Positions 1-64,000 of a stretch of DNA of 64,000 bases are shown piece after piece (the first letter of the stretch is position 1; each line of letters begins with the position of its first letter). The notes below the pieces were generated by a model that saw only the letters and a list, made by a program, of their open reading frames with translations, was not told where the DNA came from and ran no database searches. Made by a program: the position numbers and the translations under genes. The stretch lies in the NCBI RefSeq assembly GCF_003217235.1, contig NZ_QJTF01000006.1, positions 1-64,000 of the forward strand, given 5' to 3'. The DNA is from Paramesorhizobium leguminum. GTDB taxonomy: Bacteria > Pseudomonadota > Alphaproteobacteria > Rhizobiales > Rhizobiaceae.

Positions 1-51
1 CGATAAAATTCCACAACAGAATGCTTGAAAGCAGTGCTGTGCCTGGACATG

Positions 52-97
52 AAAAACCCCCGAAGGTTGACATCCAACTTTCGGGGGTCAGTTCACG
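52..97. repeat. Palindromic repeat, copy 1, also terminator-like on the minus strand
   Basis: A 13-bp stem (one G-T wobble) with a 5-nt loop spans 57-86. Preceded by five A, it reads as a hairpin plus T-tract on the minus strand. Bases 57-97 (41 bp) recur exactly at 39776-39816, where they form the inner part of a much longer hairpin behind rpmE. No minus-strand gene ends here inside the window, so the terminator role is uncertain; the exact duplication suggests a mobile palindromic element. Confidence 0.7.
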
Positions 98-163
98 CTA
101 TGCCGGGCTTTTTTGCTATTCGGCTGCAGGTTTCCATTTCCGCTTGCCCGAACGGGCCGATGC

Positions 164-188
164 GGAACCGCTGGGCATTTCGTGCGTT
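164..188 (+). promoter_or_regulatory. ECF-sigma (EcfG/RpoE-type) promoter for rpoH2
   Basis: GGAAC at 164-168, exactly 16 bases, then CGTT at 185-188. This matches the alphaproteobacterial general-stress ECF sigma consensus (GGAAC-N16/17-CGTT). Transcription would begin about 7 bases downstream, some 30 bases before the rpoH2 start at 226. Control of rpoH2 by ECF sigma factors is established in rhizobia; the assignment here is inferred from sequence. Confidence 0.75.
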
Positions 189-225
189 TGCACCAAGCCC
201 CGCCCAGCACCAGAGGAGAACGATA

Positions 226-1140
226 ATGCAGCAGCTCGCCGAAAGCCGTTCCTCCACTTCCCGTTCGTCTCTTGGCCGCCTCCGGGTGTCTCTGGACCAA
301 TCGATGATGCGGAGCGCCATGGCCGCGCCCTATCTGGCGCGCGACGAGGAGCGGGAACTGGCAATCCGGTGGAAGAAAAAGAAGGACAGGCAAGCGCTGG
401 AGCGCATCGTTTCGGCGCATATGCGGCTGGTCATCGCGATGGCTTCGCGGTTCCGCAAATTCAACCTGCCTATGAGCGACCTGATCCAGGAGGGACATGT
501 CGGGCTTCTGGAGGCTGCTATCCGCTTCGATCCGGAGCGCGAAGTGCGGTTCTCCACCTATGCGACATGGTGGGTGCGCGCCGCCATGCAGGATCATATC
601 CTGCGTAACTGGTCGATCGTGCGCGGCGGTACAAGCTCATCACAGAAAGCGCTGTTCTTCAATTTGCGTCGCTTGCGCGCCAGGCTGGCGCAGAGCGGGG
701 AAGAACTCTCACCTGGAGATATCCATCGGCGTATTTCCGTTCACCTCGGCGTACCGATGGCGGATGTGGAATTGATGGACCATCGGCTTTCCGGTCCCGA
801 TCATTCGCTGAGCGCGCCCATTGCAGGCGATGAAGGCGGCAATGCGGAAGGCATAGATTTTCTAATGGACGAAAGCCTGCTACCGGATGAAATCGCAGAA
901 GAGACGATTGATAAGGAACGCCGATCGTCATGGCTCGGGCAAGCGCTGGCTGTACTTAACGAGCGCGAACTGCAAATCATCCGCCAGCGCCGGCTGGACG
1001 ACGAAGGGGTAACGCTGGAGACGCTGGGCGAACGCCTCGGAATATCGAAGGAGCGTGTGCGACAGATCGAAAACCGGGCGCTGGAAAAGCTTAAAACCGC
1101 TCTTCTCAGCAAGCATGAGCTTTCAGCGTATCAGGCGTGA
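226..1140 (+). CDS. rpoH2: RNA polymerase sigma-32 type factor RpoH2
   Basis: Alternative sigma factor of the heat-shock group (304 aa), directing RNA polymerase to stress promoters. Regions 2.1-2.4 lie at about residues 60-133, the diagnostic RpoH box (QKALFFNLRR) at 140-149, and a region 4.2 helix-turn-helix at about 250-295 (sequence around ERVRQIENRAL). The start at 226 is chosen because AGGAGA lies just upstream; the open frame extends to 25 but that part overlaps a palindrome and the promoter. An ECF-type promoter precedes it, which fits the RpoH2 rather than the RpoH1 paralogue of Rhizobiales. Monocistronic and convergent with the metallopeptidase gene. Confidence 0.9.
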   Translation: MQQLAESRSSTSRSSLGRLRVSLDQSMMRSAMAAPYLARDEERELAIRWKKKKDRQALERIVSAHMRLVIAMASRFRKFNLPMSDLIQEGHVGLLEAAIRFDPEREVRFSTYATWWVRAAMQDHILRNWSIVRGGTSSSQKALFFNLRRLRARLAQSGEELSPGDIHRRISVHLGVPMADVELMDHRLSGPDHSLSAPIAGDEGGNAEGIDFLMDESLLPDEIAEETIDKERRSSWLGQALAVLNERELQIIRQRRLDDEGVTLETLGERLGISKERVRQIENRALEKLKTALLSKHELSAYQA

Positions 1141-1197
1141 AGGGGGTGAGCGGTAAGCAGTGAGGCAATAGTAAAAGAGCAAAAACTTGCGTTATTC

Positions 1198-1245
1198 TGC
1201 TCACTGCTCACTGCTCACTGCTCACTGCTCACTGCTCACTGCTCA
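1198..1245. repeat. Heptamer tandem repeat TGCTCAC, about 6.9 copies
   Basis: Near-perfect head-to-tail copies of TGCTCAC lie between the convergent ends of rpoH2 and the M48 gene. Short inverted copies (GTGAGC, GCAGTGAG) lie just left at about 1146-1164, so a transcript could fold into a hairpin. The same design recurs at 24822-24923, also between convergent genes. Confidence 0.9.
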
Positions 1246-2718
1246 TTATTCGCTAATAATCTTCGCACGGTCGCCCACCGAGACCGTCCCACCCGGAGGC
1301 AGCGCGTTGAGGAGGCGGAAGAGGTCGAGTTTGCGGTCGGTGCCCTGCATCCGGGCTGCCAGCGTGCCGATGGTTTCTCCCGGTTTCACCGTAATCACAC
1401 GGATGCGGAGTGGCTTGACCGCTTCTTTTTCGGCAGGTGAAAGAAGCCTGAAACTGTTGGTGACAGCTTGCGAGGCTGGCAGGAGAGTCGTACTGCCTTT
1501 GGGCGCTGCGGTGAGGAAGCGATAGACCTTGCCTCCCGCGCCGACGACCACAATGTCGAATTGCCAGCGGTCTGCGCCGGCGCGCGCGGTGGCCGCGGGC
1601 ATTCCATTCAATGTTGTCGCGCGGACGGTCGATTCATCGAGGCCCGATACCCAGCCGCTCTTGATATAGTCGGTCAGGCTCGATCCAGAGGCGAGTTGCG
1701 CGCCATCGAACCGGACCGCGACTTCCCCCGGGCCGGTCGCCATGACGGCGTCGGCCGAATTGTCGATGGTGAAATCCTCAGGCACGGTGAAGGTCACGCC
1801 GAGTTTGGGGTGGATAAAAGCGCGGCCTCGTACATAGCCTTCATCGGGCGTATCGCCATAGAGCAGGCCATCGATGCCATCGAGAAAGGCATCGCGATCC
1901 GTCGTGCCGACGCCTGGTGCGCCGATGCGGCGCGCATGGCCCATGGCAAGCTCCACGCGTTGCGGTGTCGCCGGGTGCGTGGCCAGAAAGTCCAGGCTCG
2001 CATCGGTGGCGCCGGAAACGGAGCGAAAGCTCGTATAGGCTTCCATGGATTGCAGGAAGCGTGCGGCGGCGAAGGGATCGTAACCCACCCCGCCGACAGA
2101 TTTGATGCCGACCGCGTCTGCCTGAAGCTCCTGATTGCGGGAGAATTGCGCGAGTTTCAACTTGCCGCGCAGAAGCGCCTCGCGGCCTGTCATGTCGTCA
2201 TGCAGCACCTCGGAGACGACCCGGCCGGCAATGGCGGCTTCCGCTTCCTTCTGCTGGCGCTGGACACCATGGTTTGAGGTGACGTGCGCCATTTCATGCG
2301 CGATGACGGCGGCGACTTCCGCCGAATCATTGGCAAGTCCCAGGAGCCCGCGCGTGACATAGACATATCCGCCCGGCAGGGCGAAGGCGTTGATATTGGG
2401 CGAATTGAGAATGGTAATGCGGTAGGTCTGGTTCGGATTTTCTGACACAAGCGTCAGTTTGCCGACGATCTTGGCGACCATGCGCTCAAGCTTCGGATCC
2501 TTGTACTCCCCGCCATAGGTGGCGAGGATGCGGGGGTGCTGTTCCGCACCGATTTTCGCCAGCCGGTCGTTGCGCGTGACATTATCGACCGTGATCGGAT
2601 TGGCGGAGGGCCCAAGCGCGGCATCTTCCTTGCCCAGATCAAGCGCCTGGCAGCCGGACAGAAAGGCAAGCATGTACATGCCGGAAACGATGGTTCCCGA
2701 CGACCGCACACGTTTCAT
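1246..2718 (-). CDS. M48-family metallopeptidase lipoprotein (BepA-like)
   Basis: Predicted zinc metallopeptidase of envelope quality control. It has a type II signal peptide with lipobox LSGC (C23), so it should be a lipoprotein facing the periplasm. The HExxH zinc motif (HEMAH) is at 141-145, inside a typical M48 domain at about 55-260. The C-terminal part contains a LysM-like stretch at about 440-490 (VKPGETIGTLAARM), suggesting peptidoglycan contact. 490 aa is usual for this alphaproteobacterial type, longer than E. coli BepA's metalloprotease core because of the C-terminal extension. Its last codons abut the TGCTCAC tandem repeat. Family assignment is firm; the substrate is unknown. Confidence 0.87.
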   Translation of the reverse strand: MKRVRSSGTIVSGMYMLAFLSGCQALDLGKEDAALGPSANPITVDNVTRNDRLAKIGAEQHPRILATYGGEYKDPKLERMVAKIVGKLTLVSENPNQTYRITILNSPNINAFALPGGYVYVTRGLLGLANDSAEVAAVIAHEMAHVTSNHGVQRQQKEAEAAIAGRVVSEVLHDDMTGREALLRGKLKLAQFSRNQELQADAVGIKSVGGVGYDPFAAARFLQSMEAYTSFRSVSGATDASLDFLATHPATPQRVELAMGHARRIGAPGVGTTDRDAFLDGIDGLLYGDTPDEGYVRGRAFIHPKLGVTFTVPEDFTIDNSADAVMATGPGEVAVRFDGAQLASGSSLTDYIKSGWVSGLDESTVRATTLNGMPAATARAGADRWQFDIVVVGAGGKVYRFLTAAPKGSTTLLPASQAVTNSFRLLSPAEKEAVKPLRIRVITVKPGETIGTLAARMQGTDRKLDLFRLLNALPPGGTVSVGDRAKIISE

Positions 2719-3014
2719 CTGGCGCGTTGCGTATGCTGGTGCCGACTGCGAATTCAGTCTTTTGTCCTCGCCCGTGAATATGTCGCCATTTTCCGCGCCA
2801 CGCGTCTCGTTTACGCAAGCCCGGACGGAAAACCGCTTCGCGCTTTTCCTCGACCTGCTTAGCAGAGAGCACGCGGCGCATGAAGAGCGACTCTCATATC
2901 GACGCAGCTTCTTGCCGCCGATTGGGGGTAAAATATGTCAAATCCGCCGCATATGCGTCCAAATGGACACTTTGCCGCCGGGCTTGTAATCGAGCAGAAT
3001 TGGGCTGGCTGACA
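2719..3014. other. Intergenic region with a dispersed repeat
   Basis: No convincing gene. It holds the 41-bp repeat at 2810-2850 and otherwise only the upstream region of the M48 gene. Confidence 0.5.
2810..2850. repeat. Dispersed 41-bp repeat, copy 1
   Basis: These 41 bases (tttacgcaagcccggacgga at the left end) recur inverted at 19960-20000 with one mismatch. Here the copy is intergenic; there it overlaps the proposed N-terminus of an MFS transporter. Confidence 0.9.
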
Positions 3015-3056
3015 CTGAAACGCCCGCCCTTCGGCTGAAGGGCGGGCACGTTTCAG
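3015..3056 (-). terminator. Long GC-rich hairpin terminating the secreted-protein gene
   Basis: Arms CTGAAACG plus CCCGCCCTT pair with AAGGGCGGG plus CGTTTCAG around a 6-nt loop, 30 bases past the stop of the 3087-4487 gene. There is no long T-run on the minus strand, so it may act as an RNA-stabilising 3' hairpin rather than an intrinsic terminator. Confidence 0.6.
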
Positions 3057-3086
3057 GAATTCAAGTTGGTCCAGCTATAGAGCCGC

Positions 3087-4487
3087 TCACTGTGTTATTT
3101 CAAAACTCACGGCTGCTGGGGCGCTATTACCCAGACTTTGGCTCTGCGTCGCGTAAATTGTATGTTTGCCGGGGCTCACTTGCTTCGAAGGGCACGTCCA
3201 GGTATTCTCACTTAGGACCGCTGTCCTGCACCATTGTTTCTCTTCATCCAGGGTTACGTAGATCATGGATCCTGCCGCTCCCTCGCCCGCGACCAGCGGG
3301 AACTGGTTCGTTGAACTATCCCCGTCCTTAGGTGACGTGATCACCGGAGGCGGGACAAAGGCTTCTTCGAATTGAATGTAGGGATAGGAGTCAGGGTTTG
3401 CGTTGTCAAAACCGGCGGCCTGGCAATACCCTAAATACAAATTATTCGTATAAGGCATGCCTGTATTTGAAGCTGGACTGCCGGAGCCGCAGGTCGGAGC
3501 GATGCCATTTTGGTAATTATCATACCAAGCGCCGGCTTTCACCGTCAGTTGGGCCCGGCTATTGAAATTCGCGTTGAACCATTCAGGGGCTCGCCCGAAA
3601 ACGTTGACTTCGACAGCGTTCCATAAAGTCGACATATTCGTCCATGGCATGCCTATTTGGGTTGTATCGACCGTTATGGCATACATGTTATCATTGTGCT
3701 GGAGTATTGCGGCATCCAACGTTTTTGATCCCTTGCCATTATCTCGACCGACATTTCCATATATTTTTATATATGGAAGATCGTGTATATTGAGAAAATC
3801 ACGATCATTGAGAGAACCAGTATGCGTGGTGCGGTCCGGAATGCCGGTGGAAATAGTATACGGGTACAGTTGACCCGTCGCCCAATACCATAGTTGCAGA
3901 ACTGGTACCTCATCTTGCATATAAACGTTTAGAGTAAATTGTTGCCAGAGCGTACATTCGCCGATGCCGGCACACCTGGTTGGCGCGGTATTTGTATTCA
4001 ATTGCACCGAGAATGATTCGGGAACTGTAACGCTGCCGGGATACGTACTCTCTACGGATGTCACGTTGCTCATTGAAGGGAAAGAGCCGACGGCTTGCGA
4101 AATAAATCCCGCTGGAGCTTGCAGGTACCACCCCGTGCCATTGCCGACTTGCTTTTGTGCAGACACGCTAGTCCTGGATGCCGGCAGTTTATTTTCCGGG
4201 TAATTGTAGCCGCAGAGATAAGGATCGGCGTCTTCCCATTTGACGCTTGGATAGGTGACTTTATAGCACCACGCACCAGGCAGTGGTGTGTTAGCCATCT
4301 GCTGTCCCCAGGCGTCGAGAGCCGGGTCCAGTGCGCTACCCATTTCATCAGTATTTGGACCGGCCGTAGTTTGGCCCGGTCTTGCCTTTGGCGGGCTTTC
4401 CGCCGGTTGCTGCTGCGCAAATGTAGCCGAGGCGCAGGCAATACCGATCACCCCCGCCAAGAGCAGGGACGTCCATTTCGTATTCAT
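3087..4487 (-). CDS. Secreted protein of unknown family with C-terminal Ig-like domain
   Basis: I do not recognise this 466-aa protein. A Sec signal peptide (residues 1-24, ending ATFA-QQQ) is followed by a low-complexity P/A/G/T linker to about 45. Next comes a Cys- and aromatic-rich beta-type body at about 60-380 and a C-terminal bacterial Ig-like domain at about 385-466 (opening PPPVITSPKDG), typical of exported or surface-binding proteins. At least eight cysteines suggest disulfides. The start is firm: AGGAGG lies 7 bases before the ATG. Codon and base use is visibly AT-richer than in all neighbours, and upstream DNA is AT-rich too, suggesting horizontal acquisition. It stands alone between the M48 gene and thiQ. 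A carbohydrate-binding or adhesive role is only a guess. Confidence 0.8.
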   Translation of the reverse strand: MNTKWTSLLLAGVIGIACASATFAQQQPAESPPKARPGQTTAGPNTDEMGSALDPALDAWGQQMANTPLPGAWCYKVTYPSVKWEDADPYLCGYNYPENKLPASRTSVSAQKQVGNGTGWYLQAPAGFISQAVGSFPSMSNVTSVESTYPGSVTVPESFSVQLNTNTAPTRCAGIGECTLWQQFTLNVYMQDEVPVLQLWYWATGQLYPYTISTGIPDRTTHTGSLNDRDFLNIHDLPYIKIYGNVGRDNGKGSKTLDAAILQHNDNMYAITVDTTQIGMPWTNMSTLWNAVEVNVFGRAPEWFNANFNSRAQLTVKAGAWYDNYQNGIAPTCGSGSPASNTGMPYTNNLYLGYCQAAGFDNANPDSYPYIQFEEAFVPPPVITSPKDGDSSTNQFPLVAGEGAAGSMIYVTLDEEKQWCRTAVLSENTWTCPSKQVSPGKHTIYATQSQSLGNSAPAAVSFEITQ

Positions 4488-4866
4488 ATGAATTCCTCCT
4501 AATATAGTTTAAATATGTCAATATATTAATCGCAAAATCGTATCGTACTTAACTAATGTCGCTTATGGATTTTCTGAAATAATAACGGCTATGATGAATC
4601 AGCTAAGCCGCCGCTGCGATTAGGCAAGACAACTTAGCATATACATCTCAGAGTTGCAATACCCGCCGTCAGCCTAGGGCATTTCATTTTTAGGTTGAAA
4701 CGGTGGTTTCTTTTATCGGTGCGGACTGTTTCACCTTGAGGCATGGATTCCTGTGACAAGCACAGGAATGACGGCAATATGGCTTTTGACACCAGCCTAA
4801 ATATTCCTGCCTGCAAGACGATGAAGTTTCAGGCGAAGAACCCTCTCTGTGGATAGCAGCCGGCGA
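4488..4866. other. AT-rich intergenic region
   Basis: No gene. The first 150 bases upstream of the secreted-protein gene are AT-rich and presumably contain its promoter. A short hairpin (attcctgtg/cacaggaat) lies at about 4748-4770. thiQ ends just beyond the region. Confidence 0.5.
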
Positions 4867-5595
4867 TTAGGTGACTGTACCCATATAGCGCTTCAGCGCC
4901 GCTGGGCCTGTATCCGAGAGCAGCTTGCGGGCCGGCCCTCGCGCTGTGACCGCGCCGTTTTCCAGGAAAAACAGCATGGCGTCCAAATGGAGTGCATCTT
5001 CCGGGTGATGCGTGACCATCAAAATGGTCATCGACATTTCCTGGTGTAGCGCCTTCACGAGATCGAGCATCTGGTTTCGCAACGCGGGGCCGAGCGAAGC
5101 GAAGGCTTCGTCGAGCAACAAAACCGGGCGGTTGCGGACGAGCGCGCGGGCGATGGCTACGCGCTGCCTTTCGCCGCCTGAGAGCGCTTCCGGTTTGCGC
5201 TTTTCCTTGCCGGTAAGGCCGACGCGGGCGATGGCGCTGTTTACCGCGGCGCGGTCGGCATCGGTCAGTTTCAGCTTGGGCGAGCGTCCAAGCGCAACAT
5301 TAGTCTCGACATCGAGATGGGCGAAAAGATTGTTGTCCTGAAACACCATGGAAACCGGGCGCTCCTCCGGCGCAATGCGCGTGACATCGACGCCATTGAT
5401 GAGAATTTCGCCCGATTGCGGCGTCTCGAAGCCGGCGATCAGATTGAGCAGCGTGGATTTGCCGGAGCCGCTTGGGCCGATAATGGCGGCGATACGGGCG
5501 GGCGGCACGGTCAGGTCGAAATGCATTCGCATCTCGCCGTAGTTGAAGCGGACGTCTTTCAGCGCGACTTCCGCTCCTTTCCTCCTGCCGCTCAT
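4867..5595 (-). CDS. thiQ: Thiamine ABC transporter ATP-binding protein ThiQ
   Basis: Cytoplasmic ATPase (242 aa) that powers thiamine/thiamine-diphosphate import with ThiB and ThiP. Walker A (GPSGSGKST) at 40-48, ABC signature LSGGE at 138-142 and Walker B (LLLDEA) at about 159-164 are intact. It has the short length of ThiQ and lacks the C-terminal regulatory domain of longer importer ATPases. Its ATG overlaps the thiP stop (ATGA), so the two are translationally coupled. The frame stays open upstream but that part lies inside thiP. Last gene of the thiB-thiP-thiQ operon. Confidence 0.93.
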
Positions 5596-7193
5596 TGCAT
5601 GCTTTCCTTGCGTGATCCACGGTCGGCCAGAATCATCAGCCCGAGGCTCAAAACGCCTAGAATCAGCGCCAGCCCTGCCGCATCCAATGTGCGGTAGCTG
5701 CTCATGCGCTGCAACAGGAGATAGGGCAAGGTCTGCACATCCTCGCTGCCGAAAAGCGCGATGGTGCCGAGATCGCCGAGCGACAGGGCCATCGCGAAGG
5801 CGAAGGCGACGCCCAATGGGCGGCGGAGCACCGGCCAGCGGATCAGCGCCAAGCGCGTCCAGCCGGAAATGCCCAGCTGGGCGCAAAGCCTGTCATGCCG
5901 CGCGCTTGTCGTGTCCCATACCGGGCGCAGAAGCCGCACGGCGAAGGGCATGGCCATGGCGGCGTTGACGGTTATCACCATCGGGGCCGCGAAAACGAAC
6001 GGATCGGCGAAATGGCGAAGCCAGATGAACCATCCCGCGCCGATGACGATGGGCGGCACGACCAGGATAAGGCTGGCGCCGGTGTCTAGCGCGCGTTCGA
6101 AGAGGGGGTGTTTTTTGGCTGCCGCCACCGCCTGACGCGCGGCGACAAGGGCGAGGGAAAGAATGACGGAAAGGAGCGCCGCCGCGCCGCCTAGCGCAAG
6201 GCTTGTCGCAATCGCCCGCCATACCGAACGGTCGCTAAACAACCTAGCGAAATCGGCGGAAAGCCCGGAGACCACCATGCCCGCAATCGGCAAGGCGACG
6301 AACAGGAAGGCGAGGAGGATGAGGGTGAGATCGGCGAGTTTCTCGCCAACCCTGAGCTTTTCATAACGCCTTGTGGTGACGGCGAGTGAGAAGCCTTCCT
6401 CGGTGGGCCTGCCGGTGAGGCGAAAAGCTGAGAGAATAGCGAGGGTGAGGGCGAGTTGCGTGAGCGTCAGGGCCACTGCCTGGCCGATATCGAAATCGAA
6501 ATGAAGCGACTGATAGACCGCCACTTCCAGCGTCGTCGCGCGGGGACCGCCGCCCAGTGTCAGCACGATGGTGAACGAGGTGACGCAGAGCATGAAGATG
6601 AGGCCCATGATGCCGGGCAGATTGCGGGCCATGGCCGGCCATTCGATGAGGCGAAAGCGCGCTCCGTTTCCCATGCCGAGTTGCGCTGAAAGTTTCCAGT
6701 AATCGGCAGGAATAGAATCGAGCCCGGCCAAAAGGAGGCGCACCGCGAGAGGGAGATTGAAAAAAACATGCGCCAGGAGGATGCCGGTCAGGCCGTAAAT
6801 ATCGGGGAGGCCATAGCCGAAATATTGCGAGATATGGGCGATAAGACCCGCGCGCCCGTAGATGCTGGTTATGCCGAACACGGCGACGAGGGCAGGCAGG
6901 GCGAGGGGGAGAGCGAAGAGCCGCAGGACGAAAGCGCGGCCCATGAAATGTTGATGCGCATGGAGGGCGCGGGCTACGGGAATGGCAAGCCCGACCGAAA
7001 GCGCCGTCGAAAGCAGCGCCTGCCAGAGCGTGAAACGCGCCACCCGCCAGAGATAGGGGTTGAATGCGGCAAGGGTATCGCCCGTTTCGCGGGAGGCTTC
7101 GAAGGCGAGCGAGAACAGCGCGCCCCCGGCGAGGAGGGCGAGGAAAGCGAGGGCGAGGGCGCCGGCGAGGGGTTTGGGGTGTGCTAACGGCAT
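5592..7193 (-). CDS. thiP: Thiamine ABC transporter permease ThiP
   Basis: Inner-membrane permease (533 aa) made of two fused binding-protein-dependent transport domains, about 12 hydrophobic segments in all. EAA-like loops fall near residues 165-190 and 430-455 (the second around [18 protein letters not shown]), where ThiQ would dock. The length is typical of ThiP. It overlaps thiQ by the ATGA arrangement. It is separated from thiB by a 200-bp gap filled with an intergenic repeat pair, so it may be read through from thiB or have its own promoter. Confidence 0.93.
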
Positions 7194-7209
7194 GTGTCGC
7201 GGGGCACTT

Positions 7210-7369
7210 CACCCCCCTCTGCCTTGCCAGGCATCTCCCCCTCAAGGGGGGAGATTGGCTGACGAGAACCATGCCGTTCACCTTTCAGCTTCTGCGATTG
7301 GTGGCGAGCGCTCTGAAGGCGTAATCTCCCCCCTTGAGGGGGAGATGCCCGGCAGGGCAGAGGGGGGTG
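7210..7369. repeat. Repeat family A, copy 1 (inverted pair)
   Basis: Two outward arms of about 45 bp, each built on CCCCCTCTGCC, CATCTCCCCCTCAAGGGGGG and AGATT, face each other around about 65 unrelated bases. Within each arm CCCCTCAAGGGG is itself palindromic. Six more copies lie at 11661, 29297, 38954, 43190 (interrupted), 45198 and 48503. Here it separates thiP from thiB. Confidence 0.92.
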
Positions 7370-7392
7370 AGAACCAGATACCCCCGCCGCCA

Positions 7393-8397
7393 TCACTTAC
7401 TCATCGCCGCGAGCCACTCATCGATCCACGCCTTGCGGTTCTTCGCCACTTCATCGGACGGCAACAGCAGCGTCTTCGCGGGCTTCACCAGCGTATCGAA
7501 AGCGGGATCGAGCGGCTCAGACGTTTTGCCGGCAGGGAACATCCAGTTGGTTTCGGGAATGACATCCTGAAAGCCGGGGCCTGTCATGAACTGCAGGAAC
7601 TTCGCCGATAGCGGATTTTTCGCGCCTTTTTGCGTCTTGGCCGCGAGTTCGATCTGCAGATAGTTCCCCTCGGGGAAGGCCAGCGCCTTATAGCGGGTCT
7701 CCTTGTCGGTGATGATGTGATAGGCGGGCGAGGTGGTGTAGGAAAGCACCATTGGCGCTTCTCCCTTGGTGAACAGGCCGTAGGCCTCCGACCAGCCGGG
7801 CGTAACCGTGAGTACGCGGTTTTTCAGCTTGCCCCAAGCACTTGCTGCGCCGTCGCCATAGATCGACTTGACCCAGAGCAGCAGGCCCAGACCCGGCGTC
7901 GAGGTGCGCGGGTCCTCGATGACGATTTTCTGCGTGGGATCGCCTTCGACCAGTTCCTTCATGCTTATAGGCGGATTGGGGAGTGTCTTCGAGTCATAGA
8001 CGACGGCGAAATAGCCATAGTCGTAGGGAACGAAGGTATCGTCCTCATAGCCACCGGGAACGCTTATGTTCGCGGTGTCGATGCCGTGCGGGGCGAAGAG
8101 GCCGCTTTCTTTCGCCTCGGTCGTCAGGTTGGTGTCGAGGCCCAGCACGATATCCGCCTTCGAGTCCGGGCCTTCCAGCCTGAGGCGGTTGAGCAACGCG
8201 ACACCATCCGCCGCGGAAACCCAATTAACAGTGCAGTTGCATGTCTTCTCGAAATTCGCCTGCACCTTGGGGCCGGGGCCCCAGTCGGCGGTGAAGCTGT
8301 CATAGGTGTAGATGGTGAGCGTGTCCTTCGCCGCAGCCGGCGCGGCGAGGCCGAGCAGCAGGGCGGCGGTGAGGGCGAGGCGGTTCAAGAATTTCAT
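7393..8397 (-). CDS. thiB: Thiamine ABC transporter substrate-binding protein ThiB
   Basis: Periplasmic thiamine-binding protein (334 aa) delivering thiamine to ThiPQ. Signal peptide at 1-23 ([20 protein letters not shown]), then the ThiB fold starting [12 protein letters not shown], a characteristic opening. I take the ATG at 8397 because it starts directly at the signal peptide; an ATG at 8415 and a longer frame to 8505 are possible, but the latter runs into a repeat. First gene of thiBPQ. I found no THI-element (TPP riboswitch) upstream; the space is filled by an inverted repeat of family C. Confidence 0.92.
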
Positions 8398-8422
8398 CGG
8401 CCTTTTCTTTCGCATGACTGTT

Positions 8423-8592
8423 GTGCGTCCTTCGAGGCTCCGCTTCGCTCCGCGCCTCAGGATGAGGAGTGTCGCGATTTGCATCAGTATAGTATCATCA
8501 TACATTAAAACCGATGCTCAACTCGACCCAACTGCAATGCACAGCATTCCTCATCCTGAGGTGCGGAGCGAAGCGGAGCCTCGAAGGACGCA
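8423..8592. repeat. Repeat family C, copy 1 (inverted pair)
   Basis: Arms of about 45 bp (GTGCGTCCTTCGAGGCTCCG and onward to a CAGGATGAGGA box) are inverted around about 75 bases in the thiB/thiN divergent region. Related pairs lie at 35471 and 58689. The unique centre (about 8470-8545) probably carries the promoters of both thi transcripts. Confidence 0.9.
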
Positions 8593-8650
8593 CGAGTACA
8601 TTGCAGCCGCCCCCTTTCGTCCTCCGCGCGGCACATGATAAGAGCCGGAA

Positions 8651-9283
8651 ATGAGCAAATTTCTCATTCTTCTTGGCGGCCATCTGACGGTAACGGACAG
8701 GCTCAAGCGCCAGATCGCCGGCGCGCGGGTTCTGGCTGCCGATAGTGGCATTCGCCATGCCGCTTCTCTCGGTGTCGAACCTGAACTGTGGCTGGGGGAT
8801 TTCGATTCGACGTCGCCAGCGCTTTCGAGGCGCTACAAACATGTGCCGCGCCGCACTTTTCCTGCCTATAAGGATATGACGGACGGCGAATTGGCGCTCA
8901 ATGAGGCGTTCGTGCTTGGCGCCACCAGCGTCATCCTATGCGGCGCGTTCGGGGGGGAGCGCACCGATCACACCATGCTGCACCTCACCATGGCGACGGC
9001 GCAGGCGGAAAAAGGCCACGACATTTTTCTTTCCAGCGGCGTGGAAGAGGCGTGGCCGATTCTGCCCGGAAGTTACGCGCCCGACCTGCCCGACGGGACG
9101 CTTTTCAGCCTTATCGGCTTCACGGAGCTTGACGGCCTGACTATCAAAAACGCTGAATGGCCGTTAGACAATGTGAAGGCGCCATTCGGATCATCTCTTA
9201 CGGTTTCCAACGTGGCGCGGGGAACCTTGGGGCTTCGCTTGCGTTCCGGATGCGGTGTCCTGATCGCCACTTTGGAGGAATAA
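8651..9283 (+). CDS. thiN: Thiamine pyrophosphokinase
   Basis: Converts thiamine plus ATP to thiamine diphosphate in the cytosol (210 aa). Family motifs are visible: GDFDS at 49-53, KDMTDGELAL at 74-83, GGERTDH at 101-107 and a C-terminal SNVARG element near 186-191. It is divergent from thiBPQ, so import and activation of thiamine lie back to back. The N-terminus is compact and starts right at the first strand. A GGAAATG context gives only a modest ribosome site. The symbol thiN is used for this family. Confidence 0.88.
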   Translation: MSKFLILLGGHLTVTDRLKRQIAGARVLAADSGIRHAASLGVEPELWLGDFDSTSPALSRRYKHVPRRTFPAYKDMTDGELALNEAFVLGATSVILCGAFGGERTDHTMLHLTMATAQAEKGHDIFLSSGVEEAWPILPGSYAPDLPDGTLFSLIGFTELDGLTIKNAEWPLDNVKAPFGSSLTVSNVARGTLGLRLRSGCGVLIATLEE

Positions 9284-9384
9284 AAAGCGGCCTATTGTCA
9301 ATTTCACAGGATGATGGCACTTTGTTTCGCCGCATTGGGGACGCAACGTTGGCCGGATTTGATTCTTGAACGGGAGAGATCTCC

Positions 9385-9660
9385 ATGAATAAACGTCTAT
9401 CGATGATCATCGTCAGCGGGCTGCTCGCCCTGTCCACCGCCGCTTGCACCACCGCCGACCAGCGTACCGCCGGTTATGGCATAGGCGGCGCTGCTCTCGG
9501 CGGCTTAGCCGGTGGCGCTCTTGGCGGCAAGCGTGGTGCACTGGGAGGTGCAGCGCTGGGTGGCCTGGCAGGCGTACTCGTTGGCGCGTCCCAGTCGCGC
9601 CAGGGCATGTGCATTTATCGCGATCCCTATGGCCGCCAGTACGAAGCGCAGTGCCAGTAA
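9385..9660 (+). CDS. Small glycine-zipper outer-membrane lipoprotein
   Basis: 91-aa lipoprotein with lipobox LSTAAC (C21) followed by a glycine-zipper segment at about 30-70 made of GGAALGGLAGG-type repeats, then a short Cys-containing tail. Proteins of this build (YMGG/17-kDa surface antigen-like) insert in or stabilise the outer membrane; the function here is unknown. GGGAGAGATCTCC before the ATG supplies the ribosome site. A strong intrinsic terminator follows at 9683, so it is a single-gene transcript. Confidence 0.82.
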   Translation: MNKRLSMIIVSGLLALSTAACTTADQRTAGYGIGGAALGGLAGGALGGKRGALGGAALGGLAGVLVGASQSRQGMCIYRDPYGRQYEAQCQ

Positions 9661-9682
9661 TATTGGTCCAGACGGATTTCGG

Positions 9683-9709
9683 ACAGGCCGGGGAAACCCG
9701 GCCTGTTTC
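9683..9709 (+). terminator. Rho-independent terminator of the lipoprotein gene
   Basis: Ten-bp stem ACAGGCCGGG/CCCGGCCTGT with a GAAA tetraloop, then TTT, 22 bases after the lipoprotein stop codon. Confidence 0.82.
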
Positions 9710-9801
9710 GTTATGAGCGTTGCACAGCATTTGACACGCGCGCCATTCTCACGGACAAGCGCGTTCAATCTCTTTGCAGCAACAGTACCGACCAGAGTTC
9801 C

Positions 9802-11613
9802 ATGGCTCCTCCGCTTCTCCGTCTCGACCAGATAAAACTCACCTTTGGCGGTACGCCGCTGCTGGAGGATGCCGCGCTTTCGGTAAGCGAAGGCGAGCGA
9901 ATCGCGCTGGTGGGACGTAATGGTTCCGGCAAGTCGACCTTGCTGAAAATAGCGGCAGGCTTTGTCGAGCCGACATCGGGCGAGGTGTTTCGTCATCCGG
10001 GCGCGACGATCCGCTATCTCGCGCAATCGCCGGATATGGACGGCTTCGCCAACGTGCGTGACTATGTGGAAGCCGGGCTCGGACCTTCCGACGATCCTTA
10101 TCGCGTCACCTATCTGCTTGAGCACCTGGGGCTCACGGGCGAGGAAAAGCCGGGTCAGCTTTCCGGCGGTGAGGCGAGGCGCGCCGCACTTGCGCGTGTG
10201 ATCGCGCCGCAGCCGGATATTCTGCTTCTCGACGAGCCGGCCAACCATCTCGATCTCACCACCATCGAGTGGCTTGAGGATGAGTTGCGCCAGATCCGCT
10301 CCAGCCTCGTGGTCATCTCGCACGATCGCCGGTTTCTTGAAAATGTCAGCCGCTCGACCATCTGGCTCGACCGGGGCGTGACGCGCCGGCTGGAACAGGG
10401 CTTCGGCCAGTTCGAGGAATGGCGCGACAAGATATTGGAGGAAGAGGAGCGCGACTTGCACAAGCTCGGCCGCCAGATCGTGCGCGAGGAGCATTGGTTG
10501 CGCTATGGCGTGACCGCGCGGCGCAAGCGCAACATGCGCCGCCTGGGCGAATTGCATTCGATGCGCAACGAGTTCCGTACGCATCGCCGCGCGCAAGGCA
10601 GCGCTGTGCTTCAAGCGAGCGACAGTCGCGAATCGGGCAAGCTTGTCATCGAGGCGAAGGGGTTGAGCAAATCCTATGACGGGCGCGACCTGGTGAAGGA
10701 TTTCTCCGCCCGGATCATGCGCGGCGATCGTATAGGCCTGGTCGGACCCAATGGCGCAGGCAAGACCACGCTTCTGTCCATGCTGACCGGCGCGCTTGCT
10801 CCCGACGGGGGCAGCTTGCGGCTTGGCGTCAATCTTGAAATGGCCGTGCTGGACCAGAAGCGCGACAGCCTCGATCCGACGGAAACGTTGGCGCATTATC
10901 TGACCGATGGGCGAGGGGAGAATGTTATCGTCAATGGTGAGCAGCGCCATGTCGTCTCCTATATGAAGGACTTCCTGTTCCAGCCGGAACAGGCGCGTAC
11001 GCCGATCCGCGAATTGTCCGGCGGCGAGAAGGCGCGGCTGATGCTCGCCCGCGTGCTGGCGCGCCCGGCCAATCTCTTGATCCTCGACGAGCCGACCAAT
11101 GATCTCGACATGGAAACGCTCGATCTCCTGCAGGAGCTGGTGACGGGCTTTGCCGGAACCGTCATCCTTGTAAGCCACGACCGCGATTTCCTCGACCGCA
11201 CGGTGACGTCGGTGATCGCGCCGGAGGGCGAGGGGCGCTGGCTCGAATATGCCGGCGGCTATGCCGACATGATGGCGCAGCGGCGCGAGGCGGCGCTGAT
11301 GAAACGCGAGGCCAAGGTTTCAGGCTCCCGCAATCAGCCCCAAGCGGTTTCATCCGAGCCCAGGCGCGAGGAAAAGCGCAAGCTTTCCTACAAGCAGAAA
11401 TTCGCGCTGGAGACGTTGCCGGGCAAGCTGGAGGTGGTTGCCGCCGAGATTGCCGGGCTGGAAGTGAAGCTCGCCGACCCGCAGCTTTATGCGAAAAATC
11501 CCGATCTTTTTGCCAAGACCGCAGCGGAACTGGATAAAAAACGGGAGGCGCAGGCGGCCATGGAAGAGGAATGGCTGGAGCTTGAGATGCTGCGGGAGGA
11601 GATGGGGGAGTAG
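9802..11613 (+). CDS. ABC-F family ATP-binding protein (Uup-like)
   Basis: Soluble tandem-ATPase protein (603 aa) without membrane segments; ABC-F proteins act on ribosomes or nucleic acids rather than in transport. Walker A 1 (GRNGSGKST) at 38-46, signature LSGGE at about 120-124, Walker B plus DEPANHLDL at about 140-150. A basic linker rich in R/K lies at about 210-270. Walker A 2 (GPNGAGKTT) is at about 315-323 with a second LSGGEKAR and DEPTNDLD. The C-terminal coiled coil at about 530-603 is the feature that suggests Uup, which acts on branched DNA or ribosomes; other ABC-F subtypes cannot be excluded. Confidence 0.88.
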   Translation: MAPPLLRLDQIKLTFGGTPLLEDAALSVSEGERIALVGRNGSGKSTLLKIAAGFVEPTSGEVFRHPGATIRYLAQSPDMDGFANVRDYVEAGLGPSDDPYRVTYLLEHLGLTGEEKPGQLSGGEARRAALARVIAPQPDILLLDEPANHLDLTTIEWLEDELRQIRSSLVVISHDRRFLENVSRSTIWLDRGVTRRLEQGFGQFEEWRDKILEEEERDLHKLGRQIVREEHWLRYGVTARRKRNMRRLGELHSMRNEFRTHRRAQGSAVLQASDSRESGKLVIEAKGLSKSYDGRDLVKDFSARIMRGDRIGLVGPNGAGKTTLLSMLTGALAPDGGSLRLGVNLEMAVLDQKRDSLDPTETLAHYLTDGRGENVIVNGEQRHVVSYMKDFLFQPEQARTPIRELSGGEKARLMLARVLARPANLLILDEPTNDLDMETLDLLQELVTGFAGTVILVSHDRDFLDRTVTSVIAPEGEGRWLEYAGGYADMMAQRREAALMKREAKVSGSRNQPQAVSSEPRREEKRKLSYKQKFALETLPGKLEVVAAEIAGLEVKLADPQLYAKNPDLFAKTAAELDKKREAQAAMEEEWLELEMLREEMGE

Positions 11614-11660
11614 GGATTTTCGCCAGCGGTTTTTAGATTGAAACGCTGGTGGAGCACTTC

Positions 11661-11818
11661 ACCCCCCTCTGTCCTGCCGGACATCTCCCCCTCAAGGGGG
11701 GAGATTGGCCGACACGAATTCCGGTATTCATTCGGCAACCTTTGCGATTGGTGCCAAGCTTCCATGAAGGCCAATCTCCCCCCTTGAGGGGGAGATGCCC
11801 GGCAGGGCAGAGGGGGGT
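11661..11818. repeat. Repeat family A, copy 2 (inverted pair)
   Basis: Same arms as at 7210, placed between the convergent ends of the ABC-F gene and gapR. Confidence 0.92.
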
Positions 11819-11853
11819 ATGCTTCGCGCCAACGTGTCTATCGGAAGCGCCAC

Positions 11854-12114
11854 TCACCCCATCCCAAGTGCATCCTTATAAAGCTGGATCATCGCTTCTT
11901 CTTCCTGGCGCTCCTGCTCTTCCTTCTTGCGCAGGCGGATGATGGTGCGCACGGCCTTGGCATCGAAGCCGGTGCCCTTGAGTTCGGCGTAAACATCCTT
12001 GATGTCGTCGGAAATCGTCTTTTTTTCTTCCTCAAGCCGTTCAATGCGCTCGATGAAAGCGCGCAACTGTCCAACGGCTACCGTCTGTGCGGTGTTGCTT
12101 GTAATGTCGTCCAT
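11854..12114 (-). CDS. gapR: Nucleoid-associated protein GapR (DUF2312)
   Basis: 86-aa all-helical coiled-coil protein matching the alphaproteobacterial DUF2312/GapR family. It shows the core pattern [18 protein letters not shown], then a second basic helix around [18 protein letters not shown]. In Caulobacter GapR encircles overtwisted DNA ahead of replication forks and stimulates topoisomerases. Length and sequence are typical. It is transcribed alone on the minus strand, with DUF1244 on the same strand 119 bases upstream. Confidence 0.93.
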
Positions 12115-12233
12115 GAATTCGTTCTCCAGATAATGTGGGGGATTTGAATAAGTCGATGCCCGACGCAGTGCGGCGGGTCAAGACCGCGATGCGCGTCATT
12201 CGCAGCCTATATTGTCAGCGATATGGTTTATAA

Positions 12234-12524
12234 TCAGTGAGACGGCTTATGAGAGAGCGCTTCCGGCGCTCCCGTCTGATGTGCCGCTCGCCATTCTTCA
12301 TAGGGGATGCCGTAAACGATCTCGCGCGCTTCGTCCTTGGTCAAATCAACGCCGGCCGCGCCGGCTGCATCCCTGTACCAGTTAGCGAGGCAGTTGCGGC
12401 AGAAGCCGGCCAGGTTCATGAGATCGATATTCTGGACATCATCGCGCTTGCGCAGATGCTCGACCAGCGCGCGAAAGGCTGCCGCCTCGAATTCGATGCG
12501 TCGCTGCTCTTCAAGCTCAATCAT
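12234..12524 (-). CDS. DUF1244 family protein
   Basis: 96-aa conserved alphaproteobacterial protein of unknown function. The family signature GFCRNCLANWY is present at about 47-57, where the two cysteines may bind metal. The ATG at 12524 is chosen because AGGAGA sits 6 bases before it; a TTG seven codons upstream is the alternative. It is followed on the same strand by gapR, but the 119-base gap leaves co-transcription open. Confidence 0.87.
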   Translation of the reverse strand: MIELEEQRRIEFEAAAFRALVEHLRKRDDVQNIDLMNLAGFCRNCLANWYRDAAGAAGVDLTKDEAREIVYGIPYEEWRAAHQTGAPEALSHKPSH

Positions 12525-12584
12525 GCCGGTTCTCCTGCCATTCAATTACCGATTTCCCATGCGAGCAGGCGGTTTGCAACACTT

Positions 12585-12672
12585 GTCCAAAAAGTCTGCA
12601 ACTTTTTGGGATCATACCGTTTTCAAGACGTATGATCTTATCCAAAAAGTCTGCAACTTTTTGGGATCATAC
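12585..12672. repeat. Repeat family F, two tandem copies of an AAAAAGT hairpin
   Basis: Two copies (12585-12617 and 12634-12672) of TCCAAAAAGTCTGCAACTTT continuing TTGGGATCATAC. Each folds into an AAAAAGTc/aACTTTTT hairpin. Diverged single copies occur at 17618 and 53735. The pair lies in the DUF1244/DUF1036 divergent region and resembles a bidirectional terminator. Confidence 0.85.
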
Positions 12673-12737
12673 TCTGGTATCCTGATTGGCGCGTTGACAT
12701 CATTCGCGAAACTGCGGAAAAGAGGGCAACCAAAAAC

Positions 12738-13226
12738 ATGGGATTTTCAAACGTGGCAGGCTCGCGAATGCGCGCTCAACACCTCACGGCCTTTTTCGGC
12801 GCTCTTGCTTTGGGCATGATGCTCATGGGAACGGAGGCGCGCGCCGATTTTCGCGTTTGCAATGCGACGCAGAATCTCGTCGGCGTGGCGATAGGATACC
12901 GCGCCAAGACAGGATGGATCACCGAAGGCTGGTGGCATATCAACGGTTCCAGCTGCAAGACGCTGATCGAAGGGCCGCTCTCCCAGCGCTATTATTATCT
13001 CTATGCCGAGGATGCCGAGGGTGGGGGGCGCTGGGCCGGGCCGGTCAACATGTGCGTCGCTGACAAGGAGTTCAAGGTCTCTGGGGTCAACGACTGCTTT
13101 GCGCGCGGTTTCCAGCGCGCCGGCTTTCAGGAATACGATACGGGAGAGCAATCGAGCTGGATGGTCCAGCTGACAGATGAGGCGCCTCCAGAAAATCCGA
13201 CAGTGACAGGAACTAATAATCCATGA
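12738..13226 (+). CDS. DUF1036 exported protein
   Basis: 162-aa protein with a signal peptide (hydrophobic core at about 16-33, cleavage near ARA-DFRVCN) and the DUF1036 domain, recognised by the opening DFRVCNAT, the ITEGWWHI segment and paired cysteines. The role is unknown. An alternative ATG ten codons in (12768) would give a tighter signal peptide. Its stop overlaps the pykA start (ATGA), so it is translationally coupled to pyruvate kinase, an odd partner for an exported protein. Confidence 0.87.
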   Translation: MGFSNVAGSRMRAQHLTAFFGALALGMMLMGTEARADFRVCNATQNLVGVAIGYRAKTGWITEGWWHINGSSCKTLIEGPLSQRYYYLYAEDAEGGGRWAGPVNMCVADKEFKVSGVNDCFARGFQRAGFQEYDTGEQSSWMVQLTDEAPPENPTVTGTNNP

Positions 13227-14659
13227 GACGCAGCCGCAAGGTCAAAATTCTCGCAACGCTTGGACCGGCCTCGTCTGAGGAAGCGATGATCCGTAAGCTC
13301 TTCGAGGCCGGCGCGGATGTGTTCCGCATCAATATGAGCCATACCGACCATGATACGATGCGCGCGCTGGTACGCCGTATCCGCAATGTGGAGCGTGAAA
13401 TGGGCCGGCCTATCGGTATTCTCGCCGATTTGCAGGGGCCGAAGCTGCGGGTCGGCAAGTTCAAAGACAGCAAGGTCAGCCTGACGCCCGGCGAGATTTT
13501 CACGCTCGACAATCAGGATGTGCCTGGCGATAACACCCGCGTTTTCCTGCCGCATCCGGAAATTCTGCAGTCGGTCGAGCCTGGGCATCGCCTCTTGATC
13601 GATGACGGGCGTCTGACGCTCATTGCCGAAGAGGTCGATGGTAAGTCGATTCGCTGCCGCGTCGTTTCCGGCACGGGAATTTCCGATCGCAAGGGTGTCA
13701 GCCTGCCCGATACGACGCTTAGCGTGAGCGCGCTGACTGAAAAGGACCACAAGGACCTGGACGCGGTGCTCAAGGAAGAGATCGACTGGGTGGCGCTCTC
13801 CTTTATCCAGCGGCCGGAAGATCTGGCGGAGGTGCGCAAGATCGCGCGCGGGCGTGTCGGGCTCATGTCCAAGATCGAAAAGCCGCAGGCAGTCACCCGC
13901 TTGGATGAAATCATCGAGCTGTCGGACGCGCTGATGGTGGCGCGTGGCGATTTGGGTGTGGAAATGCCGCTGGAAGCCGTCCCCGGCATCCAGAAGCAGA
14001 TCACGCGCGCAGCGCGGCGCGCCGGCAAGCCGGTTGTCGTCGCCACGCAGATGCTCGAATCGATGATTACGGCGCCGGTGCCGACCCGCGCGGAGGTGTC
14101 GGACGTTGCCACCGCCGTGTTCGAGGGCGCGGATGCGATCATGCTTTCAGCCGAATCGGCGGCGGGTGATTATCCCGTCGAGGCAGTGGCCACCATGGCG
14201 CGCATTGCGGAAAAGGTGGAGTGCGACCCGACTTATCCTGGCATCATCCATGCACAACGCTCTGAGCCAGAGGCGACCGGCGCCGACGCGATTTCGCTGG
14301 CGGCACGCCAGATCGCGGAAACGCTCCGCCTTTCGGCGATCATCACCTATACCGCGTCGGGCACCACCGGCCTGCGGGCGGCGCGCGAGCGGCCACAGAC
14401 GCCGATCATCACGCTTTCACCCGTCGTCGAGACGGCGCGTCGGCTTTCCATCGTATGGGGGCTGCATTGCGTCGTCACCGAGGACGCGCGCGATCTGGAC
14501 GACATGGTCGACCGCGCCTGCAATATCGCCTTCCGCGAAGGTTTTGCCAAACCGGGTGACCGGGTGATTGTCACGGCTGGCGTACCGCTGCGTACGCCGG
14601 GGTCCACCAACATGCTACGCATTGCGTATATCGGCGCGGATGGGCTGACGGGGATTTGA
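13223..14659 (+). CDS. pykA: Pyruvate kinase
   Basis: Last step of glycolysis: phosphoenolpyruvate plus ADP to pyruvate plus ATP (478 aa, the usual length). N-terminal KILATLGPAS and RINMSH, the catalytic-lysine segment MSKIEKPQAV at about 215-224, VARGDLGVEMPLE at about 238-250 and MLSAESAAGDYPVEAV at about 300-315 are all in order, followed by the C-terminal allosteric-type domain. The ATG overlaps the stop of the DUF1036 gene. The glycolytic partners fba, pgk and gap lie 12-16 kb away. Confidence 0.96.
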   Translation: MRRSRKVKILATLGPASSEEAMIRKLFEAGADVFRINMSHTDHDTMRALVRRIRNVEREMGRPIGILADLQGPKLRVGKFKDSKVSLTPGEIFTLDNQDVPGDNTRVFLPHPEILQSVEPGHRLLIDDGRLTLIAEEVDGKSIRCRVVSGTGISDRKGVSLPDTTLSVSALTEKDHKDLDAVLKEEIDWVALSFIQRPEDLAEVRKIARGRVGLMSKIEKPQAVTRLDEIIELSDALMVARGDLGVEMPLEAVPGIQKQITRAARRAGKPVVVATQMLESMITAPVPTRAEVSDVATAVFEGADAIMLSAESAAGDYPVEAVATMARIAEKVECDPTYPGIIHAQRSEPEATGADAISLAARQIAETLRLSAIITYTASGTTGLRAARERPQTPIITLSPVVETARRLSIVWGLHCVVTEDARDLDDMVDRACNIAFREGFAKPGDRVIVTAGVPLRTPGSTNMLRIAYIGADGLTGI

Positions 14660-14679
14660 TTCTTTAGGCGGGCGGTTCT

Positions 14680-14855
14680 CCCTCCCCCTTGCGGGGAGGG
14701 TGGCCCGAAGGGCCGGGTGGGGGTGGTGCAGATTGAGCGCAGCCATCACCACCCCCATCTGCCCGCTCCGCGGGGTTCGTCGCTGGAAAAGCCAAATCGT
14801 TGGCTTTTCCTCGGCCTACGGCCGTACGCTCCTCAATCCCCGCAAGGGGGAAGGA
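14680..14855. repeat. Repeat family D, copy 1 (inverted pair)
   Basis: Left arm CCCTCCCCCTTGCGGGGAGG plus a GGGTGGGGGTGG box, and right arm CCACCCCCATCTGCCCGCTC to CCCCGCAAGGGGG. Between the two parts of the right arm lies extra sequence (about 14780-14835) absent from the copies at 20114 and 21578, so this copy is interrupted or expanded. Confidence 0.88.
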
Positions 14856-14901
14856 AGGCGCCCAACCGGTCGGGCAGAGCATAGCGCGCCCAGCGTTTCC
14901 C

Positions 14902-15531
14902 TCAAGTACGCGTATCAGTCAGCTCATCCGTGATCTCGCCCGCTTCCTTCTGCGCATCACGCAGCATCGGGTAGGCTTCGAGCGCGCGTTCATAGGCGCG
15001 TAGCGCCAATTCCTTGCTGCCCGTTTCTCTCAGAATCGCGCCCATGCCTGTCAGCGCCGCGAAATGGCGCGGTTCCAGGCGGAGTGTGCGGTCTATGTCG
15101 CGCATGGCGCCGGTATAATCATTCATCAAAAAGAACAGCGTGGCGCGGCGATTCCAGCCTTCGGCGTAGTCGGGCTTGAGGGTGGTAACCTCATCGAGGA
15201 AATCGAGCGCGACCGGATATTTCTTATCTGCCATGGCATTGCCGGCCCATCCCATCATCAAGTCGATGGTGGCGCTGCCCGACTGGTTCCATAGGCCATA
15301 AATCTTGCCGGCGATATTCTTCGCCTTGGCTTCGTCGCTCTCTTTGCGCAATTCGCCGAAAAGACGATCGAGATCGGCACGGCGCTGCTGCGCTTCAGTC
15401 ATTCCGTCGGGCAGTTTTTCCGGAGAGGGGGCCGCGCCAGGGTTTTGCTCCTGCGCTATTGCCGTATTTTCCCCGGCTAACAAAGCCGCGGGAAAGATAG
15501 ATAGAGCGAGCATGGCAAAAACGTTCCGCAT
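14902..15531 (-). CDS. Tetratricopeptide-repeat periplasmic protein
   Basis: 209-aa protein with a signal peptide (about 1-27, MRNVFAMLALSIFPAALLAG) and TPR-like helices across about 100-200, for example the segments around YAEGWNRRATLFFLMNDYTG and HFAALTGMGAIL. TPR proteins scaffold protein complexes; the partner is unknown. The start is uncertain: the frame is open up to 15627, but the ATG at 15531 leads directly into a signal peptide. The rpmJ gene lies 97 bases upstream on the same strand. Confidence 0.78.
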   Translation of the reverse strand: MRNVFAMLALSIFPAALLAGENTAIAQEQNPGAAPSPEKLPDGMTEAQQRRADLDRLFGELRKESDEAKAKNIAGKIYGLWNQSGSATIDLMMGWAGNAMADKKYPVALDFLDEVTTLKPDYAEGWNRRATLFFLMNDYTGAMRDIDRTLRLEPRHFAALTGMGAILRETGSKELALRAYERALEAYPMLRDAQKEAGEITDELTDTRT

Positions 15532-15628
15532 GCGCGCGATGGTAACCGCACGCAGCGAAACGTCAAATGCGAATTTCAGTGAAACGCTTTTTGTGAAGCG
15601 GACAAGCAACCGCTTCAGCATAATCAAC

Positions 15629-15754
15629 TCAGCCCTGGCGCGCCTTGAAGCGCGGCGCGGTCTTGTTGATGATGTAAATGCGGCCCTTGCGGCGAACCAT
15701 GCGGTTGTCGCGATGACGGCCCTTGAGCGCTTTGAGCGAGTTCTTGATCTTCAT
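15629..15754 (-). CDS. rpmJ: 50S ribosomal protein L36 (zinc-independent form)
   Basis: 41-codon gene starting [20 protein letters not shown] and ending FKARQG. It is the L36 type that lacks the Cys3His zinc ligands, common in Alphaproteobacteria. Basic composition (about one third K/R) and the KGRIYIINK core fit a ribosomal protein of the large subunit. The ATG (15752-15754) is preceded by GTGACTGACAT, with no strong Shine-Dalgarno. The L31 gene of this window is also the cysteine-free form. Confidence 0.93.
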
Positions 15755-15920
15755 GTCAGTCACCGGTCTGGTTGGCCCGTCGCCGGGCATCGATGAAGGC
15801 ATACCCTAGGGCATACCGTAAATGGGTTGGCGCGACATAGCCAAGGATAGGGGCCATTGTCAACTCCCGCGGACGCATTTTGCAGCCAGGCGAGACGCTA
15901 AAAAGTCCCGCTAACCGACT

Positions 15921-16994
15921 CTATTTCTTGCGTTTAAGCTTGGTAACATGGCCCATCTTGCGGCCGGGCCGCGCCTCCGCCTTGCCATAAAGATGCAGCA
16001 CCGCCTGGGGTTCGCGCAGAATCTCCGGCACACGGGCGATATCGTTGCCGATGAGGTTCTCCATCACGCAATCGCTGTGCCTGATGGGGTCACCCAGCGG
16101 GAGACCGGCAATGGCGCGGATATGCTGCTCGAACTGCGATATGGCGCAGGCGGCCTCCGTCCAGTGGCCGGAATTGTGCACACGGGGCGCGAATTCATTG
16201 GCAAGCAGCGAGCCGTCCGCCAGAACGAAGAATTCCAGACCCATCACGCCGACATAATCGAGGGCATGCATGAGTTTTTCCGCCGCCTCGCGGGCCATAT
16301 CGGCAGTCGCCGGCGTAATGGCCGCCGGCACGGTGGAGGTGGCGAGAATGCCATTGGAATGCACGTTTTCGGCGATGTCGTAGACTTGCGACTCGCCTTC
16401 ACGATCCCGCGCGGCGATGACCGAGACCTCGCGCTCGAACGCGACGAAGCCTTCCAGAATGGCGGGCGTATTGCCGATTGCGTCAAGCGCTGCCGCCAGA
16501 TCGTCGCTGCCATCGCCCTTGAGCCGCACCTGCCCCTTGCCGTCATAGCCGAGGCGTCGCGTTTTCAGGATGGCGGGGCCGCCGATAGCTGCCAGACCGG
16601 CGGCGAGGCTTCGCGTATCGTTCACCAGATACCAGGGCGCTGTCGCTATGTCGCAATCGTTGAGAAATGCCTTTTCCCGGAAGCGGTCCTGCGAGATTTC
16701 AAGCGCGATTGGAGGCGGATAGACAGGTTTTTTCTCCGCGAGTTCCAGCGCGGCTTCGACGGGGACGTTCTCGAATTCATAGGTGATGACGTTGCAGGAG
16801 CGAGCGAGTTCAGCCAGCGCATCCGTGTCGTCATAAGGCGCGACAATCTGCCGGTTAGCCACTTGTGCGGCGGGGCAATCGGCTTGCGGCTCCAGAATGA
16901 CGGTGCGGAAGCCTAGCTTCGCGGCGGCCATTGCCAGCATCCTGCCCAACTGGCCACCGCCGATGATGCCGATCGTCGATCCGGGCTGCAGCAT
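15921..16994 (-). CDS. purK: N5-carboxyaminoimidazole ribonucleotide synthase PurK
   Basis: ATP-grasp enzyme (357 aa) carboxylating AIR with ATP and bicarbonate in de novo purine synthesis; PurE then rearranges the product. The N-terminal GIIGGGQLGRMLAMAA nucleotide fold at 8-23, the ATP-grasp core and EFAPRVHNSGHWT at about 270-282 are intact. The start at 16994 is 2 bases past the purE stop, so the genes form a tight purE-purK operon. The upstream-extended frame overlaps purE and is rejected. Confidence 0.95.
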   Translation of the reverse strand: MLQPGSTIGIIGGGQLGRMLAMAAAKLGFRTVILEPQADCPAAQVANRQIVAPYDDTDALAELARSCNVITYEFENVPVEAALELAEKKPVYPPPIALEISQDRFREKAFLNDCDIATAPWYLVNDTRSLAAGLAAIGGPAILKTRRLGYDGKGQVRLKGDGSDDLAAALDAIGNTPAILEGFVAFEREVSVIAARDREGESQVYDIAENVHSNGILATSTVPAAITPATADMAREAAEKLMHALDYVGVMGLEFFVLADGSLLANEFAPRVHNSGHWTEAACAISQFEQHIRAIAGLPLGDPIRHSDCVMENLIGNDIARVPEILREPQAVLHLYGKAEARPGRKMGHVTKLKRKK

Positions 16995-16996
16995 GA

Positions 16997-17509
16997 TCAC
17001 GCCTCGTCCGACGGGCGCTCGGCGACACCAGCGCTTTGCTTTTCCCGCCACGCGTCGAGCCGTTCAGCGAGAGATTCGTCCGATAGCGCCAGCACGGCAG
17101 CTGCGAGCAGCGCGGCGTTGACCGCGCCGGAACGGCCGATGGCGAGCGTTCCTACGGGAATGCCTGCCGGCATCTGAACGATGGAGAGCAGTGAATCCTG
17201 TCCCGAGAGCGCTTTCGATTCCACCGGCACGCCGAAAACGGGCAGTGATGTCATCGAGGCGGCCATGCCCGGCAGATGCGCGGCGCCGCCGGCCCCGGCG
17301 ATGATCACCTTGAAGCCGTCGGCCTTGGCGCCCTTGGCGAAGGCCACGAGACGGTCCGGCGTGCGATGGGCGGAAACGATGCGGGCATCGTAGGCGATGC
17401 CCAGCGCGTCGAGCGTCTCGGCGGCATGGCGCATCGTCGGCCAGTCGGACTGGCTGCCCATGATGATCGCAACATCACCTCGCTTTTCGGTGGCCCGTGT
17501 TTCAGCCAT
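16997..17509 (-). CDS. purE: N5-carboxyaminoimidazole ribonucleotide mutase PurE
   Basis: Class I PurE (170 aa) moving the carboxyl group from N5-CAIR to CAIR. Active-site signatures [11 protein letters not shown] at about 16-26, SAHRTPDR at 46-53 and [11 protein letters not shown] in the middle are complete. First gene of purEK. The short C-terminal extension beyond about 160 is common in the family. The upstream 150 bases hold only a diverged family F hairpin and presumably the promoter. Confidence 0.95.
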
Positions 17510-17617
17510 CGCCGGTTTCCTTCATGGTTTGAAAGGGCAAATACTCGGTTTGAACGGGCAAGTACGCGAAAAGCAACAGCCCTGCAAGGCAAGGCGCCGA
17601 TAGCCTTGCTTTAGCAA

Positions 17618-17659
17618 CATGATCTTATCCAAAAGGCCTGCATTTTTCTGGAATCATGC
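17618..17659. repeat. Repeat family F, diverged single copy
   Basis: ATGATCTTATCCAAAAGGCC then a loop and TTTTCTGGAATCATGC: the same framework as at 12634-12672 with a weakened stem. It lies directly after the DUF465 gene stop (minus strand) and may terminate it. Confidence 0.65.
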
Positions 17660-17660
17660 T

Positions 17661-17864
17661 TTAGGCGATAATATCCGGGATGACCCGGTCTTCCAATTCC
17701 AGAAGCTTGTCCTTGATCGCCAGTTTCTTCTTCTTCATGCGCTGGATGCGCAACTGGTCGCAGCCCACCTCAATCATGGCATTGATGGCGGCGTCGAAAT
17801 CAGCATGTTCCTGCTTCAGACGCGCGACAGCCAGCCGTATATCTGCCTGTTCCTGATCGGACAT
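17661..17864 (-). CDS. DUF465 (YdcH-like) small coiled-coil protein
   Basis: 67-aa helical hairpin protein of the DUF465 family: an N-terminal amphipathic helix, then the family's basic core RMKKKKLAIKDKLLELEDRV at about 43-62. Function unknown. The start at 17864 is chosen by family length and by the match of a paralogue (18269-18448); the frame is open to 17930. Monocistronic. Confidence 0.82.
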   Translation of the reverse strand: MSDQEQADIRLAVARLKQEHADFDAAINAMIEVGCDQLRIQRMKKKKLAIKDKLLELEDRVIPDIIA

Positions 17865-18268
17865 CCGGTTCGTCCCGTTTCTGATTATTTGCTTGGATCT
17901 CATTGGTCCCCGGCGCAGCCCATAGCACATTTTTGCATGAGGGAAAATGCTACTATTCCGTATTCGACACCGCGTTCAAGTCGTGGCAGACTGTCATCGC
18001 TCTGTCACGAAGTCTTCAGGCGGAGGCTGTTTCCGGTTCCCGCATAGTTGATACCGGCGCGCCGCGGAAACGGCGGAAAAATGCCTGATTACCTTCCGAG
18101 CATTGCGTTTGTGCAGCCGGTTTTAGAAGCATGATCCCGAAAAGGCGCAAGCTGTTCGGATGAGGTCGTGCGGCTAAAAGCAGGAGGCTGCTTCATCACC
18201 CCGATCGACGCATATCCGGTCGGTTTTATGAGCCTTTTTAAGGACAACAACCCGAAGGAGAACCAATC
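17865..18268. other. Divergent spacer between two DUF465 paralogues
   Basis: No gene seen. It contains the promoters for the two small genes and a faint family F-like stretch at about 18128-18145 (catgatcccgaaaaggcgca). AAGGAG at 18256-18261 is the ribosome site of the right-hand gene. Confidence 0.5.
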
Positions 18269-18448
18269 ATGGCCATTGAGATCCATCTTGCAACGCTGGA
18301 GAAGAAGCACGGCGCCCTCGAAAGAGAGATAGACGAGGCGATGGCCTGCCCGGCAATGGATAATCTCCATATCGCCGGTCTCAAGCGCAAGAAACTGCTG
18401 CTCAAGGACCAGATTGAAAAACTGAAGACGCAGGTCACCCGCCATTGA
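18269..18448 (+). CDS. DUF465 (YdcH-like) small protein, second copy
   Basis: 59-aa protein MAIEIHLATLEKKHGALERE..., matching the same family as 17661-17864. It has a helical hairpin with a conserved basic core around LKRKKLLLKDQIEKLK at about 38-53. A clear AAGGAG lies 8 bases before the ATG. Two diverged paralogues in divergent orientation suggest an old duplication; both begin with an E/Q/D-rich helix. Function unknown. Confidence 0.87.
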   Translation: MAIEIHLATLEKKHGALEREIDEAMACPAMDNLHIAGLKRKKLLLKDQIEKLKTQVTRH

Positions 18449-18540
18449 GTAAAAATTGAGGGAGAGGCGCTTGCAACGAGAGCAGGCGCCTCGACGCTTT
18501 TGTTTTAGGATTGTCGACGCGGGCAGGATGACACACATTG

Positions 18541-18656
18541 TTCTGCCGTCATTCTCGGGCTTGTCCCGAGAATCTGCCATAAGAAAAAGATAAGCGATTA
18601 CCGTCCTGACAGATCAGGCCACGGTAGATTCTCGGGACAAGCCCGAGAATGACGGC
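18541..18656. repeat. Family B-like inverted repeat (diverged)
   Basis: Arms built on GTCATTCTCGGGCTTGTCCC / GGGACAAGCCCGAGAATGAC are inverted around about 50 bases. It is related to the GTCATCCTCGGGCTTGACCC elements at 27850, 33815 and 43224 by the same layout but distinct bases. Confidence 0.8.
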
Positions 18657-18690
18657 CGGTGGAAGACGCTCCAATTTAGTCTAGCAAACT

Positions 18691-20013
18691 CTAATTTTGC
18701 TCGCCTTCGGCGCGAGGAATGAGTTTCAAGCCTTCCGGGGTCGCGGCGCGTTCGGGGAGGCTTTGAAAGCTGTCCTTCTGTGCTGCCGAAGGCGCCGCGC
18801 GTTGCCGTGAGCGGACGAGGGCGTAGGCGGTGATCGAGACATGCGCCAGCGCGGTGACGGCGAACAACGCCGCGGGCCAGAGATATTCCATTGCGGCGGC
18901 GGCAACGAGCGGCCCGATCATGGTGCCGAAGCCATAAAGCAACAGCAGGCCGCCTGAAATTTTCACATAATTCTCGGAAGCCGCGAAATCATTGGCATGG
19001 GCGACTGCCACCGGATAGAGCGCATAGGCGAGGCCGCCATAGAGCGCGGTCATCACCAGGATGACGATGGCGTTGGTGGGGGCGATGAGGAATATGGCGA
19101 GCCCGACCAGGGAGGATGCGCCGGCGACGCTTGCGAGCACGAAACGCCTGTCTATTTTGTCGGAGAAGCGTCCGACGGGGATCTGCGTCAGCGCACCGGC
19201 GAGAATGGTGAAGCTGACCATCAGGGCGATCATAGTGGTGTCGATCCCTGAACCCGCGCCATAGACGGCGCCGAGCGTGCCCCACGCGCCATTGGCGATG
19301 CCTATCAGGATGCAGCTTATGAAGGCGACGGGTGAATTCCTGTAAAGCGCCTTCAGGTCTAGCTGCACTTCGCTGAGCGGTTTCGGGCTGCTGGCGGTGG
19401 ATATGGCGGTGGGAATCAGCGCCAGGCAGAGAAAGATGCCGGTTACCATGAAGAGGCCGTCGTTGCGCACGTCTCCGGCGGCGACGATCATCTGGCCGCT
19501 CATCACCGCGCCGTAGTTCACCATCATGTAGAGGCCGAAAATCTGACCGCGGGTTTCGTTGGTGGCGCGCTCGTTCAACCAGCTTTCGATGACCATGAAC
19601 GCGCCCGCCATGGAGAAGCCGGTGAAAGCGCGTAGAATAATCCACACCGTCGAATCGATAAAAAGGCCGGTCATGAGTGCGATGATCGCGGCGGAGGAGG
19701 CGAAAAAGCCGAAGGCACGGACATGACCGACACGGCGAACGAGCCGTGGCGCGAGCAGGCAGCCGGCAATGAAACCGCCCGCCCAGGCGGTGCCAAGAAG
19801 ACCGAGAGAGGAGATGGCGAAGCCCGCGTCACCACCGCGCAAGGGCAGGAGAAGGCCGTGAAGGCCTGACCCAGCCAGAAGAAATGCCGTGCCGCAAAGA
19901 AGCGCGAATATCTGGACGAAAGAACGGAACAAAACGACCCCCGAATCAAGAGCAAGCCCAGGAAAAGTGCGAAGCGGTTTTCCGTCCGGGCTTGCGTAAA
20001 CAAAGATTTCCAT
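18691..20013 (-). CDS. Major facilitator superfamily transporter
   Basis: Inner-membrane transporter (up to 440 aa) with about 12 hydrophobic helices in two halves and the YbfB/YcaD-like layout of small-molecule efflux carriers; substrate unknown. The first 20 residues from the ATG at 20013 (MEIFVYASPDGKPLRTFPGL) are encoded by a dispersed repeat that is non-coding elsewhere (2810-2850). The true start may therefore be a TTG at 19932, which sits 4 bases after GGGGG and just before the first helix. The frame is open further upstream into a family D repeat; that part is rejected. Confidence 0.82.
   Translation of the reverse strand: MEIFVYASPDGKPLRTFPGLALDSGVVLFRSFVQIFALLCGTAFLLAGSGLHGLLLPLRGGDAGFAISSLGLLGTAWAGGFIAGCLLAPRLVRRVGHVRAFGFFASSAAIIALMTGLFIDSTVWIILRAFTGFSMAGAFMVIESWLNERATNETRGQIFGLYMMVNYGAVMSGQMIVAAGDVRNDGLFMVTGIFLCLALIPTAISTASSPKPLSEVQLDLKALYRNSPVAFISCILIGIANGAWGTLGAVYGAGSGIDTTMIALMVSFTILAGALTQIPVGRFSDKIDRRFVLASVAGASSLVGLAIFLIAPTNAIVILVMTALYGGLAYALYPVAVAHANDFAASENYVKISGGLLLLYGFGTMIGPLVAAAAMEYLWPAALFAVTALAHVSITAYALVRSRQRAAPSAAQKDSFQSLPERAATPEGLKLIPRAEGEQN
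19960..20000. repeat. Dispersed 41-bp repeat, copy 2
   Basis: Inverted copy of 2810-2850 with one mismatch. It lies at the extreme 5' end of the MFS gene, either as leader or as a translated N-terminal extension. Confidence 0.9.
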
Positions 20014-20113
20014 CGAGGGAAGAGAGCCCCCATGGCCGAATAATGGCGAAAGATGAAAATGGTTGCGCAGGTGGTATTCAAGCGAGGCATATTTGGCGGA
20101 ATCGGCTCGCGCC

Positions 20114-20256
20114 TTCCCTCCCCCTTGCGGGGAGGGTGACCCGTAGGGTCGGGTGGGGGTGGTTACGCCTACACCACGGTCTCCTGCAAAAGCGCAAACG
20201 TCACCACCCCCATCCGCCCGCTGACGCGGGCACCTTCCCCGCAAGGGGGAAGGAGA
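20114..20256. repeat. Repeat family D, copy 2 (inverted pair)
   Basis: Arms as at 21578, between the MFS gene and the DUF1192 gene, both on the minus strand. Confidence 0.9.
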
Positions 20257-20266
20257 GGGAGTAACC

Positions 20267-20455
20267 TCACCGAAACAACGCTTCCGCCGCCGCCTTGCTG
20301 GCGTCCTTCTTGTCCCTGTCGGCCTCCAGCCGTTCTATTTCCGCGCGAAGGGCGGTGATGCGTTCATCCAGTTCCGCTACCGACAAGAGCGAAAGGTCCT
20401 GTCCGATTTCGTGAATCGTCTTCCTCACCGGCTGTTCGTCGTCGAAAAGCGCCAT
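20267..20455 (-). CDS. DUF1192 small protein
   Basis: 62-aa protein matching DUF1192, a short alphaproteobacterial family of unknown role. It starts MALFDDEQP, followed by the conserved core LSVAELDERITALRAEIERL at about 24-43, a predicted coiled coil. GAGAACGACATG supplies the ribosome site. It is divergent from the quinone oxidoreductase gene by about 107 bases, an arrangement I recall as common in Rhizobiales. Confidence 0.88.
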   Translation of the reverse strand: MALFDDEQPVRKTIHEIGQDLSLLSVAELDERITALRAEIERLEADRDKKDASKAAAEALFR

Positions 20456-20562
20456 GTCGTTCTCCTCTCAGCGTTCCTCCCCGCCGCCCATTGCCACATA
20501 GAAGCCAAAGGATACATTCCAATGAGCGAGAGATGCAAACACTTCGACAAGGAGCGATCCCT

Positions 20563-21567
20563 ATGGCTCTCAACATACCTTCCCGGATGACGGCGATCGA
20601 GATCGCCGAGCCCGGCGGGCCGCATGCGCTGAAATCGGTGAAACGCACCGTGCCGAACCCTGGCCTGACTGAAATTCTGGTGCATGTGCGGGCGGCGGGC
20701 ATAAACCGCCCGGATATACTGCAAAGGCAGGGATATTATCCGCCTCCATCAGGCGCATCGGATATTCCTGGGTTGGAAATCGCCGGGGAGGTGGCTGCGG
20801 TGGGAGGCGAGGTCAAGCGCTTCAAGGTCGGCGATCAGGTGATGGCGCTCGTCGCCGGCGGCGGCTATGCGGAATTCGCCGTGGTGGATGAAAGCAACGC
20901 CCTGCCACTTCCCGCCGGCTATGGCTATGTCGAATCGGCGGCCATTCCGGAGACGTTCTTCACCGTCTGGCACAATGTCTTCGAACGTGGCGGACTGAAA
21001 GCCGGCGAGACGCTTCTGGTACACGGCGGTTCTTCCGGCATCGGCACGACGGCGATCCAGCTTGCCAGCGCCTTCGGTGCCTATGTCATCACGACGGCAG
21101 GATCAGCGGAAAAATGCGAGGCCTGTCTTCGGCTCGGCGCCGACAGGGCGATCAATTACCGCGCGGAAGATTTCGTCAAGATCGTCGAAGAGGCGACGAA
21201 CGGGAAGGGCGCGAACGTCATTCTCGACATGGTCGGCGGCGATTATATCGAGCGCAATTACGATGCGGCGGCGATGGATGGGCGCATCGTGCAGATAGCC
21301 TTTCTCAATGGCGCGAAAGCTACGGTCAATTTTTCCAAGCTGATGACCAAGCGGCTGACCCATACCGGCTCGACGCTGCGGTCGCGTTCGGTGGAATTCA
21401 AGGCGGGAATTGCGCGTGAGCTGGAGGCCAAGGTCTGGCCGCTTCTGGCGGAAAGGCGGGTTGCGCCTGTCATGGATATGATCTTCCCGCTACGCGATGC
21501 CTGGCGGGCGCATGAGCGGATGGAGGAAGGGCGGCACATCGGCAAGATCGTGCTGGATGTGGCGTAA
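20563..21567 (+). CDS. NAD(P)H quinone oxidoreductase, zinc-independent MDR family
   Basis: 334-aa medium-chain reductase of the quinone oxidoreductase/PIG3 group: GroES-like N-terminal domain at about 30-120 and Rossmann domain with HGGSSGIGTTAIQLA at about 153-167. No catalytic-zinc cysteine set is seen. It would reduce quinones with NADPH in the cytosol. The ATG at 20563 has AAGGAG 8 bases upstream; MTAIEIAEPGG at 20587 is the alternative. Single gene, ending in a family D repeat. Confidence 0.88.
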   Translation: MALNIPSRMTAIEIAEPGGPHALKSVKRTVPNPGLTEILVHVRAAGINRPDILQRQGYYPPPSGASDIPGLEIAGEVAAVGGEVKRFKVGDQVMALVAGGGYAEFAVVDESNALPLPAGYGYVESAAIPETFFTVWHNVFERGGLKAGETLLVHGGSSGIGTTAIQLASAFGAYVITTAGSAEKCEACLRLGADRAINYRAEDFVKIVEEATNGKGANVILDMVGGDYIERNYDAAAMDGRIVQIAFLNGAKATVNFSKLMTKRLTHTGSTLRSRSVEFKAGIARELEAKVWPLLAERRVAPVMDMIFPLRDAWRAHERMEEGRHIGKIVLDVA

Positions 21568-21577
21568 GCCTTTCTTA

Positions 21578-21705
21578 CCCTCCCCCTTGCGGGGAGGGTC
21601 GCGATACGCAAGTGAGCGGGGTGGGGGTGGCGACGATTATGCTCGACATTTCACCACCCCCATCCGCCCGCTCCGCGGGCACCTTCCCCGCAAGGGGGAA
21701 GGGAG
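21578..21705. repeat. Repeat family D, copy 3 (inverted pair)
   Basis: Cleanest copy: CCCTCCCCCTTGCGGGGAGG ... GGGTGGGGGTGG, a 20-base centre, then CACCACCCCCATCCGCCCGC ... CCCCGCAAGGGGGAAGG. It sits between convergent gene ends, consistent with a bidirectional terminator or RNA-processing role. Confidence 0.9.
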
Positions 21706-21707
21706 GC

Positions 21708-23897
21708 TTATTTCTGGACCTTACCAATCGTCCAGAACAACGTCTCGCCGGAGGAATCGTCCACGCCGTCATTGTCCGTCACGGCATAGCCGTTGCCTTC
21801 GCTGTCGATGGCGAAGCCTTCGAGCTTGTCGGCGACATAGCCGTTGGTCTTCTTCAGATCGGGCATGAAATCACGCACGAGCGTCTTCTGGACGACAGGC
21901 AACTCACCGCCGAGCTTCGCGGGCTTCAACCCGTCCAGCGCGACCCGGTAGAGCTTCTTGTTGACCGCCTTGTCGCCGATCAGATTGTCGCGCTCGACGA
22001 TATAGAGCTGGCCGTCATGGGCGGTGATTTCGGAAAGGCCGACCCAGCCGGACTCGGTCTTGTCGAGCGGATAGCGGACCGCCGTCCATTCCCCACCCTT
22101 GGCCTTCGGCTTGTAGCTGAGGAGCTTGACGGTTCCCTTCGGATCATCAGCCCATTCGCGCTGCACGGCCATCCAGAGCGTCGTGTCGTCGCCTTCGCCG
22201 ACGCGGGTGATGCCTTCGAGGCCGAAGCGGGTCTGGCCTGCCAGAACTTCCTCAGGCAGGGCGATTTCCTGCTTGATCTCGCCCTTCTTGTTGACCTGCA
22301 GAATGGCATGGGGGACGAGCTTCTTGGCATCGCCCTCATTGGCCAGCCAGAAGCCGCCATCGCCATCGGTGGTGATGCCTTCGAGATCGAGCTTCTGCGC
22401 CGGATGACCGCCGCGCGTCACGGTCAACGCTTTGGTGATTTCAGCGGGCTGCTTGGTCGCGTCGATGGTGAAGATCGTCGGCGCGGTCGAATAGAAGGAG
22501 TCGGATACGGCATAGACCTTGCCCGGCTCCTTTGGATCGGCGACGAGGCCGGAAAGCGCGCCCCAGCCGATCTCCTTGTCAGCAGAGATAATCTGCGGAT
22601 AGGCCGCTTTGCCGTCTTCCAGCTTGTAGACCATCACATGCGAACGGGCGCCGCCATCTTCCACCAGATCGGATTCGTTGGCGGTGACCAGCAAATCGCG
22701 GCCCGGTATCGCAACGAGACCTTCCGGCGCGATGCCGGAGGGCAGGAGCTGGACGAATTCCGGCTCGCCGCCGGTATCCTTGTAGACCGCGACGATGGAG
22801 GACCGCTCGGCGGCGACGAAGATGTATTTCACGCCATTGAAGGTCGCGACTTCGATGCCTTCCGGCTCAACACCCTTTTTGCCTGAGCGCTTGTCGGGAT
22901 AGTGGCCGATCTCGGCGATCTTCCGCTCCAGCGACGAGCCTGATTCGTAGAGCACCTTGCCGTCGCGGCTGAAAATGGTGAAGCCGCGCGAGCCGCCCTT
23001 GTAGTCACCCTCATTGGCGACGACGAGGCGGTTGTCATCGAGCCATTTCACCGCATCCGGTTCACGCAGGGCGCCTTTTACGCTGCCATCGAAGGCAAGC
23101 GTCCCGTCGGACTTGGTATCGACGCCGTCGAGATCGACGCTGCCGGCGGAGAAATGCGAGACAATTTTGCCGCTCGCCGCATCGAGGATGGCGATGTGGT
23201 TGTTTTCCTGAATCGTCACGGCGATTTCGTTCTTGCCATTGAACGAGACGAATTCCGGTTCCGGGTCTTCCGGAGCAATTTCCGAAAGGCCGGTCAGCGC
23301 GACGGTTTTGATCCCGGCGCAATCGGGCGCGCCATCCTTCAGCGGCACGATCTTGAGATCGCCGCCCGGCAGTTGCGGCAACTCGCCGTCGTTCAGGTCC
23401 TCATCGCGCTCGTTCTCGATCGCCACGGCAAGGAACGCCTTGTCGGGCGAAACCGCGACCGAATCGGGCTGGCCGCCGAGATCGCAGCTGGATTCCACCT
23501 TGCGGGTCGCGAGATCGATGACATCGAGACGGCCCGAGGGTTTCGCCTTGCTTTCCGAGGTATTGACGCCCGCGAGCACCTTTCCGCCCACGACGATCAC
23601 CGAGGTCGGCTCGCCTTCCACCTTGAGGGTACCACCCGGCTTCGGCTGGGCGGGGTCAGTGATGTCGACAAAGCCAATGCCGCCATAGGGGCTGTCGGAA
23701 TAGACCAGCGTGTTGCCGTCAGGCGAAGCGGCGATGATCTCCGCTGAGGTCGTCGCCTTTTTGTCGGCATCGGCGGGGAGGTTCTTTGCCACCGGAAAAG
23801 TAGCGATGCGGTTGAAAATCGGCTCGGCGACCGCTGGAAAAGCGGCGGATGCGGTCAGCGCGGTGAGAAGGGCGAGATAGACGGAACGGCGTTGCAT
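21708..23897 (-). CDS. Exported phytase-like esterase (beta-propeller)
   Basis: 729-aa secreted protein: signal peptide at 1-24 (ending AVAEP), an N-terminal WD/YVTN-like beta-propeller at about 45-290 and a C-terminal esterase-like-activity-of-phytase domain at about 300-720, recognised by repeated EGI/EGITTDGDGGFWLANEGD-type blades. It would act in the periplasm on phosphate esters, but the catalytic activity is not proven for the family. A PHO box at 23940-23968 immediately upstream predicts PhoB activation at low phosphate, which fits the role. Monocistronic. Confidence 0.85.
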   Translation of the reverse strand: MQRRSVYLALLTALTASAAFPAVAEPIFNRIATFPVAKNLPADADKKATTSAEIIAASPDGNTLVYSDSPYGGIGFVDITDPAQPKPGGTLKVEGEPTSVIVVGGKVLAGVNTSESKAKPSGRLDVIDLATRKVESSCDLGGQPDSVAVSPDKAFLAVAIENERDEDLNDGELPQLPGGDLKIVPLKDGAPDCAGIKTVALTGLSEIAPEDPEPEFVSFNGKNEIAVTIQENNHIAILDAASGKIVSHFSAGSVDLDGVDTKSDGTLAFDGSVKGALREPDAVKWLDDNRLVVANEGDYKGGSRGFTIFSRDGKVLYESGSSLERKIAEIGHYPDKRSGKKGVEPEGIEVATFNGVKYIFVAAERSSIVAVYKDTGGEPEFVQLLPSGIAPEGLVAIPGRDLLVTANESDLVEDGGARSHVMVYKLEDGKAAYPQIISADKEIGWGALSGLVADPKEPGKVYAVSDSFYSTAPTIFTIDATKQPAEITKALTVTRGGHPAQKLDLEGITTDGDGGFWLANEGDAKKLVPHAILQVNKKGEIKQEIALPEEVLAGQTRFGLEGITRVGEGDDTTLWMAVQREWADDPKGTVKLLSYKPKAKGGEWTAVRYPLDKTESGWVGLSEITAHDGQLYIVERDNLIGDKAVNKKLYRVALDGLKPAKLGGELPVVQKTLVRDFMPDLKKTNGYVADKLEGFAIDSEGNGYAVTDNDGVDDSSGETLFWTIGKVQK

Positions 23898-23939
23898 GAG
23901 TGAGGCTCCCTGTTATCGGCTCACTCCTCATGCAGCTTC

Positions 23940-23968
23940 ATTTCAGTGCGATGACAGTCTCGTGACGG
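23940..23968 (-). promoter_or_regulatory. PHO box (PhoB binding site)
   Basis: On the minus strand three 7-mers spaced by 4 bases: CCGTCAC-GAGA-CTGTCAT-CGCA-CTGAAAT. The alphaproteobacterial PHO box is CTGTCAT-N4-CTGTCAT, so the central block is perfect and the flanking ones have two or three changes. It lies 43-71 bases upstream of the phytase-like esterase start, at the right place to replace a -35 element. Confidence 0.8.
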
Positions 23969-24121
23969 TTTCATGAAACCCCAAATTCATGCACGGCAAG
24001 TTTGTTTCAGCTTTTCTTGCCCCATGCCGAAAAGGTCGCTATATAAGCAGTGATTTCCCGGAAATTTGTGGTTACCCACGGCCCGCGCCCCCGGAGCGGA
24101 CGAACAAGAGGACTATATCTA

Positions 24122-24814
24122 ATGGCCACCCAGCTTCTTATGCCGAAGGCAACGGCCGTCTGGCTTGTCGACAATACCGCGCTGTCCTTCGACCAGATCG
24201 CGAATTTTTGCAAGCTGCATCCGCTTGAGGTGAAGGCGATTGCCGATGGCGAGGCCGCGCAGGGCATCAAGGGCCTCGATCCCGTCATTACAGGCCAGCT
24301 TTCCCGCGAGGAAATCGCGCGGGGGGAGAAGGACATTAACTACAAGCTGAAGCTCTCGGAGCCGAAGGTTCGGGTGCCGGAAACCAAGCGCAAGGGACCG
24401 CGTTATACGCCGCTATCGAAGCGTCAGGACCGCCCCAACGCGATCCTCTGGCTGGTGCGCAACCATCCGGAACTGAAGGATGCGGCGGTTTCGCGCCTCA
24501 TCGGTACGACGAAATCGACCATCGAGCAGATCCGCAACCGCACGCACTGGAATTCCGCCAGCCTGCAGCCGATGGACCCGGTGACGCTCGGTCTCTGCTC
24601 GCAGATCGATCTCGACCTTGAAGTCGAACGCGCCTCGCGCAACCGTCCGGCCACGCCGGAGGAGACCGGCGGCACACTGCTTCCGGCTTCGGCGACGGAA
24701 AACCGCGATTATCGCGATCAGCCGTCCGAAGATCAGGAGCTCGACGCCGACAAGATTTTCGCCAAGCTTTCATCGCTGAAAGGTTCGCGGAGTGATGAGG
24801 AAGACGAAGAATAG
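24122..24814 (+). CDS. trcR: Cell-cycle transcriptional regulator TrcR (DUF1013)
   Basis: 230-aa DUF1013 protein conserved in Alphaproteobacteria, opening MATQLLMPKATAVWLVDNTALSFDQI. Residues about 10-60 and 105-150 resemble helix-turn-helix modules (for instance NHPELKDAAVSRLIGTTKST), with an acidic C-terminal tail DEEDEE. Family members are now named TrcR, a cell-cycle transcription factor. The start at 24122 is set by family match; the open frame extends to 24050. It is followed by the second TGCTCAC tandem repeat and faces the WYL regulator gene. Confidence 0.83.
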   Translation: MATQLLMPKATAVWLVDNTALSFDQIANFCKLHPLEVKAIADGEAAQGIKGLDPVITGQLSREEIARGEKDINYKLKLSEPKVRVPETKRKGPRYTPLSKRQDRPNAILWLVRNHPELKDAAVSRLIGTTKSTIEQIRNRTHWNSASLQPMDPVTLGLCSQIDLDLEVERASRNRPATPEETGGTLLPASATENRDYRDQPSEDQELDADKIFAKLSSLKGSRSDEEDEE

Positions 24815-24821
24815 GAATATA

Positions 24822-24923
24822 GAAGTGAGCAGTGAGATAGTGAGCAGTGAGCCGTGAGCCGTGAATTTATTTCTGCTCACTGCTCACTGCTCACTGCTCA
24901 CTGCTCACTGCTCACTGCTCACT
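24822..24923. repeat. Inverted plus tandem heptamer repeat (GTGAGCA / TGCTCAC)
   Basis: A left arm of irregular GTGAGCAGTGAG copies (24825-24863) faces a right arm of about seven perfect TGCTCAC units (24874-24923). A transcript would fold into a long slippable hairpin between trcR and the convergent WYL-regulator gene. Same unit as at 1198-1245. Confidence 0.9.
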
Positions 24924-24934
24924 GGCCGCAGGCC

Positions 24935-25642
24935 TCAATACTGCTCCCTGTAGGCATTGAACTCCCGCATCTCCATCTGTCGGTAAAAATCGGCCAGCGT
25001 CTTGCCGCGTTCGGGGCGGAAGCGGCGGCCTGAATCGCTGGCCAGCGAGATGCGGTCGGTGCGGAAGGTGCGGAAGGCGGTTCGCAATTCGCACCAGCCG
25101 ATGACTGTCCACACCTTGCCCCAGAACCAGAGGCCGAGCGGGCGGATATCGCGGCCGCTTTCGCGCCCTTCCAGATCGCGATATTGAATGGTCAGCACAC
25201 TGCCGCCATCGACCGCGCGCTCGACGATATCGATGATCCGCCGCTCCTGCTCGCTCAAATAGGCGGCGGGGGCATGGACTTGCGTGTTGGCGATGCGCGA
25301 GCGATCCTCCTTCGGCAATACCGCTTCGATCTTGATGAGCGCTTCCTCCGCGCCGCGCGCCATGGACGCGCCGCCCCAGGCACGGACAAGCCTTGCGCCC
25401 ACGACGAGGGCGACGATCTCATCGCGCGTAAACATCAGCGGCGGCAGATCGAAACCTTCGCGCATGATGTAGCCGACACCGGCTTCCCCATCGATGGGAA
25501 CGCCTGTCGATTGCAAATCGGCGATGTCGCGGTAGATGGTGCGCTCGGATACTTCCAGCCGTTCGGACAATTGCCGCGCGGTCACCAGCCTGCCGCCACG
25601 CAGGCGTTGCACGATCTGGAAAAGACGATCAGCGCGCCGCAT
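24935..25642 (-). CDS. WYL-domain transcriptional regulator (YafY family)
   Basis: 235-aa regulator with an N-terminal HTH-11 winged helix (about 1-60, RADRLFQIVQRLRGGRLVTA) and a C-terminal WYL ligand-sensing domain at about 140-215 (around IRPLGLWFWGKVWTVIGWCE). The family usually controls a neighbouring gene: here its start is 3 bases past the stop of the DJ-1/PfpI gene, so both are one transcript and the regulator may control it. The ligand is unknown. Confidence 0.9.
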   Translation of the reverse strand: MRRADRLFQIVQRLRGGRLVTARQLSERLEVSERTIYRDIADLQSTGVPIDGEAGVGYIMREGFDLPPLMFTRDEIVALVVGARLVRAWGGASMARGAEEALIKIEAVLPKEDRSRIANTQVHAPAAYLSEQERRIIDIVERAVDGGSVLTIQYRDLEGRESGRDIRPLGLWFWGKVWTVIGWCELRTAFRTFRTDRISLASDSGRRFRPERGKTLADFYRQMEMREFNAYREQY

Positions 25643-25645
25643 GGA

Positions 25646-26233
25646 TTACACCCGGCCATATTCGCGAGACAGCATCCCGCTTATGTCTTGAATTTTAGCG
25701 GTTTCCGCCGGATAGAGCGCTTCGAGGAAGGCCGTGGCGAAGGTCCCCGGAGCCGTGCCGGCAGCGGTGACGATCCGGCCGTCGCTGACCGCATGCGGCA
25801 CGTCGCGATAATGCTCCGCGCCGTCGTATGCGCCGATCTTGCCTTCGATCCATCCAGCGCGGTTGCTGGTGTGGGGACGACCGGAGAAAAGGCCGGCGCG
25901 TGCGAGCGGCAGCGTGCCGCCGCAAATGCCGCCGACAATTCCCCCGCGCGCATGAACGGACAGGAGCAATGGCGCAATGTCAGGAGGAGTGTCGCTAAAC
26001 CATCCTTCCGAACCGATGACCGCGATAGCGTCGAGATCGACATTCTCCTCAGCCGAGACGCCACGTTCCGGCGTCAGGCGCAGCCCGCCGATGGACGTGA
26101 CCGGCTGGCCTTCCGGCGAGAGCGCGACAACACGCGCGGCGAATTCGCCCACCGCTGCTCCCGAAAGAAAGCCGAATTCCCAATCGGCGTAACCCTCGAT
26201 GAAAACGAGGCCAATCGTCTTGTTTTCTGCCAT
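25646..26233 (-). CDS. DJ-1/PfpI superfamily protein
   Basis: 195-aa class I glutamine-amidotransferase-like protein of the DJ-1/PfpI group. The nucleophile elbow GGICGGT has C104, and the conserved acidic residue is E19 in YADWEFGF. Roles in the family include chaperone, glyoxalase and protease activities; none can be chosen here. The start at 26233 leaves GGAGA 8 bases upstream; ATG at 26239 is possible. First gene of a two-gene operon with the WYL regulator. Confidence 0.87.
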   Translation of the reverse strand: MAENKTIGLVFIEGYADWEFGFLSGAAVGEFAARVVALSPEGQPVTSIGGLRLTPERGVSAEENVDLDAIAVIGSEGWFSDTPPDIAPLLLSVHARGGIVGGICGGTLPLARAGLFSGRPHTSNRAGWIEGKIGAYDGAEHYRDVPHAVSDGRIVTAAGTAPGTFATAFLEALYPAETAKIQDISGMLSREYGRV

Positions 26234-26266
26234 TTTCATGCTCTCCAATCGAGTTTACGGCGCATT

Positions 26267-26467
26267 TTACCGCTTTCTCGCATTGGAGGACAGCTGCCAA
26301 TTGCCCGGCTGCCATTCCTCGCAGCTACCGGACCAGCCTATATCCTTTTGGACGTGACGTGGCAGATTGTTGATCAGACGCTTGGTATGCGCTCTGCTGC
26401 GACGTTCTCTAAGTTTGCGACGAAAGTGCGCGATCGCACTTAAAATCGGAGCTATGACGATGCCCAT
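26267..26467 (-). CDS. DUF1127 small basic protein
   Basis: 66-aa protein with the DUF1127 (YjiS-like) arginine-rich domain at about 14-52, containing LINNLPRHVQKDIGWSGS. Small DUF1127 proteins in agrobacteria and relatives influence RNA turnover and phosphate or stress phenotypes; the function is otherwise open. AAGGGAGAAACACA upstream of the ATG is a good ribosome site. A perfect 10-bp palindrome lies 46-69 bases upstream. Confidence 0.85.
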   Translation of the reverse strand: MGIVIAPILSAIAHFRRKLRERRSRAHTKRLINNLPRHVQKDIGWSGSCEEWQPGNWQLSSNARKR

Positions 26468-26512
26468 TGTGTTTCTCCCTTGATCTTTTCATGAGAGCAT
26501 CATCGCATACCC

Positions 26513-26536
26513 CTCCTGACAGCTTTCTGTCAGGAG
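26513..26536. promoter_or_regulatory. Perfect palindrome upstream of DUF1127
   Basis: CTCCTGACAG-CTTT-CTGTCAGGAG, arms of 10 bp. It lies between the DUF1127 start (26467) and the fba terminator. No T-run follows on either strand, so an operator or RNA hairpin is more likely than a terminator. Confidence 0.55.
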
Positions 26537-26552
26537 CATGAAGCTACAAACG

Positions 26553-26580
26553 AAAAAGCCCGGATCGGGCGATCCGGGCC
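26553..26580 (-). terminator. Rho-independent terminator of fba
   Basis: Minus strand GCCCGGAT stem, 6-nt loop, ATCCGGGC, then TTTTT; 25 bases after the aldolase stop. Confidence 0.85.
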
Positions 26581-26604
26581 TTGTTCTACGAATTTGGGGC
26601 TATC

Positions 26605-27636
26605 TTACGCAGCCTTTTCGAGTTCCGGTTCCCACCCGCCGAGCGCGGCCAGCGAATTCATGTGGGCGCGGTGGGTGAAGGCGCGTTGTCCGGCGGCGAC
26701 GTTTTCCGGTTTGCCGCCCCAGGCCTTCAAGGCCGCAGCCTGCAAGGCGCGGCCGTAGGAGAAGGTGAGCTTCCACGGCAGGTCGAAATTCGCGTTCATG
26801 GCGGAGAGATGCGCCGTCGCTTCCTCGTCCGACTGGCCGCCGGAGAGGAAGGCGATGCCCGGCACGGCGGCGGGCACGGTCGATTTCAGGCAGCGCACGG
26901 TCTTTTCCGCCACTTCCTCGACGGAGGCCTTGCGGGCGTTCTTGCCGTCGATGACCATGTTGGGCTTCAGGATCATCCCTTCCAGTATGACGCGCGCGTC
27001 GTAAAGCTCTGCGAAGACCGTCTTCAGTACCCATTGCGTGACCTCATAGCAGCGGTCGATGGAATGATCGCCGGGCTTGCCGTCCATTAGCACTTCCGGC
27101 TCGACGATCGGAACGATGCCGGCTTCCTGGCAGAGCGCGGCGTAGCGGGCGAGGGCCTGCGCGTTCTGCTTGACCGCGCCCCAGGTAGGCAGGCTGTCTG
27201 AAATGGAAATCACGCCGCGCCATTTGGCGAAGCGCGCGCCGAGCGCGTAATATTCTGCGAGACGCTCACGCATGCCATCGAGCCCCTCGGTGATGGTTTC
27301 GCCGGGGAAGGCTGCCAGCGGCTTCGCCCCGGCATCGACCTTGATGCCGGGAATGCTGCCCGCCTGGCGGATGATATCGGCAAGGGGCGTACCGTCGGCG
27401 GCGTTCTGGCGGATGGTCTCGTCATAGAGAATGACGCCGGAGATATATTTTTTCATGCCTTCGGAACGGAACAGCATCTCGCGATAATCGCGGCGGCTTT
27501 CTTCCGTGGAAGCGAGGCCTATCGTGTCGAACCGCTTCTTGATCGTCGCCGAACTTTCATCGGCGGCAAGAATGCCCTTGCCATCGGCAACCATGGCAAT
27601 CGCAATATCCTCGAGACGTTCTATTGGGGCGGCCAT
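26605..27636 (-). CDS. fbaB: Fructose-bisphosphate aldolase, class I
   Basis: Schiff-base aldolase (343 aa) splitting fructose 1,6-bisphosphate to dihydroxyacetone phosphate and glyceraldehyde 3-phosphate. The catalytic lysine is K224 in MILKPNMVIDGK. The N-terminal GKGILAADES (20-29) and C-terminal SGGQSDEEAT loop are intact. This is the eukaryote-like class I enzyme, not the zinc class II type. Last of the same-strand cluster tkt-gap-pgk-fba, separated from pgk by 420 bases of repeat. It has its own terminator at 26553. Confidence 0.94.
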   Translation of the reverse strand: MAAPIERLEDIAIAMVADGKGILAADESSATIKKRFDTIGLASTEESRRDYREMLFRSEGMKKYISGVILYDETIRQNAADGTPLADIIRQAGSIPGIKVDAGAKPLAAFPGETITEGLDGMRERLAEYYALGARFAKWRGVISISDSLPTWGAVKQNAQALARYAALCQEAGIVPIVEPEVLMDGKPGDHSIDRCYEVTQWVLKTVFAELYDARVILEGMILKPNMVIDGKNARKASVEEVAEKTVRCLKSTVPAAVPGIAFLSGGQSDEEATAHLSAMNANFDLPWKLTFSYGRALQAAALKAWGGKPENVAAGQRAFTHRAHMNSLAALGGWEPELEKAA

Positions 27637-28056
27637 ATCGAAGCTCCACTCTTTGGTTCAGGTTGAAAACCCGCATAACAAAAGAGTGAAACAAACGAAA
27701 CGGCGGCGCAAATCATTGAAACGATTGAATTTATTTCAACCGATTTAGAATGATCACTTTTTCTGTGGAGGGGTAAGGTGTGCCTCGCTTCGAGGCTCTA
27801 TTCACCGCACCGCCTACGATACCGCCGCAAAATGAGAGCAACATTTGCGCTCCCTTGCCGTGGATCCTCGGGTCAAGCCCGAGGATGACGGGGGAGGAAC
27901 GAAGTCGCCAATGTGCAAGCGTTGCGCCTGCCATTTAGCAATGCTCTCTCTATAGTCGTCATCCTCGGGCTTGACCCGAGGATCCACGGCAAGGGAGCAC
28001 TGACTTTTCCATAATACACGGTGCGTTCCAGTGGGCAGCGTGTCAGATCCCGCTTA
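27637..28056. other. Spacer between pgk and fba with repeat family B
   Basis: No gene. The fba-proximal half (27640-27780) is AT-richer and probably holds the fba promoter; the rest is a family B inverted pair plus a degenerate family C fragment at about 27785. Confidence 0.6.
27850..27998. repeat. Repeat family B, copy 1 (inverted pair)
   Basis: Arms CCTTGCCGTGGATCCTCGGG TCAAGCCCGAGGATGACG and its inverse flank about 60 bases. Each arm contains its own hairpin (CCTCGGGTCAAGCCCGAGG). The interior is unlike that of the copies at 33815 and 43224. Confidence 0.9.
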
Positions 28057-29253
28057 TCACCCCTGCTTCTTCAACACATCCACACCCGGCAGCGGCTTGC
28101 CTTCCATCCATTCGAGGAAGGCGCCGCCGGCCGTCGAGACGTAGCTGAAATCATCCGCCACCCCGGCATGGTTGAGCGCGGCGACCGTGTCGCCGCCGCC
28201 GGCGACCGAGACGAGCTTGCCTTCCCTGGTGCGGGCCGCGACATGGCGCGCGGCGGCGATGGTTCCCTTGTCGAAGGGGCGGAGCTCGAATGCGCCGAGC
28301 GGGCCGTTCCAGACCAAGGTCGCGGCATCATCGATGGCGCCCTGGATGCGCTCTATCGATTGCGGGCCGACATCGAGAATCATGCCGTCAGCGGGAATCG
28401 CGTCGAGGCCATAAGCATGATTGGGCGCGTCCGCCTGGAAATGCCAGGAGACGATGGCATCGACGGGCAGGATGATGGCGCATTTGGTCTCCTCCGCCTT
28501 GGCCATGATCTGGCGGGCGGTTTCGGCAAGATCATGCTCGCAAAGCGATTTGCCGACACCGACACCGAGCGCGGCGAGGAAGGTATTGGCCATGCCGCCG
28601 CCGATAACGAGCGCATCGACCTTCTGGACCAAATTCATCAGGAGATCGATCTTGGAGGAAACCTTGGCGCCGCCGACAATCGCCACGACGGGGCGGGCGG
28701 GCTCGCCAAGACCTTTTTCCAGCGCTTCAAGCTCGGCCTGCATGGCGCGGCCGGCATAGGCGGGGAGCAGACGGGCGACGCCTTCCGTCGAGGCGTGGGC
28801 GCGGTGGGCCGCGGAAAAGGCGTCGTTGACATAGATGTCGCCGTTGGCAGCCAGCGCCTTGGCGAAATCGGGATCGTTCTTTTCCTCGCCTGCGTGGAAA
28901 CGGGTGTTTTCCAGAAGCAGGATATCGCCGTCCTTCATGGCGCCGACAGCGCTTGCCGCCTTTTCGCCGATGCAATCTTCGGCGAAAGCGACGGGCTTGT
29001 GGAGATGTTTCTCCAGCGCCTTTACAACCTGATGCAGCGAGAATTCACCTGACGGCGCACCCTTTGGGCGACCGAAATGGGCGAGCAGGATGACTTTTGC
29101 ACCCTTGTTCGAAAGTTCGGAGATCGTGTCCACGACGCGCTCGATGCGCGTGGCGTCCGTCACCTCGCCATCGGCCATGGGGACGTTCAGATCGACCCGG
29201 AGAAGAACGCGTTTGGAGGCGATATCGGCATCGTCAAGGGTGCGGAAGGTCAT
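28057..29253 (-). CDS. pgk: Phosphoglycerate kinase
   Basis: 398-aa glycolytic kinase transferring phosphate from 1,3-bisphosphoglycerate to ADP. The N-domain substrate signature [11 protein letters not shown] at about 15-25, the basic patch region, and the C-terminal nucleotide loop GGGDTVAAL at about 355-363 are present; the length is standard. The ATG at 29253 has GGAGAAAACCG just upstream. Downstream of gap on the same strand, with a family A repeat in between. Confidence 0.95.
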
Positions 29254-29296
29254 CGGTTTTCTCCGGTGTTGGATGGAAACGTTGGCGGGGCACAGC

Positions 29297-29453
29297 ACCC
29301 CCCTCTGGCTTGCCAGCCATCTCCCCCTCAAGGGGGGAGATTAAGCTCTCATAGTTCGGCACTCAATCGCGGACGTAGCAAGGTAAGTGCCGTCATTGAT
29401 GAAGGACAATCTCCCCCCTTGAGGGGGAGATGCCCGGCAGGGCAGAGGGGGGT
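29297..29453. repeat. Repeat family A, copy 3 (inverted pair)
   Basis: Same arms as at 7210, inside the gap-pgk intergenic space. If gap-pgk is one transcript the pair would form a processing or attenuation structure. Confidence 0.92.
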
Positions 29454-29488
29454 GTCGCCTCGCAATTCCGAATCCACTTAATTCAACT

Positions 29489-30502
29489 CTACATCACCTT
29501 TGCGATAGCCACAGCCGTGTCGGCCATGCGGTTGGAGAAGCCCCATTCGTTGTCGTACCAGGTGAGGATACGCACGAAGTTGCCTTCCATGACCTTGGTC
29601 TGGTCGATGGCGAAGATCGAGGAATGCGGGTCGCCGTTGAAGTCGCGCGAGACGAGCGGCTCCTCGGTGTAGGCGAGGATGCCCTTCAGCGGGCCGTCCT
29701 TGGCGGCGGCCTTGATGGCGTCGTTGACTTCCTGGACGGTCGTGTCGCGCTTGGCGACGAACTTGAAATCGACGACCGAGACGTTCGGGGTTGGTACGCG
29801 CACCGAGGAGCCGTCGAGCTTGCCCTTCAGATGCGGCAGCACGAGGCCTACCGCCTTTGCCGCACCTGTTGATGTCGGAATCATCGACAGTGCCGCAGCG
29901 CGGGCGCGGTAGAGATCCTTGTGCATCTGATCGAGCGATGGCTGATCGTTGGTGTAGGAGTGGATGGTGGTCATGAAACCATGGTCGATGCCAACCGCGT
30001 CATCGAGAACCTTGACGACCGGAACAAGGCAGTTGGTCGTGCAGGAGGCGTTGGAGATGACCAGATCGTCCTTGGTCAGCTTGTGGTCGTTGACGCCATA
30101 GACAACCGTCAGGTCGGCGCCTTCGGCGGGCGCGGAAATGAGAACGCGCTTGGCGCCGGCGGTGAGGTGCGCGGCGGCCTTTTCGCGTGTCGTGAAGATG
30201 CCGGTGCACTCCAGGGCGATATCGACGCCCAGTTCCTTGTGCGGCAGTTCGGCGGGGTTCTTGATCGCGGTCACCTTGATCGGCTTGCCGCCATCGATGA
30301 CGATGCTGTCGCCCTCGACCTTGACGTCAGCCGGGAAGCGACCGTGGACCGAATCATAGCGCAACAGATGGGCGTTGGTTTCCACCGGGCCCAGATCGTT
30401 GATCGCCACGACCTCGATGTCGGTGCGGCCGGATTCCACGATGGCGCGAAGGATATTGCGACCGATGCGGCCAAACCCGTTGATTGCGACGCGAACTGCC
30501 AT
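29489..30502 (-). CDS. gap: Glyceraldehyde-3-phosphate dehydrogenase, type I
   Basis: 337-aa tetrameric NAD-dependent dehydrogenase. Rossmann start [12 protein letters not shown] (5-16), catalytic C154 in [13 protein letters not shown], and C-terminal [12 protein letters not shown]. The start ATG at 30502 has GGAGA 8 bases before it, whereas an in-frame GTG two codons earlier is less likely. It lies 62 bases after tkt, so tkt-gap are probably co-transcribed, then pgk after a repeat. Confidence 0.96.
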
Positions 30503-30564
30503 TTCCACTGTCTCCCTGACTTGCGAGCAAAGGTGTTTTTAAATGTCCGGTGGGGGAAGCCGCT

Positions 30565-32556
30565 TTAGGCGGCTTTCAATTTCTTTTCAGCCGCTTCGAC
30601 GACGGCTTCCGCCGTGATGCCGAAATGCTTGTAGAGGTCCTCGATGGGGCCGCTGGCGCCGAAGCCCTTCATGCCGATGAAGACGCCGTTTTCGCCGATG
30701 AAGCGTTCCCAGCCGAGCGAAATCGCCGCCTCGACCGCGATCTTGACCGGAGCATTGCCGAGCGTCGCCTGTTGGTAGGCGGGCGTCTGCTTGTCGAACA
30801 GTTCGAAGCAGGGAACGGAGACGACGCGCGCGGGGATGCCCTTTTCTTCCAGCGCGGCGCGGGCGCCCAGCGCAATCTCGACTTCCGATCCGGTGGCAAA
30901 GATCGTCACCTTGGCGTCGCCGCTTGCCGCCGCCAGCTCATAGGCGCCGTAGGCGGAGAGGTTTTCCTCGGTATGCTCGGTGCGCACCGTCGGCAAGTTC
31001 TGGCGGGTCAGCGCCAGGGTCGAAGGCGTCTTTGTCGATTTCAGCGCCAGTTCCCAGCACTCGGCGGTTTCCACCACATCGGCGGGACGGAACACCATGT
31101 TGTTGGGAATGGCGCGCAGGGCGGCAAGCTGCTCGACCGGCTGGTGCGTCGGACCGTCTTCGCCAAGGCCGATGGAATCATGCGTCATGACATAGACGAC
31201 GCGGATGCCCATCAGCGACGACAGGCGCATGGCCGGGCGGCAATAATCGGAGAAGGTGAGGAAGGTGCCGCCATAGGGGATGATGCCGCCATGCAGCGTC
31301 AGGCCGTTCATCGCCGCCGCCATGCCATGCTCGCGAATGCCGTAATTGACATAGCGGCCGCTATAATCGCCCGGCGTGATCGGCTTGGTCTGGCTGGTCT
31401 TGGTGTTGTTGGAGCCGGTCAAATCGGCGGAGCCGCCGATGGTTTCCGGCAGCACGCCGTTGATGATTTCCAGCGCCATCTCGGAGGCCTTGCGGGTCGC
31501 CACCTTCGGCTTTTCCGCGGAAACCTTCTTCTTGTAATCGTTGATGGCCTGTTCAAAACCCCCAGGCAAATCGCCGCTCATACGGCGCTCGAATTCAGCG
31601 CGTTTATCGGCATCGGCGCCGGCGAGGCGCTTTTCCCAGGCCTCGCGCGTGGACTCTCCACTGCGACCGGCGGCGCGCCAGGCATCGAGAATATTGGCGG
31701 GCACGATAAAAGGCTCCGCCTCCCAGCCAAGCGCCTTGCGCGTGGCTGCGATTTCATCCGCGCCGAGCGGCGAGCCGTGCACCTTGTTGGTGCCCGCCTT
31801 GTTGGGGGCGCCGAAGCCGATGGTCGTCTTGCAGGCGATCATCGTCGGCTTGTCGGAGGCGTGGGCCTGCTCGATGGCCTTCGTGATGGCCTCCTGATCG
31901 TGGCCGTCGACGGAGATCGTGTTCCAGCCGGACGCAGCGAAGCGCGCGGGCTGGTCGGTGTTATCGGAGAGCGATACGGGGCCGTCGATGGTGATCGAGT
32001 TGTTGTCCCAGAAGACGATGAGCTTGTTGAGCTTCAGATGGCCGGCAAGCGCGATGGCCTCCTGGCTGATGCCCTCCATCAGGCAGCCGTCGCCCGCGAG
32101 CACATAGGTGTAATGATCGACCAGATCGTCGCCGAACTGCGCATTCATGATGCGCTCGCCCAGCGCCATGCCGACACCGTTGGCGAGGCCTTGGCCGAGC
32201 GGGCCTGTGGTCGTCTCGATTCCCGCCGCATGGCCATATTCAGGATGGCCCGCCGTGCGCGAGCCCAGCTGGCGGAAATTCTTGATCTCATCGATCGTCA
32301 TGTCCTCATAGCCAGTGAGGTAGAGGACGGAATAGAGCAGCATCGAACCATGGCCGGCGGACAGGACGAAACGGTCGCGGTCGGGCCAATGCGGGTTCTT
32401 CGGATCATATTTGAGGAAGCGGGTATAGAGAACCGTGGCGATGTCGGCCGCGCCCATCGGCAGGCCGGGATGGCCGGAATTGGCCTTCTCCACCGCATCC
32501 ATCGACAGGAAGCGGATTGCATTTGCCATCTGGTTGAGATTTTCGGAATTGGTCAT
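30565..32556 (-). CDS. tkt: Transketolase
   Basis: 663-aa thiamine-diphosphate enzyme moving two-carbon units in the non-oxidative pentose-phosphate pathway. The [16 protein letters not shown] segment, TPP motif [13 protein letters not shown] at about 153-165 and a complete C-terminal domain are present. The ATG at 32556 is the most distal plausible start; ATG at 32529 is an alternative. First gene of the central-carbon cluster on the minus strand, divergent from DUF4164-zapA over 320 bases that hold an 11-bp inverted repeat. Confidence 0.96.
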
Positions 32557-32724
32557 GGGTCTCGTCCGTCTTTGATCAGGGACTTGCGCGCGCCGGCTCC
32601 GGCGATATCGGAAAAGCACGCGACACATAGCAGGTAGGGAAGTGGAGTCAACAAAACCATAGCTTCGCTATTGGGTTCCATGGGCTGCCCCCGGGCCGAT
32701 GCGGCGAACTTGTGCATTGCCAGC

Positions 32725-32764
32725 AAAAAGTCATAATGAAGGCGATAACAGTGTATGACTTTTT
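32725..32764. promoter_or_regulatory. Inverted repeat in the tkt/DUF4164 divergent region
   Basis: AAAAAGTCATA (32725-32735) and TATGACTTTTT (32754-32764) are perfect inverse 11-mers separated by 18 bases. It lies 169-208 bases upstream of tkt and 113-152 upstream of DUF4164. It could be a two-site operator or a bidirectional terminator; nothing else was recognised in this 320-base spacer. Confidence 0.6.
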
Positions 32765-32876
32765 CGTGGCCGGCGTGACTTGTTGCGCACAATCAAAGCA
32801 GGCACTAATATTTTCAAAGAGCCGTTTTCAAGCAATGGGTTTGCACGACAAGTTGCAAGAGGGGATTAAATAAGGC

Positions 32877-33149
32877 ATGGCAGCGGAAACGACCCTCAGG
32901 CAGGTCATGGACAGGCTGGACAGGGCGCTGGGCGCGCTGGAGGAGGCGGTCGATCTCAGGCTTGAGAAAGAGATCGACTATGCGGAAGCCGAGGAGGAGG
33001 TGCAGCGCATGAACACCGACCGCAGCCGGCTGGCGCAGGAGCTGGACATTTCCGAATCCCGCGCCGAGCGTCTCGAAGCCGCGAATCGCGAAGTTTCGCG
33101 GCGTCTTGTCACAGCGATGGAAACCATCCGCACCGTGCTGGACCGGTAG
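32877..33149 (+). CDS. DUF4164 coiled-coil protein
   Basis: 90-aa protein, almost entirely one predicted coiled coil with heptad leucines and acidic/basic alternation (LDRALGALEEAVDLRLEKEI and onward), of the DUF4164 family found next to zapA in Rhizobiales. Eleven bases separate its stop from zapA, so the pair is an operon. Its position and coiled-coil form suggest a division- or Z-ring-related helper, but that is inference. Confidence 0.85.
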   Translation: MAAETTLRQVMDRLDRALGALEEAVDLRLEKEIDYAEAEEEVQRMNTDRSRLAQELDISESRAERLEAANREVSRRLVTAMETIRTVLDR

Positions 33150-33160
33150 GAGAAAATCGC

Positions 33161-33532
33161 ATGGCGACGGTGACGGTAACGATCGACGGCAAGGCCTATC
33201 GCATGGCCTGCGACGAGGGGCAGGAGCAGCATCTCACCGGACTGGCAGAGCGCTTCGACCGCTATGTCACGCATCTGAAAACCAATTTCGGTGAAATCGG
33301 CGATCAGCGGCTGACCGTGATGGCCGGCATCATGGTGATGGACGAGCTCAACGAACTGCAGAAGCGCCTGAAAGGCCTCGAAAACGAAGCGGAAACGCTG
33401 CGCCGCTCGCGCGACGACGCCTTGAGCAAGGCCGACAAGAATGATTCGATGCTGACGGGCGCGCTCTCCGAAATGGTCCAGCGCATCGAGGCGATGGCGG
33501 TGAAATTAGGAAGCAGGGGAGCAGGGGAGTAG
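33161..33532 (+). CDS. zapA: Cell division protein ZapA
   Basis: 123-aa cytoplasmic protein that cross-links FtsZ filaments at the Z-ring. N-terminal globular part (VTIDGKAYRMACDEGQEQHL) and C-terminal coiled-coil helix typical of ZapA are present. AGGAG precedes the ATG. 6S RNA and 5-formyltetrahydrofolate cyclo-ligase follow, the same zapA-ssrS-ygfA order as in enterobacteria and alphaproteobacteria, which supports the call. Confidence 0.92.
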   Translation: MATVTVTIDGKAYRMACDEGQEQHLTGLAERFDRYVTHLKTNFGEIGDQRLTVMAGIMVMDELNELQKRLKGLENEAETLRRSRDDALSKADKNDSMLTGALSEMVQRIEAMAVKLGSRGAGE

Positions 33533-33639
33533 GGGAGTATATAAAACATGCTCTCTTATTTCTTACTCCCTCTAGCCTATCAGGACACACCATCCTATAT
33601 TCGTCATCGGCGTACTGCGCTTCGCGACAGGAGTAACTT

Positions 33640-33800
33640 ATTCCCCGGGGCCTTAATTGATCCTAGGGAGCTGTCCCTGGAAAGGCCCCTGGGCTTTTCT
33701 ACACGGCGCCCACCTACTTTGTAGGTTTCCGGGATCAACCTCTCCATCGGTTGTGTGGTCGCCACCTCGCTGGTGGCAGCCTTTCTGGCCTGCCGGGTAT
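33640..33800 (+). ncRNA. ssrS: 6S RNA
   Basis: Long open-promoter mimic RNA that binds sigma-70 holoenzyme. The closing stem (CCCGGGGCC / GGCC-tg-CCGGG), an inner TTGATCC/GGGATCAA stem, and the CACCTACTTTGTAGGT hairpin typical of alphaproteobacterial 6S RNA are visible. Its location between zapA and ygfA on the same strand is the conserved genomic site. Ends are approximate (within about 10 bases). It was missed by protein-based reading because the spacer has no gene. Confidence 0.88.
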
Positions 33801-33814
33801 TTCTCGTCCCTATC

Positions 33815-34003
33815 GTCGTCATCCTCGGGCTTGACCCGAGGATCCACGGCAAGGAGGCGGAAACGCTGCTATCATCAGTAACGGGATCATAAATTTACCT
33901 GATGAAATATTAGGCGGGGTTCTTCGCTGGAACGCGCCGGGGCGGCGGAAATGCCAATGCCTCCTTGCCGTGGATCCTCGGGTCAAGCCCGAGGATGACG
34001 ACA
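33815..34003. repeat. Repeat family B, copy 2 (inverted pair with conserved interior)
   Basis: Arms GTCGTCATCCTCGGGCTTGA ... GGATCCACGGCAAGG inverted at the right end. The ~105-base interior (GAAACGCTGCTATCA ... GGGATCATAAATTTA) is clearly related to that of the 43224 copy, so the whole ~190-bp unit is the repeat. It abuts 6S RNA on the left and the ygfA ribosome site on the right. Confidence 0.9.
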
Positions 34004-34014
34004 GGAGGGAATGG

Positions 34015-34623
34015 ATGGCCGTAACGCCAAAGGGGGCGACTGGTATGGGCCGTAAAGAACAGAAAGCCCAATTGCGGCGAGAGGCGCTTGCTCGGCGCGA
34101 TGCGCTTGATGCCGATTATCGCACTGATGCGTCGCTGGCGGTCATGAAGCATGGCGCGAACATCGCCTTCGAACCCGGCGCCTCAATCTCCGGCTTTTGG
34201 CCGATCCGCTCCGAGATCGATCCTTGTCCGCTTCTCTCCAACTTGCGTGAGCGTGGTGCGCGGCTTTGCCTGCCTGTGGTGCAGAATCGCGAAACCATCG
34301 TCTTTCGTGAATTCTCAGAGGGCGCTCCGCTCATCGCGAGCGGATTTGGCACGATGGGGCCGGCGCTGGACGCGCCGATGCTTGATCCCGAAATCATGCT
34401 CGTTCCGCTCGCCGCCTTCGACCGCCATGGCGGCCGCATCGGCTATGGCGCCGGGCATTATGACCGCGCGCTGGCGCGGCTGGCGGAGAAGGGTTTGCAT
34501 CCGCTCTTGATCGGTCTTGCCTTCGATTGTCAGGAAGTGGACCAGGTGCCCCACGAGCCGCATGACGTACATCTTCAACAAATCCTCACCGAGAGCGGCT
34601 TGCGTCCCATTATGCCTGCCTGA
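34015..34623 (+). CDS. ygfA: 5-formyltetrahydrofolate cyclo-ligase
   Basis: 202-aa ATP-dependent enzyme turning 5-formyl-THF into 5,10-methenyl-THF. N-terminal basic helix KEQKAQLRREALARRDAL, and the family end motif GGRIGYGAGHYDRAL at about 142-156. The ATG at 34015 follows AGGAGG by 5 bases; an ATG at 34045 is also reasonable. The first ~10 residues are not typical and partly come from the end of repeat B2. Followed 12 bases later by ymdB. Confidence 0.9.
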   Translation: MAVTPKGATGMGRKEQKAQLRREALARRDALDADYRTDASLAVMKHGANIAFEPGASISGFWPIRSEIDPCPLLSNLRERGARLCLPVVQNRETIVFREFSEGAPLIASGFGTMGPALDAPMLDPEIMLVPLAAFDRHGGRIGYGAGHYDRALARLAEKGLHPLLIGLAFDCQEVDQVPHEPHDVHLQQILTESGLRPIMPA

Positions 34624-34635
34624 TAAAGGCAGGCG

Positions 34636-35460
34636 ATGAGATTTCTTTTTCTTGGCGATATGGTGGGCCGGTCGGGGCGCACGGCGGTGTATGAAAAGCT
34701 GCCGGGCCTCGTTGCCGATTTGAAGCTGGATTTCGTCGTGGTGAACGGCGAAAACGCTGCGGGCGGGTTCGGTATCACCGAGGAGATTTTCAACCATACG
34801 CTCCAGGCCGGCGCCGATGTGGTGACCACCGGCAACCATGTCTGGGACCAGCGCGAGGCGCTGGAATTCGCCCGGCGCGAGGAACGGTTTCTGCGTCCCG
34901 CCAATTTCCCCGCAGGCACCGCCGGCAAGGGTGCGGGCGTCTATCTCGCGCGCAACGGCGCGCGCGTGCTCGTCTCCAACATCATGGGCCGGGTGTTCAT
35001 GCATCCCGATCTCAACGATCCGTTCCAGGCGGCGGAAGAAATCCTTGCCGCTTGTCCGCTTGGCGAGCAGGCCGATGCGGTGATCTTCGACTTTCATGCC
35101 GAGGCCACCAGCGAGAAGCAGTGTTTCGGCCATTTCGTCGATGGCCGCGCCAGCCTCGTCGTCGGCACGCACACGCATGTGCCGACCGCCGACTGGCAGA
35201 TCTTGAACGGCGGAACGGCCTATATGTCCGACGCGGGCATGTGCGGCGATTACGATTCCTCGCTCGGAATGGACAAGGAAGAACCGCTCAATCGCTTTCT
35301 ATCCAAAGTGCCGAAGGGGCGTTTTGAGGCGGCGAATGGCCCGGCGACGCTCTCCGGCGTCTGCGTGGAGATATCCGACCGCACCGGACTTGCCGAAAAG
35401 ATCGCACCCTTGCGCATCGGCCCTCGGTTGCAAGAAACGATCCCGGATTTTTGGGCATAG
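34636..35460 (+). CDS. ymdB: YmdB-family metallophosphoesterase
   Basis: 274-aa dinuclear-metal phosphodiesterase (TIGR00282). Metal-binding blocks are in order: FLGDMVGRSGR (4-14), NGENAAGGFG at about 37-46, TTGNHVWD at about 65-72, and GTHTHVPTAD at about 176-185. Bacillus YmdB hydrolyses 2',3'-cyclic nucleotides and affects RNA and biofilm; the substrate here is not known. The spacing of 12 bases implies an operon with ygfA. Confidence 0.9.
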   Translation: MRFLFLGDMVGRSGRTAVYEKLPGLVADLKLDFVVVNGENAAGGFGITEEIFNHTLQAGADVVTTGNHVWDQREALEFARREERFLRPANFPAGTAGKGAGVYLARNGARVLVSNIMGRVFMHPDLNDPFQAAEEILAACPLGEQADAVIFDFHAEATSEKQCFGHFVDGRASLVVGTHTHVPTADWQILNGGTAYMSDAGMCGDYDSSLGMDKEEPLNRFLSKVPKGRFEAANGPATLSGVCVEISDRTGLAEKIAPLRIGPRLQETIPDFWA

Positions 35461-35470
35461 TCATAACCCT

Positions 35471-35600
35471 TCATCCTCGTGGTTCGAGGCTCCGCTTCGC
35501 TCCGCACCTCACCATGAGGATGAAGGGCGCCGGCGTTTCAGTAGTCCTCATGGTGAGGTGTGAGTGAAGCGAAGCGCAACGAGCCTCGAACCACGAGGGC
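35471..35600. repeat. Repeat family C, copy 2 (inverted pair)
   Basis: Arms CATCCTCGTGGTTCGAGGCT ... GAGGATGA and its inverse, around about 30 bases, between ymdB and terC. Confidence 0.9.
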
Positions 35601-35682
35601 GCTTGGCTACATGGTCCATTGACGGTGGGCAGGGTGTTCCCTACCTACCGAGCTGTATTATTGTTTTAAGGGGACACCGGGT

Positions 35683-36435
35683 ATGAATTTCATCGCCGAG
35701 CATCTGTCATTTCTTTCCGAGCCGGCCGGCTGGGCGGCGCTTGCCACCCTCGTCGTCATGGAAGTCGTGCTTGGCATCGACAATCTGATCTTTATCTCGA
35801 TCCTCACCAACAAGTTGCCGCCGGAGCAGCAGGCCCGCGCAAGGCGGCTTGGCATCGGCGCCGCACTTGTGCTGCGATTGGCGCTGCTTTTCACCATCTC
35901 GATCATCGTCCAGTTGACCGCGCCGGTTTTCGAATTGTTCGGCCACGGCTTCTCCTGGCGCGATTTGATCCTCATCGCCGGCGGATTGTTCCTGGTGTGG
36001 AAGGCGACGAAGGAAATCCATCATACGGTCGATCCGGAAGATCACAAGGACAGCATGGTCGGTAGCGCGGTGCAACTGACGATGGGCGCGGCGATCAGCC
36101 AGATCCTGCTGCTCGACCTCGTTTTCTCCATCGACTCGATCATTACGGCGGTCGGCATGACCGACGAGATCGCCATCATGGTGATCGCGGTGATTGCAGC
36201 CGTCTCGGTGATGCTGCTTGCCGCCGATCCGCTGTCGAAATTTATCGCCGCCAATCCGACCATCGTCATGCTGGCGCTGGGCTTCCTGATGATGATCGGC
36301 ATGACGCTGATCGCCGACGGCATGGGCTACCATGTGCCGAAGGGCTACATCTACGCGGCGATGGGTTTCTCCGCGCTGGTGGAGGGGCTGAACATGCTGG
36401 CGCGCAGACGGAAGAAGAACGCGCCGAAGGCGTAA
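35683..36435 (+). CDS. TerC family integral membrane protein
   Basis: 250-aa inner-membrane protein with about seven helices. TerC hallmarks are [18 protein letters not shown] at about 24-41 and [17 protein letters not shown] at about 140-156, each with membrane-embedded Asp residues. Family members export metal ions such as manganese or act with metalloenzymes during secretion. AAGGGGACACCGGGT precedes the ATG. A GC-rich hairpin lies in the leader (about 35619-35645), but I could not match it to the yybP-ykoY manganese riboswitch. Confidence 0.9.
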
Positions 36436-36446
36436 GGGATGGCTTG

Positions 36447-36872
36447 TCAGGGGATGGCGATTTTTGCTCCGGCAAACCCGCCATCCGCCACGGATGAGCA
36501 AAGCTCGAACCATTCGCATTCCCGGCAGGCCTGCCGGGTTTTCCCCGCCGCGAAGGCGTTGCGCATCGTGGTGAGCATACCGGCGTCGAGATTGATCCGG
36601 CTGCCGGGATCAAGGGGGCGGGCGAGGAGCCTCGATACCGCTTCGATAGCCTTGGCGTCCCGTTCCGTGACGCTTTCCCGGAAGCAGTGGCAGTCGCTGT
36701 CGTTCAAAATCGGGGCGCAGATATCGTCCGGCCCCGTCACCAGCAGAATATCCTCTCCCCCCGCAAGCCGCCCCGCTATTCTATCGTAATTGGCGATGAA
36801 AGCGGGGCTGTAGCCCTTGCCGACATAGGTCAGCATGCAGAGAAGATGATGCGCGCGCAGGCGGACCGTCAT
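36447..36872 (-). CDS. DUF1284 cysteine-rich protein
   Basis: 141-aa DUF1284 protein, opening MTVRLRAHHLLCMLTYVGKG. Seven cysteines, including CHC and CREC groupings, suggest a bound Fe-S cluster or metal. Function unknown. The stop of the VOC gene directly precedes its ATG (TAAATG), so the two are expressed together; this coupling is the only hint to its job. 11 bases separate its end from the convergent terC. Confidence 0.85.
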   Translation of the reverse strand: MTVRLRAHHLLCMLTYVGKGYSPAFIANYDRIAGRLAGGEDILLVTGPDDICAPILNDSDCHCFRESVTERDAKAIEAVSRLLARPLDPGSRINLDAGMLTTMRNAFAAGKTRQACRECEWFELCSSVADGGFAGAKIAIP

Positions 36873-37250
36873 TTAGGGGCTTTCCGTGACCATGGCTTCC
36901 ATCAACTCAATCCGGTTGCCGAATGGATCCGATACATAGGTGCGGTAAAAGCCGGTAAGTGGCTCGTCGTCTTTGCAAGCGAACCCCGCCGCATTGAGAC
37001 GCGCGCGGAGGCTTTCCAGATCATCAACCACAAATGCCGGATGAGCCTTCGTGGCGGGATGGAAATCGGTCTGTACCCCCAGGTGTACGCGTACGTCGCC
37101 GGACGCAAACCAGCAGCCGCCTCGTTTGGCCAGATTTGCAGGCTTCGGCATCTCCGTCATTCCCAGCGCGTCAGCGTAAAAGCGGCGAGCGGCATCTTCA
37201 CCGCCTGGCGGAATCGCTAGCTGGACATGTTCGATTCGCTTAAGGCTCAT
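36873..37250 (-). CDS. VOC (glyoxalase/bleomycin-resistance fold) protein
   Basis: 125-aa protein of the vicinal-oxygen-chelate fold: two beta-alpha-beta-beta-beta modules, first module starting RIEHVQLAIPPGGEDAARRF, second around LTGFYRTYVSDPFGNRIELM, with metal-ligand candidates H8 and E115. Members include glyoxalases, dioxygenases and resistance proteins; the specific reaction cannot be told. First gene of a pair with DUF1284. Confidence 0.88.
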   Translation of the reverse strand: MSLKRIEHVQLAIPPGGEDAARRFYADALGMTEMPKPANLAKRGGCWFASGDVRVHLGVQTDFHPATKAHPAFVVDDLESLRARLNAAGFACKDDEPLTGFYRTYVSDPFGNRIELMEAMVTESP

Positions 37251-37324
37251 TTCGTCTTCCGAACTGAGGGGCGCTAACCGCCCTTCACCCTTATGCGGAT
37301 GGTGAAGGGCTAATTGTCGTCAAT

Positions 37325-37894
37325 TTAGCGCACCGATGCCTTCAGGATCGCCGCGCCCAGCGCCGATTTGATGAGCGCGCCGATGAGGAAGGGCGTTACG
37401 CCGAAGGCAACGGCCTTTTCAAAACCGACGAGCGTGGAAAGCCATGCCGCGCCAAGCATAAGGCAAAGCGCGTTGGCGGCAAGGAAGGAGGTGAAGGCGA
37501 GGAGCACGTTGCGCCCGTTCCAGCCGCGCTCGGCGAGCCAGCCGGTGAGAGCCGCGATGATGGGGAAGGAAGCGAGATAACCGGCGGTGGGGCCAGCGAA
37601 GAAGGGCAGGCCGCCCATGCCGCCCGCCAGTACCGGCAGGCCCATCGCGCCTTCGACGAGCCATGCGAGAACCGTCAGCGCGCCCAGCCGCCAGCCATAG
37701 AGCGCGCCGATCAGCGGCACGATCAAGGTTTGCAGCGTAATCGGAACGGGGAGCATCGGCACCTCGATCTGCGAGGTGACGGCGAGAATGAGCGTACCGG
37801 CCAGTACGGCGGCGATCTTCGTAGCCGTCGAGCGGCTGTCGAGCCTCAAGGGGCTGAACGAAGCGCGGATTGCCGTTGATGTCGTGTCGGGCAT
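37325..37894 (-). CDS. bioY: Biotin transporter BioY
   Basis: 189-aa membrane S-component for biotin uptake with about six helices. The family segment VPMLPVPITLQTLIVPLIGALYG... at about 46-70 and the AGPTAGYLASF motif near 105-115 are present. It works alone or with an energy-coupling ATPase; no bioM/bioN lies in the window. GGAGAC lies before the ATG. I saw no clear BioR operator (TTATCTATAA type) in the upstream spacer. Confidence 0.92.
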   Translation of the reverse strand: MPDTTSTAIRASFSPLRLDSRSTATKIAAVLAGTLILAVTSQIEVPMLPVPITLQTLIVPLIGALYGWRLGALTVLAWLVEGAMGLPVLAGGMGGLPFFAGPTAGYLASFPIIAALTGWLAERGWNGRNVLLAFTSFLAANALCLMLGAAWLSTLVGFEKAVAFGVTPFLIGALIKSALGAAILKASVR

Positions 37895-38115
37895 GAGAGT
37901 AGTCTCCTATCCTGAATAAGGCTCATGTCCTTATACGATCCAACACAGTTCGTCATCCTCAGGTTTAAATCCGAGGACTTCGGATGACGATTGTAGGGGT
38001 CTCTGGACGCGGGCGGCCATTTTTTCTATAAGGCCGGGATTCTTTTGTTTAGCCGCATTTATGCGATGCCGAATGTTATCCGGCTGCAAAATGCCTGGGA
38101 AGTTGCAGGGGTGCC

Positions 38116-38862
38116 ATGGCTGGCCATTCACAATTTAAGAACATCATGCACCGCAAGGGCCGGCAGGATGCCGTGCGGTCGAAAATCTTTTCCAAGCTCG
38201 GCCGCGAAATCACGGTTGCGGCCAAGCAGGGGCTGCCCGACCCGGCGATGAACCCGCGCCTGCGTCTGGCGATCCAGAACGCCAAGGCGCAATCGATGCC
38301 CAAGGACAATATCGAGCGCGCCATCAAGAAGGCCGCGGGCAATGACGGCGAGAATTACGACGAGGTGCGTTACGAAGGGCGGGGCCCCGGCGGCGTATCG
38401 GTCATCGTCGAGGCGCTGACCGATAATCGCAACCGCACCGCTTCCAACGTGCGCGCGGCCTTCACCAAGGCCGGCGGCGCGATGGGCGAGACCGGATCGG
38501 TGTCCTTCATGTTCGACCGGGTGGGCGAGATCGTCTACAAGCCGGGCACCGGCAATGCCGACAAGGTGATGGAAGCGGCCATCGAGGCCGGCGCCGACGA
38601 CGTGCAGTCGGACGAAGACGGCCATGTGGTCATCTGCGCCTTCGAAAATATCGGCGAGGTGTCGAAATCGTTAGAGACGGCGCTGGGCGAGGCGGAATCG
38701 ATCAAGACGATCTGGAAGCCGCAGACCAACACGGAACTGGACGAGGAAAAGGCCCGCTCGCTGCTCAAGCTGCTCAATGTGCTCGAAGACGATGACGATG
38801 TGCAGAATGTGTATACGAATTTCGAGGTCAGCGATGAGGTTATGGAAAAGCTGAGCGCGTGA
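38116..38862 (+). CDS. yebC: YebC/PmpR-type transcription/translation regulator
   Basis: 248-aa conserved bacterial protein; N-terminal [20 protein letters not shown] and the [19 protein letters not shown] segment are diagnostic. YebC proteins were described as DNA-binding regulators and more recently as ribosome-associated factors helping proline stretches. It is often next to ruvCAB; here it is 16 kb away. A strong intrinsic terminator follows at 38888, so it is expressed alone. Confidence 0.94.
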
Positions 38863-38887
38863 TTTTTTAAACGTTCGGTGCTTATAG

Positions 38888-38915
38888 ACTCCCGGCTTCG
38901 TCCGGGAGTTTTTTG
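38888..38915 (+). terminator. Rho-independent terminator of yebC
   Basis: ACTCCCGG stem, 6-nt loop, CCGGGAGT, then six T, 25 bases after the stop codon. Confidence 0.92.
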
Positions 38916-38953
38916 TTCAGCCGTTCATTTGAACGGAAGATCCAACTGGATAT

Positions 38954-39111
38954 ACCCCCCTCTGCCCTGCCGGGCATCTCCCCCTCAAGGGGGGAGATTG
39001 GCCTTCATTGATGATGGTGCTTTATTCTGCAGCGTTGAAGATTGGCGAAATCGGTCCTCCCAGCTAATCTCCCCCCTTGAGGGGGAGATGCCCGGCAGGG
39101 CAGAGGGGGGT
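38954..39111. repeat. Repeat family A, copy 4 (inverted pair)
   Basis: Well-conserved arms, between the yebC terminator and the convergent P-loop protein gene. Confidence 0.92.
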
Positions 39112-39146
39112 ACTGTCCCACCAGCATCTCCGACCAATACAACAGC

Positions 39147-39734
39147 CTAAGCAGTTGCCTTTTCGATAAGCATATGGAGAAGCGTTTCCATGGCAGCGGC
39201 ATCGCTGGCATCCACAATTCTCATGCCGTGCGTTTGTGCCGCTGCCCGCATTTCCGCATTATCGCGGAGAGACCGCTCGATGAATTTGCCGATCCGTACC
39301 CGCTGGTACGCATCGGCTTCCTCATACCCCGCCTCACGATGCATCCGGTCGCGCAAAAAATCCGTTTCCCCATAGAGGCATACGACCACCATCCCCGTGG
39401 AATTCAACGTCGCCAAATATTCCGGGCGAAGCGCGGAGCCTTCGATAACGAATGGGTGTCCAGCGAGAGCCTCAGCTTCAATCTTCTGTTTCAGCGCGGG
39501 CCACATATTTTCATGGTGCACTCGCAAGAACCAGTAGATGGTTTCAGGCGAAAGGTTTGCATAAAATTCGGCGACGGCGGGAGGGATATCCCGCCATGGG
39601 CGCCCCGGATGACGGGCGAGTTTATCCGTGGAGATGAGCGGCCAACCCAGCCGGTCGGCTAGCCGGATAGCAAGTGTCGTCTTGCCGGTGTGGGAGCTTC
39701 CGGTGATCGATATAGCTGAAACTGGTTGCGCCAT
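39147..39734 (-). CDS. P-loop NTPase, small-molecule-kinase-like
   Basis: 195-aa cytosolic protein with Walker A GSSHTGKTT at about 12-20 and a nucleoside/shikimate-kinase-like core: DKLARHPGRPWRD, a lid-like basic region RDRMHREAGYEEADAY at about 127-142. The substrate is unknown; resemblance to adenylate-kinase-type folds is by motif only. It precedes the rpmE hairpin and is on the same strand as rpmE, 120 bases further on, but separated by that terminator. Confidence 0.75.
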   Translation of the reverse strand: MAQPVSAISITGSSHTGKTTLAIRLADRLGWPLISTDKLARHPGRPWRDIPPAVAEFYANLSPETIYWFLRVHHENMWPALKQKIEAEALAGHPFVIEGSALRPEYLATLNSTGMVVVCLYGETDFLRDRMHREAGYEEADAYQRVRIGKFIERSLRDNAEMRAAAQTHGMRIVDASDAAAMETLLHMLIEKATA

Positions 39735-39752
39735 AGCGCTGTCATAATAGCA

Positions 39753-39829
39753 AAAAACCCCGCTTCGTGAACTGACCCCCGAAGGTTGACATCCAACTTT
39801 CGGGGGTCAGTTCACGAAGCGGGGTTTTT
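39753..39829. terminator. 36-bp perfect hairpin behind rpmE with embedded repeat
   Basis: Arms of 36 bases (AAAAACCCCGCTTCGTGAAC ... GAAGGTTG and its complement, one G-T wobble) around loop ACATC. A-run on the left and T-run on the right make it a bidirectional terminator for rpmE (minus strand, ends 24 bases away). The central 41 bases recur at 57-97. Confidence 0.85.
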
Positions 39830-39853
39830 CGATAATCAAACCTGAAAGCCGGT

Positions 39854-40075
39854 TTAGATACCCAGATTGCCGAAGCGGTTCTTGAAGCGGGAGACGCGGC
39901 CGCCGCGGTCGACGAGGGTGCCCGTGCCGCCGGTCCAGGCCGGATGGGTGGTCGGATCGATATCGAGGTTCATCGTATCGCCTTCCTTGCCCCAGGTCGA
40001 ACGGGTCATGTATTCGGTGCCATCGGTCATCACGACCTTGATGGTGTGGTAATCGGGATGGATATTGGCTTTCAT
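39854..40075 (-). CDS. rpmE: 50S ribosomal protein L31 (zinc-independent form)
   Basis: 73-aa large-subunit protein starting [20 protein letters not shown] and ending RFGNLGI. It lacks the CxxC zinc motif of the C+ form, so it is the cysteine-free L31 typical of Rhizobiales. Divergent from the ABC exporter (69 bases), with a powerful hairpin at its 3' end. Ribosome site: AGGAATGTGACCG before ATG. Confidence 0.95.
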
Positions 40076-40144
40076 CGGTCACATTCCTGAAGGATTCTGG
40101 CGTGAACCACGTCCCGACGCGCGAAACTGCGGCACATCCGCCCA

Positions 40145-42079
40145 ATGGCAAACTTGAAGCCGCAGCCCAAAAAGACTACGGCTTCCAAAAGCGTTGGCGA
40201 GCCTATACATCAGCCGGACGGCAATAACAATCCCAAACATCAGGAAGCAATGGCGCAGATATCTTCGACCGAGACCGGGATCAAGGCAGCCAGCCGGGAT
40301 CGACGGTCCATGACGCCGCTGGGCCGCCTTGCGCCCTATCTTGGCCGCTACAAGGGCCTGGTGGCGGGCGCCATTGTCGCGCTGGTGCTTGCCGCCGCGA
40401 CGACGCTGACGCTGCCGCTGGCGGTGCGCCGCATGGTGGACCATGGCTTCACCGCAGCCAACAGCAATTTCGTCAATGATTATTTCGGTATGCTGGTGGT
40501 GCTCGCCGCTGTCCTCGCCTGCGCTTCCGCCGCGCGCTATTATTTCGTCATCACGCTCGGCGAGAGAGTCGTCGCCGATCTGCGCCGCGACGTGTTTTCC
40601 CATGTGACGACATTGTCGCCTGATTTCTTCGACCGGACGCTTTCGGGCGAGATCGTCTCCCGGCTTGCCGCCGATACCACGCAGATCAAATCCGCCGTGG
40701 GCGCGACCGCCTCGATGGCGCTGCGCAATCTCATCCTCGGCCTCGGCGCGATTGCAATGATGGTTGTCACCAGCCCGAAGCTTTCGGGGCTGGTGATCGC
40801 CGCCATTCCGCTGGTCGTGCTGCCGCTCATCGCCTTCGGGCGTTCCGTGCGCCGCCGTTCACGCGCGGCGCAGGACATGCTGGCCCATGCCACGGCCTAT
40901 GCGGGCGAGCAGATATCGGCGGTGCGGACGCTGCAGGCCTTCACCAACGAGTCGCTGGTGACCAAGCGTTTTGCCAACGCCGTGGATGACGCGTTTCAGG
41001 CTGCCCGTGCGTCGGTATTGGCGCGGGCATTCCTGACGGCCTTCGCCATTTTCATGGTGTTTTCCAGCGTCGTGGCGGTGCTGTGGTTCGGCTCGCGCGA
41101 TGTATTGAATGGAACTATGACACCCGGCACGCTCGGCCAGTTCCTGCTTTATGCGGTGTTCGCGGCGGGGGCATTGGGCGCGCTGTCGGAGGTCTGGGGG
41201 GAACTGGCGCAGGCTGCGGGAGCCACCGAGCGGCTGACGGAATTGCTGGGAGAGAAGCCGGCGATTGCCGCCCCGGTTCACACGATAGCCATGCCGGAAC
41301 CGGGGCGCGGCGCGCTTGTTTTCGATCAGTTGAGCTTCAGCTATCCGGGAAGGCCCGATGCGCCGTCGTTGAACGATATCAGCTTCGAGGCGAAGCCCGG
41401 CGAGACCATTGCAATCGTCGGCCCATCGGGGGCGGGCAAGAGCACGGTCTTCTCACTGATCCTGCGCTATTACGATCCGCAATCGGGCACTGTCGCCATG
41501 GATGGCGTGAACTTGCGCGACGCCGATCCGCTCGATGTGCGCCGCCGCATTGCAGTCGTTCCGCAGGATGTGGCGATCTTCGCCGCTTCCATACGAGACA
41601 ATATCGGTTTCGGGAGACCGGGCGCCAGCGAGGCGGAGATCGAGGCGGCGGCGAAGGCCGCGCTCGCGCATGATTTCATCCTGGCGCTCGAAAACGGCTA
41701 TGACACGCAAGTTGGCGAGCGTGGCGTGACGCTTTCCGGCGGCCAGCGCCAGCGTATCGCCATCGCCCGCGCGATCTTACGCAACGCGCCGATCCTGTTG
41801 CTCGACGAGGCGACGTCGGCGCTCGATGCGCAAAGTGAAATGCTGGTGCAGAAGGCGCTGGAGCATCTCATGCAGGGGCGCACGACATTGGTCGTCGCGC
41901 ACCGGCTGGCGACCGTGCTCAAGGCCGATCGCATCCTCGTGCTCGATCAGGGGCGGATCGTGGAGGAGGGCACCCATGCGAGCCTTGTCGCACTCGGCGG
42001 GATTTATGCGCGTTTGGCCAAGCTGCAGTTCGATCATGGCGGGCAGGCTTTTGCCGCTGAGAAGAGCGCCGCCGGTTAG
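40145..42079 (+). CDS. ABC exporter, half-transporter (lipid A/multidrug type)
   Basis: Fused membrane domain plus ATPase, up to 644 aa. Six helices at about 70-345, then NBD with Walker A GPSGAGKST at about 425-433, signature LSGGQRQR at about 530-537, Walker B LLLDEATSALD and H-loop VVAHRL. It would act as a homodimer exporting a hydrophobic substrate. The start is uncertain: ATG at 40250 (with AGGAAG upstream) would remove a 35-residue hydrophilic N-terminal tail. Substrate unknown. Confidence 0.9.
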   Translation: MANLKPQPKKTTASKSVGEPIHQPDGNNNPKHQEAMAQISSTETGIKAASRDRRSMTPLGRLAPYLGRYKGLVAGAIVALVLAAATTLTLPLAVRRMVDHGFTAANSNFVNDYFGMLVVLAAVLACASAARYYFVITLGERVVADLRRDVFSHVTTLSPDFFDRTLSGEIVSRLAADTTQIKSAVGATASMALRNLILGLGAIAMMVVTSPKLSGLVIAAIPLVVLPLIAFGRSVRRRSRAAQDMLAHATAYAGEQISAVRTLQAFTNESLVTKRFANAVDDAFQAARASVLARAFLTAFAIFMVFSSVVAVLWFGSRDVLNGTMTPGTLGQFLLYAVFAAGALGALSEVWGELAQAAGATERLTELLGEKPAIAAPVHTIAMPEPGRGALVFDQLSFSYPGRPDAPSLNDISFEAKPGETIAIVGPSGAGKSTVFSLILRYYDPQSGTVAMDGVNLRDADPLDVRRRIAVVPQDVAIFAASIRDNIGFGRPGASEAEIEAAAKAALAHDFILALENGYDTQVGERGVTLSGGQRQRIAIARAILRNAPILLLDEATSALDAQSEMLVQKALEHLMQGRTTLVVAHRLATVLKADRILVLDQGRIVEEGTHASLVALGGIYARLAKLQFDHGGQAFAAEKSAAG

Positions 42080-42157
42080 ATTCTATCTGCCCTTGCTTCC
42101 TTGTCGTGCCGGTCTATTCTGTCGGGGGTTTAACGTTGCTCTTGGGAGGAGAAGAAC

Positions 42158-43150
42158 GTGGCATTTTCCATGATTACCCGCCGTGCGCTCATGGCCATCG
42201 GCACCACCATGCTGGCTTCACTGGCGCTGAATAGCCCCGCCAGCGCCCAGCAATTTCCGGAACGCGCGGTCACGCTCGTCGTGCCGTTCGCGGCGGGCGG
42301 CTCGACGGATGTGGTTGCGCGCATCATCGCGGAGAAGATGTCGGCGGGTCTCGGCCAGCAGGTCATCGTGGAGAATGTCGGCGGCGCGGGTGGGAGCCTC
42401 GGCGCCGGTCGCGTGGCCCGCGCGGAGCCGGATGGCTACACGATCCTGATGGGGACGGTCGCCACGCACGCGTTGAATCCGCTCATCTTCAAGACCAAGC
42501 CCTATGACGCGGAAAAGGATTTCGCGCCGGTGTCCCTGCTCGCCATCGTGCCGAATGTGCTGGTGGTGAACCCCAAGCTGCCGGCAAAGGATGTCGCGGA
42601 ATTGCTGGCGCTGCTGAAGGCCGATCCTGATGGCCAGAGCTATGCGTCATCAGGCAACGGCACACCGCTGCATCTCTCCGGCGAATTGTTCAAGAGCATG
42701 GCCGGTGTCAACATGCAGCATGTGCCTTACAAGGGTTCCGGGCCGGCGCTGAACGATGTGATCGGCAATCAGGTGCCGATCATGTTCGACAATCTGCCTT
42801 CCTCTTCCGGACACATCAAGGCGGGCACGCTTCGTGCGCTGGCCGTCACCACAAAGGAACGCGCCGCTTCCTTCCCCGATGTGCCGACGGTCGCCGAATC
42901 CGGCATTCCCGGTTACGAGACCTACACCTGGAACGCACTCTTCGCCCCCGCCGGAACACCGCCGGAGGTTGTCGCCAAGCTCAATGAAGCCGCGAATAAT
43001 GCGATGAAGGACCCCGCCGTCGTCGCGCGCATGAAGGATTTCAGCGCCACGATTGTCGGTTCGACGCCGGAGGAGCTGGGCAAGCATGTGACGGCGGAAC
43101 TTGCCAAGTGGAAGCCGGTTGTGGAGAGCGCGAAGATAGAGCTGGATTGA
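42158..43150 (+). CDS. Tripartite tricarboxylate transporter substrate-binding protein (TctC/Bug)
   Basis: 330-aa periplasmic binding protein: signal peptide to about residue 30 (ending NSPASAQQ-FPER), then the Bug fold with FAAGGSTDVVARIIAEKM and GGAGGSLGAGRVARAEPDGY. GTG start at 42158 with GGGAGGAG 7 bases before it. TctC proteins feed carboxylates to TctAB permeases, but no tctA/tctB is nearby, so this is an orphan of the large Bug family. Ligand unknown. Confidence 0.92.
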   Translation: MAFSMITRRALMAIGTTMLASLALNSPASAQQFPERAVTLVVPFAAGGSTDVVARIIAEKMSAGLGQQVIVENVGGAGGSLGAGRVARAEPDGYTILMGTVATHALNPLIFKTKPYDAEKDFAPVSLLAIVPNVLVVNPKLPAKDVAELLALLKADPDGQSYASSGNGTPLHLSGELFKSMAGVNMQHVPYKGSGPALNDVIGNQVPIMFDNLPSSSGHIKAGTLRALAVTTKERAASFPDVPTVAESGIPGYETYTWNALFAPAGTPPEVVAKLNEAANNAMKDPAVVARMKDFSATIVGSTPEELGKHVTAELAKWKPVVESAKIELD

Positions 43151-43189
43151 GGGGGAGGTAGGGGGGCCCTTTCGAGGGATTCGCGAAAC

Positions 43190-43458
43190 ACCCCCCTCTG
43201 CCCTGCCGGGCATCTCCCCACCCCTACAGTCGTCATCCTCGGGCTTGACCCGAGGATCCACGGCAAGGGGGCGAAAACGCTGTTATCACCCCGCAACGGG
43301 ATCATTAATTTATCTGACGAAATATTGGGCGGGTTCTCTTCACTGGAGCGCGTCGAGGCGATGGATAAGTTGGTGCTTCCTTGCCGTGGATCCTCGGGTC
43401 AAGCCCGAGGATGACGACTGTAGAGTTACGGGAGATGTCCGGCAGGGCAGAGGGGGTG
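43190..43458. repeat. Family A repeat interrupted by a complete family B element
   Basis: The left A arm (about 43190-43219, CCCCCCTCTGCCCTGCCGGG CATCTCCCC) stops abruptly; a full B unit runs 43224-43425 with both arms and the interior seen at 33815; then the right A arm resumes (about 43431-43458, GGGAGATGTCCGGCAGGGCA GAGGGGG). This nested arrangement shows that B inserted into A. No gene in this 333-base spacer. Confidence 0.88.
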
Positions 43459-43483
43459 CCTCGCTGACGTCTCCGTCTAGATC

Positions 43484-45139
43484 CTACACCTTCGCCGCCG
43501 CCCGCCCTGCTGCCCGCCCCGAGAAAATGCATCCACCAAGAAACGTGCCTTCCAGCGCATTATACCCGTGATATCCACCACCACCGAAGCCAGCGGCCTC
43601 GCCCGCCGCATAAAGACCGGGGACCGGCGCGCCTGAAGCGTCCAGCACCTGGCTTTGCAGATTGGTGTGCAGGCCGCCAAGGGTCTTGCGCGTCAGTATG
43701 TGCAGGCGCACGGCGATGAGGGGGCCGGCCTCAGCGTCGAGGATGCGGTGTGGTTTTGCCGTGCGCACCAGCCTGTCTCCGATATAGTTGCGCGTGCTGC
43801 GCAGGGCGACCACTTGCGCGTCCTTGGAGAATTTGTTGGCGATCTCGCGGTCGCGCGCTTCGATCTGCGTTCGCATATGGTCGAGGCCGATCCGCTTCTC
43901 GCCGGTCAGCGCGTTCATCCCCTCGACCAGTTCGGGCAAGGTCTTGGCGACCACGAAATCCTCGCCATGCTCTTTGAAAGCCTCTACCGGTGGTGGTGCG
44001 CCCTTGCCGAGACGGCTCTTGAGGAGCAGCTTCCAATCCTTGCCGGTCAGGTCCGGGTTCTGTTCCGAGCCGGAGAGGGCGAATTCCTTTTCGATGATCT
44101 TCTGCGTGAGGACGAACCAGGAATAATCATGTCCGGTGGAAAGGATATGCTTGAGCGTGGCGAGCGTATCGAAGCCCGGCAGGCAAGGGGCGGGGAGGCG
44201 GTTGCCATTGGCGTCGAACCAGAGGGAGGAGGGACCAGGCAGGATGCGGATGCCGTGGTTGGTCCAGATGGGCGCCCAGTTTTTCAGGCCCTCGGTATAA
44301 TGCCACATACGGTCGGTATTGATGGTGGCGCCGCCTGCTTCGACAGCAATGCCGATCATCCGGCCATCGACATGGTCAGGAACGCCGGCGACCATGTTGC
44401 TTGGGGGCTCGCCCAGCCGGTCGCGCGGCCAGTTCTGGCGCACGAGATCGAAATTGCCGCCGATGCCGCCGGAGGTGACGATGACGGCGCTTGCGGACAA
44501 TTCGAAGGAACCGACGACTTCACGGCTCGATTTTTCGCCCCGCCCGGTGGAGGTGGGCTCAAGGATTTCGCCCGCGACGCCGGTGACGGCGCCGTTCGTT
44601 TTGAGAATGGCGCTGACGCGGTGACGGCATTTGATGGCGATGCGGCCCTTGGCGGCCGCTTCCCGCACGAGACGTTCGAAGGGGGCGAGCACGCCGGGGC
44701 CGGTGCCCCATGTGATGTGGAAGCGCGGCACGGAATTGCCGTGTCCGGTGGCGAGGCCGCCGCCGCGCTCGGCCCAGCCGACCACGGGAAACCAGCGCAT
44801 TCCCAGCGAATGGAGCCAGGCGCGCTTTTCGCCGGCTGCGAATTGCAGGTAAGCTTCGGCCCATTGCCTGGGCCAGTGGTCCTCCGGCCGGTCGAAGCCG
44901 GCGGAGCCCATCCAGTCCTGCCGGGCGAGCTCAAAGCTGTCCTTGATGCCGAGACGGCGCTGCTCGGGCGTGTCGATCAGAAACAGCCCGCCCAGCGACC
45001 AGAAGGCCTGCCCGCCGATGGCATTTTCGCCTTCCTGCTCGACGATGATGACGCGCTTGCCTGCCGCCGCGAGTTCGGCTGCGGCGACAAGACCGGACAG
45101 ACCCGCGCCGACGATGATGACATCAGCGTTGTTTGCCAT
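43484..45139 (-). CDS. FAD-dependent dehydrogenase (KstD/fumarate-reductase flavoprotein family)
   Basis: 551-aa flavoprotein: FAD-binding VIIVGAGLSGLVAAAELAAAGKRVIIVE at about 8-36, GGQAFWSLGGLF loop, and C-terminal GLYAAGEAAGFGGGGYHGYN box that closes over the flavin. It belongs to the group with 3-ketosteroid-delta1-dehydrogenase, but the substrate cannot be told. No signal peptide, so cytosolic. The ATG at 45139 follows GGGAGGGGAAA; upstream frame falls in repeat A5. Stands alone. Confidence 0.88.
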   Translation of the reverse strand: MANNADVIIVGAGLSGLVAAAELAAAGKRVIIVEQEGENAIGGQAFWSLGGLFLIDTPEQRRLGIKDSFELARQDWMGSAGFDRPEDHWPRQWAEAYLQFAAGEKRAWLHSLGMRWFPVVGWAERGGGLATGHGNSVPRFHITWGTGPGVLAPFERLVREAAAKGRIAIKCRHRVSAILKTNGAVTGVAGEILEPTSTGRGEKSSREVVGSFELSASAVIVTSGGIGGNFDLVRQNWPRDRLGEPPSNMVAGVPDHVDGRMIGIAVEAGGATINTDRMWHYTEGLKNWAPIWTNHGIRILPGPSSLWFDANGNRLPAPCLPGFDTLATLKHILSTGHDYSWFVLTQKIIEKEFALSGSEQNPDLTGKDWKLLLKSRLGKGAPPPVEAFKEHGEDFVVAKTLPELVEGMNALTGEKRIGLDHMRTQIEARDREIANKFSKDAQVVALRSTRNYIGDRLVRTAKPHRILDAEAGPLIAVRLHILTRKTLGGLHTNLQSQVLDASGAPVPGLYAAGEAAGFGGGGYHGYNALEGTFLGGCIFSGRAAGRAAAKV

Positions 45140-45197
45140 TTTCCCCTCCCAAGGCCATTTTATTCTACCCTCATGATGGAAGCGTTGGCGCCACGAT

Positions 45198-45374
45198 ACC
45201 CCCCTCTGCCTTGCCAGGCATCTCCCCCTCAAGGGGGGAGATTACGCCTTCATCAGTGTGTAGCACCAATTACAGAGCGTGCAGAACAAGAGCCGCATGT
45301 CCTGTCAGCCAATCTCCCCCCTTGAGGGGGAGATGCCCGCCCTTCGACAAAAGCTCAGGAGGGCAGAGGGGGGT
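45198..45374. repeat. Repeat family A, copy 5, right arm interrupted
   Basis: Normal left arm; the right arm has about 20 extra bases (CCTTCGACAAAAGCTCAGGA) inside GATGCCCG|GGCAGAGGGG, not present in the other copies. Confidence 0.9.
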
Positions 45375-45404
45375 GTGGCTAGCGCATCCATCAAAATATC
45401 TGTC

Positions 45405-46436
45405 TCATCGCTCCGTCAGTTTCAGCTCGATGCGGCGGTTGCGGCTTCTGGCATCCGGCGTGTCAGCGGGATCGAGCGACTGATATTCGCCGAAGCCGGC
45501 GGCCACCAGGCGATTGGCCGGGACGCCGTTGGCAACGAGAAATTTCACCACGGCGACAGCGCGCGCCGACGAAAGCTCCCAATTGTCGCGGAAGCGGCCG
45601 GTGCCTGCGAGCGGGACGTTGTCCGTGTGGCCATCGACGCGCAGAACCCAGTTTATGTCGCCGGGAATTTCCTTGTTCAACTGGATGATGGCGTCGGCGA
45701 GCTTTTTCATCTCGTCCTGTCCGGCGGTGCTGATATCGGCCGACCCGCTGGAAAACAGCACCTCCGACTGGAAGACGAAACGGTCGCCGACAATGCGGAT
45801 GTTCTCGCGGTCGGACAGAATCTCGCGCAAGCGCCCGAAGAAATCGGAGCGGTAACGGTTGAGTTCCTGCACACGCTGAGCCAGCGCCACGTTCAGCCGC
45901 TTGCCGAGATCGGCGATCTTGGCGTTGGATTCGCGGTCGCGTGACTCCGAGGCGTTCAGCGCTTCTTCCAGCGCGCCGATCTGACGGCGAAGCGCGGCGA
46001 TCTGCTGGTTCAGTAGTTCAACTTGCGATAGCGCCCGGGCACTGACCTGTTTCTCTGCTTCAAGATTGCTCGATAGCTCGCCGATGCGGCCTTCCGCTGC
46101 CGCGCCGGCACCTGCCCCCGCGCTCAAAAGAGATTGCAGGCGGGAGCGTTCGCTTTCCGCCTGCGTCAACGATGCCTGCAGATCGGTAAGCGAATCCTGC
46201 AAATCCTGTTTGTTGCTGCGTTCCAGGGAGAGAAGTTGCGTCAATTCGTTGATCTGGCTGTTGAGCCGGCTCAGCACTTCATCCTTGCTCGTCACCTCGC
46301 GGGAGAGGAGGAATTGCGCCAGCACGAAAACCGATAGCAGAAACATGATCGCGAGCAGCAATGTCGACAGCGCATCGACGAAGCCAGGCCAGTAATCAAC
46401 CGTCCGCTGCTGGCGGCGATTGCGAGCGAGCGCCAT
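45405..46436 (-). CDS. OmpA/MotB-like membrane-anchored coiled-coil protein
   Basis: 343-aa inner-membrane protein: one N-terminal transmembrane helix at about 18-42 (WPGFVDALSTLLLAIMFLLS) carrying a potentially proton-linked Asp (D21), a long periplasmic coiled coil at about 45-205, and a C-terminal OmpA peptidoglycan-binding domain at about 230-343 (DGHTDNVPL, SRNRRIELKL). Layout matches the MotB/ZorB half of a stator. Its start is 2 bases past the stop of the MotA-like gene. It is not flagellar MotB: the plug sequence and context differ. Function unknown. Confidence 0.85.
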   Translation of the reverse strand: MALARNRRQQRTVDYWPGFVDALSTLLLAIMFLLSVFVLAQFLLSREVTSKDEVLSRLNSQINELTQLLSLERSNKQDLQDSLTDLQASLTQAESERSRLQSLLSAGAGAGAAAEGRIGELSSNLEAEKQVSARALSQVELLNQQIAALRRQIGALEEALNASESRDRESNAKIADLGKRLNVALAQRVQELNRYRSDFFGRLREILSDRENIRIVGDRFVFQSEVLFSSGSADISTAGQDEMKKLADAIIQLNKEIPGDINWVLRVDGHTDNVPLAGTGRFRDNWELSSARAVAVVKFLVANGVPANRLVAAGFGEYQSLDPADTPDARSRNRRIELKLTER

Positions 46437-46438
46437 GG

Positions 46439-47473
46439 CTATTTCACCTCGCGGTGCTGTTGCTTGGCGATTGCGGTGGCGAGCTTATCGAGCGTGGCGC
46501 GGGTCGCTTTTTGCTCATCCGCCTGGTTTCCCATCCAGTCGCGCACCAATTGCTGCTCGTTGCGCATGTTCTTGACCAGACCCTGAATGCCCTCCGCGAG
46601 ATTGGCCAGCGCCGCGGTGGTGCGTTGACCGGGGGCGCCGGCATCGTGCATGGACTGCATCCGTTCGGCGAGCGCGCGAAGTTCATCGGTGGTTCCGGAC
46701 GCGCCTTCCTGACCGATCAGGTCCGAACCCAGATCGGTGACCGAGGAGAGCCAGTTTTCCAGTTCCGTATAGAAACGGTTTTGGGCACGCCCCGCCTGCA
46801 GGTCGAGAAAGCCGAGAATGAGCGAACCGGACAGGCCGAAGAGCGAGGAGGAAAAGGCCGTGCCCATGCCGCGCAACGGCGCTTGCAGCCCTGTTTTCAG
46901 GGCATCCAGCATGTCATTTGTATTGCCGCCCTTCGGGTCGAGCGACTGAATGGTCTGGCTGATCGAGCCTATGGTTTCGAGCAGGCCCCAGAAGGTGCCG
47001 AGCAGGCCCAGAAAGACCAGAAGGCCGATCAGATAGCGTGAGATATCGCGGCTTTCATCAAGGCGCGTAGCGATGGAATCGAGGATCGAGCGCATCGAAC
47101 TGGTGGAGAGCGCCATCGACTGGCGACGGCCGATCAGTGCGCGCATGGGAGCCAGCAGCACTGGATCGCGCCCGCTTCTTTCTTCGAAGCCGCCACGAAA
47201 TGAATTGACCCAGCGGATCTCCGGGAAAAGCCGCAGCACCTGGCCGAAGGCAAGCAGGATGCCGATCAGGAGAACGCCGAGAATGAGGCCGTTCAAGCCG
47301 GGATTGGTGAAGAAAAACACCTGGATCTGGCGTAGCAGAATGGCGCCGAGGAAAGCCACGATAATCAGGAAGATCACCATCGCCAGAACGACGATACGGG
47401 GGCTCGACAGTCTGTAGGGATCGAAATCCGCGCCGAACTCCCGATCCGTTTTCGTTGCTTTCGCTCTTGCCAT
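46439..47473 (-). CDS. MotA/TolQ/ExbB-like proton-channel protein
   Basis: 344-aa inner-membrane protein: hydrophobic segments at about 27-50 and 60-80, then a cytoplasmic stretch, then two more at about 145-175 (LIGLLVFLGLLGTFWGLLET) and 195-225, the region that forms a proton channel in MotA/TolQ/ExbB. A C-terminal helical cytoplasmic tail follows. Operon partner of the OmpA-like gene (2-base gap). Together they form a stator-like pair distinct from TolQR further along. I recall this pair as conserved in Rhizobiales, without an assigned role. Confidence 0.83.
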   Translation of the reverse strand: MARAKATKTDREFGADFDPYRLSSPRIVVLAMVIFLIIVAFLGAILLRQIQVFFFTNPGLNGLILGVLLIGILLAFGQVLRLFPEIRWVNSFRGGFEERSGRDPVLLAPMRALIGRRQSMALSTSSMRSILDSIATRLDESRDISRYLIGLLVFLGLLGTFWGLLETIGSISQTIQSLDPKGGNTNDMLDALKTGLQAPLRGMGTAFSSSLFGLSGSLILGFLDLQAGRAQNRFYTELENWLSSVTDLGSDLIGQEGASGTTDELRALAERMQSMHDAGAPGQRTTAALANLAEGIQGLVKNMRNEQQLVRDWMGNQADEQKATRATLDKLATAIAKQQHREVK

Positions 47474-47670
47474 GAATTCCCACTCCTCAACCCGTAATAA
47501 CCCGTATTAACAGGGGCATTGCCGGATGCGGAGATTAACTGAAATTATGGCAGCCGTCACGCGGGCGACGGCATAATTCCTTCAATGAAATTCGATTCTA
47601 TGGAATGGAATTACGCAGTATTCCAGAGTGTTAGAACGTCCTCTACGCGTCCAATCGGACGCGCGTCTCT

Positions 47671-48462
47671 CTAGACGGGCTTTTTCAGAACCTGCAGCAA
47701 GGCGGATTGGATGGCCTCATTGCCCGCGACGATCGATTTTGTCTCGAACATATCCTGGCCGCCATTCTTGTCGGAGAGGAAGCCGCCTGCCTCGCGCACG
47801 AGAAGAATACCCGCGCCGATATCCCAGGGATGAAGCGCGTCTTCCCAAAAGCCGTCAAGGCGTCCGGCGGCGACATAGGCGAGATCGAGTGCTGCAGCGC
47901 CCATGCGGCGGATGCCCGCCGTCTCGCCCATGACATTGCGCAATTCGAGCAGGTAGTTGCCGTGATGGCCGCGGCCCAGATGCGGAACGCCCGTGCCGAT
48001 GACCGCATCCGACAATTTTGTGCGGGCTGCAACGCGCAGGCGGCGATCGTTCAGGAAGGCGCCGCCTCCGCGCTCGGCGGTGTAAAGCTCGTCCATGGCC
48101 GGATTGTAGATCACGCCGGCGACGATCTGCCCCTGGCGCTCCAGTGCGATGGATACGCCGAACACCGGTATGCCGTGCAGAAAATTGGTCGTGCCGTCGA
48201 GCGGATCGACCAGCCAGCGGTGCTGGCCGTCGCTGCCTTCGATGGCGCCGGATTCCTCCATGAGGAAGCTGTAGTCCGGCCGCGCGCGGCGCAGTTCCGC
48301 ATAGACGATGTCCTCGGCGCGTTTGTCCGCCTGGCTGACATAATCGCCGGGGCCTTTCAGGGAGACCTGGAGGTTCTGTACCTCGCCGAAATCGCGCGCA
48401 AGCGAGCGCCCGGCCTTCACCGCGGCCTGGACCATGACATTGAGTATCGCCGAACGCGCCAT
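47671..48462 (-). CDS. suhB: Inositol monophosphatase family protein (SuhB-like)
   Basis: 263-aa metal-dependent phosphatase. Motifs: GDYVSQADKRAED at about 39-51, EESG at 69-72, DPLDGTTNFLHG at 86-97, and HPWDIGAGILLVREAGG at about 210-226, giving all metal ligands. SuhB proteins dephosphorylate inositol-1-phosphate and also act in rRNA antitermination in enterobacteria. The gene name is by similarity. Next to efp on the same strand, with repeat A6 in between. Confidence 0.9.
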   Translation of the reverse strand: MARSAILNVMVQAAVKAGRSLARDFGEVQNLQVSLKGPGDYVSQADKRAEDIVYAELRRARPDYSFLMEESGAIEGSDGQHRWLVDPLDGTTNFLHGIPVFGVSIALERQGQIVAGVIYNPAMDELYTAERGGGAFLNDRRLRVAARTKLSDAVIGTGVPHLGRGHHGNYLLELRNVMGETAGIRRMGAAALDLAYVAAGRLDGFWEDALHPWDIGAGILLVREAGGFLSDKNGGQDMFETKSIVAGNEAIQSALLQVLKKPV

Positions 48463-48502
48463 TTCTTAATTCCTGTTACTTGCAAATGTTGGTTCCAGGC
48501 AC

Positions 48503-48661
48503 ACCCCCCTCTGCCCTGCCGGGCATCTCCCCCTCAAGGGGGGAGATTACGCCTTCATCAACATGCGGCACCAATCGCAAACCTTGCAGAATGAAGGCGA
48601 AGGGCGATGTCAGCCAATCTCCCCTCTTGAGGGGGAGATGCCCGGCAGGGCAGAGGGGGGT
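48503..48661. repeat. Repeat family A, copy 6 (inverted pair)
   Basis: Complete copy between efp and the suhB-like gene, both on the minus strand; one base change (CCCCTCTTGAGG) in the right-arm palindrome. Confidence 0.92.
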
Positions 48662-48685
48662 ATTGCCCCGCCGGCATTTCGTTAA

Positions 48686-49249
48686 TTAATCCGCGCGACG
48701 GACATAGGTCAGTTCATTGGTATCGACGATCACGCGCTCGCCCGATCCGATGAAGGGTGGGACGAGGATGCGGATGCCGTTTTCGAGCATGGCCGGCTTA
48801 TAAGAGGCACTTGCCGTCTGGCCTTTCACCACAGGGTCTGCCTCGGTGATTGTGAGCGTCACATAATCAGGCAGGCGAATGCCGATCGGCTTTTCTTCGT
48901 AAAGCTCGACCGTGACCATCATGCCGTCCTGCAGGAAGGCGGCGCGATCACCGACGAAATCTTTTTGCAACTCGAGTTGCTCGTAGCTCTCGGTATCCAT
49001 GAAAATCAACGCATCGCCCTGTTCGTAAAGGAACGAGAAGTCTTTCTGTTCCAGGCGAACGCGCTCGACCGTTTCGGCGGAGCGGAAGCGCTCGTTGAGC
49101 TTGGTGCCGTCGATGAGGTTTTTCAATTCGACCTGATTGTAGGCGCCGCCCTTGCCGGGCTTCACCGCGTTGGTCTTCACCGCGGCCCAGAGGCTGCCGT
49201 TGTGCTCGATGACATTGCCTGGGCGGATTTCGTTTCCGTTGATCTTCAT
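48686..49249 (-). CDS. efp: Translation elongation factor P
   Basis: 187-aa L-shaped factor that relieves ribosome stalling at polyproline. KOW-like N domain with [15 protein letters not shown]; the tip lysine is K33, the residue that is beta-lysylated in EpmA/B organisms. OB domains II and III end with [20 protein letters not shown]. Length and all domains are normal. Transcribed before the suhB-like gene. Confidence 0.96.
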
Positions 49250-49405
49250 GGAATTGTTCCGGATCTAATCTGAGAAGGGGCGGGCTCAGCCGATAATAAC
49301 ATAAGCCGCAGCAATCGGGGCTCCCAAGACCATAAATTGCGAATTTGCGCAAGCTTGGAGGCAGGCGAACTTTCTGAGCAGGATGTAATTAAGCTGAAAT
49401 GGGGC

Positions 49406-50389
49406 CTAGCGAAGCTTGCCGGCGCGGGCGATGGCTTCCTTTATCTGAGCCTCGTCGAGACCGTCCATGAACGAGTCGAGATCGTGGGCGGAGAGACCGG
49501 CGCGGCGGGCTACGATATACCATGCGGCGGCCTCGACGGAATTTCCCTCCGTGCCGATGCCATCGCGATAGAGCCGGGCGAGGCGGGCCTGTGCCGCTAC
49601 GTTGCCGGTAAGGGCGGCGCGGTGCATCCAGCGGAAGCCGGCCTTGTAATCGCGCACGCCGCCGCGCCCTTCGATGTACCAGCTGGCCAGATCGAGCTGG
49701 GCCGTGTCGAAACCCTGTTTCGCCGCCCGCTCGAGGAATTCGCGTGCCTTTTTGTCGTCGCGCGGAATTTTCAGCGTGCCGTTGGCATAGATCTGGCTGA
49801 CGCCATATTCGCCATCGGCAAGGCGCGCCTGCGCCGCCTTCATGAACCAGGGAAACGCCTTGTCCAGCCCGGTTTCGCCGGGGTGGTTCGCCATCATCAG
49901 CTGACCATAATTATATTGCGCCATCGGATTGCCAGCCTCGGCGGCTGCCTGCATCAGCTTCTCGCCCTTTGCCTTATCGCGCGGGATGTGCTTGCCCTGC
50001 AGCAGCATGGCGCCATAACGGAACTGCGCTTCCGTCACGCCTTGCTCCGCCGCTTTTTCATACCAGCGCGCCGCTTCTGCCTGGTTGACCGGAACGCCCA
50101 GCCCACGCGCGTAAATTTCCGCCGCAAGCAGCTGCGCGGCAGGGTCGCCTTTTTCAGCGCGCGGCAGCGCCAGATTGAGGGCGGTAAGATAAAGCCCGCG
50201 TTGGAATGCGCCGAAAGCGTCATCGGCCGGCTTGTCGCCGAAGCGGTCCATGGACGGTAAGGTATCGGTTGAGGCCGGTTGCCTGAGCATGGCCGGCTTG
50301 TCGTCCTTTTCCGTTGGCGCTGCAGCCTGCGCGGTTGCGCCGGGCAGGGCGGCGGAAATCGCAAGGGCTATGATCGGCAATCGCTTCAT
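49406..50389 (-). CDS. Sel1-repeat (SLR) exported protein
   Basis: 327-aa protein with signal peptide at 1-23 (ending ATAQAAAP) and six or so Sel1-like repeats at about 60-310, each of the form AxxGxxxAQxxLGxxYxxG (for instance AEQGVTEAQFRYGAMLLQGK). SLR proteins scaffold interactions, often in envelope or signalling. The start is 4 bases after the thiE-like stop, so they are co-transcribed. Partner unknown. Confidence 0.86.
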   Translation of the reverse strand: MKRLPIIALAISAALPGATAQAAAPTEKDDKPAMLRQPASTDTLPSMDRFGDKPADDAFGAFQRGLYLTALNLALPRAEKGDPAAQLLAAEIYARGLGVPVNQAEAARWYEKAAEQGVTEAQFRYGAMLLQGKHIPRDKAKGEKLMQAAAEAGNPMAQYNYGQLMMANHPGETGLDKAFPWFMKAAQARLADGEYGVSQIYANGTLKIPRDDKKAREFLERAAKQGFDTAQLDLASWYIEGRGGVRDYKAGFRWMHRAALTGNVAAQARLARLYRDGIGTEGNSVEAAAWYIVARRAGLSAHDLDSFMDGLDEAQIKEAIARAGKLR

Positions 50390-50393
50390 CCGT

Positions 50394-51050
50394 TCAGCTC
50401 TCGAAACGCGGCGCTGTCTCATCAAGCAGCCGGTTGGCCTCGCGCATGGCTTCCGCCGGATCGTCGCTTGCGAATATGGCGGCTCCGAGGGCCACGAACT
50501 CGGCGCCGGTCGCTGCCGCCTGTTCAATGCTTGCGAGGATGTTTCCAGCCTGTACGATGCAGGGGATTTCGACCATCGGCGCCCACCATTCGGCGAGGCC
50601 GATGTTGCGCGAATGCGGCTCGGGCTTCATGTCGGCGCCGACCTTGCCGAACATGACGTAATCAGGCTGCAACTCGCCAATCTCCAATGCGCCGTGGCGG
50701 TCGCGCAAGTTTCCCATGCCGACGATCAGCCGGGGCGCGTGGCGTTCGATGGTGTCCGCGAGATCGGCGATCTTGCCTTCGATGTGCACGCCATCGGCGC
50801 CGACACGGCCGGCAATTTGCGTATCGTTGAGGATCAGTGCCGCCGCGCCCGCGCTTTGGATGACAGGAATGGCCTTTTGCGCCGCCGCCTGGAACGTCGC
50901 TTCGTCGAGGCCTGCGGAATCAAGAATCACGCTCGCCGCATCGCCACCGGAAAGCGCCTTGCGCAAGAGGGCGGCAAGCGCGTCGCTATCCCCAACCGGA
51001 GGGGCGACGAGAACGATACGGCAGCGATTGGCATGGTTCGGCGCGGTCAT
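50394..51050 (-). CDS. thiE: Thiamine-phosphate synthase-like protein
   Basis: 218-aa TIM-barrel protein related to ThiE/TenI: GADGVHIEGK (about 83-92), a phosphate-binding end segment EFVALGAAIFASDD. ThiE couples HMP-diphosphate with thiazole phosphate. The sequence diverges from classical ThiE in several strands (for example MGNLRDRHGALEIG), so it may be a paralogue with another role. Not near the thiBPQ/thiN genes. Paired with a Sel1 protein gene. Confidence 0.72.
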   Translation of the reverse strand: MTAPNHANRCRIVLVAPPVGDSDALAALLRKALSGGDAASVILDSAGLDEATFQAAAQKAIPVIQSAGAAALILNDTQIAGRVGADGVHIEGKIADLADTIERHAPRLIVGMGNLRDRHGALEIGELQPDYVMFGKVGADMKPEPHSRNIGLAEWWAPMVEIPCIVQAGNILASIEQAAATGAEFVALGAAIFASDDPAEAMREANRLLDETAPRFES

Positions 51051-51216
51051 GGGATAAGCCTAAGGTCAAGAAGATGATGGAATTCGGGCATAGAGCATGG
51101 TTTGCTGGTTGAACAGCCCTCTTAATGCGATGCGGTGAGTCGTGTATTGCATGAAACGTACCTCGTCATCGGTGTGGCGGAGGGGTATTAATCCTTGTTC
51201 CCGCTGAGTCCATTCC

Positions 51217-51984
51217 ATGCACAGTCTTCTCGCCGACCCCTGGTTCTATGCAACCGCTCTTCCGGCTGTCATCCTCGTCGGCCTTTCCAAGGGGGGGCTC
51301 GGCGGCGCGATGGGGCAGCTTGGCGTGCCGCTGATGACGCTGGTGATTGCCCCCGTGCAGGCGGCGGCGATCATGCTGCCGATCCTCATCGTGATGGACG
51401 TGGCGAGCCTTTGGGCCTGGCGTGGCTACCGTGATGTCAAGACGCTCAAATATATGCTGCCCGGCGGGATTATCGGCATAGCCATCGGCTGGCTGCTGGT
51501 GGCGGTTGTCACCAACGACATGGTGAAGCTTATCGTCGGCGCGGTCGCGGTGCTTTTCGTGCTGCGTTATGTGCTTGCGGGAGCCGCGGGGCGGGCGACG
51601 CCAAAACGGCAGAATTTTGCGGCGGCGACCTTCTGGTCCACGATCGCCGGGTTCACCAGTTTCGTTGCGCATGCGGGCGGTCCTCCTTACCAGATCTATG
51701 CGCTGCCGTTGAGACAGGATCCGAAGATCTATAACGGCACCAGCGTCATCTTCTTCACTGTGATGAACGCCGTGAAGGTCATTCCTTATTTCGCTCTCGG
51801 CCAGTTCGATGCGACCAATCTATCGGCCTCCGCCGTTCTCGCGCCCCTGGCATTTGCCACGCCGCTTGCCGGCGCATGGATCGTGAGGCGGATGAAGCCT
51901 GAGGTCTTTTATCCCTTCATCTACTCCATGGTTTTTCTGACCGGGATGAAGCTCGTTTATGACGGTGTTGCCGCCATGTTTTGA
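51217..51984 (+). CDS. TSUP (TauE/SafE) family sulfite/organo-anion exporter
   Basis: 255-aa inner-membrane protein with about eight helices and the family pattern PAVILVGLSKGGLGGAMGQLGVPLMTL at 8-34. Members export sulfite, sulfoacetate or similar anions. Substrate unknown. Weak ribosome site. Divergent from the thiE-like gene and followed by opgC after 178 bases. Confidence 0.9.
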   Translation: MHSLLADPWFYATALPAVILVGLSKGGLGGAMGQLGVPLMTLVIAPVQAAAIMLPILIVMDVASLWAWRGYRDVKTLKYMLPGGIIGIAIGWLLVAVVTNDMVKLIVGAVAVLFVLRYVLAGAAGRATPKRQNFAAATFWSTIAGFTSFVAHAGGPPYQIYALPLRQDPKIYNGTSVIFFTVMNAVKVIPYFALGQFDATNLSASAVLAPLAFATPLAGAWIVRRMKPEVFYPFIYSMVFLTGMKLVYDGVAAMF

Positions 51985-52162
51985 ACGGACAAGAAAGTTG
52001 AACTGGACGATGCGGAATTCCGTCCCATTTCTTGGGAATATGGCTTCGCTGGCATCGTTTAAACCGGTATACGGCCTATGTAGATTCTGACCTTCGTTGC
52101 CCTGATTAACTGCTTCGTGAACTTGGGATTCCCAAGGTTGCTTCAAATATACAGAGATTAAG

Positions 52163-53356
52163 ATGCTGAATCATTTTAAGCGGGATACCCGTATCGACGT
52201 ATTCAGGGCGCTGGCGCTGCTGACGATCTTCGTCAATCATGTGCCGGGTACGATCTATGAACATCTGACCCATAAGAACCTGGGGTTCTCGGATGCCGCC
52301 GAAGCCTTCGTGCTGATTTCCGGGATCGCGGTGGGGCTCGCCTATGGGACCAAGTTCCAACCGGGCAATCGTCTTCTGACCGGGCTGAAGATGTGGCGGC
52401 GGGCGGGAGTGCTTTATACCACGCACATCATGACCACCATGGCGACGCTTGCCATCTTTGCCGGCACGGCGATCTTCCTCAAGCGGCCGGAGTTCCTGTC
52501 GCAGATCAATATCCAGCCCGTGATGAAACATCCGGTAGAGGCGTTGTTCGGCATCGTCACGCTAGGCCATCAGCTTGGTTATAATAATATTCTCTCGATG
52601 TATGCGGTGCTTCTGCTGATGACGCCGGCATTTCTTCTTCTGGCGCGCCTAAGCCTCGGGCTGATGGTGGGCGTTTCAGGCGTATTCTGGCTTCTGGCGG
52701 GCATCTACCAAATCGCGCCTCACAATTATCCGACTTCCGGATTCTGGTTCCTCAATCCGCTTTCCTGGCAGTTCCTGTTCGTCATAGGCATCGCGGGGAC
52801 CGTGCATGTTCGCCGGGGCGGACGCATTCCGGCCTATCCCTGGCTGATAGGCGCTTCCGCTGCCTATCTCCTGCTCGCGCTCGTATGGGTGCGGCTGCCA
52901 TTGTGGGGTGTCGACCCTTCGATGGGGCTGCCGGCGGTCCTGACGGGATTCGACAAGACGTTTCTTTCAATGCCTCGACTGCTACATGTGCTGGCGGCAA
53001 GCTATATTATCGTCGCGGTCCCGGCGATTTCCAATCTCGCGCGCACGGCGCCCGACCATCCGCTGGCGATCCTCGGCAGGCATTCGCTGCCGGTCTTCAT
53101 CGCAGGCACGATCCTTGCGATGGTCGCGCAGGTGATGAAGCTCATCAATCCAGGTGGTCTTCCCTATGACACGCTGCTGATCGCCACCGGAATCGTCGTG
53201 CAGTTCGCACTCGCCTATTATCTGGAATGGCTGCCGCGCATCGGTTGGGGTGGAAAAACTGCAGCGAAAGCCGCTCCCGTCCAAGCCCAGGAGAGACCTG
53301 CCCAAGCACACGGTGCGGGGATGAAGCCGGGATTTCAGCCTGTCTTGAGCCTGTAA
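52163..53356 (+). CDS. opgC: OpgC-family acyltransferase
   Basis: 397-aa integral membrane protein with about ten helices, matching OpgC (PF10129): RDTRIDVFRALALLTIFVNH at about 5-24 and FVLISGIAVGLAYG at about 50-63. OpgC adds succinyl groups to periplasmic glucans in enterobacteria; in Rhizobiales homologues modify cyclic glucans. The C-terminal ~30 residues are a hydrophilic Ala/Gln-rich tail. Followed by the candidate sRNA. Confidence 0.9.
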   Translation: MLNHFKRDTRIDVFRALALLTIFVNHVPGTIYEHLTHKNLGFSDAAEAFVLISGIAVGLAYGTKFQPGNRLLTGLKMWRRAGVLYTTHIMTTMATLAIFAGTAIFLKRPEFLSQINIQPVMKHPVEALFGIVTLGHQLGYNNILSMYAVLLLMTPAFLLLARLSLGLMVGVSGVFWLLAGIYQIAPHNYPTSGFWFLNPLSWQFLFVIGIAGTVHVRRGGRIPAYPWLIGASAAYLLLALVWVRLPLWGVDPSMGLPAVLTGFDKTFLSMPRLLHVLAASYIIVAVPAISNLARTAPDHPLAILGRHSLPVFIAGTILAMVAQVMKLINPGGLPYDTLLIATGIVVQFALAYYLEWLPRIGWGGKTAAKAAPVQAQERPAQAHGAGMKPGFQPVLSL

Positions 53357-53447
53357 GCCGATTTCATGCAATGAAAGTGGGGCCGCGAAAACGGGGCCGT
53401 GAAAGCTGGCGGGATTAACCGTTCATTAAGGATAAGCGTATTAAATG

Positions 53448-53549
53448 GTTGATATCCAGTTTTCCTGGATACTTACCGAGTGGTTTCGCCACTCTGTTTG
53501 ACGCCTCCCTGTTAAACTCCTGAGAGCCGCTTTCGCGGCTCTTTTTTTG
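53448..53549 (+). ncRNA. Candidate trans-acting sRNA with unpaired anti-Shine-Dalgarno
   Basis: Three stem-loops: TATCCAG/CTGGATA (53453-53471), GAGTGG/CCACTC (53478-53494), then an unpaired linker with CCTCCC at 53504-53509, and a Rho-independent terminator AGAGCCGC/GCGGCTCT (53523-53542) followed by seven T. This layout is typical of Rhizobiales trans-sRNAs (alpha-r families) that block ribosome sites. The 5' end is a guess; the promoter is not clear, so it could also be processed from the opgC 3' UTR. Confidence 0.65.
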
Positions 53550-53734
53550 TTCACAATTTTGTGGGAATGCGCAGATTGCGTTAACCCTTTCTTAAACATA
53601 TTCTTGCGTCGCGGTGTATAGCAATGCAGTTTGCAGTGGGATTCATGCCAAGGCCTGTTTCGCCCATCGCCGGTTCGTGATCGAACCCTCGGAAATGGGT
53701 TCGGATGGGCCCGATTCTAAGATTGCTTATCCGC

Positions 53735-53777
53735 ATGATCCTATCCAAAAAGCTGGTCAACTTTTTGGGGGTCATGC
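53735..53777. repeat. Repeat family F, diverged single copy
   Basis: ATGATCCTATCCAAAAAGCT GGTCAACTTTTTGGGGGTCATGC; same scheme as at 12634. Confidence 0.8.
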
Positions 53778-53827
53778 TCAGGAGATACTGCCTGAAACAA
53801 CGGCAGTGTGGGGTTGCGAAGACGATC

Positions 53828-54343
53828 ATGATCGAACACGAATACCGGAATAATACCATAAGGCTGGCTGAGCGCGTCGTTTTCTCCGATTCGTTCAAAC
53901 CGCTTTACAGGGAGGGGATGAGTCTGGTCGAGGAAGCGGCTGCTTACCTCGACGGTCCGGGCCGCGACGAAGCAAAAATGCTGCCACGCTCCGCAACGCC
54001 GTTTTATGCCGCCGAGTCCATGCGGCTGACGACGCGCCTCATGCAGATCGCATCCTGGCTTCTCCTTCAGCGCGCTGCCCGCAACGGCGAACTGACCCGA
54101 CAGCAAGTGGCGATGGAGAAGGCCAAGGTTCGTCTCGATACATCTTCAGCGGCGGAAGCACTGCCGGGCTGGGCGCAAATGCCGGCGGATTTCATCGATA
54201 TCGTCGAACGCTCGCTGCGCCTGCAGGAGCGGATTAGGCGCATGGATGACGAGGTCTATGGCGCGCCAGGCATTTCCGGCGTGGCCGGCAATCCGGTATC
54301 GGATCAGCTGGTGCTGCTGCAGACGGCCTTTGGTGGACGGTAA
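53828..54343 (+). CDS. DUF1465 family protein
   Basis: 171-aa alphaproteobacterial protein matching DUF1465: LAERVVFSDSFKPLYREGM at about 13-31, then a helical core AESMRLTTRLMQIASWLLLQ at about 62-81. Function unknown; it is consistently found near ruvC and the cell-envelope genes. The start at 53828 is set by family length; upstream is a repeat. A possible regulatory RNA element follows before ruvC. Confidence 0.88.
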   Translation: MIEHEYRNNTIRLAERVVFSDSFKPLYREGMSLVEEAAAYLDGPGRDEAKMLPRSATPFYAAESMRLTTRLMQIASWLLLQRAARNGELTRQQVAMEKAKVRLDTSSAAEALPGWAQMPADFIDIVERSLRLQERIRRMDDEVYGAPGISGVAGNPVSDQLVLLQTAFGGR

Positions 54344-54401
54344 ACCCGTTTGGGCTTGCGCCGCGCCTTGAAATCGTTGGGTGTCGTGGTAATATCCTAA
54401 G

Positions 54402-54555
54402 AAGGAGGTGAGACGATCTTCCTTTACCGGAGGGACCGGGCCGAAGCCCGATCCCAATGTGCTTACTTAATTTTGCTGACAGTCAGGGTGAACCGCCAAG
54501 TCGTTAACCTGATAATCAGCGTAAGCCCGGTTTTCTTCAATCGTCTCACCTCCTT
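54402..54555. promoter_or_regulatory. 16-bp inverted repeat with SD and anti-SD arms
   Basis: AAGGAGGTGAGACGAT at 54402-54417 and its exact complement ATCGTCTCACCTCCTT at 54540-54555, 122 bases apart. Each strand carries a perfect AAGGAGGTGA with an ATC (plus, 54416) or ATT (minus, 54541) codon 7 bases after GGAGG. The plus frame is open about 66 codons to 54616, and the minus frame 24 codons to 54467. A CGGGC-CGAA-GCCCG hairpin sits inside. It may be a structured regulatory RNA, leaderless-type small ORFs, or a MITE-like element; no function is claimed. Confidence 0.6.
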
Positions 54556-54716
54556 TCATTTGCCGGATCGAAATCCGGCGACGCGATCATATCCAAATCG
54601 TCTTCAAAGCAAATAGAGATGGTTGTAACGCGTAGAAAATTTCTACTCGCTATTTTGTTTCTCTTTTGTTCACATTTCTGCTGTCAAGTGCGCCTTGCAA
54701 ACGGTAAGGTCGGCAC

Positions 54717-55226
54717 ATGAGAGAAGCGATTCGGATTATCGGTATTGACCCGGGCTTGAGACGGACGGGCTGGGGCGTGGTGGAGACGCTTGGCAACTCG
54801 CTGCGCTTCATTGCTTCCGGCACGGTCAAATCCGACGACAAGATGGATCTTGCTTCCAGGCTTTGTCAGTTGCATGAGGGGCTTTCCGCGGTTTTGCACA
54901 GCCATATGCCGCATGAGGCGGCCGTGGAGCATACATTCGTCAACAAGGATGCTACCGCCACGCTGAAGCTTGGTCAGGCACGCGGCATCGCCATGCTTGT
55001 GCCGGCGCAGGCTGGCTTGAGCGTCGCTGAATATGCGCCGAATGCGGTCAAGAAGGCAGTGATCGGCGTCGGGCATGGCGAGAAGCAGCAGATCCACATG
55101 ATGGTCAAGGTTTTGATGCCTAAGGCCACCTTTGAGGGTAACGATGCCGCCGATGCGCTGGCCATCGCCATCTGTCACGCCCATAACAGGCAAAGTATCA
55201 CCGGGAGGCTCGCGCAAATCGCATGA
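54717..55226 (+). CDS. ruvC: Crossover-junction endodeoxyribonuclease RuvC
   Basis: 169-aa Holliday-junction resolvase. RNase-H-like acidic residues D11 ([12 protein letters not shown]), E71 (AAVEHTF), D143 and D147 ([12 protein letters not shown]) are present. The stop overlaps the ruvA ATG (ATGA), so it is translationally coupled. First gene of ruvCAB, the resolvase-branch migration complex. Confidence 0.96.
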
Positions 55227-55840
55227 TCGGCAAGCTCAAGGGAACGGTCGATGAGATCGACGAGGATCATGTCATTATCGATGTGCATGGCGTCGGTTAT
55301 GTCGCCTATTGCTCGACGCGGACGCTCGGCAATCTGCCTGGTGTGGGCGAGGCGGCGACGCTCTTCATCGAGACCTATGTCCGCGAGGACATGATCCGGC
55401 TTTATGGCTTCGCCTCCCATCTGGAACGCGAGTGGTTTCGTTTGTTGCAAAATGTGCAAGGTGTGGGCGCGAAGGTGGCGCTCGCGGTGCTTGGCACGCT
55501 GACGCCGTCGGAACTCGCCAATGCCATCGCGCTGCGCGATCTCGCCATGGTCAGCCGCGCGCCTGGTGTCGGCAAGAAGGTGGCGGAGCGGATCGTCACC
55601 GAATTGAAGAACAAGGCTCCGGCTTTCGCCGGCGAAGCGTCCGGCACCATCGGGCTGAAGCAAGAGCTGGGCGAAGGGGTAGCTCCCGCGCCCGTCGCCG
55701 ATGCGGTTTCGGCACTCAGCAATCTCGGCTATTCGCGCGACCAGGCGGCCAATGCGGTTGCGGCGGCGCTGAAGCAGGCGGGAGAGGATGCCGATTCCGC
55801 GAAACTCATCCGGCTTGGGCTGAAGGAACTGGCGCGGTGA
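55223..55840 (+). CDS. ruvA: Holliday-junction DNA-binding protein RuvA
   Basis: 205-aa tetramer-forming protein that holds the junction. OB-fold N domain [20 protein letters not shown], helix-hairpin-helix modules ([30 protein letters not shown]) and C-terminal domain that contacts RuvB ([16 protein letters not shown]). Overlaps ruvC and lies 7 bases before ruvB. Confidence 0.96.
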
Positions 55841-55847
55841 GAATGGC

Positions 55848-56888
55848 ATGAACGATAGCAACCGCCTGATATCTCCCGACAAGCGCGGCGAGGATGTCGA
55901 CAACACGCTGCGGCCGCAATCGCTTGACGATTTCGTCGGGCAGGCGGCGGCGCGGGCCAATCTGAAAGTGTTCATCGAGGCGGCGCGGACGCGCGGCGAG
56001 GCGCTCGACCATGTGCTTTTCGTCGGACCGCCCGGCCTTGGCAAGACCACGCTGGCGCAGATCATGGCGAAGGAGCTGGGCGCTAATTTCCGCTCGACCT
56101 CCGGTCCGGTCATCGCCAAGGCCGGCGATCTGGCTGCGCTCCTGACCAATCTCGAAGACCGGGATGTGCTGTTCATTGACGAGATCCACCGGCTCAACCC
56201 GGCGGTGGAGGAAATCCTCTATCCGGCGATGGAAGATTTCCAGCTCGACCTCATCATCGGCGAAGGACCGGCGGCGCGGTCGGTGAAGATCGATCTCGCC
56301 CGCTTCACGCTTGTCGCCGCGACCACCCGCCTTGGCCTTTTGACCACGCCGCTGCGTGATCGCTTCGGCATTCCCGTGCGGCTCAATTTCTATACGGTGC
56401 CGGAGCTTGAGCATATCGTGCGGCGCGGCGCGCGGATCATGCAACTGGGCATTTCGGATGACGGTGCACTGGAGATCGCGCGGCGCGCGCGCGGTACGCC
56501 GCGCATCGCCGGGCGGCTGTTGCGGCGGGTGCGCGACTTTGCGCTTGTGGCTCGGGCCGATACCGTCAACCGCAAGATAGCCGACGAGGCGCTTTTGCGG
56601 CTTGAGGTTGACAGCATCGGCCTCGACCAGCTCGACCGGCGCTATCTCGACATGATCGCCCGGAATTTCGGTGGCGGTCCGGTCGGCATCGAAACCATCG
56701 CCGCCGGCCTTTCCGAGCCGCGCGATGCGATCGAGGATATCATCGAGCCCTATCTCATCCAGCAGGGCTTCATCCAGCGCACCCCGCGCGGGCGCGTGCT
56801 GACCGTCAACGCATGGCGGCATCTGGGACTAACCGCGCCGTCCGATCTTGCGCAAACGCAGATCGGGCTATTTCAGGATGACGATTGA
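55848..56888 (+). CDS. ruvB: Holliday-junction helicase RuvB
   Basis: 346-aa AAA+ motor. Walker [10 protein letters not shown] at 60-68, Walker [10 protein letters not shown] at about 108-116, sensor [16 protein letters not shown] at about 160-175, and C-terminal winged helix ending [14 protein letters not shown]. Seven bases after ruvA; last gene of ruvCAB. Convergent with GH5, 14 bases away. Confidence 0.97.
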
Positions 56889-56902
56889 CCTCTGTGGGGT
56901 AG

Positions 56903-58153
56903 CTATTTCAGCCCCAGCCCTTTCAGGATAAGGGGGTCCAATATGCGGTTCTTGTCATCGTTGGTGATGCCGAAGGCGCCGCCCCATGACCAGACGGCCC
57001 AAGCATATCCGTAGCGCTCCGATAGTGTGGTGATGTCGTGCAGATAGGCGGCGCGCCATTGCGAGGGCATACGATAAGGATTGCCATCTTCCTGCCGGAT
57101 CATGCCGAACTCGCCCAAGAAGATATCTTCCTTTGGGATGCCATATTTTGCAGCCCATGCCGCAACCGTCTTGAAGGGCGCTTCGATGACGTTGGAGAGC
57201 TTTTCCGGCGTATCGATCTCGGCATATTGCTCATCGAGATAGGCCAGCAGTCCGATGCGTCGCATCAGGGGCGCCTTTTCTTCGATGCGTTGACGTATTT
57301 CTTCGAGGGTTCTCTCCCGTTCGGCTGGCGGGACACTATAGGGCGGATAGGGGAGGCCGGTAACGTAGCGGATGAAATCGCCCGCCCATAGCGCGCCCTG
57401 ATGCGTCAACAGAAAAGGGCCATAGGTATGGAAACTCCAGATGATATTGTCGTCGGGAATATCGCGTGGGTCTACCCGTGCCAGCGCCTCCGCCTTGCCC
57501 CAGCATCCGCCTGAAAGTACCAAGGTCAAATTTGTGGCAGAGGCGCGCGCGGCGGCGAAAAGCTGCCGCAGCATTCCCGGCCAGCGAGGGGAGGATGTCG
57601 CATCGCAATCGACGACAGGCTCGTTCATCAACTCGAACGCAATTTTATCCGGCGCTTCCCTAGAAAGGGTGCGGCCCATAGTGCGGACAACATCCAGATA
57701 GCGCTCGAAAAGAGCCGGGTCGGCCATGACATTGGTCATGCTGACGCTGCGTTCCGTAGGGAAGAGATGGAGATCGACAACCGCGTTCAATCCGGCTTCA
57801 TTGACCAGGTGGGCGGATTGCAACACGCTTTCATAAAGCTTGTCGCGGAAGATGATTGTCTTATCGGATAGGAATGGGGCGGGGTCGACCGGAATGCGGA
57901 CGAAATCGAACCCGGCCTGTTTCAGCGCGGCCAAATCCTGTGGCTCAAGGCTCTTGCGCCATTCCGGGTAGGGCAGGAGCACGCTTTCGTCGTTCCAGCG
58001 GCTTTCGTCTGGCCAGGTGGTCCATATATCGAGATTGACGCCGCGCTTCATTTTGAACGTCGCGGCGGCAGCGGGCATGGCGAACGCCACGGCGAGCGCC
58101 AGAGCGGGGAATAGCGGTTTCTTCAGCTTGAACATGGCGGCCAAGAGTGTCAT
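56903..58153 (-). CDS. Glycoside hydrolase family 5 (secreted)
   Basis: 416-aa TIM-barrel hydrolase with a signal peptide at about 1-31. The acid/base is E178 in FELMNEPV; the nucleophile is E348 in FLGEFGM. KRGVNLDIW and SFHTYGPF are typical GH5 elements. It cleaves beta-linked glycans in periplasm or outside; exact specificity unknown. An alternative ATG at 58135 would still leave a signal peptide. Only 33 bases separate it from divergent ybgC. Confidence 0.87.
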   Translation of the reverse strand: MTLLAAMFKLKKPLFPALALAVAFAMPAAAATFKMKRGVNLDIWTTWPDESRWNDESVLLPYPEWRKSLEPQDLAALKQAGFDFVRIPVDPAPFLSDKTIIFRDKLYESVLQSAHLVNEAGLNAVVDLHLFPTERSVSMTNVMADPALFERYLDVVRTMGRTLSREAPDKIAFELMNEPVVDCDATSSPRWPGMLRQLFAAARASATNLTLVLSGGCWGKAEALARVDPRDIPDDNIIWSFHTYGPFLLTHQGALWAGDFIRYVTGLPYPPYSVPPAERERTLEEIRQRIEEKAPLMRRIGLLAYLDEQYAEIDTPEKLSNVIEAPFKTVAAWAAKYGIPKEDIFLGEFGMIRQEDGNPYRMPSQWRAAYLHDITTLSERYGYAWAVWSWGGAFGITNDDKNRILDPLILKGLGLK

Positions 58154-58186
58154 CGCTTCACTTCATCATATAATGAGGAAGCGGGA

Positions 58187-58663
58187 ATGGCGGAACCAAA
58201 TCAGCTTACCGGCGATAATTCAAGGGCAGGGGACGCGCTGCTTTCAGGCGTGTTGACGACAAGCGGCCACCGGCTTCTCGCGCGGGTCTATTACGCGGAT
58301 ACGGATTTTTCCGGTGTGGTCTATCATGGCCGCTATCTGGAATTTCTCGAACGCGGACGCACCGATTTCCTGCGCCTTACCGGCATCCATCATTCCGAAC
58401 TGGCGGATGGGGTGCATGGCGAGCATCTGGTCTGGATCGTACGGCGCATGGAGATCGATTTTCGAGGTCCCGCGCGCATCGATGACATTCTGGCGATCGA
58501 GACACGGGTAGAGGATGTTTCCGGTGCGCGCATCCATATGTTGCAGAGGATTTCGCGGGAGGACGTTCTGTTGATCGAGGCGAAGGTGGAGGCGGCGCTC
58601 ATCAACAAGGAGGGGAGGCCGCGGCGTTTTCCGAAGGAGTGGAAAGAGCTGTTCCTGCGTTAG
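58187..58663 (+). CDS. ybgC: Tol-Pal-associated acyl-CoA thioesterase YbgC
   Basis: 158-aa hot-dog-fold thioesterase. Active-site segment VYYADTDFSGVVYHGRYLEF at about 35-54 with the catalytic Asp. N-terminal ~20 residues form an extra hydrophilic tail. It usually heads tolQRAB; here queCDE and a spacer of 2.3 kb intervene before tolQ, so it is probably a separate transcript. Confidence 0.92.
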   Translation: MAEPNQLTGDNSRAGDALLSGVLTTSGHRLLARVYYADTDFSGVVYHGRYLEFLERGRTDFLRLTGIHHSELADGVHGEHLVWIVRRMEIDFRGPARIDDILAIETRVEDVSGARIHMLQRISREDVLLIEAKVEAALINKEGRPRRFPKEWKELFLR

Positions 58664-58688
58664 CGTTTGCCAGAACTAGTGCCCGCGC

Positions 58689-58811
58689 CCTCGTCCTTCG
58701 AGGCTCCGCTTCGCTACACACATCAGGATGAGGGCTACTGCGACGTTGCGGCCCCTTCACCCTCATGGTGAGGTGCGAAGCGTAGCGGAGCCTCGAACCA
58801 CGGGGGTGAAG
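58689..58811. repeat. Repeat family C, copy 3 (inverted pair)
   Basis: Arms CTCGTCCTTCGAGGCTCCGC ... ATGAGG and GTGAGGTGCGAAGCGTAGCG ... CGGGGGTGAAGG. More diverged than the other two copies. Between ybgC and the convergent queE. Confidence 0.88.
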
Positions 58812-58863
58812 GGCGCACTACGTTTCCATCTAAATATGAAAAAGCGTATAGATGTCACGCTAT

Positions 58864-59595
58864 TCACACACCCCGCTTATTACCCCAAAGAAGCACATGC
58901 AACTGCGGTAGGATACGGGCCGCATACCACCGGTCTTCCGTCACCTTGGCAACCAGCCAAAGCATCCGATCCATAATCCCGTCGATATCCACATGCGCCG
59001 CATCGTCGTGCGGCGGGGGTGGCGTGTGATTGCCCGGTTGGAGGTAGATTGGCGTATCCGGGTATCGCCCTGCCGTCCGCCGTGCGAACGCGTAGTCCTC
59101 ATCGTCGAAGACGACGATCTTGAGCGCGATCTGTGCCTGTCCGGCGCTACCTGCCGTGAGGCAAGCGTCCAGTTGGTCCCAATCGGTCCGCATTCCGCTG
59201 GAAGGCGGTTTGGGGCTGAGGACAAGCACGTCGAGATCGGCAAACCAGTCGCGAGCGATGCTGCCCTGCGTTTCCAGGGCGAAACGATATCCATGCGAAT
59301 GTCCGAGTTCGATGAGGGGCTCGAGCGGCTGAACCGCCGGGTTGCCTCCCGATAGCGAAACCGTCAGAGGGATTCCGCCGGAGAGGCGGGTTACCTCCTG
59401 AAAGATCGCTTCCGGGGACATCGGCGTCCACTCATGCCGGAACGCGCTGTCGACTGCGTGCAGGCTATCGCACCAGGAGCAGCGGTAATCGCAGCCGCCG
59501 GTCCGCACGAAGACGGTCGGCAATCCAATCAAGGCGCCTTCACCCTGTATCGTCGGGCCGAAGATTTCGCTGGTGCGGATAATCTGCCCGGTCAT
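58864..59595 (-). CDS. queE: 7-carboxy-7-deazaguanine synthase QueE
   Basis: 243-aa radical-SAM enzyme making CDG from 6-carboxy-tetrahydropterin. Cluster cysteines C35, C39 and C42 ([11 protein letters not shown]); N-terminal [13 protein letters not shown]. The ATG at 59595 overlaps the queD stop. Last of queC-queD-queE; the preQ1 riboswitch upstream of queC would control all three. Confidence 0.94.
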
Positions 59596-59963
59596 GGCTG
59601 CGAAGCGGTGGGGCGATATTCGGCCCATGTCTTAGGGGTCTCGCTAATGCGCACCGCCGATGTCTCAGGGAGACGCGCCTTGCACCAATCGAAGAAGTGC
59701 TTCGCCAGAAACTCGGACGTTACCTTTTCATGGCCGAAGACTTCGTTCAAATGGCGATGGTCCAGCGTCTCGTCGATATAGCGCTTGAGGGCCGAAAGAT
59801 CGTGGTAGTCGCGGACGAAACCATCTTCGCCCAAGGTTTCAGCGGCAAGCTCGACGACCACGATGTAGTTATGACCGTGCAGGCGCGCGCATTGATGCTC
59901 CGGCGGTAGATGGCTCAGCTGATGGGAGGCGGAGAAATGGAATTCCTTGGTGATCCGGTACAT
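59592..59963 (-). CDS. queD: 6-carboxytetrahydropterin synthase QueD
   Basis: 123-aa enzyme converting dihydroneopterin triphosphate to 6-carboxy-tetrahydropterin. Zinc ligands H14, H29 and H31; catalytic C25 in [11 protein letters not shown]. It overlaps queC by one base (TAATG) and queE by the ATGA arrangement, so translation is coupled across the operon. Confidence 0.95.
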
Positions 59964-60673
59964 TACCGTTCCTCCCTAACGGCGTGTTGCGACACGGCCG
60001 TTTTCCAGAAATCCGGATCCTCATATCGTGTCGGGTCCTCGATGCCGGCGAGGTGGAAAGCCTCGCGGCGCTCGACGCAGGTGCCGCAGCGCCCGCAATG
60101 GTTCTCCCCGCCCTTGTAGCAGGACCAGCTTTCGGCGAACGGTGTGCCATGCCTCGCGCCATCGCTGACGATTTCCGCCTTGGAGATCTCGACATAAGGC
60201 GCAAAAAGCCTGACCTTTGCATATCCGTCGAGAGCCTCGTCCTGCATGGCCTGGAATGCTTCGATGAAGCCGGGCCGGCAGTCGGGATAGATGAAGTGGT
60301 CCCCGCCATGCACGGCGACGGCGACCGCGTCCGCCTTTTGCGCAGCCGCCAGGCCGAACGCTATCGCCAGCATGATGGCATTGCGGTTCGGAACGATGGT
60401 GGTCTTCATCGTCTCCTCCGCATAATGCCCGTCGGGCACGTCCACGTCATCGGTCAGCGCCGAACCGGTGAGATGCGCTCCGATTGGACGGATGTCGATG
60501 ACATGGTGCGCGACGCCCAGCCGCTTCGCGCAGCTGGCGGCGAAGTCGATCTCCCTAAGGTGGCGCTGGCCGTAATCGAAGGATATGAGGCCGGTGAGTT
60601 CGTGTTCCGCCGCCACCTTGTGGGCCAAGGATACGGAATCCAGTCCGCCGGAGCAGACGACGAGTGTTTTCAT
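59963..60673 (-). CDS. queC: 7-cyano-7-deazaguanine synthase QueC
   Basis: 236-aa ATP-dependent enzyme turning CDG into preQ0. P-loop CSGGLDS (7-13) and zinc cysteines in CYKGGENHCGRCGTCVERRE near the C-terminus. The start at 60673 lies 9 bases after the preQ1 riboswitch; the long upstream frame runs through the riboswitch and is rejected. Confidence 0.95.
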   Translation of the reverse strand: MKTLVVCSGGLDSVSLAHKVAAEHELTGLISFDYGQRHLREIDFAASCAKRLGVAHHVIDIRPIGAHLTGSALTDDVDVPDGHYAEETMKTTIVPNRNAIMLAIAFGLAAAQKADAVAVAVHGGDHFIYPDCRPGFIEAFQAMQDEALDGYAKVRLFAPYVEISKAEIVSDGARHGTPFAESWSCYKGGENHCGRCGTCVERREAFHLAGIEDPTRYEDPDFWKTAVSQHAVREER

Positions 60674-60681
60674 GTGCGTTG

Positions 60682-60718
60682 TCCCTTGTTTTGTTGATCC
60701 GGGTGGGCTGCGACCGGA
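60682..60718 (-). ncRNA. PreQ1-I riboswitch
   Basis: Minus strand: stem CCGG, loop with TCGCAG, closing CCGG, then the A-rich tail ATCAACAAAACAAGGGA. This matches the preQ1 class I pattern (close to the Thermoanaerobacter tengcongensis example). The tail contains the queC Shine-Dalgarno (AAGGG), so ligand binding would hide it and reduce translation of queCDE. Confidence 0.88.
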
Positions 60719-60998
60719 AAGAGAGGCTTTTATGACAAACGGGATCGTTTGGAAAGGGCGTTCGAAAATGCTGGAATCATAACTCATCCTTAACCATAAG
60801 GATTCATGAATGCGCGAGAACGGAGATGAGGGCAACGGACCGCGTTTGATCCCGCGCCTTCCTTTCACCAAATTTAGCCGCAAGAAGCCGTATTAGGGGG
60901 CTATTAACCTCTTTACAAAATGCGGCGACTGCGACAACGAATGCGACCCTTGCCGCCCGGTCCCGTGCCGGGCGTTTGGATTCGAGGATGGTGGACTT
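60719..60998. other. queC/tolQ divergent promoter region
   Basis: No gene. A GC-rich hairpin (CGCCCGG/CCGGGCG) at about 60954-60976 lies close to the tolQ start and may affect its translation. The tol promoter is probably in the AT-rich 60880-60920 stretch. Confidence 0.5.
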
Positions 60999-61709
60999 AT
61001 GGAAAACATTGCGCTTGCTGCTCCCAGCGCCGACGTCTCCCTCTGGGGCTTGTTCATGCAGGCGAACTGGGTGGTCAAGCTCGTCATGCTCGGCCTTCTC
61101 GGCGCCTCGGTCTGGACGTGGGCGATCGTCGTAGACAAGACGGTTGGCTATGGCCGCGCGCGCAGGGCGCTCGATCGCTTCGAGCAGGTGTTCTGGTCCG
61201 GGCAGTCGCTGGAGGATCTCTATCGCAATCTGAATGATCGCCGCACGACGGGCACGAGCGCCATCTTCATGGCGGCGATGCGCGAGTGGAAAAAATCCTT
61301 TGAGAAGGGCGCGCGTTCACCCATTGCGCTGCAGATGCGCATCGACAAGGCGATGGATGTGGCTCTGGCGCGCGAGAACGACAAGCTGGAATCCCGTCTG
61401 GGCTTTCTTGCGACAATCGGTTCGGCGGCGCCATTCATAGGCTTGTTCGGTACCGTGGTAGGCATCATGACGTCGTTCCAGGCCATCGCCTCTTCGAAAT
61501 CGACCAATCTGGCAGTCGTGGCGCCTGGTATCGCCGAGGCGCTTCTGGCGACGGCCATCGGACTCCTCGCCGCTATTCCGGCAGTTATCGCCTACAACAA
61601 GCTTTCCAGCGACGCGGGCAAGATCAGCGCGCGCATGGAAGGCTTCGCCGACGAGTTTTCCGCCATACTCTCGCGGCAAATCGATGAGAAGCTTCAGCCT
61701 CGCCAGTAA
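60999..61709 (+). CDS. tolQ: Tol-Pal system proton channel TolQ
   Basis: 236-aa inner-membrane protein with three transmembrane helices, one near the N-terminus (WVVKLVMLGLLGASVWTWAI) and two in the C-half (LGFLATIGSAAPFIGLFGTVVGIM, GIAEALLATAIGLLAAIPAVIAY). Forms the proton-driven motor with TolR that energises TolA. First gene of tolQRAB, upstream of a 20-bp tandem duplication before tolR. Confidence 0.96.
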   Translation: MENIALAAPSADVSLWGLFMQANWVVKLVMLGLLGASVWTWAIVVDKTVGYGRARRALDRFEQVFWSGQSLEDLYRNLNDRRTTGTSAIFMAAMREWKKSFEKGARSPIALQMRIDKAMDVALARENDKLESRLGFLATIGSAAPFIGLFGTVVGIMTSFQAIASSKSTNLAVVAPGIAEALLATAIGLLAAIPAVIAYNKLSSDAGKISARMEGFADEFSAILSRQIDEKLQPRQ

Positions 61710-61718
61710 AGGCGAGCG

Positions 61719-61758
61719 CCGGAAACGGATTTAGAGGGCCGGAAACGGATTTAGAGGG
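61719..61758. repeat. 20-bp tandem duplication between tolQ and tolR
   Basis: Two exact copies of CCGGAAACGGATTTAGAGGG in the 60-base tolQ-tolR spacer. Each contains AGAGGG, the second being near tolR's start; it could offer a variable ribosome-site spacing. Confidence 0.9.
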
Positions 61759-61769
61759 AAAGACAAGCC

Positions 61770-62222
61770 ATGGGCATGTCGGTGGGAAATCAGGGATCTG
61801 GCGGCGGCCGCCGTGGCCGTCGCGGGCGCAGGAAAGCCCTGATGAGCGAGATCAACGTCACGCCCTTCGTGGACGTGATGCTGGTGCTGCTCATCATCTT
61901 CATGGTCGCCGCGCCGATGTTGACCGTCGGCGTGCCCATCGACCTGCCCGAGACGCAGGCCAAGGAGATGAATGCGCAGACGCAGCCGATCACCGTCTCG
62001 GTCAATGACAAGGGGCAGATCTATCTGCAGGAAACCGAGATCGGCCTCGACGAGGTCGTGCCGAAGCTAGAGGCGATTTCCAAGACGGGTTATGAGGAAC
62101 GTATCTTTGTGCGCGGCGACAAGAGCGCGGATTACGGCACCGTCATGCAGGTCATGGCGCGAATTTCAGCGGCCGGTTTCAAGAATATCGGTCTTGTGAC
62201 ACTCCAGGAGCAGAATAGCTGA
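61770..62222 (+). CDS. tolR: Tol-Pal system protein TolR
   Basis: 150-aa protein with one transmembrane helix at about 35-55; the segment [20 protein letters not shown] carries the conserved Asp for proton flow. A basic glycine-rich N-terminal tail ([11 protein letters not shown]) precedes. The periplasmic domain is of ExbD/TolR type. Works with TolQ. 7 bases before tolA. Confidence 0.95.
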
Positions 62223-62229
62223 CGCCATC

Positions 62230-63309
62230 ATGAAGGCTGGCCTGACATCCTCCGCGATTTTGCACGCCGTCATCCTCGGATGGGGACTTGTATCCTTTTC
62301 GTCGCCGAAACCTTTCGAGATCACGGATGCCGAGGCGCTGCCGGTGGATATCGTGCCGATCGAATCCATCACGCAAATCCAGCAGGGCGACAAGAAGGCT
62401 CCGATGAAGGAAAAGGCCGCGGTGACGCCGACGACGAAGCCCAAGCCGCCCCTGGAGAATGCCGAGAATGCGGGTGACAACGATATCGACCTGAAAACAC
62501 CGCCCAAGCCCGATGCCAAGCCGAAACCGGTGGAGACGGCGGACGCCGCCAAGCCACAGCCGAAGCCGGTGGAAAAGCCGGAGCCGATTCCAGATCCGAA
62601 GCCGGAACCGAAGCCCGAGCCCAAGCCGACGCCGGTTCCGGCAACTGAAGTTCAGCCCAAGCCTGAGCCCAAGCAGGAAGTGAAGCCGGATGCAGTGGCT
62701 GAGGCCATCGAGAAGCAGACGGAAAGCCCTGACGCCGAAGCCGTGAAGCTGCCCGACAAGGTTCCCGCGCCCGACGCCAAGCCGAAGCCGCCGCAGGCGC
62801 AGACGGCCAAGACGCCGGACCGCAAGCAGACCGAAGAGACGAAAGAGACGGCATCGGCTGCGGCCAAGAACGCGTCGGAAGAGAAAGACGCCATCGCCGA
62901 TGAGGTCAAGGCGCTTCTTAATCGCGAGAAGGCCGCTGGCGGCGGTGCGAAGCGCTCTACCGAACAGGCCTCGCTTGGCGGCGAGAAGAATACGGGCGGC
63001 TCGAAACTGAGCCAGAGCGAGCTCGATGCGCTGAAAGGCCAGATATCCAAGTGCTGGAACGTGCCGGCCGGCGTGGCTGATGCGCAAGGACTGCGCGTGA
63101 CGGTGAAGATGAAATTGACCGAAACGGGCGAGATCGAAGGCACGCCGGAGGTTACGTCCGCCGGTGGTGGCGATGGCGCGGTCAGCAGGGCGGCGGCAGG
63201 TAGCGCGCTTCGCGCCGTCATGCGCTGCGCACCTTACAATTTGCCGCGCGACAAATACGATGACTGGGCCGATGTCACCGCGCATTTCGACCCAAGCGAG
63301 ATGTTCTAG
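62230..63309 (+). CDS. tolA: Tol-Pal system protein TolA
   Basis: 359-aa protein: single N-terminal membrane anchor at about 1-20 (SAILHAVILGWGLVSF), a long extended Pro/Lys/Glu-rich domain at about 55-240 with PKP repeats, and a C-terminal domain at about 265-359 with CWNVPAGVADAQGLRVTVKM that contacts TolB/Pal. Length is normal for alphaproteobacteria, whose domain II is PKPEP-rich rather than Ala-helical. Confidence 0.93.
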   Translation: MKAGLTSSAILHAVILGWGLVSFSSPKPFEITDAEALPVDIVPIESITQIQQGDKKAPMKEKAAVTPTTKPKPPLENAENAGDNDIDLKTPPKPDAKPKPVETADAAKPQPKPVEKPEPIPDPKPEPKPEPKPTPVPATEVQPKPEPKQEVKPDAVAEAIEKQTESPDAEAVKLPDKVPAPDAKPKPPQAQTAKTPDRKQTEETKETASAAAKNASEEKDAIADEVKALLNREKAAGGGAKRSTEQASLGGEKNTGGSKLSQSELDALKGQISKCWNVPAGVADAQGLRVTVKMKLTETGEIEGTPEVTSAGGGDGAVSRAAAGSALRAVMRCAPYNLPRDKYDDWADVTAHFDPSEMF

Positions 63310-63366
63310 AATTCAACCAGCTTTGCCAATCGAATGGCCCCAAGGACAAACGAGGTCCACGAAATT

Positions 63367-64000
63367 ATGAAGAGAATGATCCGGACGTTTTTTTCAGCCC
63401 TGGCCATGTTCGTGGCTTCCAGTACGGCTGGGTTCATGCCTGCCGAGGCTGCTGTTGAAATCAACATCAACAAGGGCAATGTCGAACCGCTGCCGATCGC
63501 GATCACCGATTTTCTGTCGGCAGACCAGATGGGCGCGAAAGTTTCCGCCATTATCGCCGCCGATCTGGAACGCTCCGGGCTGTTCGCGCCTGTTAACAAG
63601 GGCGCGTTCATCGAGAAGATTTCCAATCCCGATGCCGCGCCGCGCTTCGAGGACTGGAAGGTGATCAACGCGCAGGCGCTGGTCACGGGCCGCGTCACCA
63701 AGGAGGCGGACGGGCGGCTGAAGGCGGAGTTCCGTCTGTGGGACACGTTCGCCGGACAGCAACTCGCCGGGCAGCAGTTCTATACCTCGCCCGAAAACTG
63801 GCGCCGCATCGCGCATATCATCGCCGATGCCATCTATGAGCGGCTCACCGGCGAGAAGGGCTATTTCGACTCGCGCATCGTCTTTGTCGATGAAACGGGA
63901 TCGAAGGAAAAGCGCGTCAAGCGGCTGGCCATCATGGACCAGGACGGCGCGAATGTGATTTACCTTTCCGATGGGCGCGACCTGGTCCTCACCCCGCGTT
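63367..64000 (+). CDS. tolB: Tol-Pal system beta-propeller protein TolB (3' truncated by window)
   Basis: The first 211 codons are present; the gene runs off the end. Signal peptide [20 protein letters not shown] to about 29 (ending AEAAVE), then the TolB N-domain: [13 protein letters not shown] at about 45-57 and [16 protein letters not shown], and the beginning of the propeller ([19 protein letters not shown]). TolB links TolA to Pal in the periplasm. The ATG at 63367 is 57 bases after tolA. Confidence 0.95.

What the first reader, a model, noticed from the sequence alone, without database searches (positions are those of the whole stretch)
54402..54555. Inverted repeat whose arms are a perfect Shine-Dalgarno and its anti-SD, before ruvC
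The 16-bp arms contain AAGGAGGTGA and TCACCTCCTT, the sequence of the 16S rRNA 3' end. On both strands a rare start-type codon (ATC or ATT) sits 7 bases after GGAGG, as in infC, whose ATT start is autoregulated by IF3. On the plus strand the arms would pair and hide the SD. It could be an IF3-sensing small ORF, a ribosome-titrating RNA, or a small TIR element. I know of no described family.
Basis: partly seen in the sequence, partly recalled or inferred. Interest (0 to 1): 0.75.

Follow-up and report, generated by a model that had tools for sequence, protein, structure and literature searches.

The report
Hidden peptide gene with antisense RNA
The repeat closes an RNA that hides the start of a tiny, previously unnoticed peptide gene faced by a likely antisense RNA, a layout like known self-poisoning toxin-antitoxin genes, and relatives occur in phages and scattered bacteria of the Rhizobium and Brucella group.

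Summary
The 16-bp perfect inverted repeat is real. It is one copy of a patchy, sometimes tandem family without an Rfam match, in Rhizobiaceae-like genomes and phage contigs.

Both strands carry the same SD, yet all 32 units found by their arms alone have a TTG/GTG 8 nt after it on exactly one strand; a full 18-30 aa ORF follows in 36 of 41 units on that strand and 2 of 41 on the other. The plus strand has a conserved extended -10 promoter (TTGAAA-N16-TAATAT, 54368-54395) that would start an antisense RNA at the 5' arm. The closing stem shows compensatory changes and is predicted to hide the peptide's SD unless the 3' end is trimmed.

Phage copies precede an XRE repressor-like gene whose first codons contain the antisense promoter; the window keeps a decayed stub of it.

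Best reading: a new type I toxin-antitoxin-like module, working like aapA/IsoA but with a cationic, beta-patterned peptide. Transcription and toxicity are inferred. The IF3/ATC-ATT reading is not supported.

The parts
54463..54540 (-). Small ORF: TTG start, 25 codons, stop TAA; peptide LKKTGLTLIIRLTTWRFTLTVSKIK (first residue read as Met). Proposed toxin peptide.
   Evidence: translation; start, spacing and length in relatives; pN/pS of relatives, (the window ORF itself was left out there for its different length)
54540..54555 (-). 5' arm on the peptide strand, with the SD AAGGAGG 8 nt before the TTG
   Evidence: arms of relatives
54402..54417 (-). 3' arm on the peptide strand: anti-SD (CACCTCCTT) that closes the long-distance stem. 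On the plus strand this is the predicted 5' end of the antisense RNA.
   Evidence: changes on both sides in 7 of 13 pairs of the closing stem
54432..54455 (-). GC-rich hairpin between ORF stop and anti-SD on the peptide strand
   Evidence: helix 2, 5 of 7 pairs with changes on both sides
54368..54395 (+). Promoter-like site for the antisense RNA: TTGAAA-N16-TAATAT with TGG before the -10; predicted start near 54402
   Evidence: only promoter-like site in 54340-54730; 0.3 expected; same boxes in 32 units, mean score 10.3 of 13 against 6.5 +/- 1.0 shuffled
54402..54557 (+). Antisense RNA body (proposed antitoxin); 3' end not known, no terminator found
   Evidence: covariance models R1/R2; terminator scan; no RNA data
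54355..54387 (-). Stub of an XRE helix-turn-helix gene start (TTPNDFKARRK, ATG changed to ACG); overlaps the antisense promoter
   Evidence: score 35, reached by 0 of 4100 shuffles; intact gene in the same place in phage-borne relatives
54562..54579 (-). Hairpin GCCGGAT...ATCCGGC at the predicted 5' end of the peptide mRNA
   Evidence: changes on both sides visible by eye in relatives, not counted by a tool
54586..54613 (-). Weak promoter-like site for the peptide mRNA (TTTGCT-N16-TATGAT)
   Evidence: the peptide-strand upstream regions score at background on average, and one search does not list it, so this is tentative

Best explanation
A type I toxin-antitoxin-like module. The minus strand makes a short mRNA encoding a cationic 25-residue peptide. 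In the full-length mRNA its SD is locked into a 16-bp stem with the 3' end, so the primary transcript is not translated; removal of the 3' end would open it. The plus strand makes an antisense RNA from a stronger, conserved promoter at the 3' side of the unit; it covers the peptide mRNA and would pair with it to block translation and send it to RNase III. Phage copies carry a downstream XRE gene whose first codons hold the antisense promoter; chromosomal copies such as the window's lost that gene and kept the promoter. Shown by sequence: ORF conservation, strand choice, stem covariation, conservation of the antisense promoter boxes, residence in viral contigs, XRE coupling and stub. Inferred: transcription of both strands, antisense control, trimming, toxicity, the direction of loss of the XRE gene.
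For: 32 of 32 units found by arms alone have a start codon 8 nt after GGAGG on exactly one strand; SD + start + 18-30 aa ORF in 36 of 41 on that strand (29 TTG, 7 GTG), 2 of 41 on the other. pN/pS 0.41 in frame against 1.05 and 5.44 in the two other forward frames for 48 close pairs; at the 0.25 cut 0.48 against 0.67-1.83 in the three reverse frames. 94.9% of cells paired, 16 of 25 pairs with changes on both sides; four of five measures 0 of 500 shuffles, the fifth 26 of 500. 30 distinct arm pairs. SD unpaired probability 0.015 full length, 0.47 after trimming 30 nt, gain above 0.2 in 35 of 40. Antisense promoter boxes spaced 16 in 29 of 32 units. Tandem copies. 7 of 26 viral XRE loci have the unit upstream, one of them the query's own contig; also phage record MW202613.1. 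Decayed ORFs L015, L027, L080. Layout as in aapA/IsoA, PMC6733600 introduction and passages.
Against: No expression or toxicity data. In-frame pN/pS rises to 0.76 over all 325 pairs, close to the other frames (0.80-1.78). The peptide lacks the hydrophobic alpha-helical membrane segment said to mark known membrane-associated type I toxins (PMC8309996 passages; mean Eisenberg value -0.04 to 0.19). The peptide-strand promoter scores at background. No terminator by the scan used. Units L061 and L065 lack clear arms. L027, L080, L061, L064 and L065 fail the ORF criteria (L061 only because its SD word was not in my pattern; its ORF is seen). SD does not open by more than 0.2 in 5 of 40. Stem statistics are partly by construction: 32 units were found with an arm pattern and others with a structure model.
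Confidence: 0.7

Rival explanations
1. A leader-peptide or RNA switch that controls the downstream XRE gene in phages; chromosomal copies are relics or have been reused.
For: XRE gene 15-24 nt after the 3' arm in phage and prophage-like copies; similar RNA-then-XRE layout reported for Bartonella Brt/Trp (PMC5387305).
Against: In 38 units scored, 33 show no recognisable XRE start (score under 20) after the stem and 5 show a stub, yet ORF, stem and antisense promoter boxes are kept. The stem covers the peptide SD, not the XRE SD (by eye).
Confidence: 0.15
2. A trans-acting plus-strand small RNA whose anti-SD arm binds other mRNAs or ribosomes; the minus-strand ORF is secondary.
For: In the closing stem G-U-type cells on plus outnumber A-C cells 5 to 3 (my tally).
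Against: The anti-SD arm is locked in a 16-bp stem; start codon, frame and amino-acid classes of the minus-strand ORF are conserved; in the inner hairpin mismatches are mostly A-C on plus, that is G-U on minus (16 against 3 cells, my tally; cells of related sequences are not independent).
Confidence: 0.08
3. A small transposable or palindromic repeat whose arms are terminal repeats.
For: Patchy and tandem distribution.
Against: The arms differ between families by paired changes; promoter, ORF and XRE coupling are not expected of a simple repeat. Insertion boundaries and target duplications were not tested.
Confidence: 0.03
4. The first reader's IF3-sensing ORF with an ATC/ATT start.
For: Those codons exist in the window copy; ATT stands 7 nt after GGAGG on the ORF strand in 20 of 32 units.
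Against: ATC is kept in 1 of 32 on the other strand; ATT is part of A-TTG, and TTG/GTG at 8 nt is kept in 32 of 32.
Confidence: 0.01

Closest known systems
aapA/IsoA type I toxin-antitoxin family of Helicobacter (PMC6733600: introduction read, other passages seen)
   Same: Small peptide mRNA locked by long-distance 5'-3' pairing of SD and anti-SD; overlapping antisense RNA; several chromosomal copies.
   Different: Different class of bacteria; IsoA3 is 80 nt and the -10 box of its promoter lies in the ORF, here the antisense start would lie at the 3' arm; AapA1 is an alpha-helical membrane peptide (PMC8309996 passages), this peptide has an alternating beta-like pattern; TTG/GTG start; XRE partner in phages. 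Homology of the peptides is not shown.
Ldr/Rdl and Ibs/Sib of Escherichia coli (layout recalled; helices from PMC8309996 passages)
   Same: Tandem repeats of a tiny peptide gene with antisense RNA.
   Different: Peptides are helical and membrane-bound; no XRE gene (recalled); no sequence similarity tested.
Brt RNAs and trp (XRE) genes of Bartonella henselae (PMC5387305: section 3.3 read, other passages seen)
   Same: Strongly folded RNA of 194-203 nt, 10-18 nt before an XRE gene, multicopy.
   Different: Five candidate loci in four genomes of a Bartonella-like group, four of them strongly folded, show no SD/anti-SD closing stem and no matching ORF; one has an unrelated 34-codon ORF. That these loci are the published Brts was not proven.

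Membership tests
Type I toxin-antitoxin system | Small ORF under about 60 codons with its own SD | tested here: met
   36 of 41 units; window ORF
Type I toxin-antitoxin system | Overlapping antisense RNA gene | tested here: inconclusive
   Promoter boxes conserved on the opposite strand; no RNA data
Type I toxin-antitoxin system | SD of the primary toxin transcript hidden by pairing | tested here: met
   Predicted; covariation; not probed in the laboratory
Type I toxin-antitoxin system | Peptide is toxic when made alone | not testable with these tools
   needs a growth assay
Type I toxin-antitoxin system | Antisense RNA prevents toxin synthesis | not testable with these tools
   needs a translation or genetic assay
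Membrane-associated (alpha-helical) type I toxins | Hydrophobic alpha-helical transmembrane segment | tested here: not met
   Mean hydrophobicity -0.04 to 0.19, net charge +2 to +7; beta moment above alpha moment in 16 of 16 peptides, but against shuffled peptides under p 0.05 in 7 of 16, the window's not among them (p 0.32); no transmembrane predictor or structure model was run
aapA/IsoA | Homologous peptide | tested here: inconclusive
   One peptide against PDB sequences: 0 matches; the peptides are too short for a firm test
Known Rfam RNA family | Match to a covariance model | tested here: not met
   No match over the element at E up to 1 in window 52000-57000
Known Pfam or NCBIfam small-protein family | Profile match | tested here: not met
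   0 of 4 peptides in each library; weak test at this length
Bartonella Brt/Trp | Same RNA upstream of the XRE gene | tested here: inconclusive
   Candidate loci differ, R2 finds the unit in 1 of 41 genomes of that group below E 1e-10; identity of the candidates with the published Brts not proven

The most novel reading that the evidence does not exclude
A new kind of phage-derived, three-part addiction module: a cationic beta-hairpin-like micro-toxin, a full-length antisense RNA, and an XRE repressor whose own first codons are the antisense promoter, so that loss of the XRE gene leaves a self-standing two-part module in host chromosomes. It would be a type I family with a beta-type peptide, which the review passages I saw do not list.
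Probability: 0.3. Interest if true: 0.85.

Novelty: new variant of a known kind. Interest (0 to 1): 0.72.

Why it matters
[quoted passage not shown] most listed papers were not opened. A short, non-hydrophobic, TTG-started peptide is what finders built on hydrophobic helices could miss (inference). The family gives a simple search rule (SD/anti-SD long-distance stem, fixed start spacing, opposing extended -10 promoter), a likely phage source for chromosomal copies, and a direct test of whether a beta-patterned peptide can be a type I toxin.

Tried and rejected
Brt link: the XRE layout suggested that Bartonella Brt RNAs belong here. XRE relatives turned up in two further genomes with no unit seen by eye upstream. 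A script for Brt-like loci stopped with an error after 7 of 26; I then looked at 5, which lack the stem and the ORF. I do not file the unit as Brt.

Weak model hits dropped before the counts: L051 (G174, partial), L052 (G036, a GC repeat by eye), L053 (G319), L110 (G279) and the partial L115 (G281). L122-L124 match the looser arm pattern without the ORF. G134 and G074 are 33-nt matches outside the arms. BLASTN and tblastn in phages and plasmids gave at most 27-29-nt matches; weak tests for so short a query.

Selection and dropped rows: the 32 units were stored only if a start codon stood at 8 nt, without that filter, finds the same number, 32, none without such a start. One search left out four units (L009_-1987, L015, L047, L080), three of other length (window, L002, L009_-1676) and the divergent units whose arm did not fit its pattern. 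A pooled value on another set of 25 ORFs was 0.81. A4 used 29 of the 41 units then known, to thin near-identical ones. The -35 word (TTGAAA) was taken from these sequences, so that part of the score is circular; one search used a fixed consensus. Only 7 of the 19 viral XRE loci without a unit were scored as controls, and 14 XRE-coupled loci with one (L095 gave no row). Structure prediction was not run: most peptides are under 30 residues, and the 32-residue L164 type aligns poorly with the rest.

Full report
The observation. Arms 54402-54417 and 54540-54555 are 16 nt, perfectly complementary, 122 nt apart. The plus strand folds at -77.3 kcal/mol, z -6.8. Rfam has no match over the element at E up to 1. 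Neighbours are a DUF1465 ORF ending at 54343, then ruvC and ruvA.

It is a family. The window's genome has a second copy, G000:C15. A same-genus genome, G002, has three: two in tandem before ruvC and one elsewhere. G002's contig C9 has the same length, 175,328 bp, as the contig titled Brucella endophytica, so I take the window to be a congener of that species (inference). Four of six same-genus genomes lack it; their DUF1465-ruvC spacer is short. BLASTN found matches in 12 of 394 family genomes, two of them only 33 nt outside the arms. Covariance model R1 gave 17 of 394 in the family and 4 of 297 in the order at E up to 0.01, own genome in both; R2 gave 16 of 394. A few of these are weak or partial (see Tried and rejected). 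An arm pattern found 16 stretches in named genomes: Shinella, Rhizobium, Chthonobacter (five copies on one contig), Pseudochelatococcus, unnamed Rhizobiales, Brucella endophytica. Tandem arrays occur in G002, G222 (four), G352 (two), Chthonobacter and Shinella granuli.

The hidden ORF. The two arms give both strands the same SD, a natural control. All 32 units found by their arms alone have TTG or GTG 8 nt after GGAGG on exactly one strand and never on both. With 9 divergent units found by model, 36 of 41 have SD, start (all at 8 nt; 29 TTG, 7 GTG) and an 18-30 aa ORF on that strand; 2 of 41 have any such ORF on the other strand, at other spacings. In the window it is 54540-54463, LKKTGLTLIIRLTTWRFTLTVSKIK. 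Typical relatives, start read as M, are MKIRLTLTIRFRTWRFTLTIS and MKIRVTVIVSLFGWRLTLTISR. For 26 distinct ORFs, pN/pS in frame is 0.41 for 48 close pairs, against 1.05 and 5.44 in the other forward frames; at the 0.25 divergence cut it is 0.48 against 0.88, 2.54 forward and 0.87, 0.67, 1.83 reverse; over all 325 pairs it is 0.76 against 0.88, 1.78 forward and 0.90, 0.80, 1.33 reverse. So the coding signal is clear among close relatives and weak across the whole set. Substitutions keep hydrophobic classes at alternate positions. Some copies are decayed: frameshift (L015), lost stop (L027), truncation (L080).

The stem. On 29 aligned units, 94.9% of cells pair and 16 of 25 pairs have changes on both sides, 7 of 13 in the closing stem; four of the five measures are reached by 0 of 500 shuffles, further pair types by 26 of 500; slid controls fall to 37-49% paired. 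Relatedness inflates shuffle counts, and the arms of many units were a search criterion, so the informative part is that the arms of families found by model or by the XRE gene differ in sequence and still pair: over 54 units, 52 have arms of at least 9 bp, 30 distinct pairs, among them AAGGGGGTGATGTT, GAAAGGAAGGTGA, AGGAGGTGGAGAGC and AGGAGGTGATGCGC, each with its complement. In folded peptide mRNAs the SD is unpaired with probability 0.015; after removing 30 nt from the 3' end it is 0.47, a gain above 0.2 in 35 of 40.

The antisense promoter. In 32 units the strand opposite the ORF has TTGAAA-like and TATAAT-like boxes, 16 nt apart in 29 and 17 in 3, with TG before the -10; mean score 10.3 of 13 against 6.5 +/- 1.0 for shuffles and 6.5 for the region before the ORF. 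A scan with a fixed consensus finds this as the only promoter-like site in the window spacer, 54368-54395 (+), 0.3 expected. The start would fall at about 54402, the first base of the 5' arm. No terminator was found on either strand.

Phages and the XRE gene. In viral contigs L119 and L120, in G010 (three copies; the two read in context lie beside phage-tail-like ORFs, a label by eye), in G437 and in two loci of a Bartonella-like genome (G683), the ORF strand continues into an XRE-type helix-turn-helix gene (PF01381 tested for L119 and L120) starting MTPDEFKAWRKSLGF or similar. Starting from the L119 protein, 26 viral loci were found; 7 of 26, the query's own contig included, have the unit directly upstream, as has phage record MW202613.1, where the genes listed in that stretch are on the other strand. 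In 14 XRE-coupled loci the antisense promoter boxes lie in or at the first XRE codons (scores 8-13; 7 XRE genes without a unit score 5-9). The window unit is followed by ACG ACA CCC AAC GAT TTC AAG GCG CGG CGC AAG, TTPNDFKARRK, a stub of that gene with its ATG changed; its score of 35 is reached by 0 of 4100 shuffles. Of 38 units without an intact XRE start next to them, 5 including the window score 20 or more, against 0.7% of shuffles. So at least some chromosomal units look like domesticated phage cassettes that lost the XRE gene and kept the promoter; for the others this is inference. Three viral cassettes (L164, L166, L170) carry a different 32-35 aa peptide in the same arrangement.

Mechanism. 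[quoted passage not shown] passages). I propose: locked full-length peptide mRNA; antisense RNA from the stronger promoter pairs with it and leads to RNase III decay; 3' trimming of escaped mRNA opens the SD and allows a burst of peptide. The peptides tested are cationic (+2 to +7) and their beta-type hydrophobic moment exceeds the alpha-type in 16 of 16, under p 0.05 against shuffled peptides in 7 of 16, the window's own at p 0.32; the helical membrane toxins reviewed in PMC8309996 (passages) are described otherwise. Toxicity, transcription and trimming are not shown.

Literature. Full-text searches for type I toxin-antitoxin with alphaproteobacterial or rhizobial terms listed no title or abstract describing this family; most of the listed papers were not opened. 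One survey of peptide-coding small RNAs included Sinorhizobium meliloti (PMC5521070, passages); its predictions were not checked. The T1TAdb paper is not held, so presence there is unchecked.

Verdict.

Noticed in passing
53408-53548 (+): Match to the alphaproteobacterial sRNA BjrC1505 (RF02356), 73.5 bits, E 5e-13, with a weak overlapping suhB/mmgR match below its gathering score.
   Followed up: no
54632-54646: Palindrome GTAGAAAATTTCTAC beside the weak peptide-strand promoter; similar, imperfect palindromes stand at about the same place in both tandem G002 units (by eye). Could be an operator or part of a terminator.
   Followed up: no
L164, L166, L170 (about 1300-1420): Viral cassettes with the same stem, promoter boxes and XRE gene but a different 32-35 aa peptide: the peptide may be exchangeable.
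   Followed up: partly
L186 (MW202613.1 19787-20243): In this phage record the listed genes lie on the strand opposite to the XRE gene and the unit, so both seem to be missed.
   Followed up: partly
L134, L135, L138, L142 upstream of a helix-turn-helix gene of about 140-166 aa: Strongly folded RNAs (-60 to -71 kcal/mol over about the last 215 nt) with a shared GCGAGGGCGCTCGC hairpin in Bartonella-like genomes, possibly the published Brt RNAs.
   Followed up: partly
L017 4753-4931 and L019 917-1067: The second copy in the window's genome and the third in G002 both lie next to an O-antigen ligase-like (Wzy_C) gene, so they may be orthologous; the G002 copy has an ORF out of frame with the family.
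   Followed up: partly
L053 and L110 (middle of each locus): Weak model hits with an SD-preceded ORF of similar pattern (SITLEVKKTRTGWQVTIRIFISH, SITLEMKRTRTGWQFTLRVQFSI) but no clear closing stem; possibly more distant relatives.
   Followed up: no
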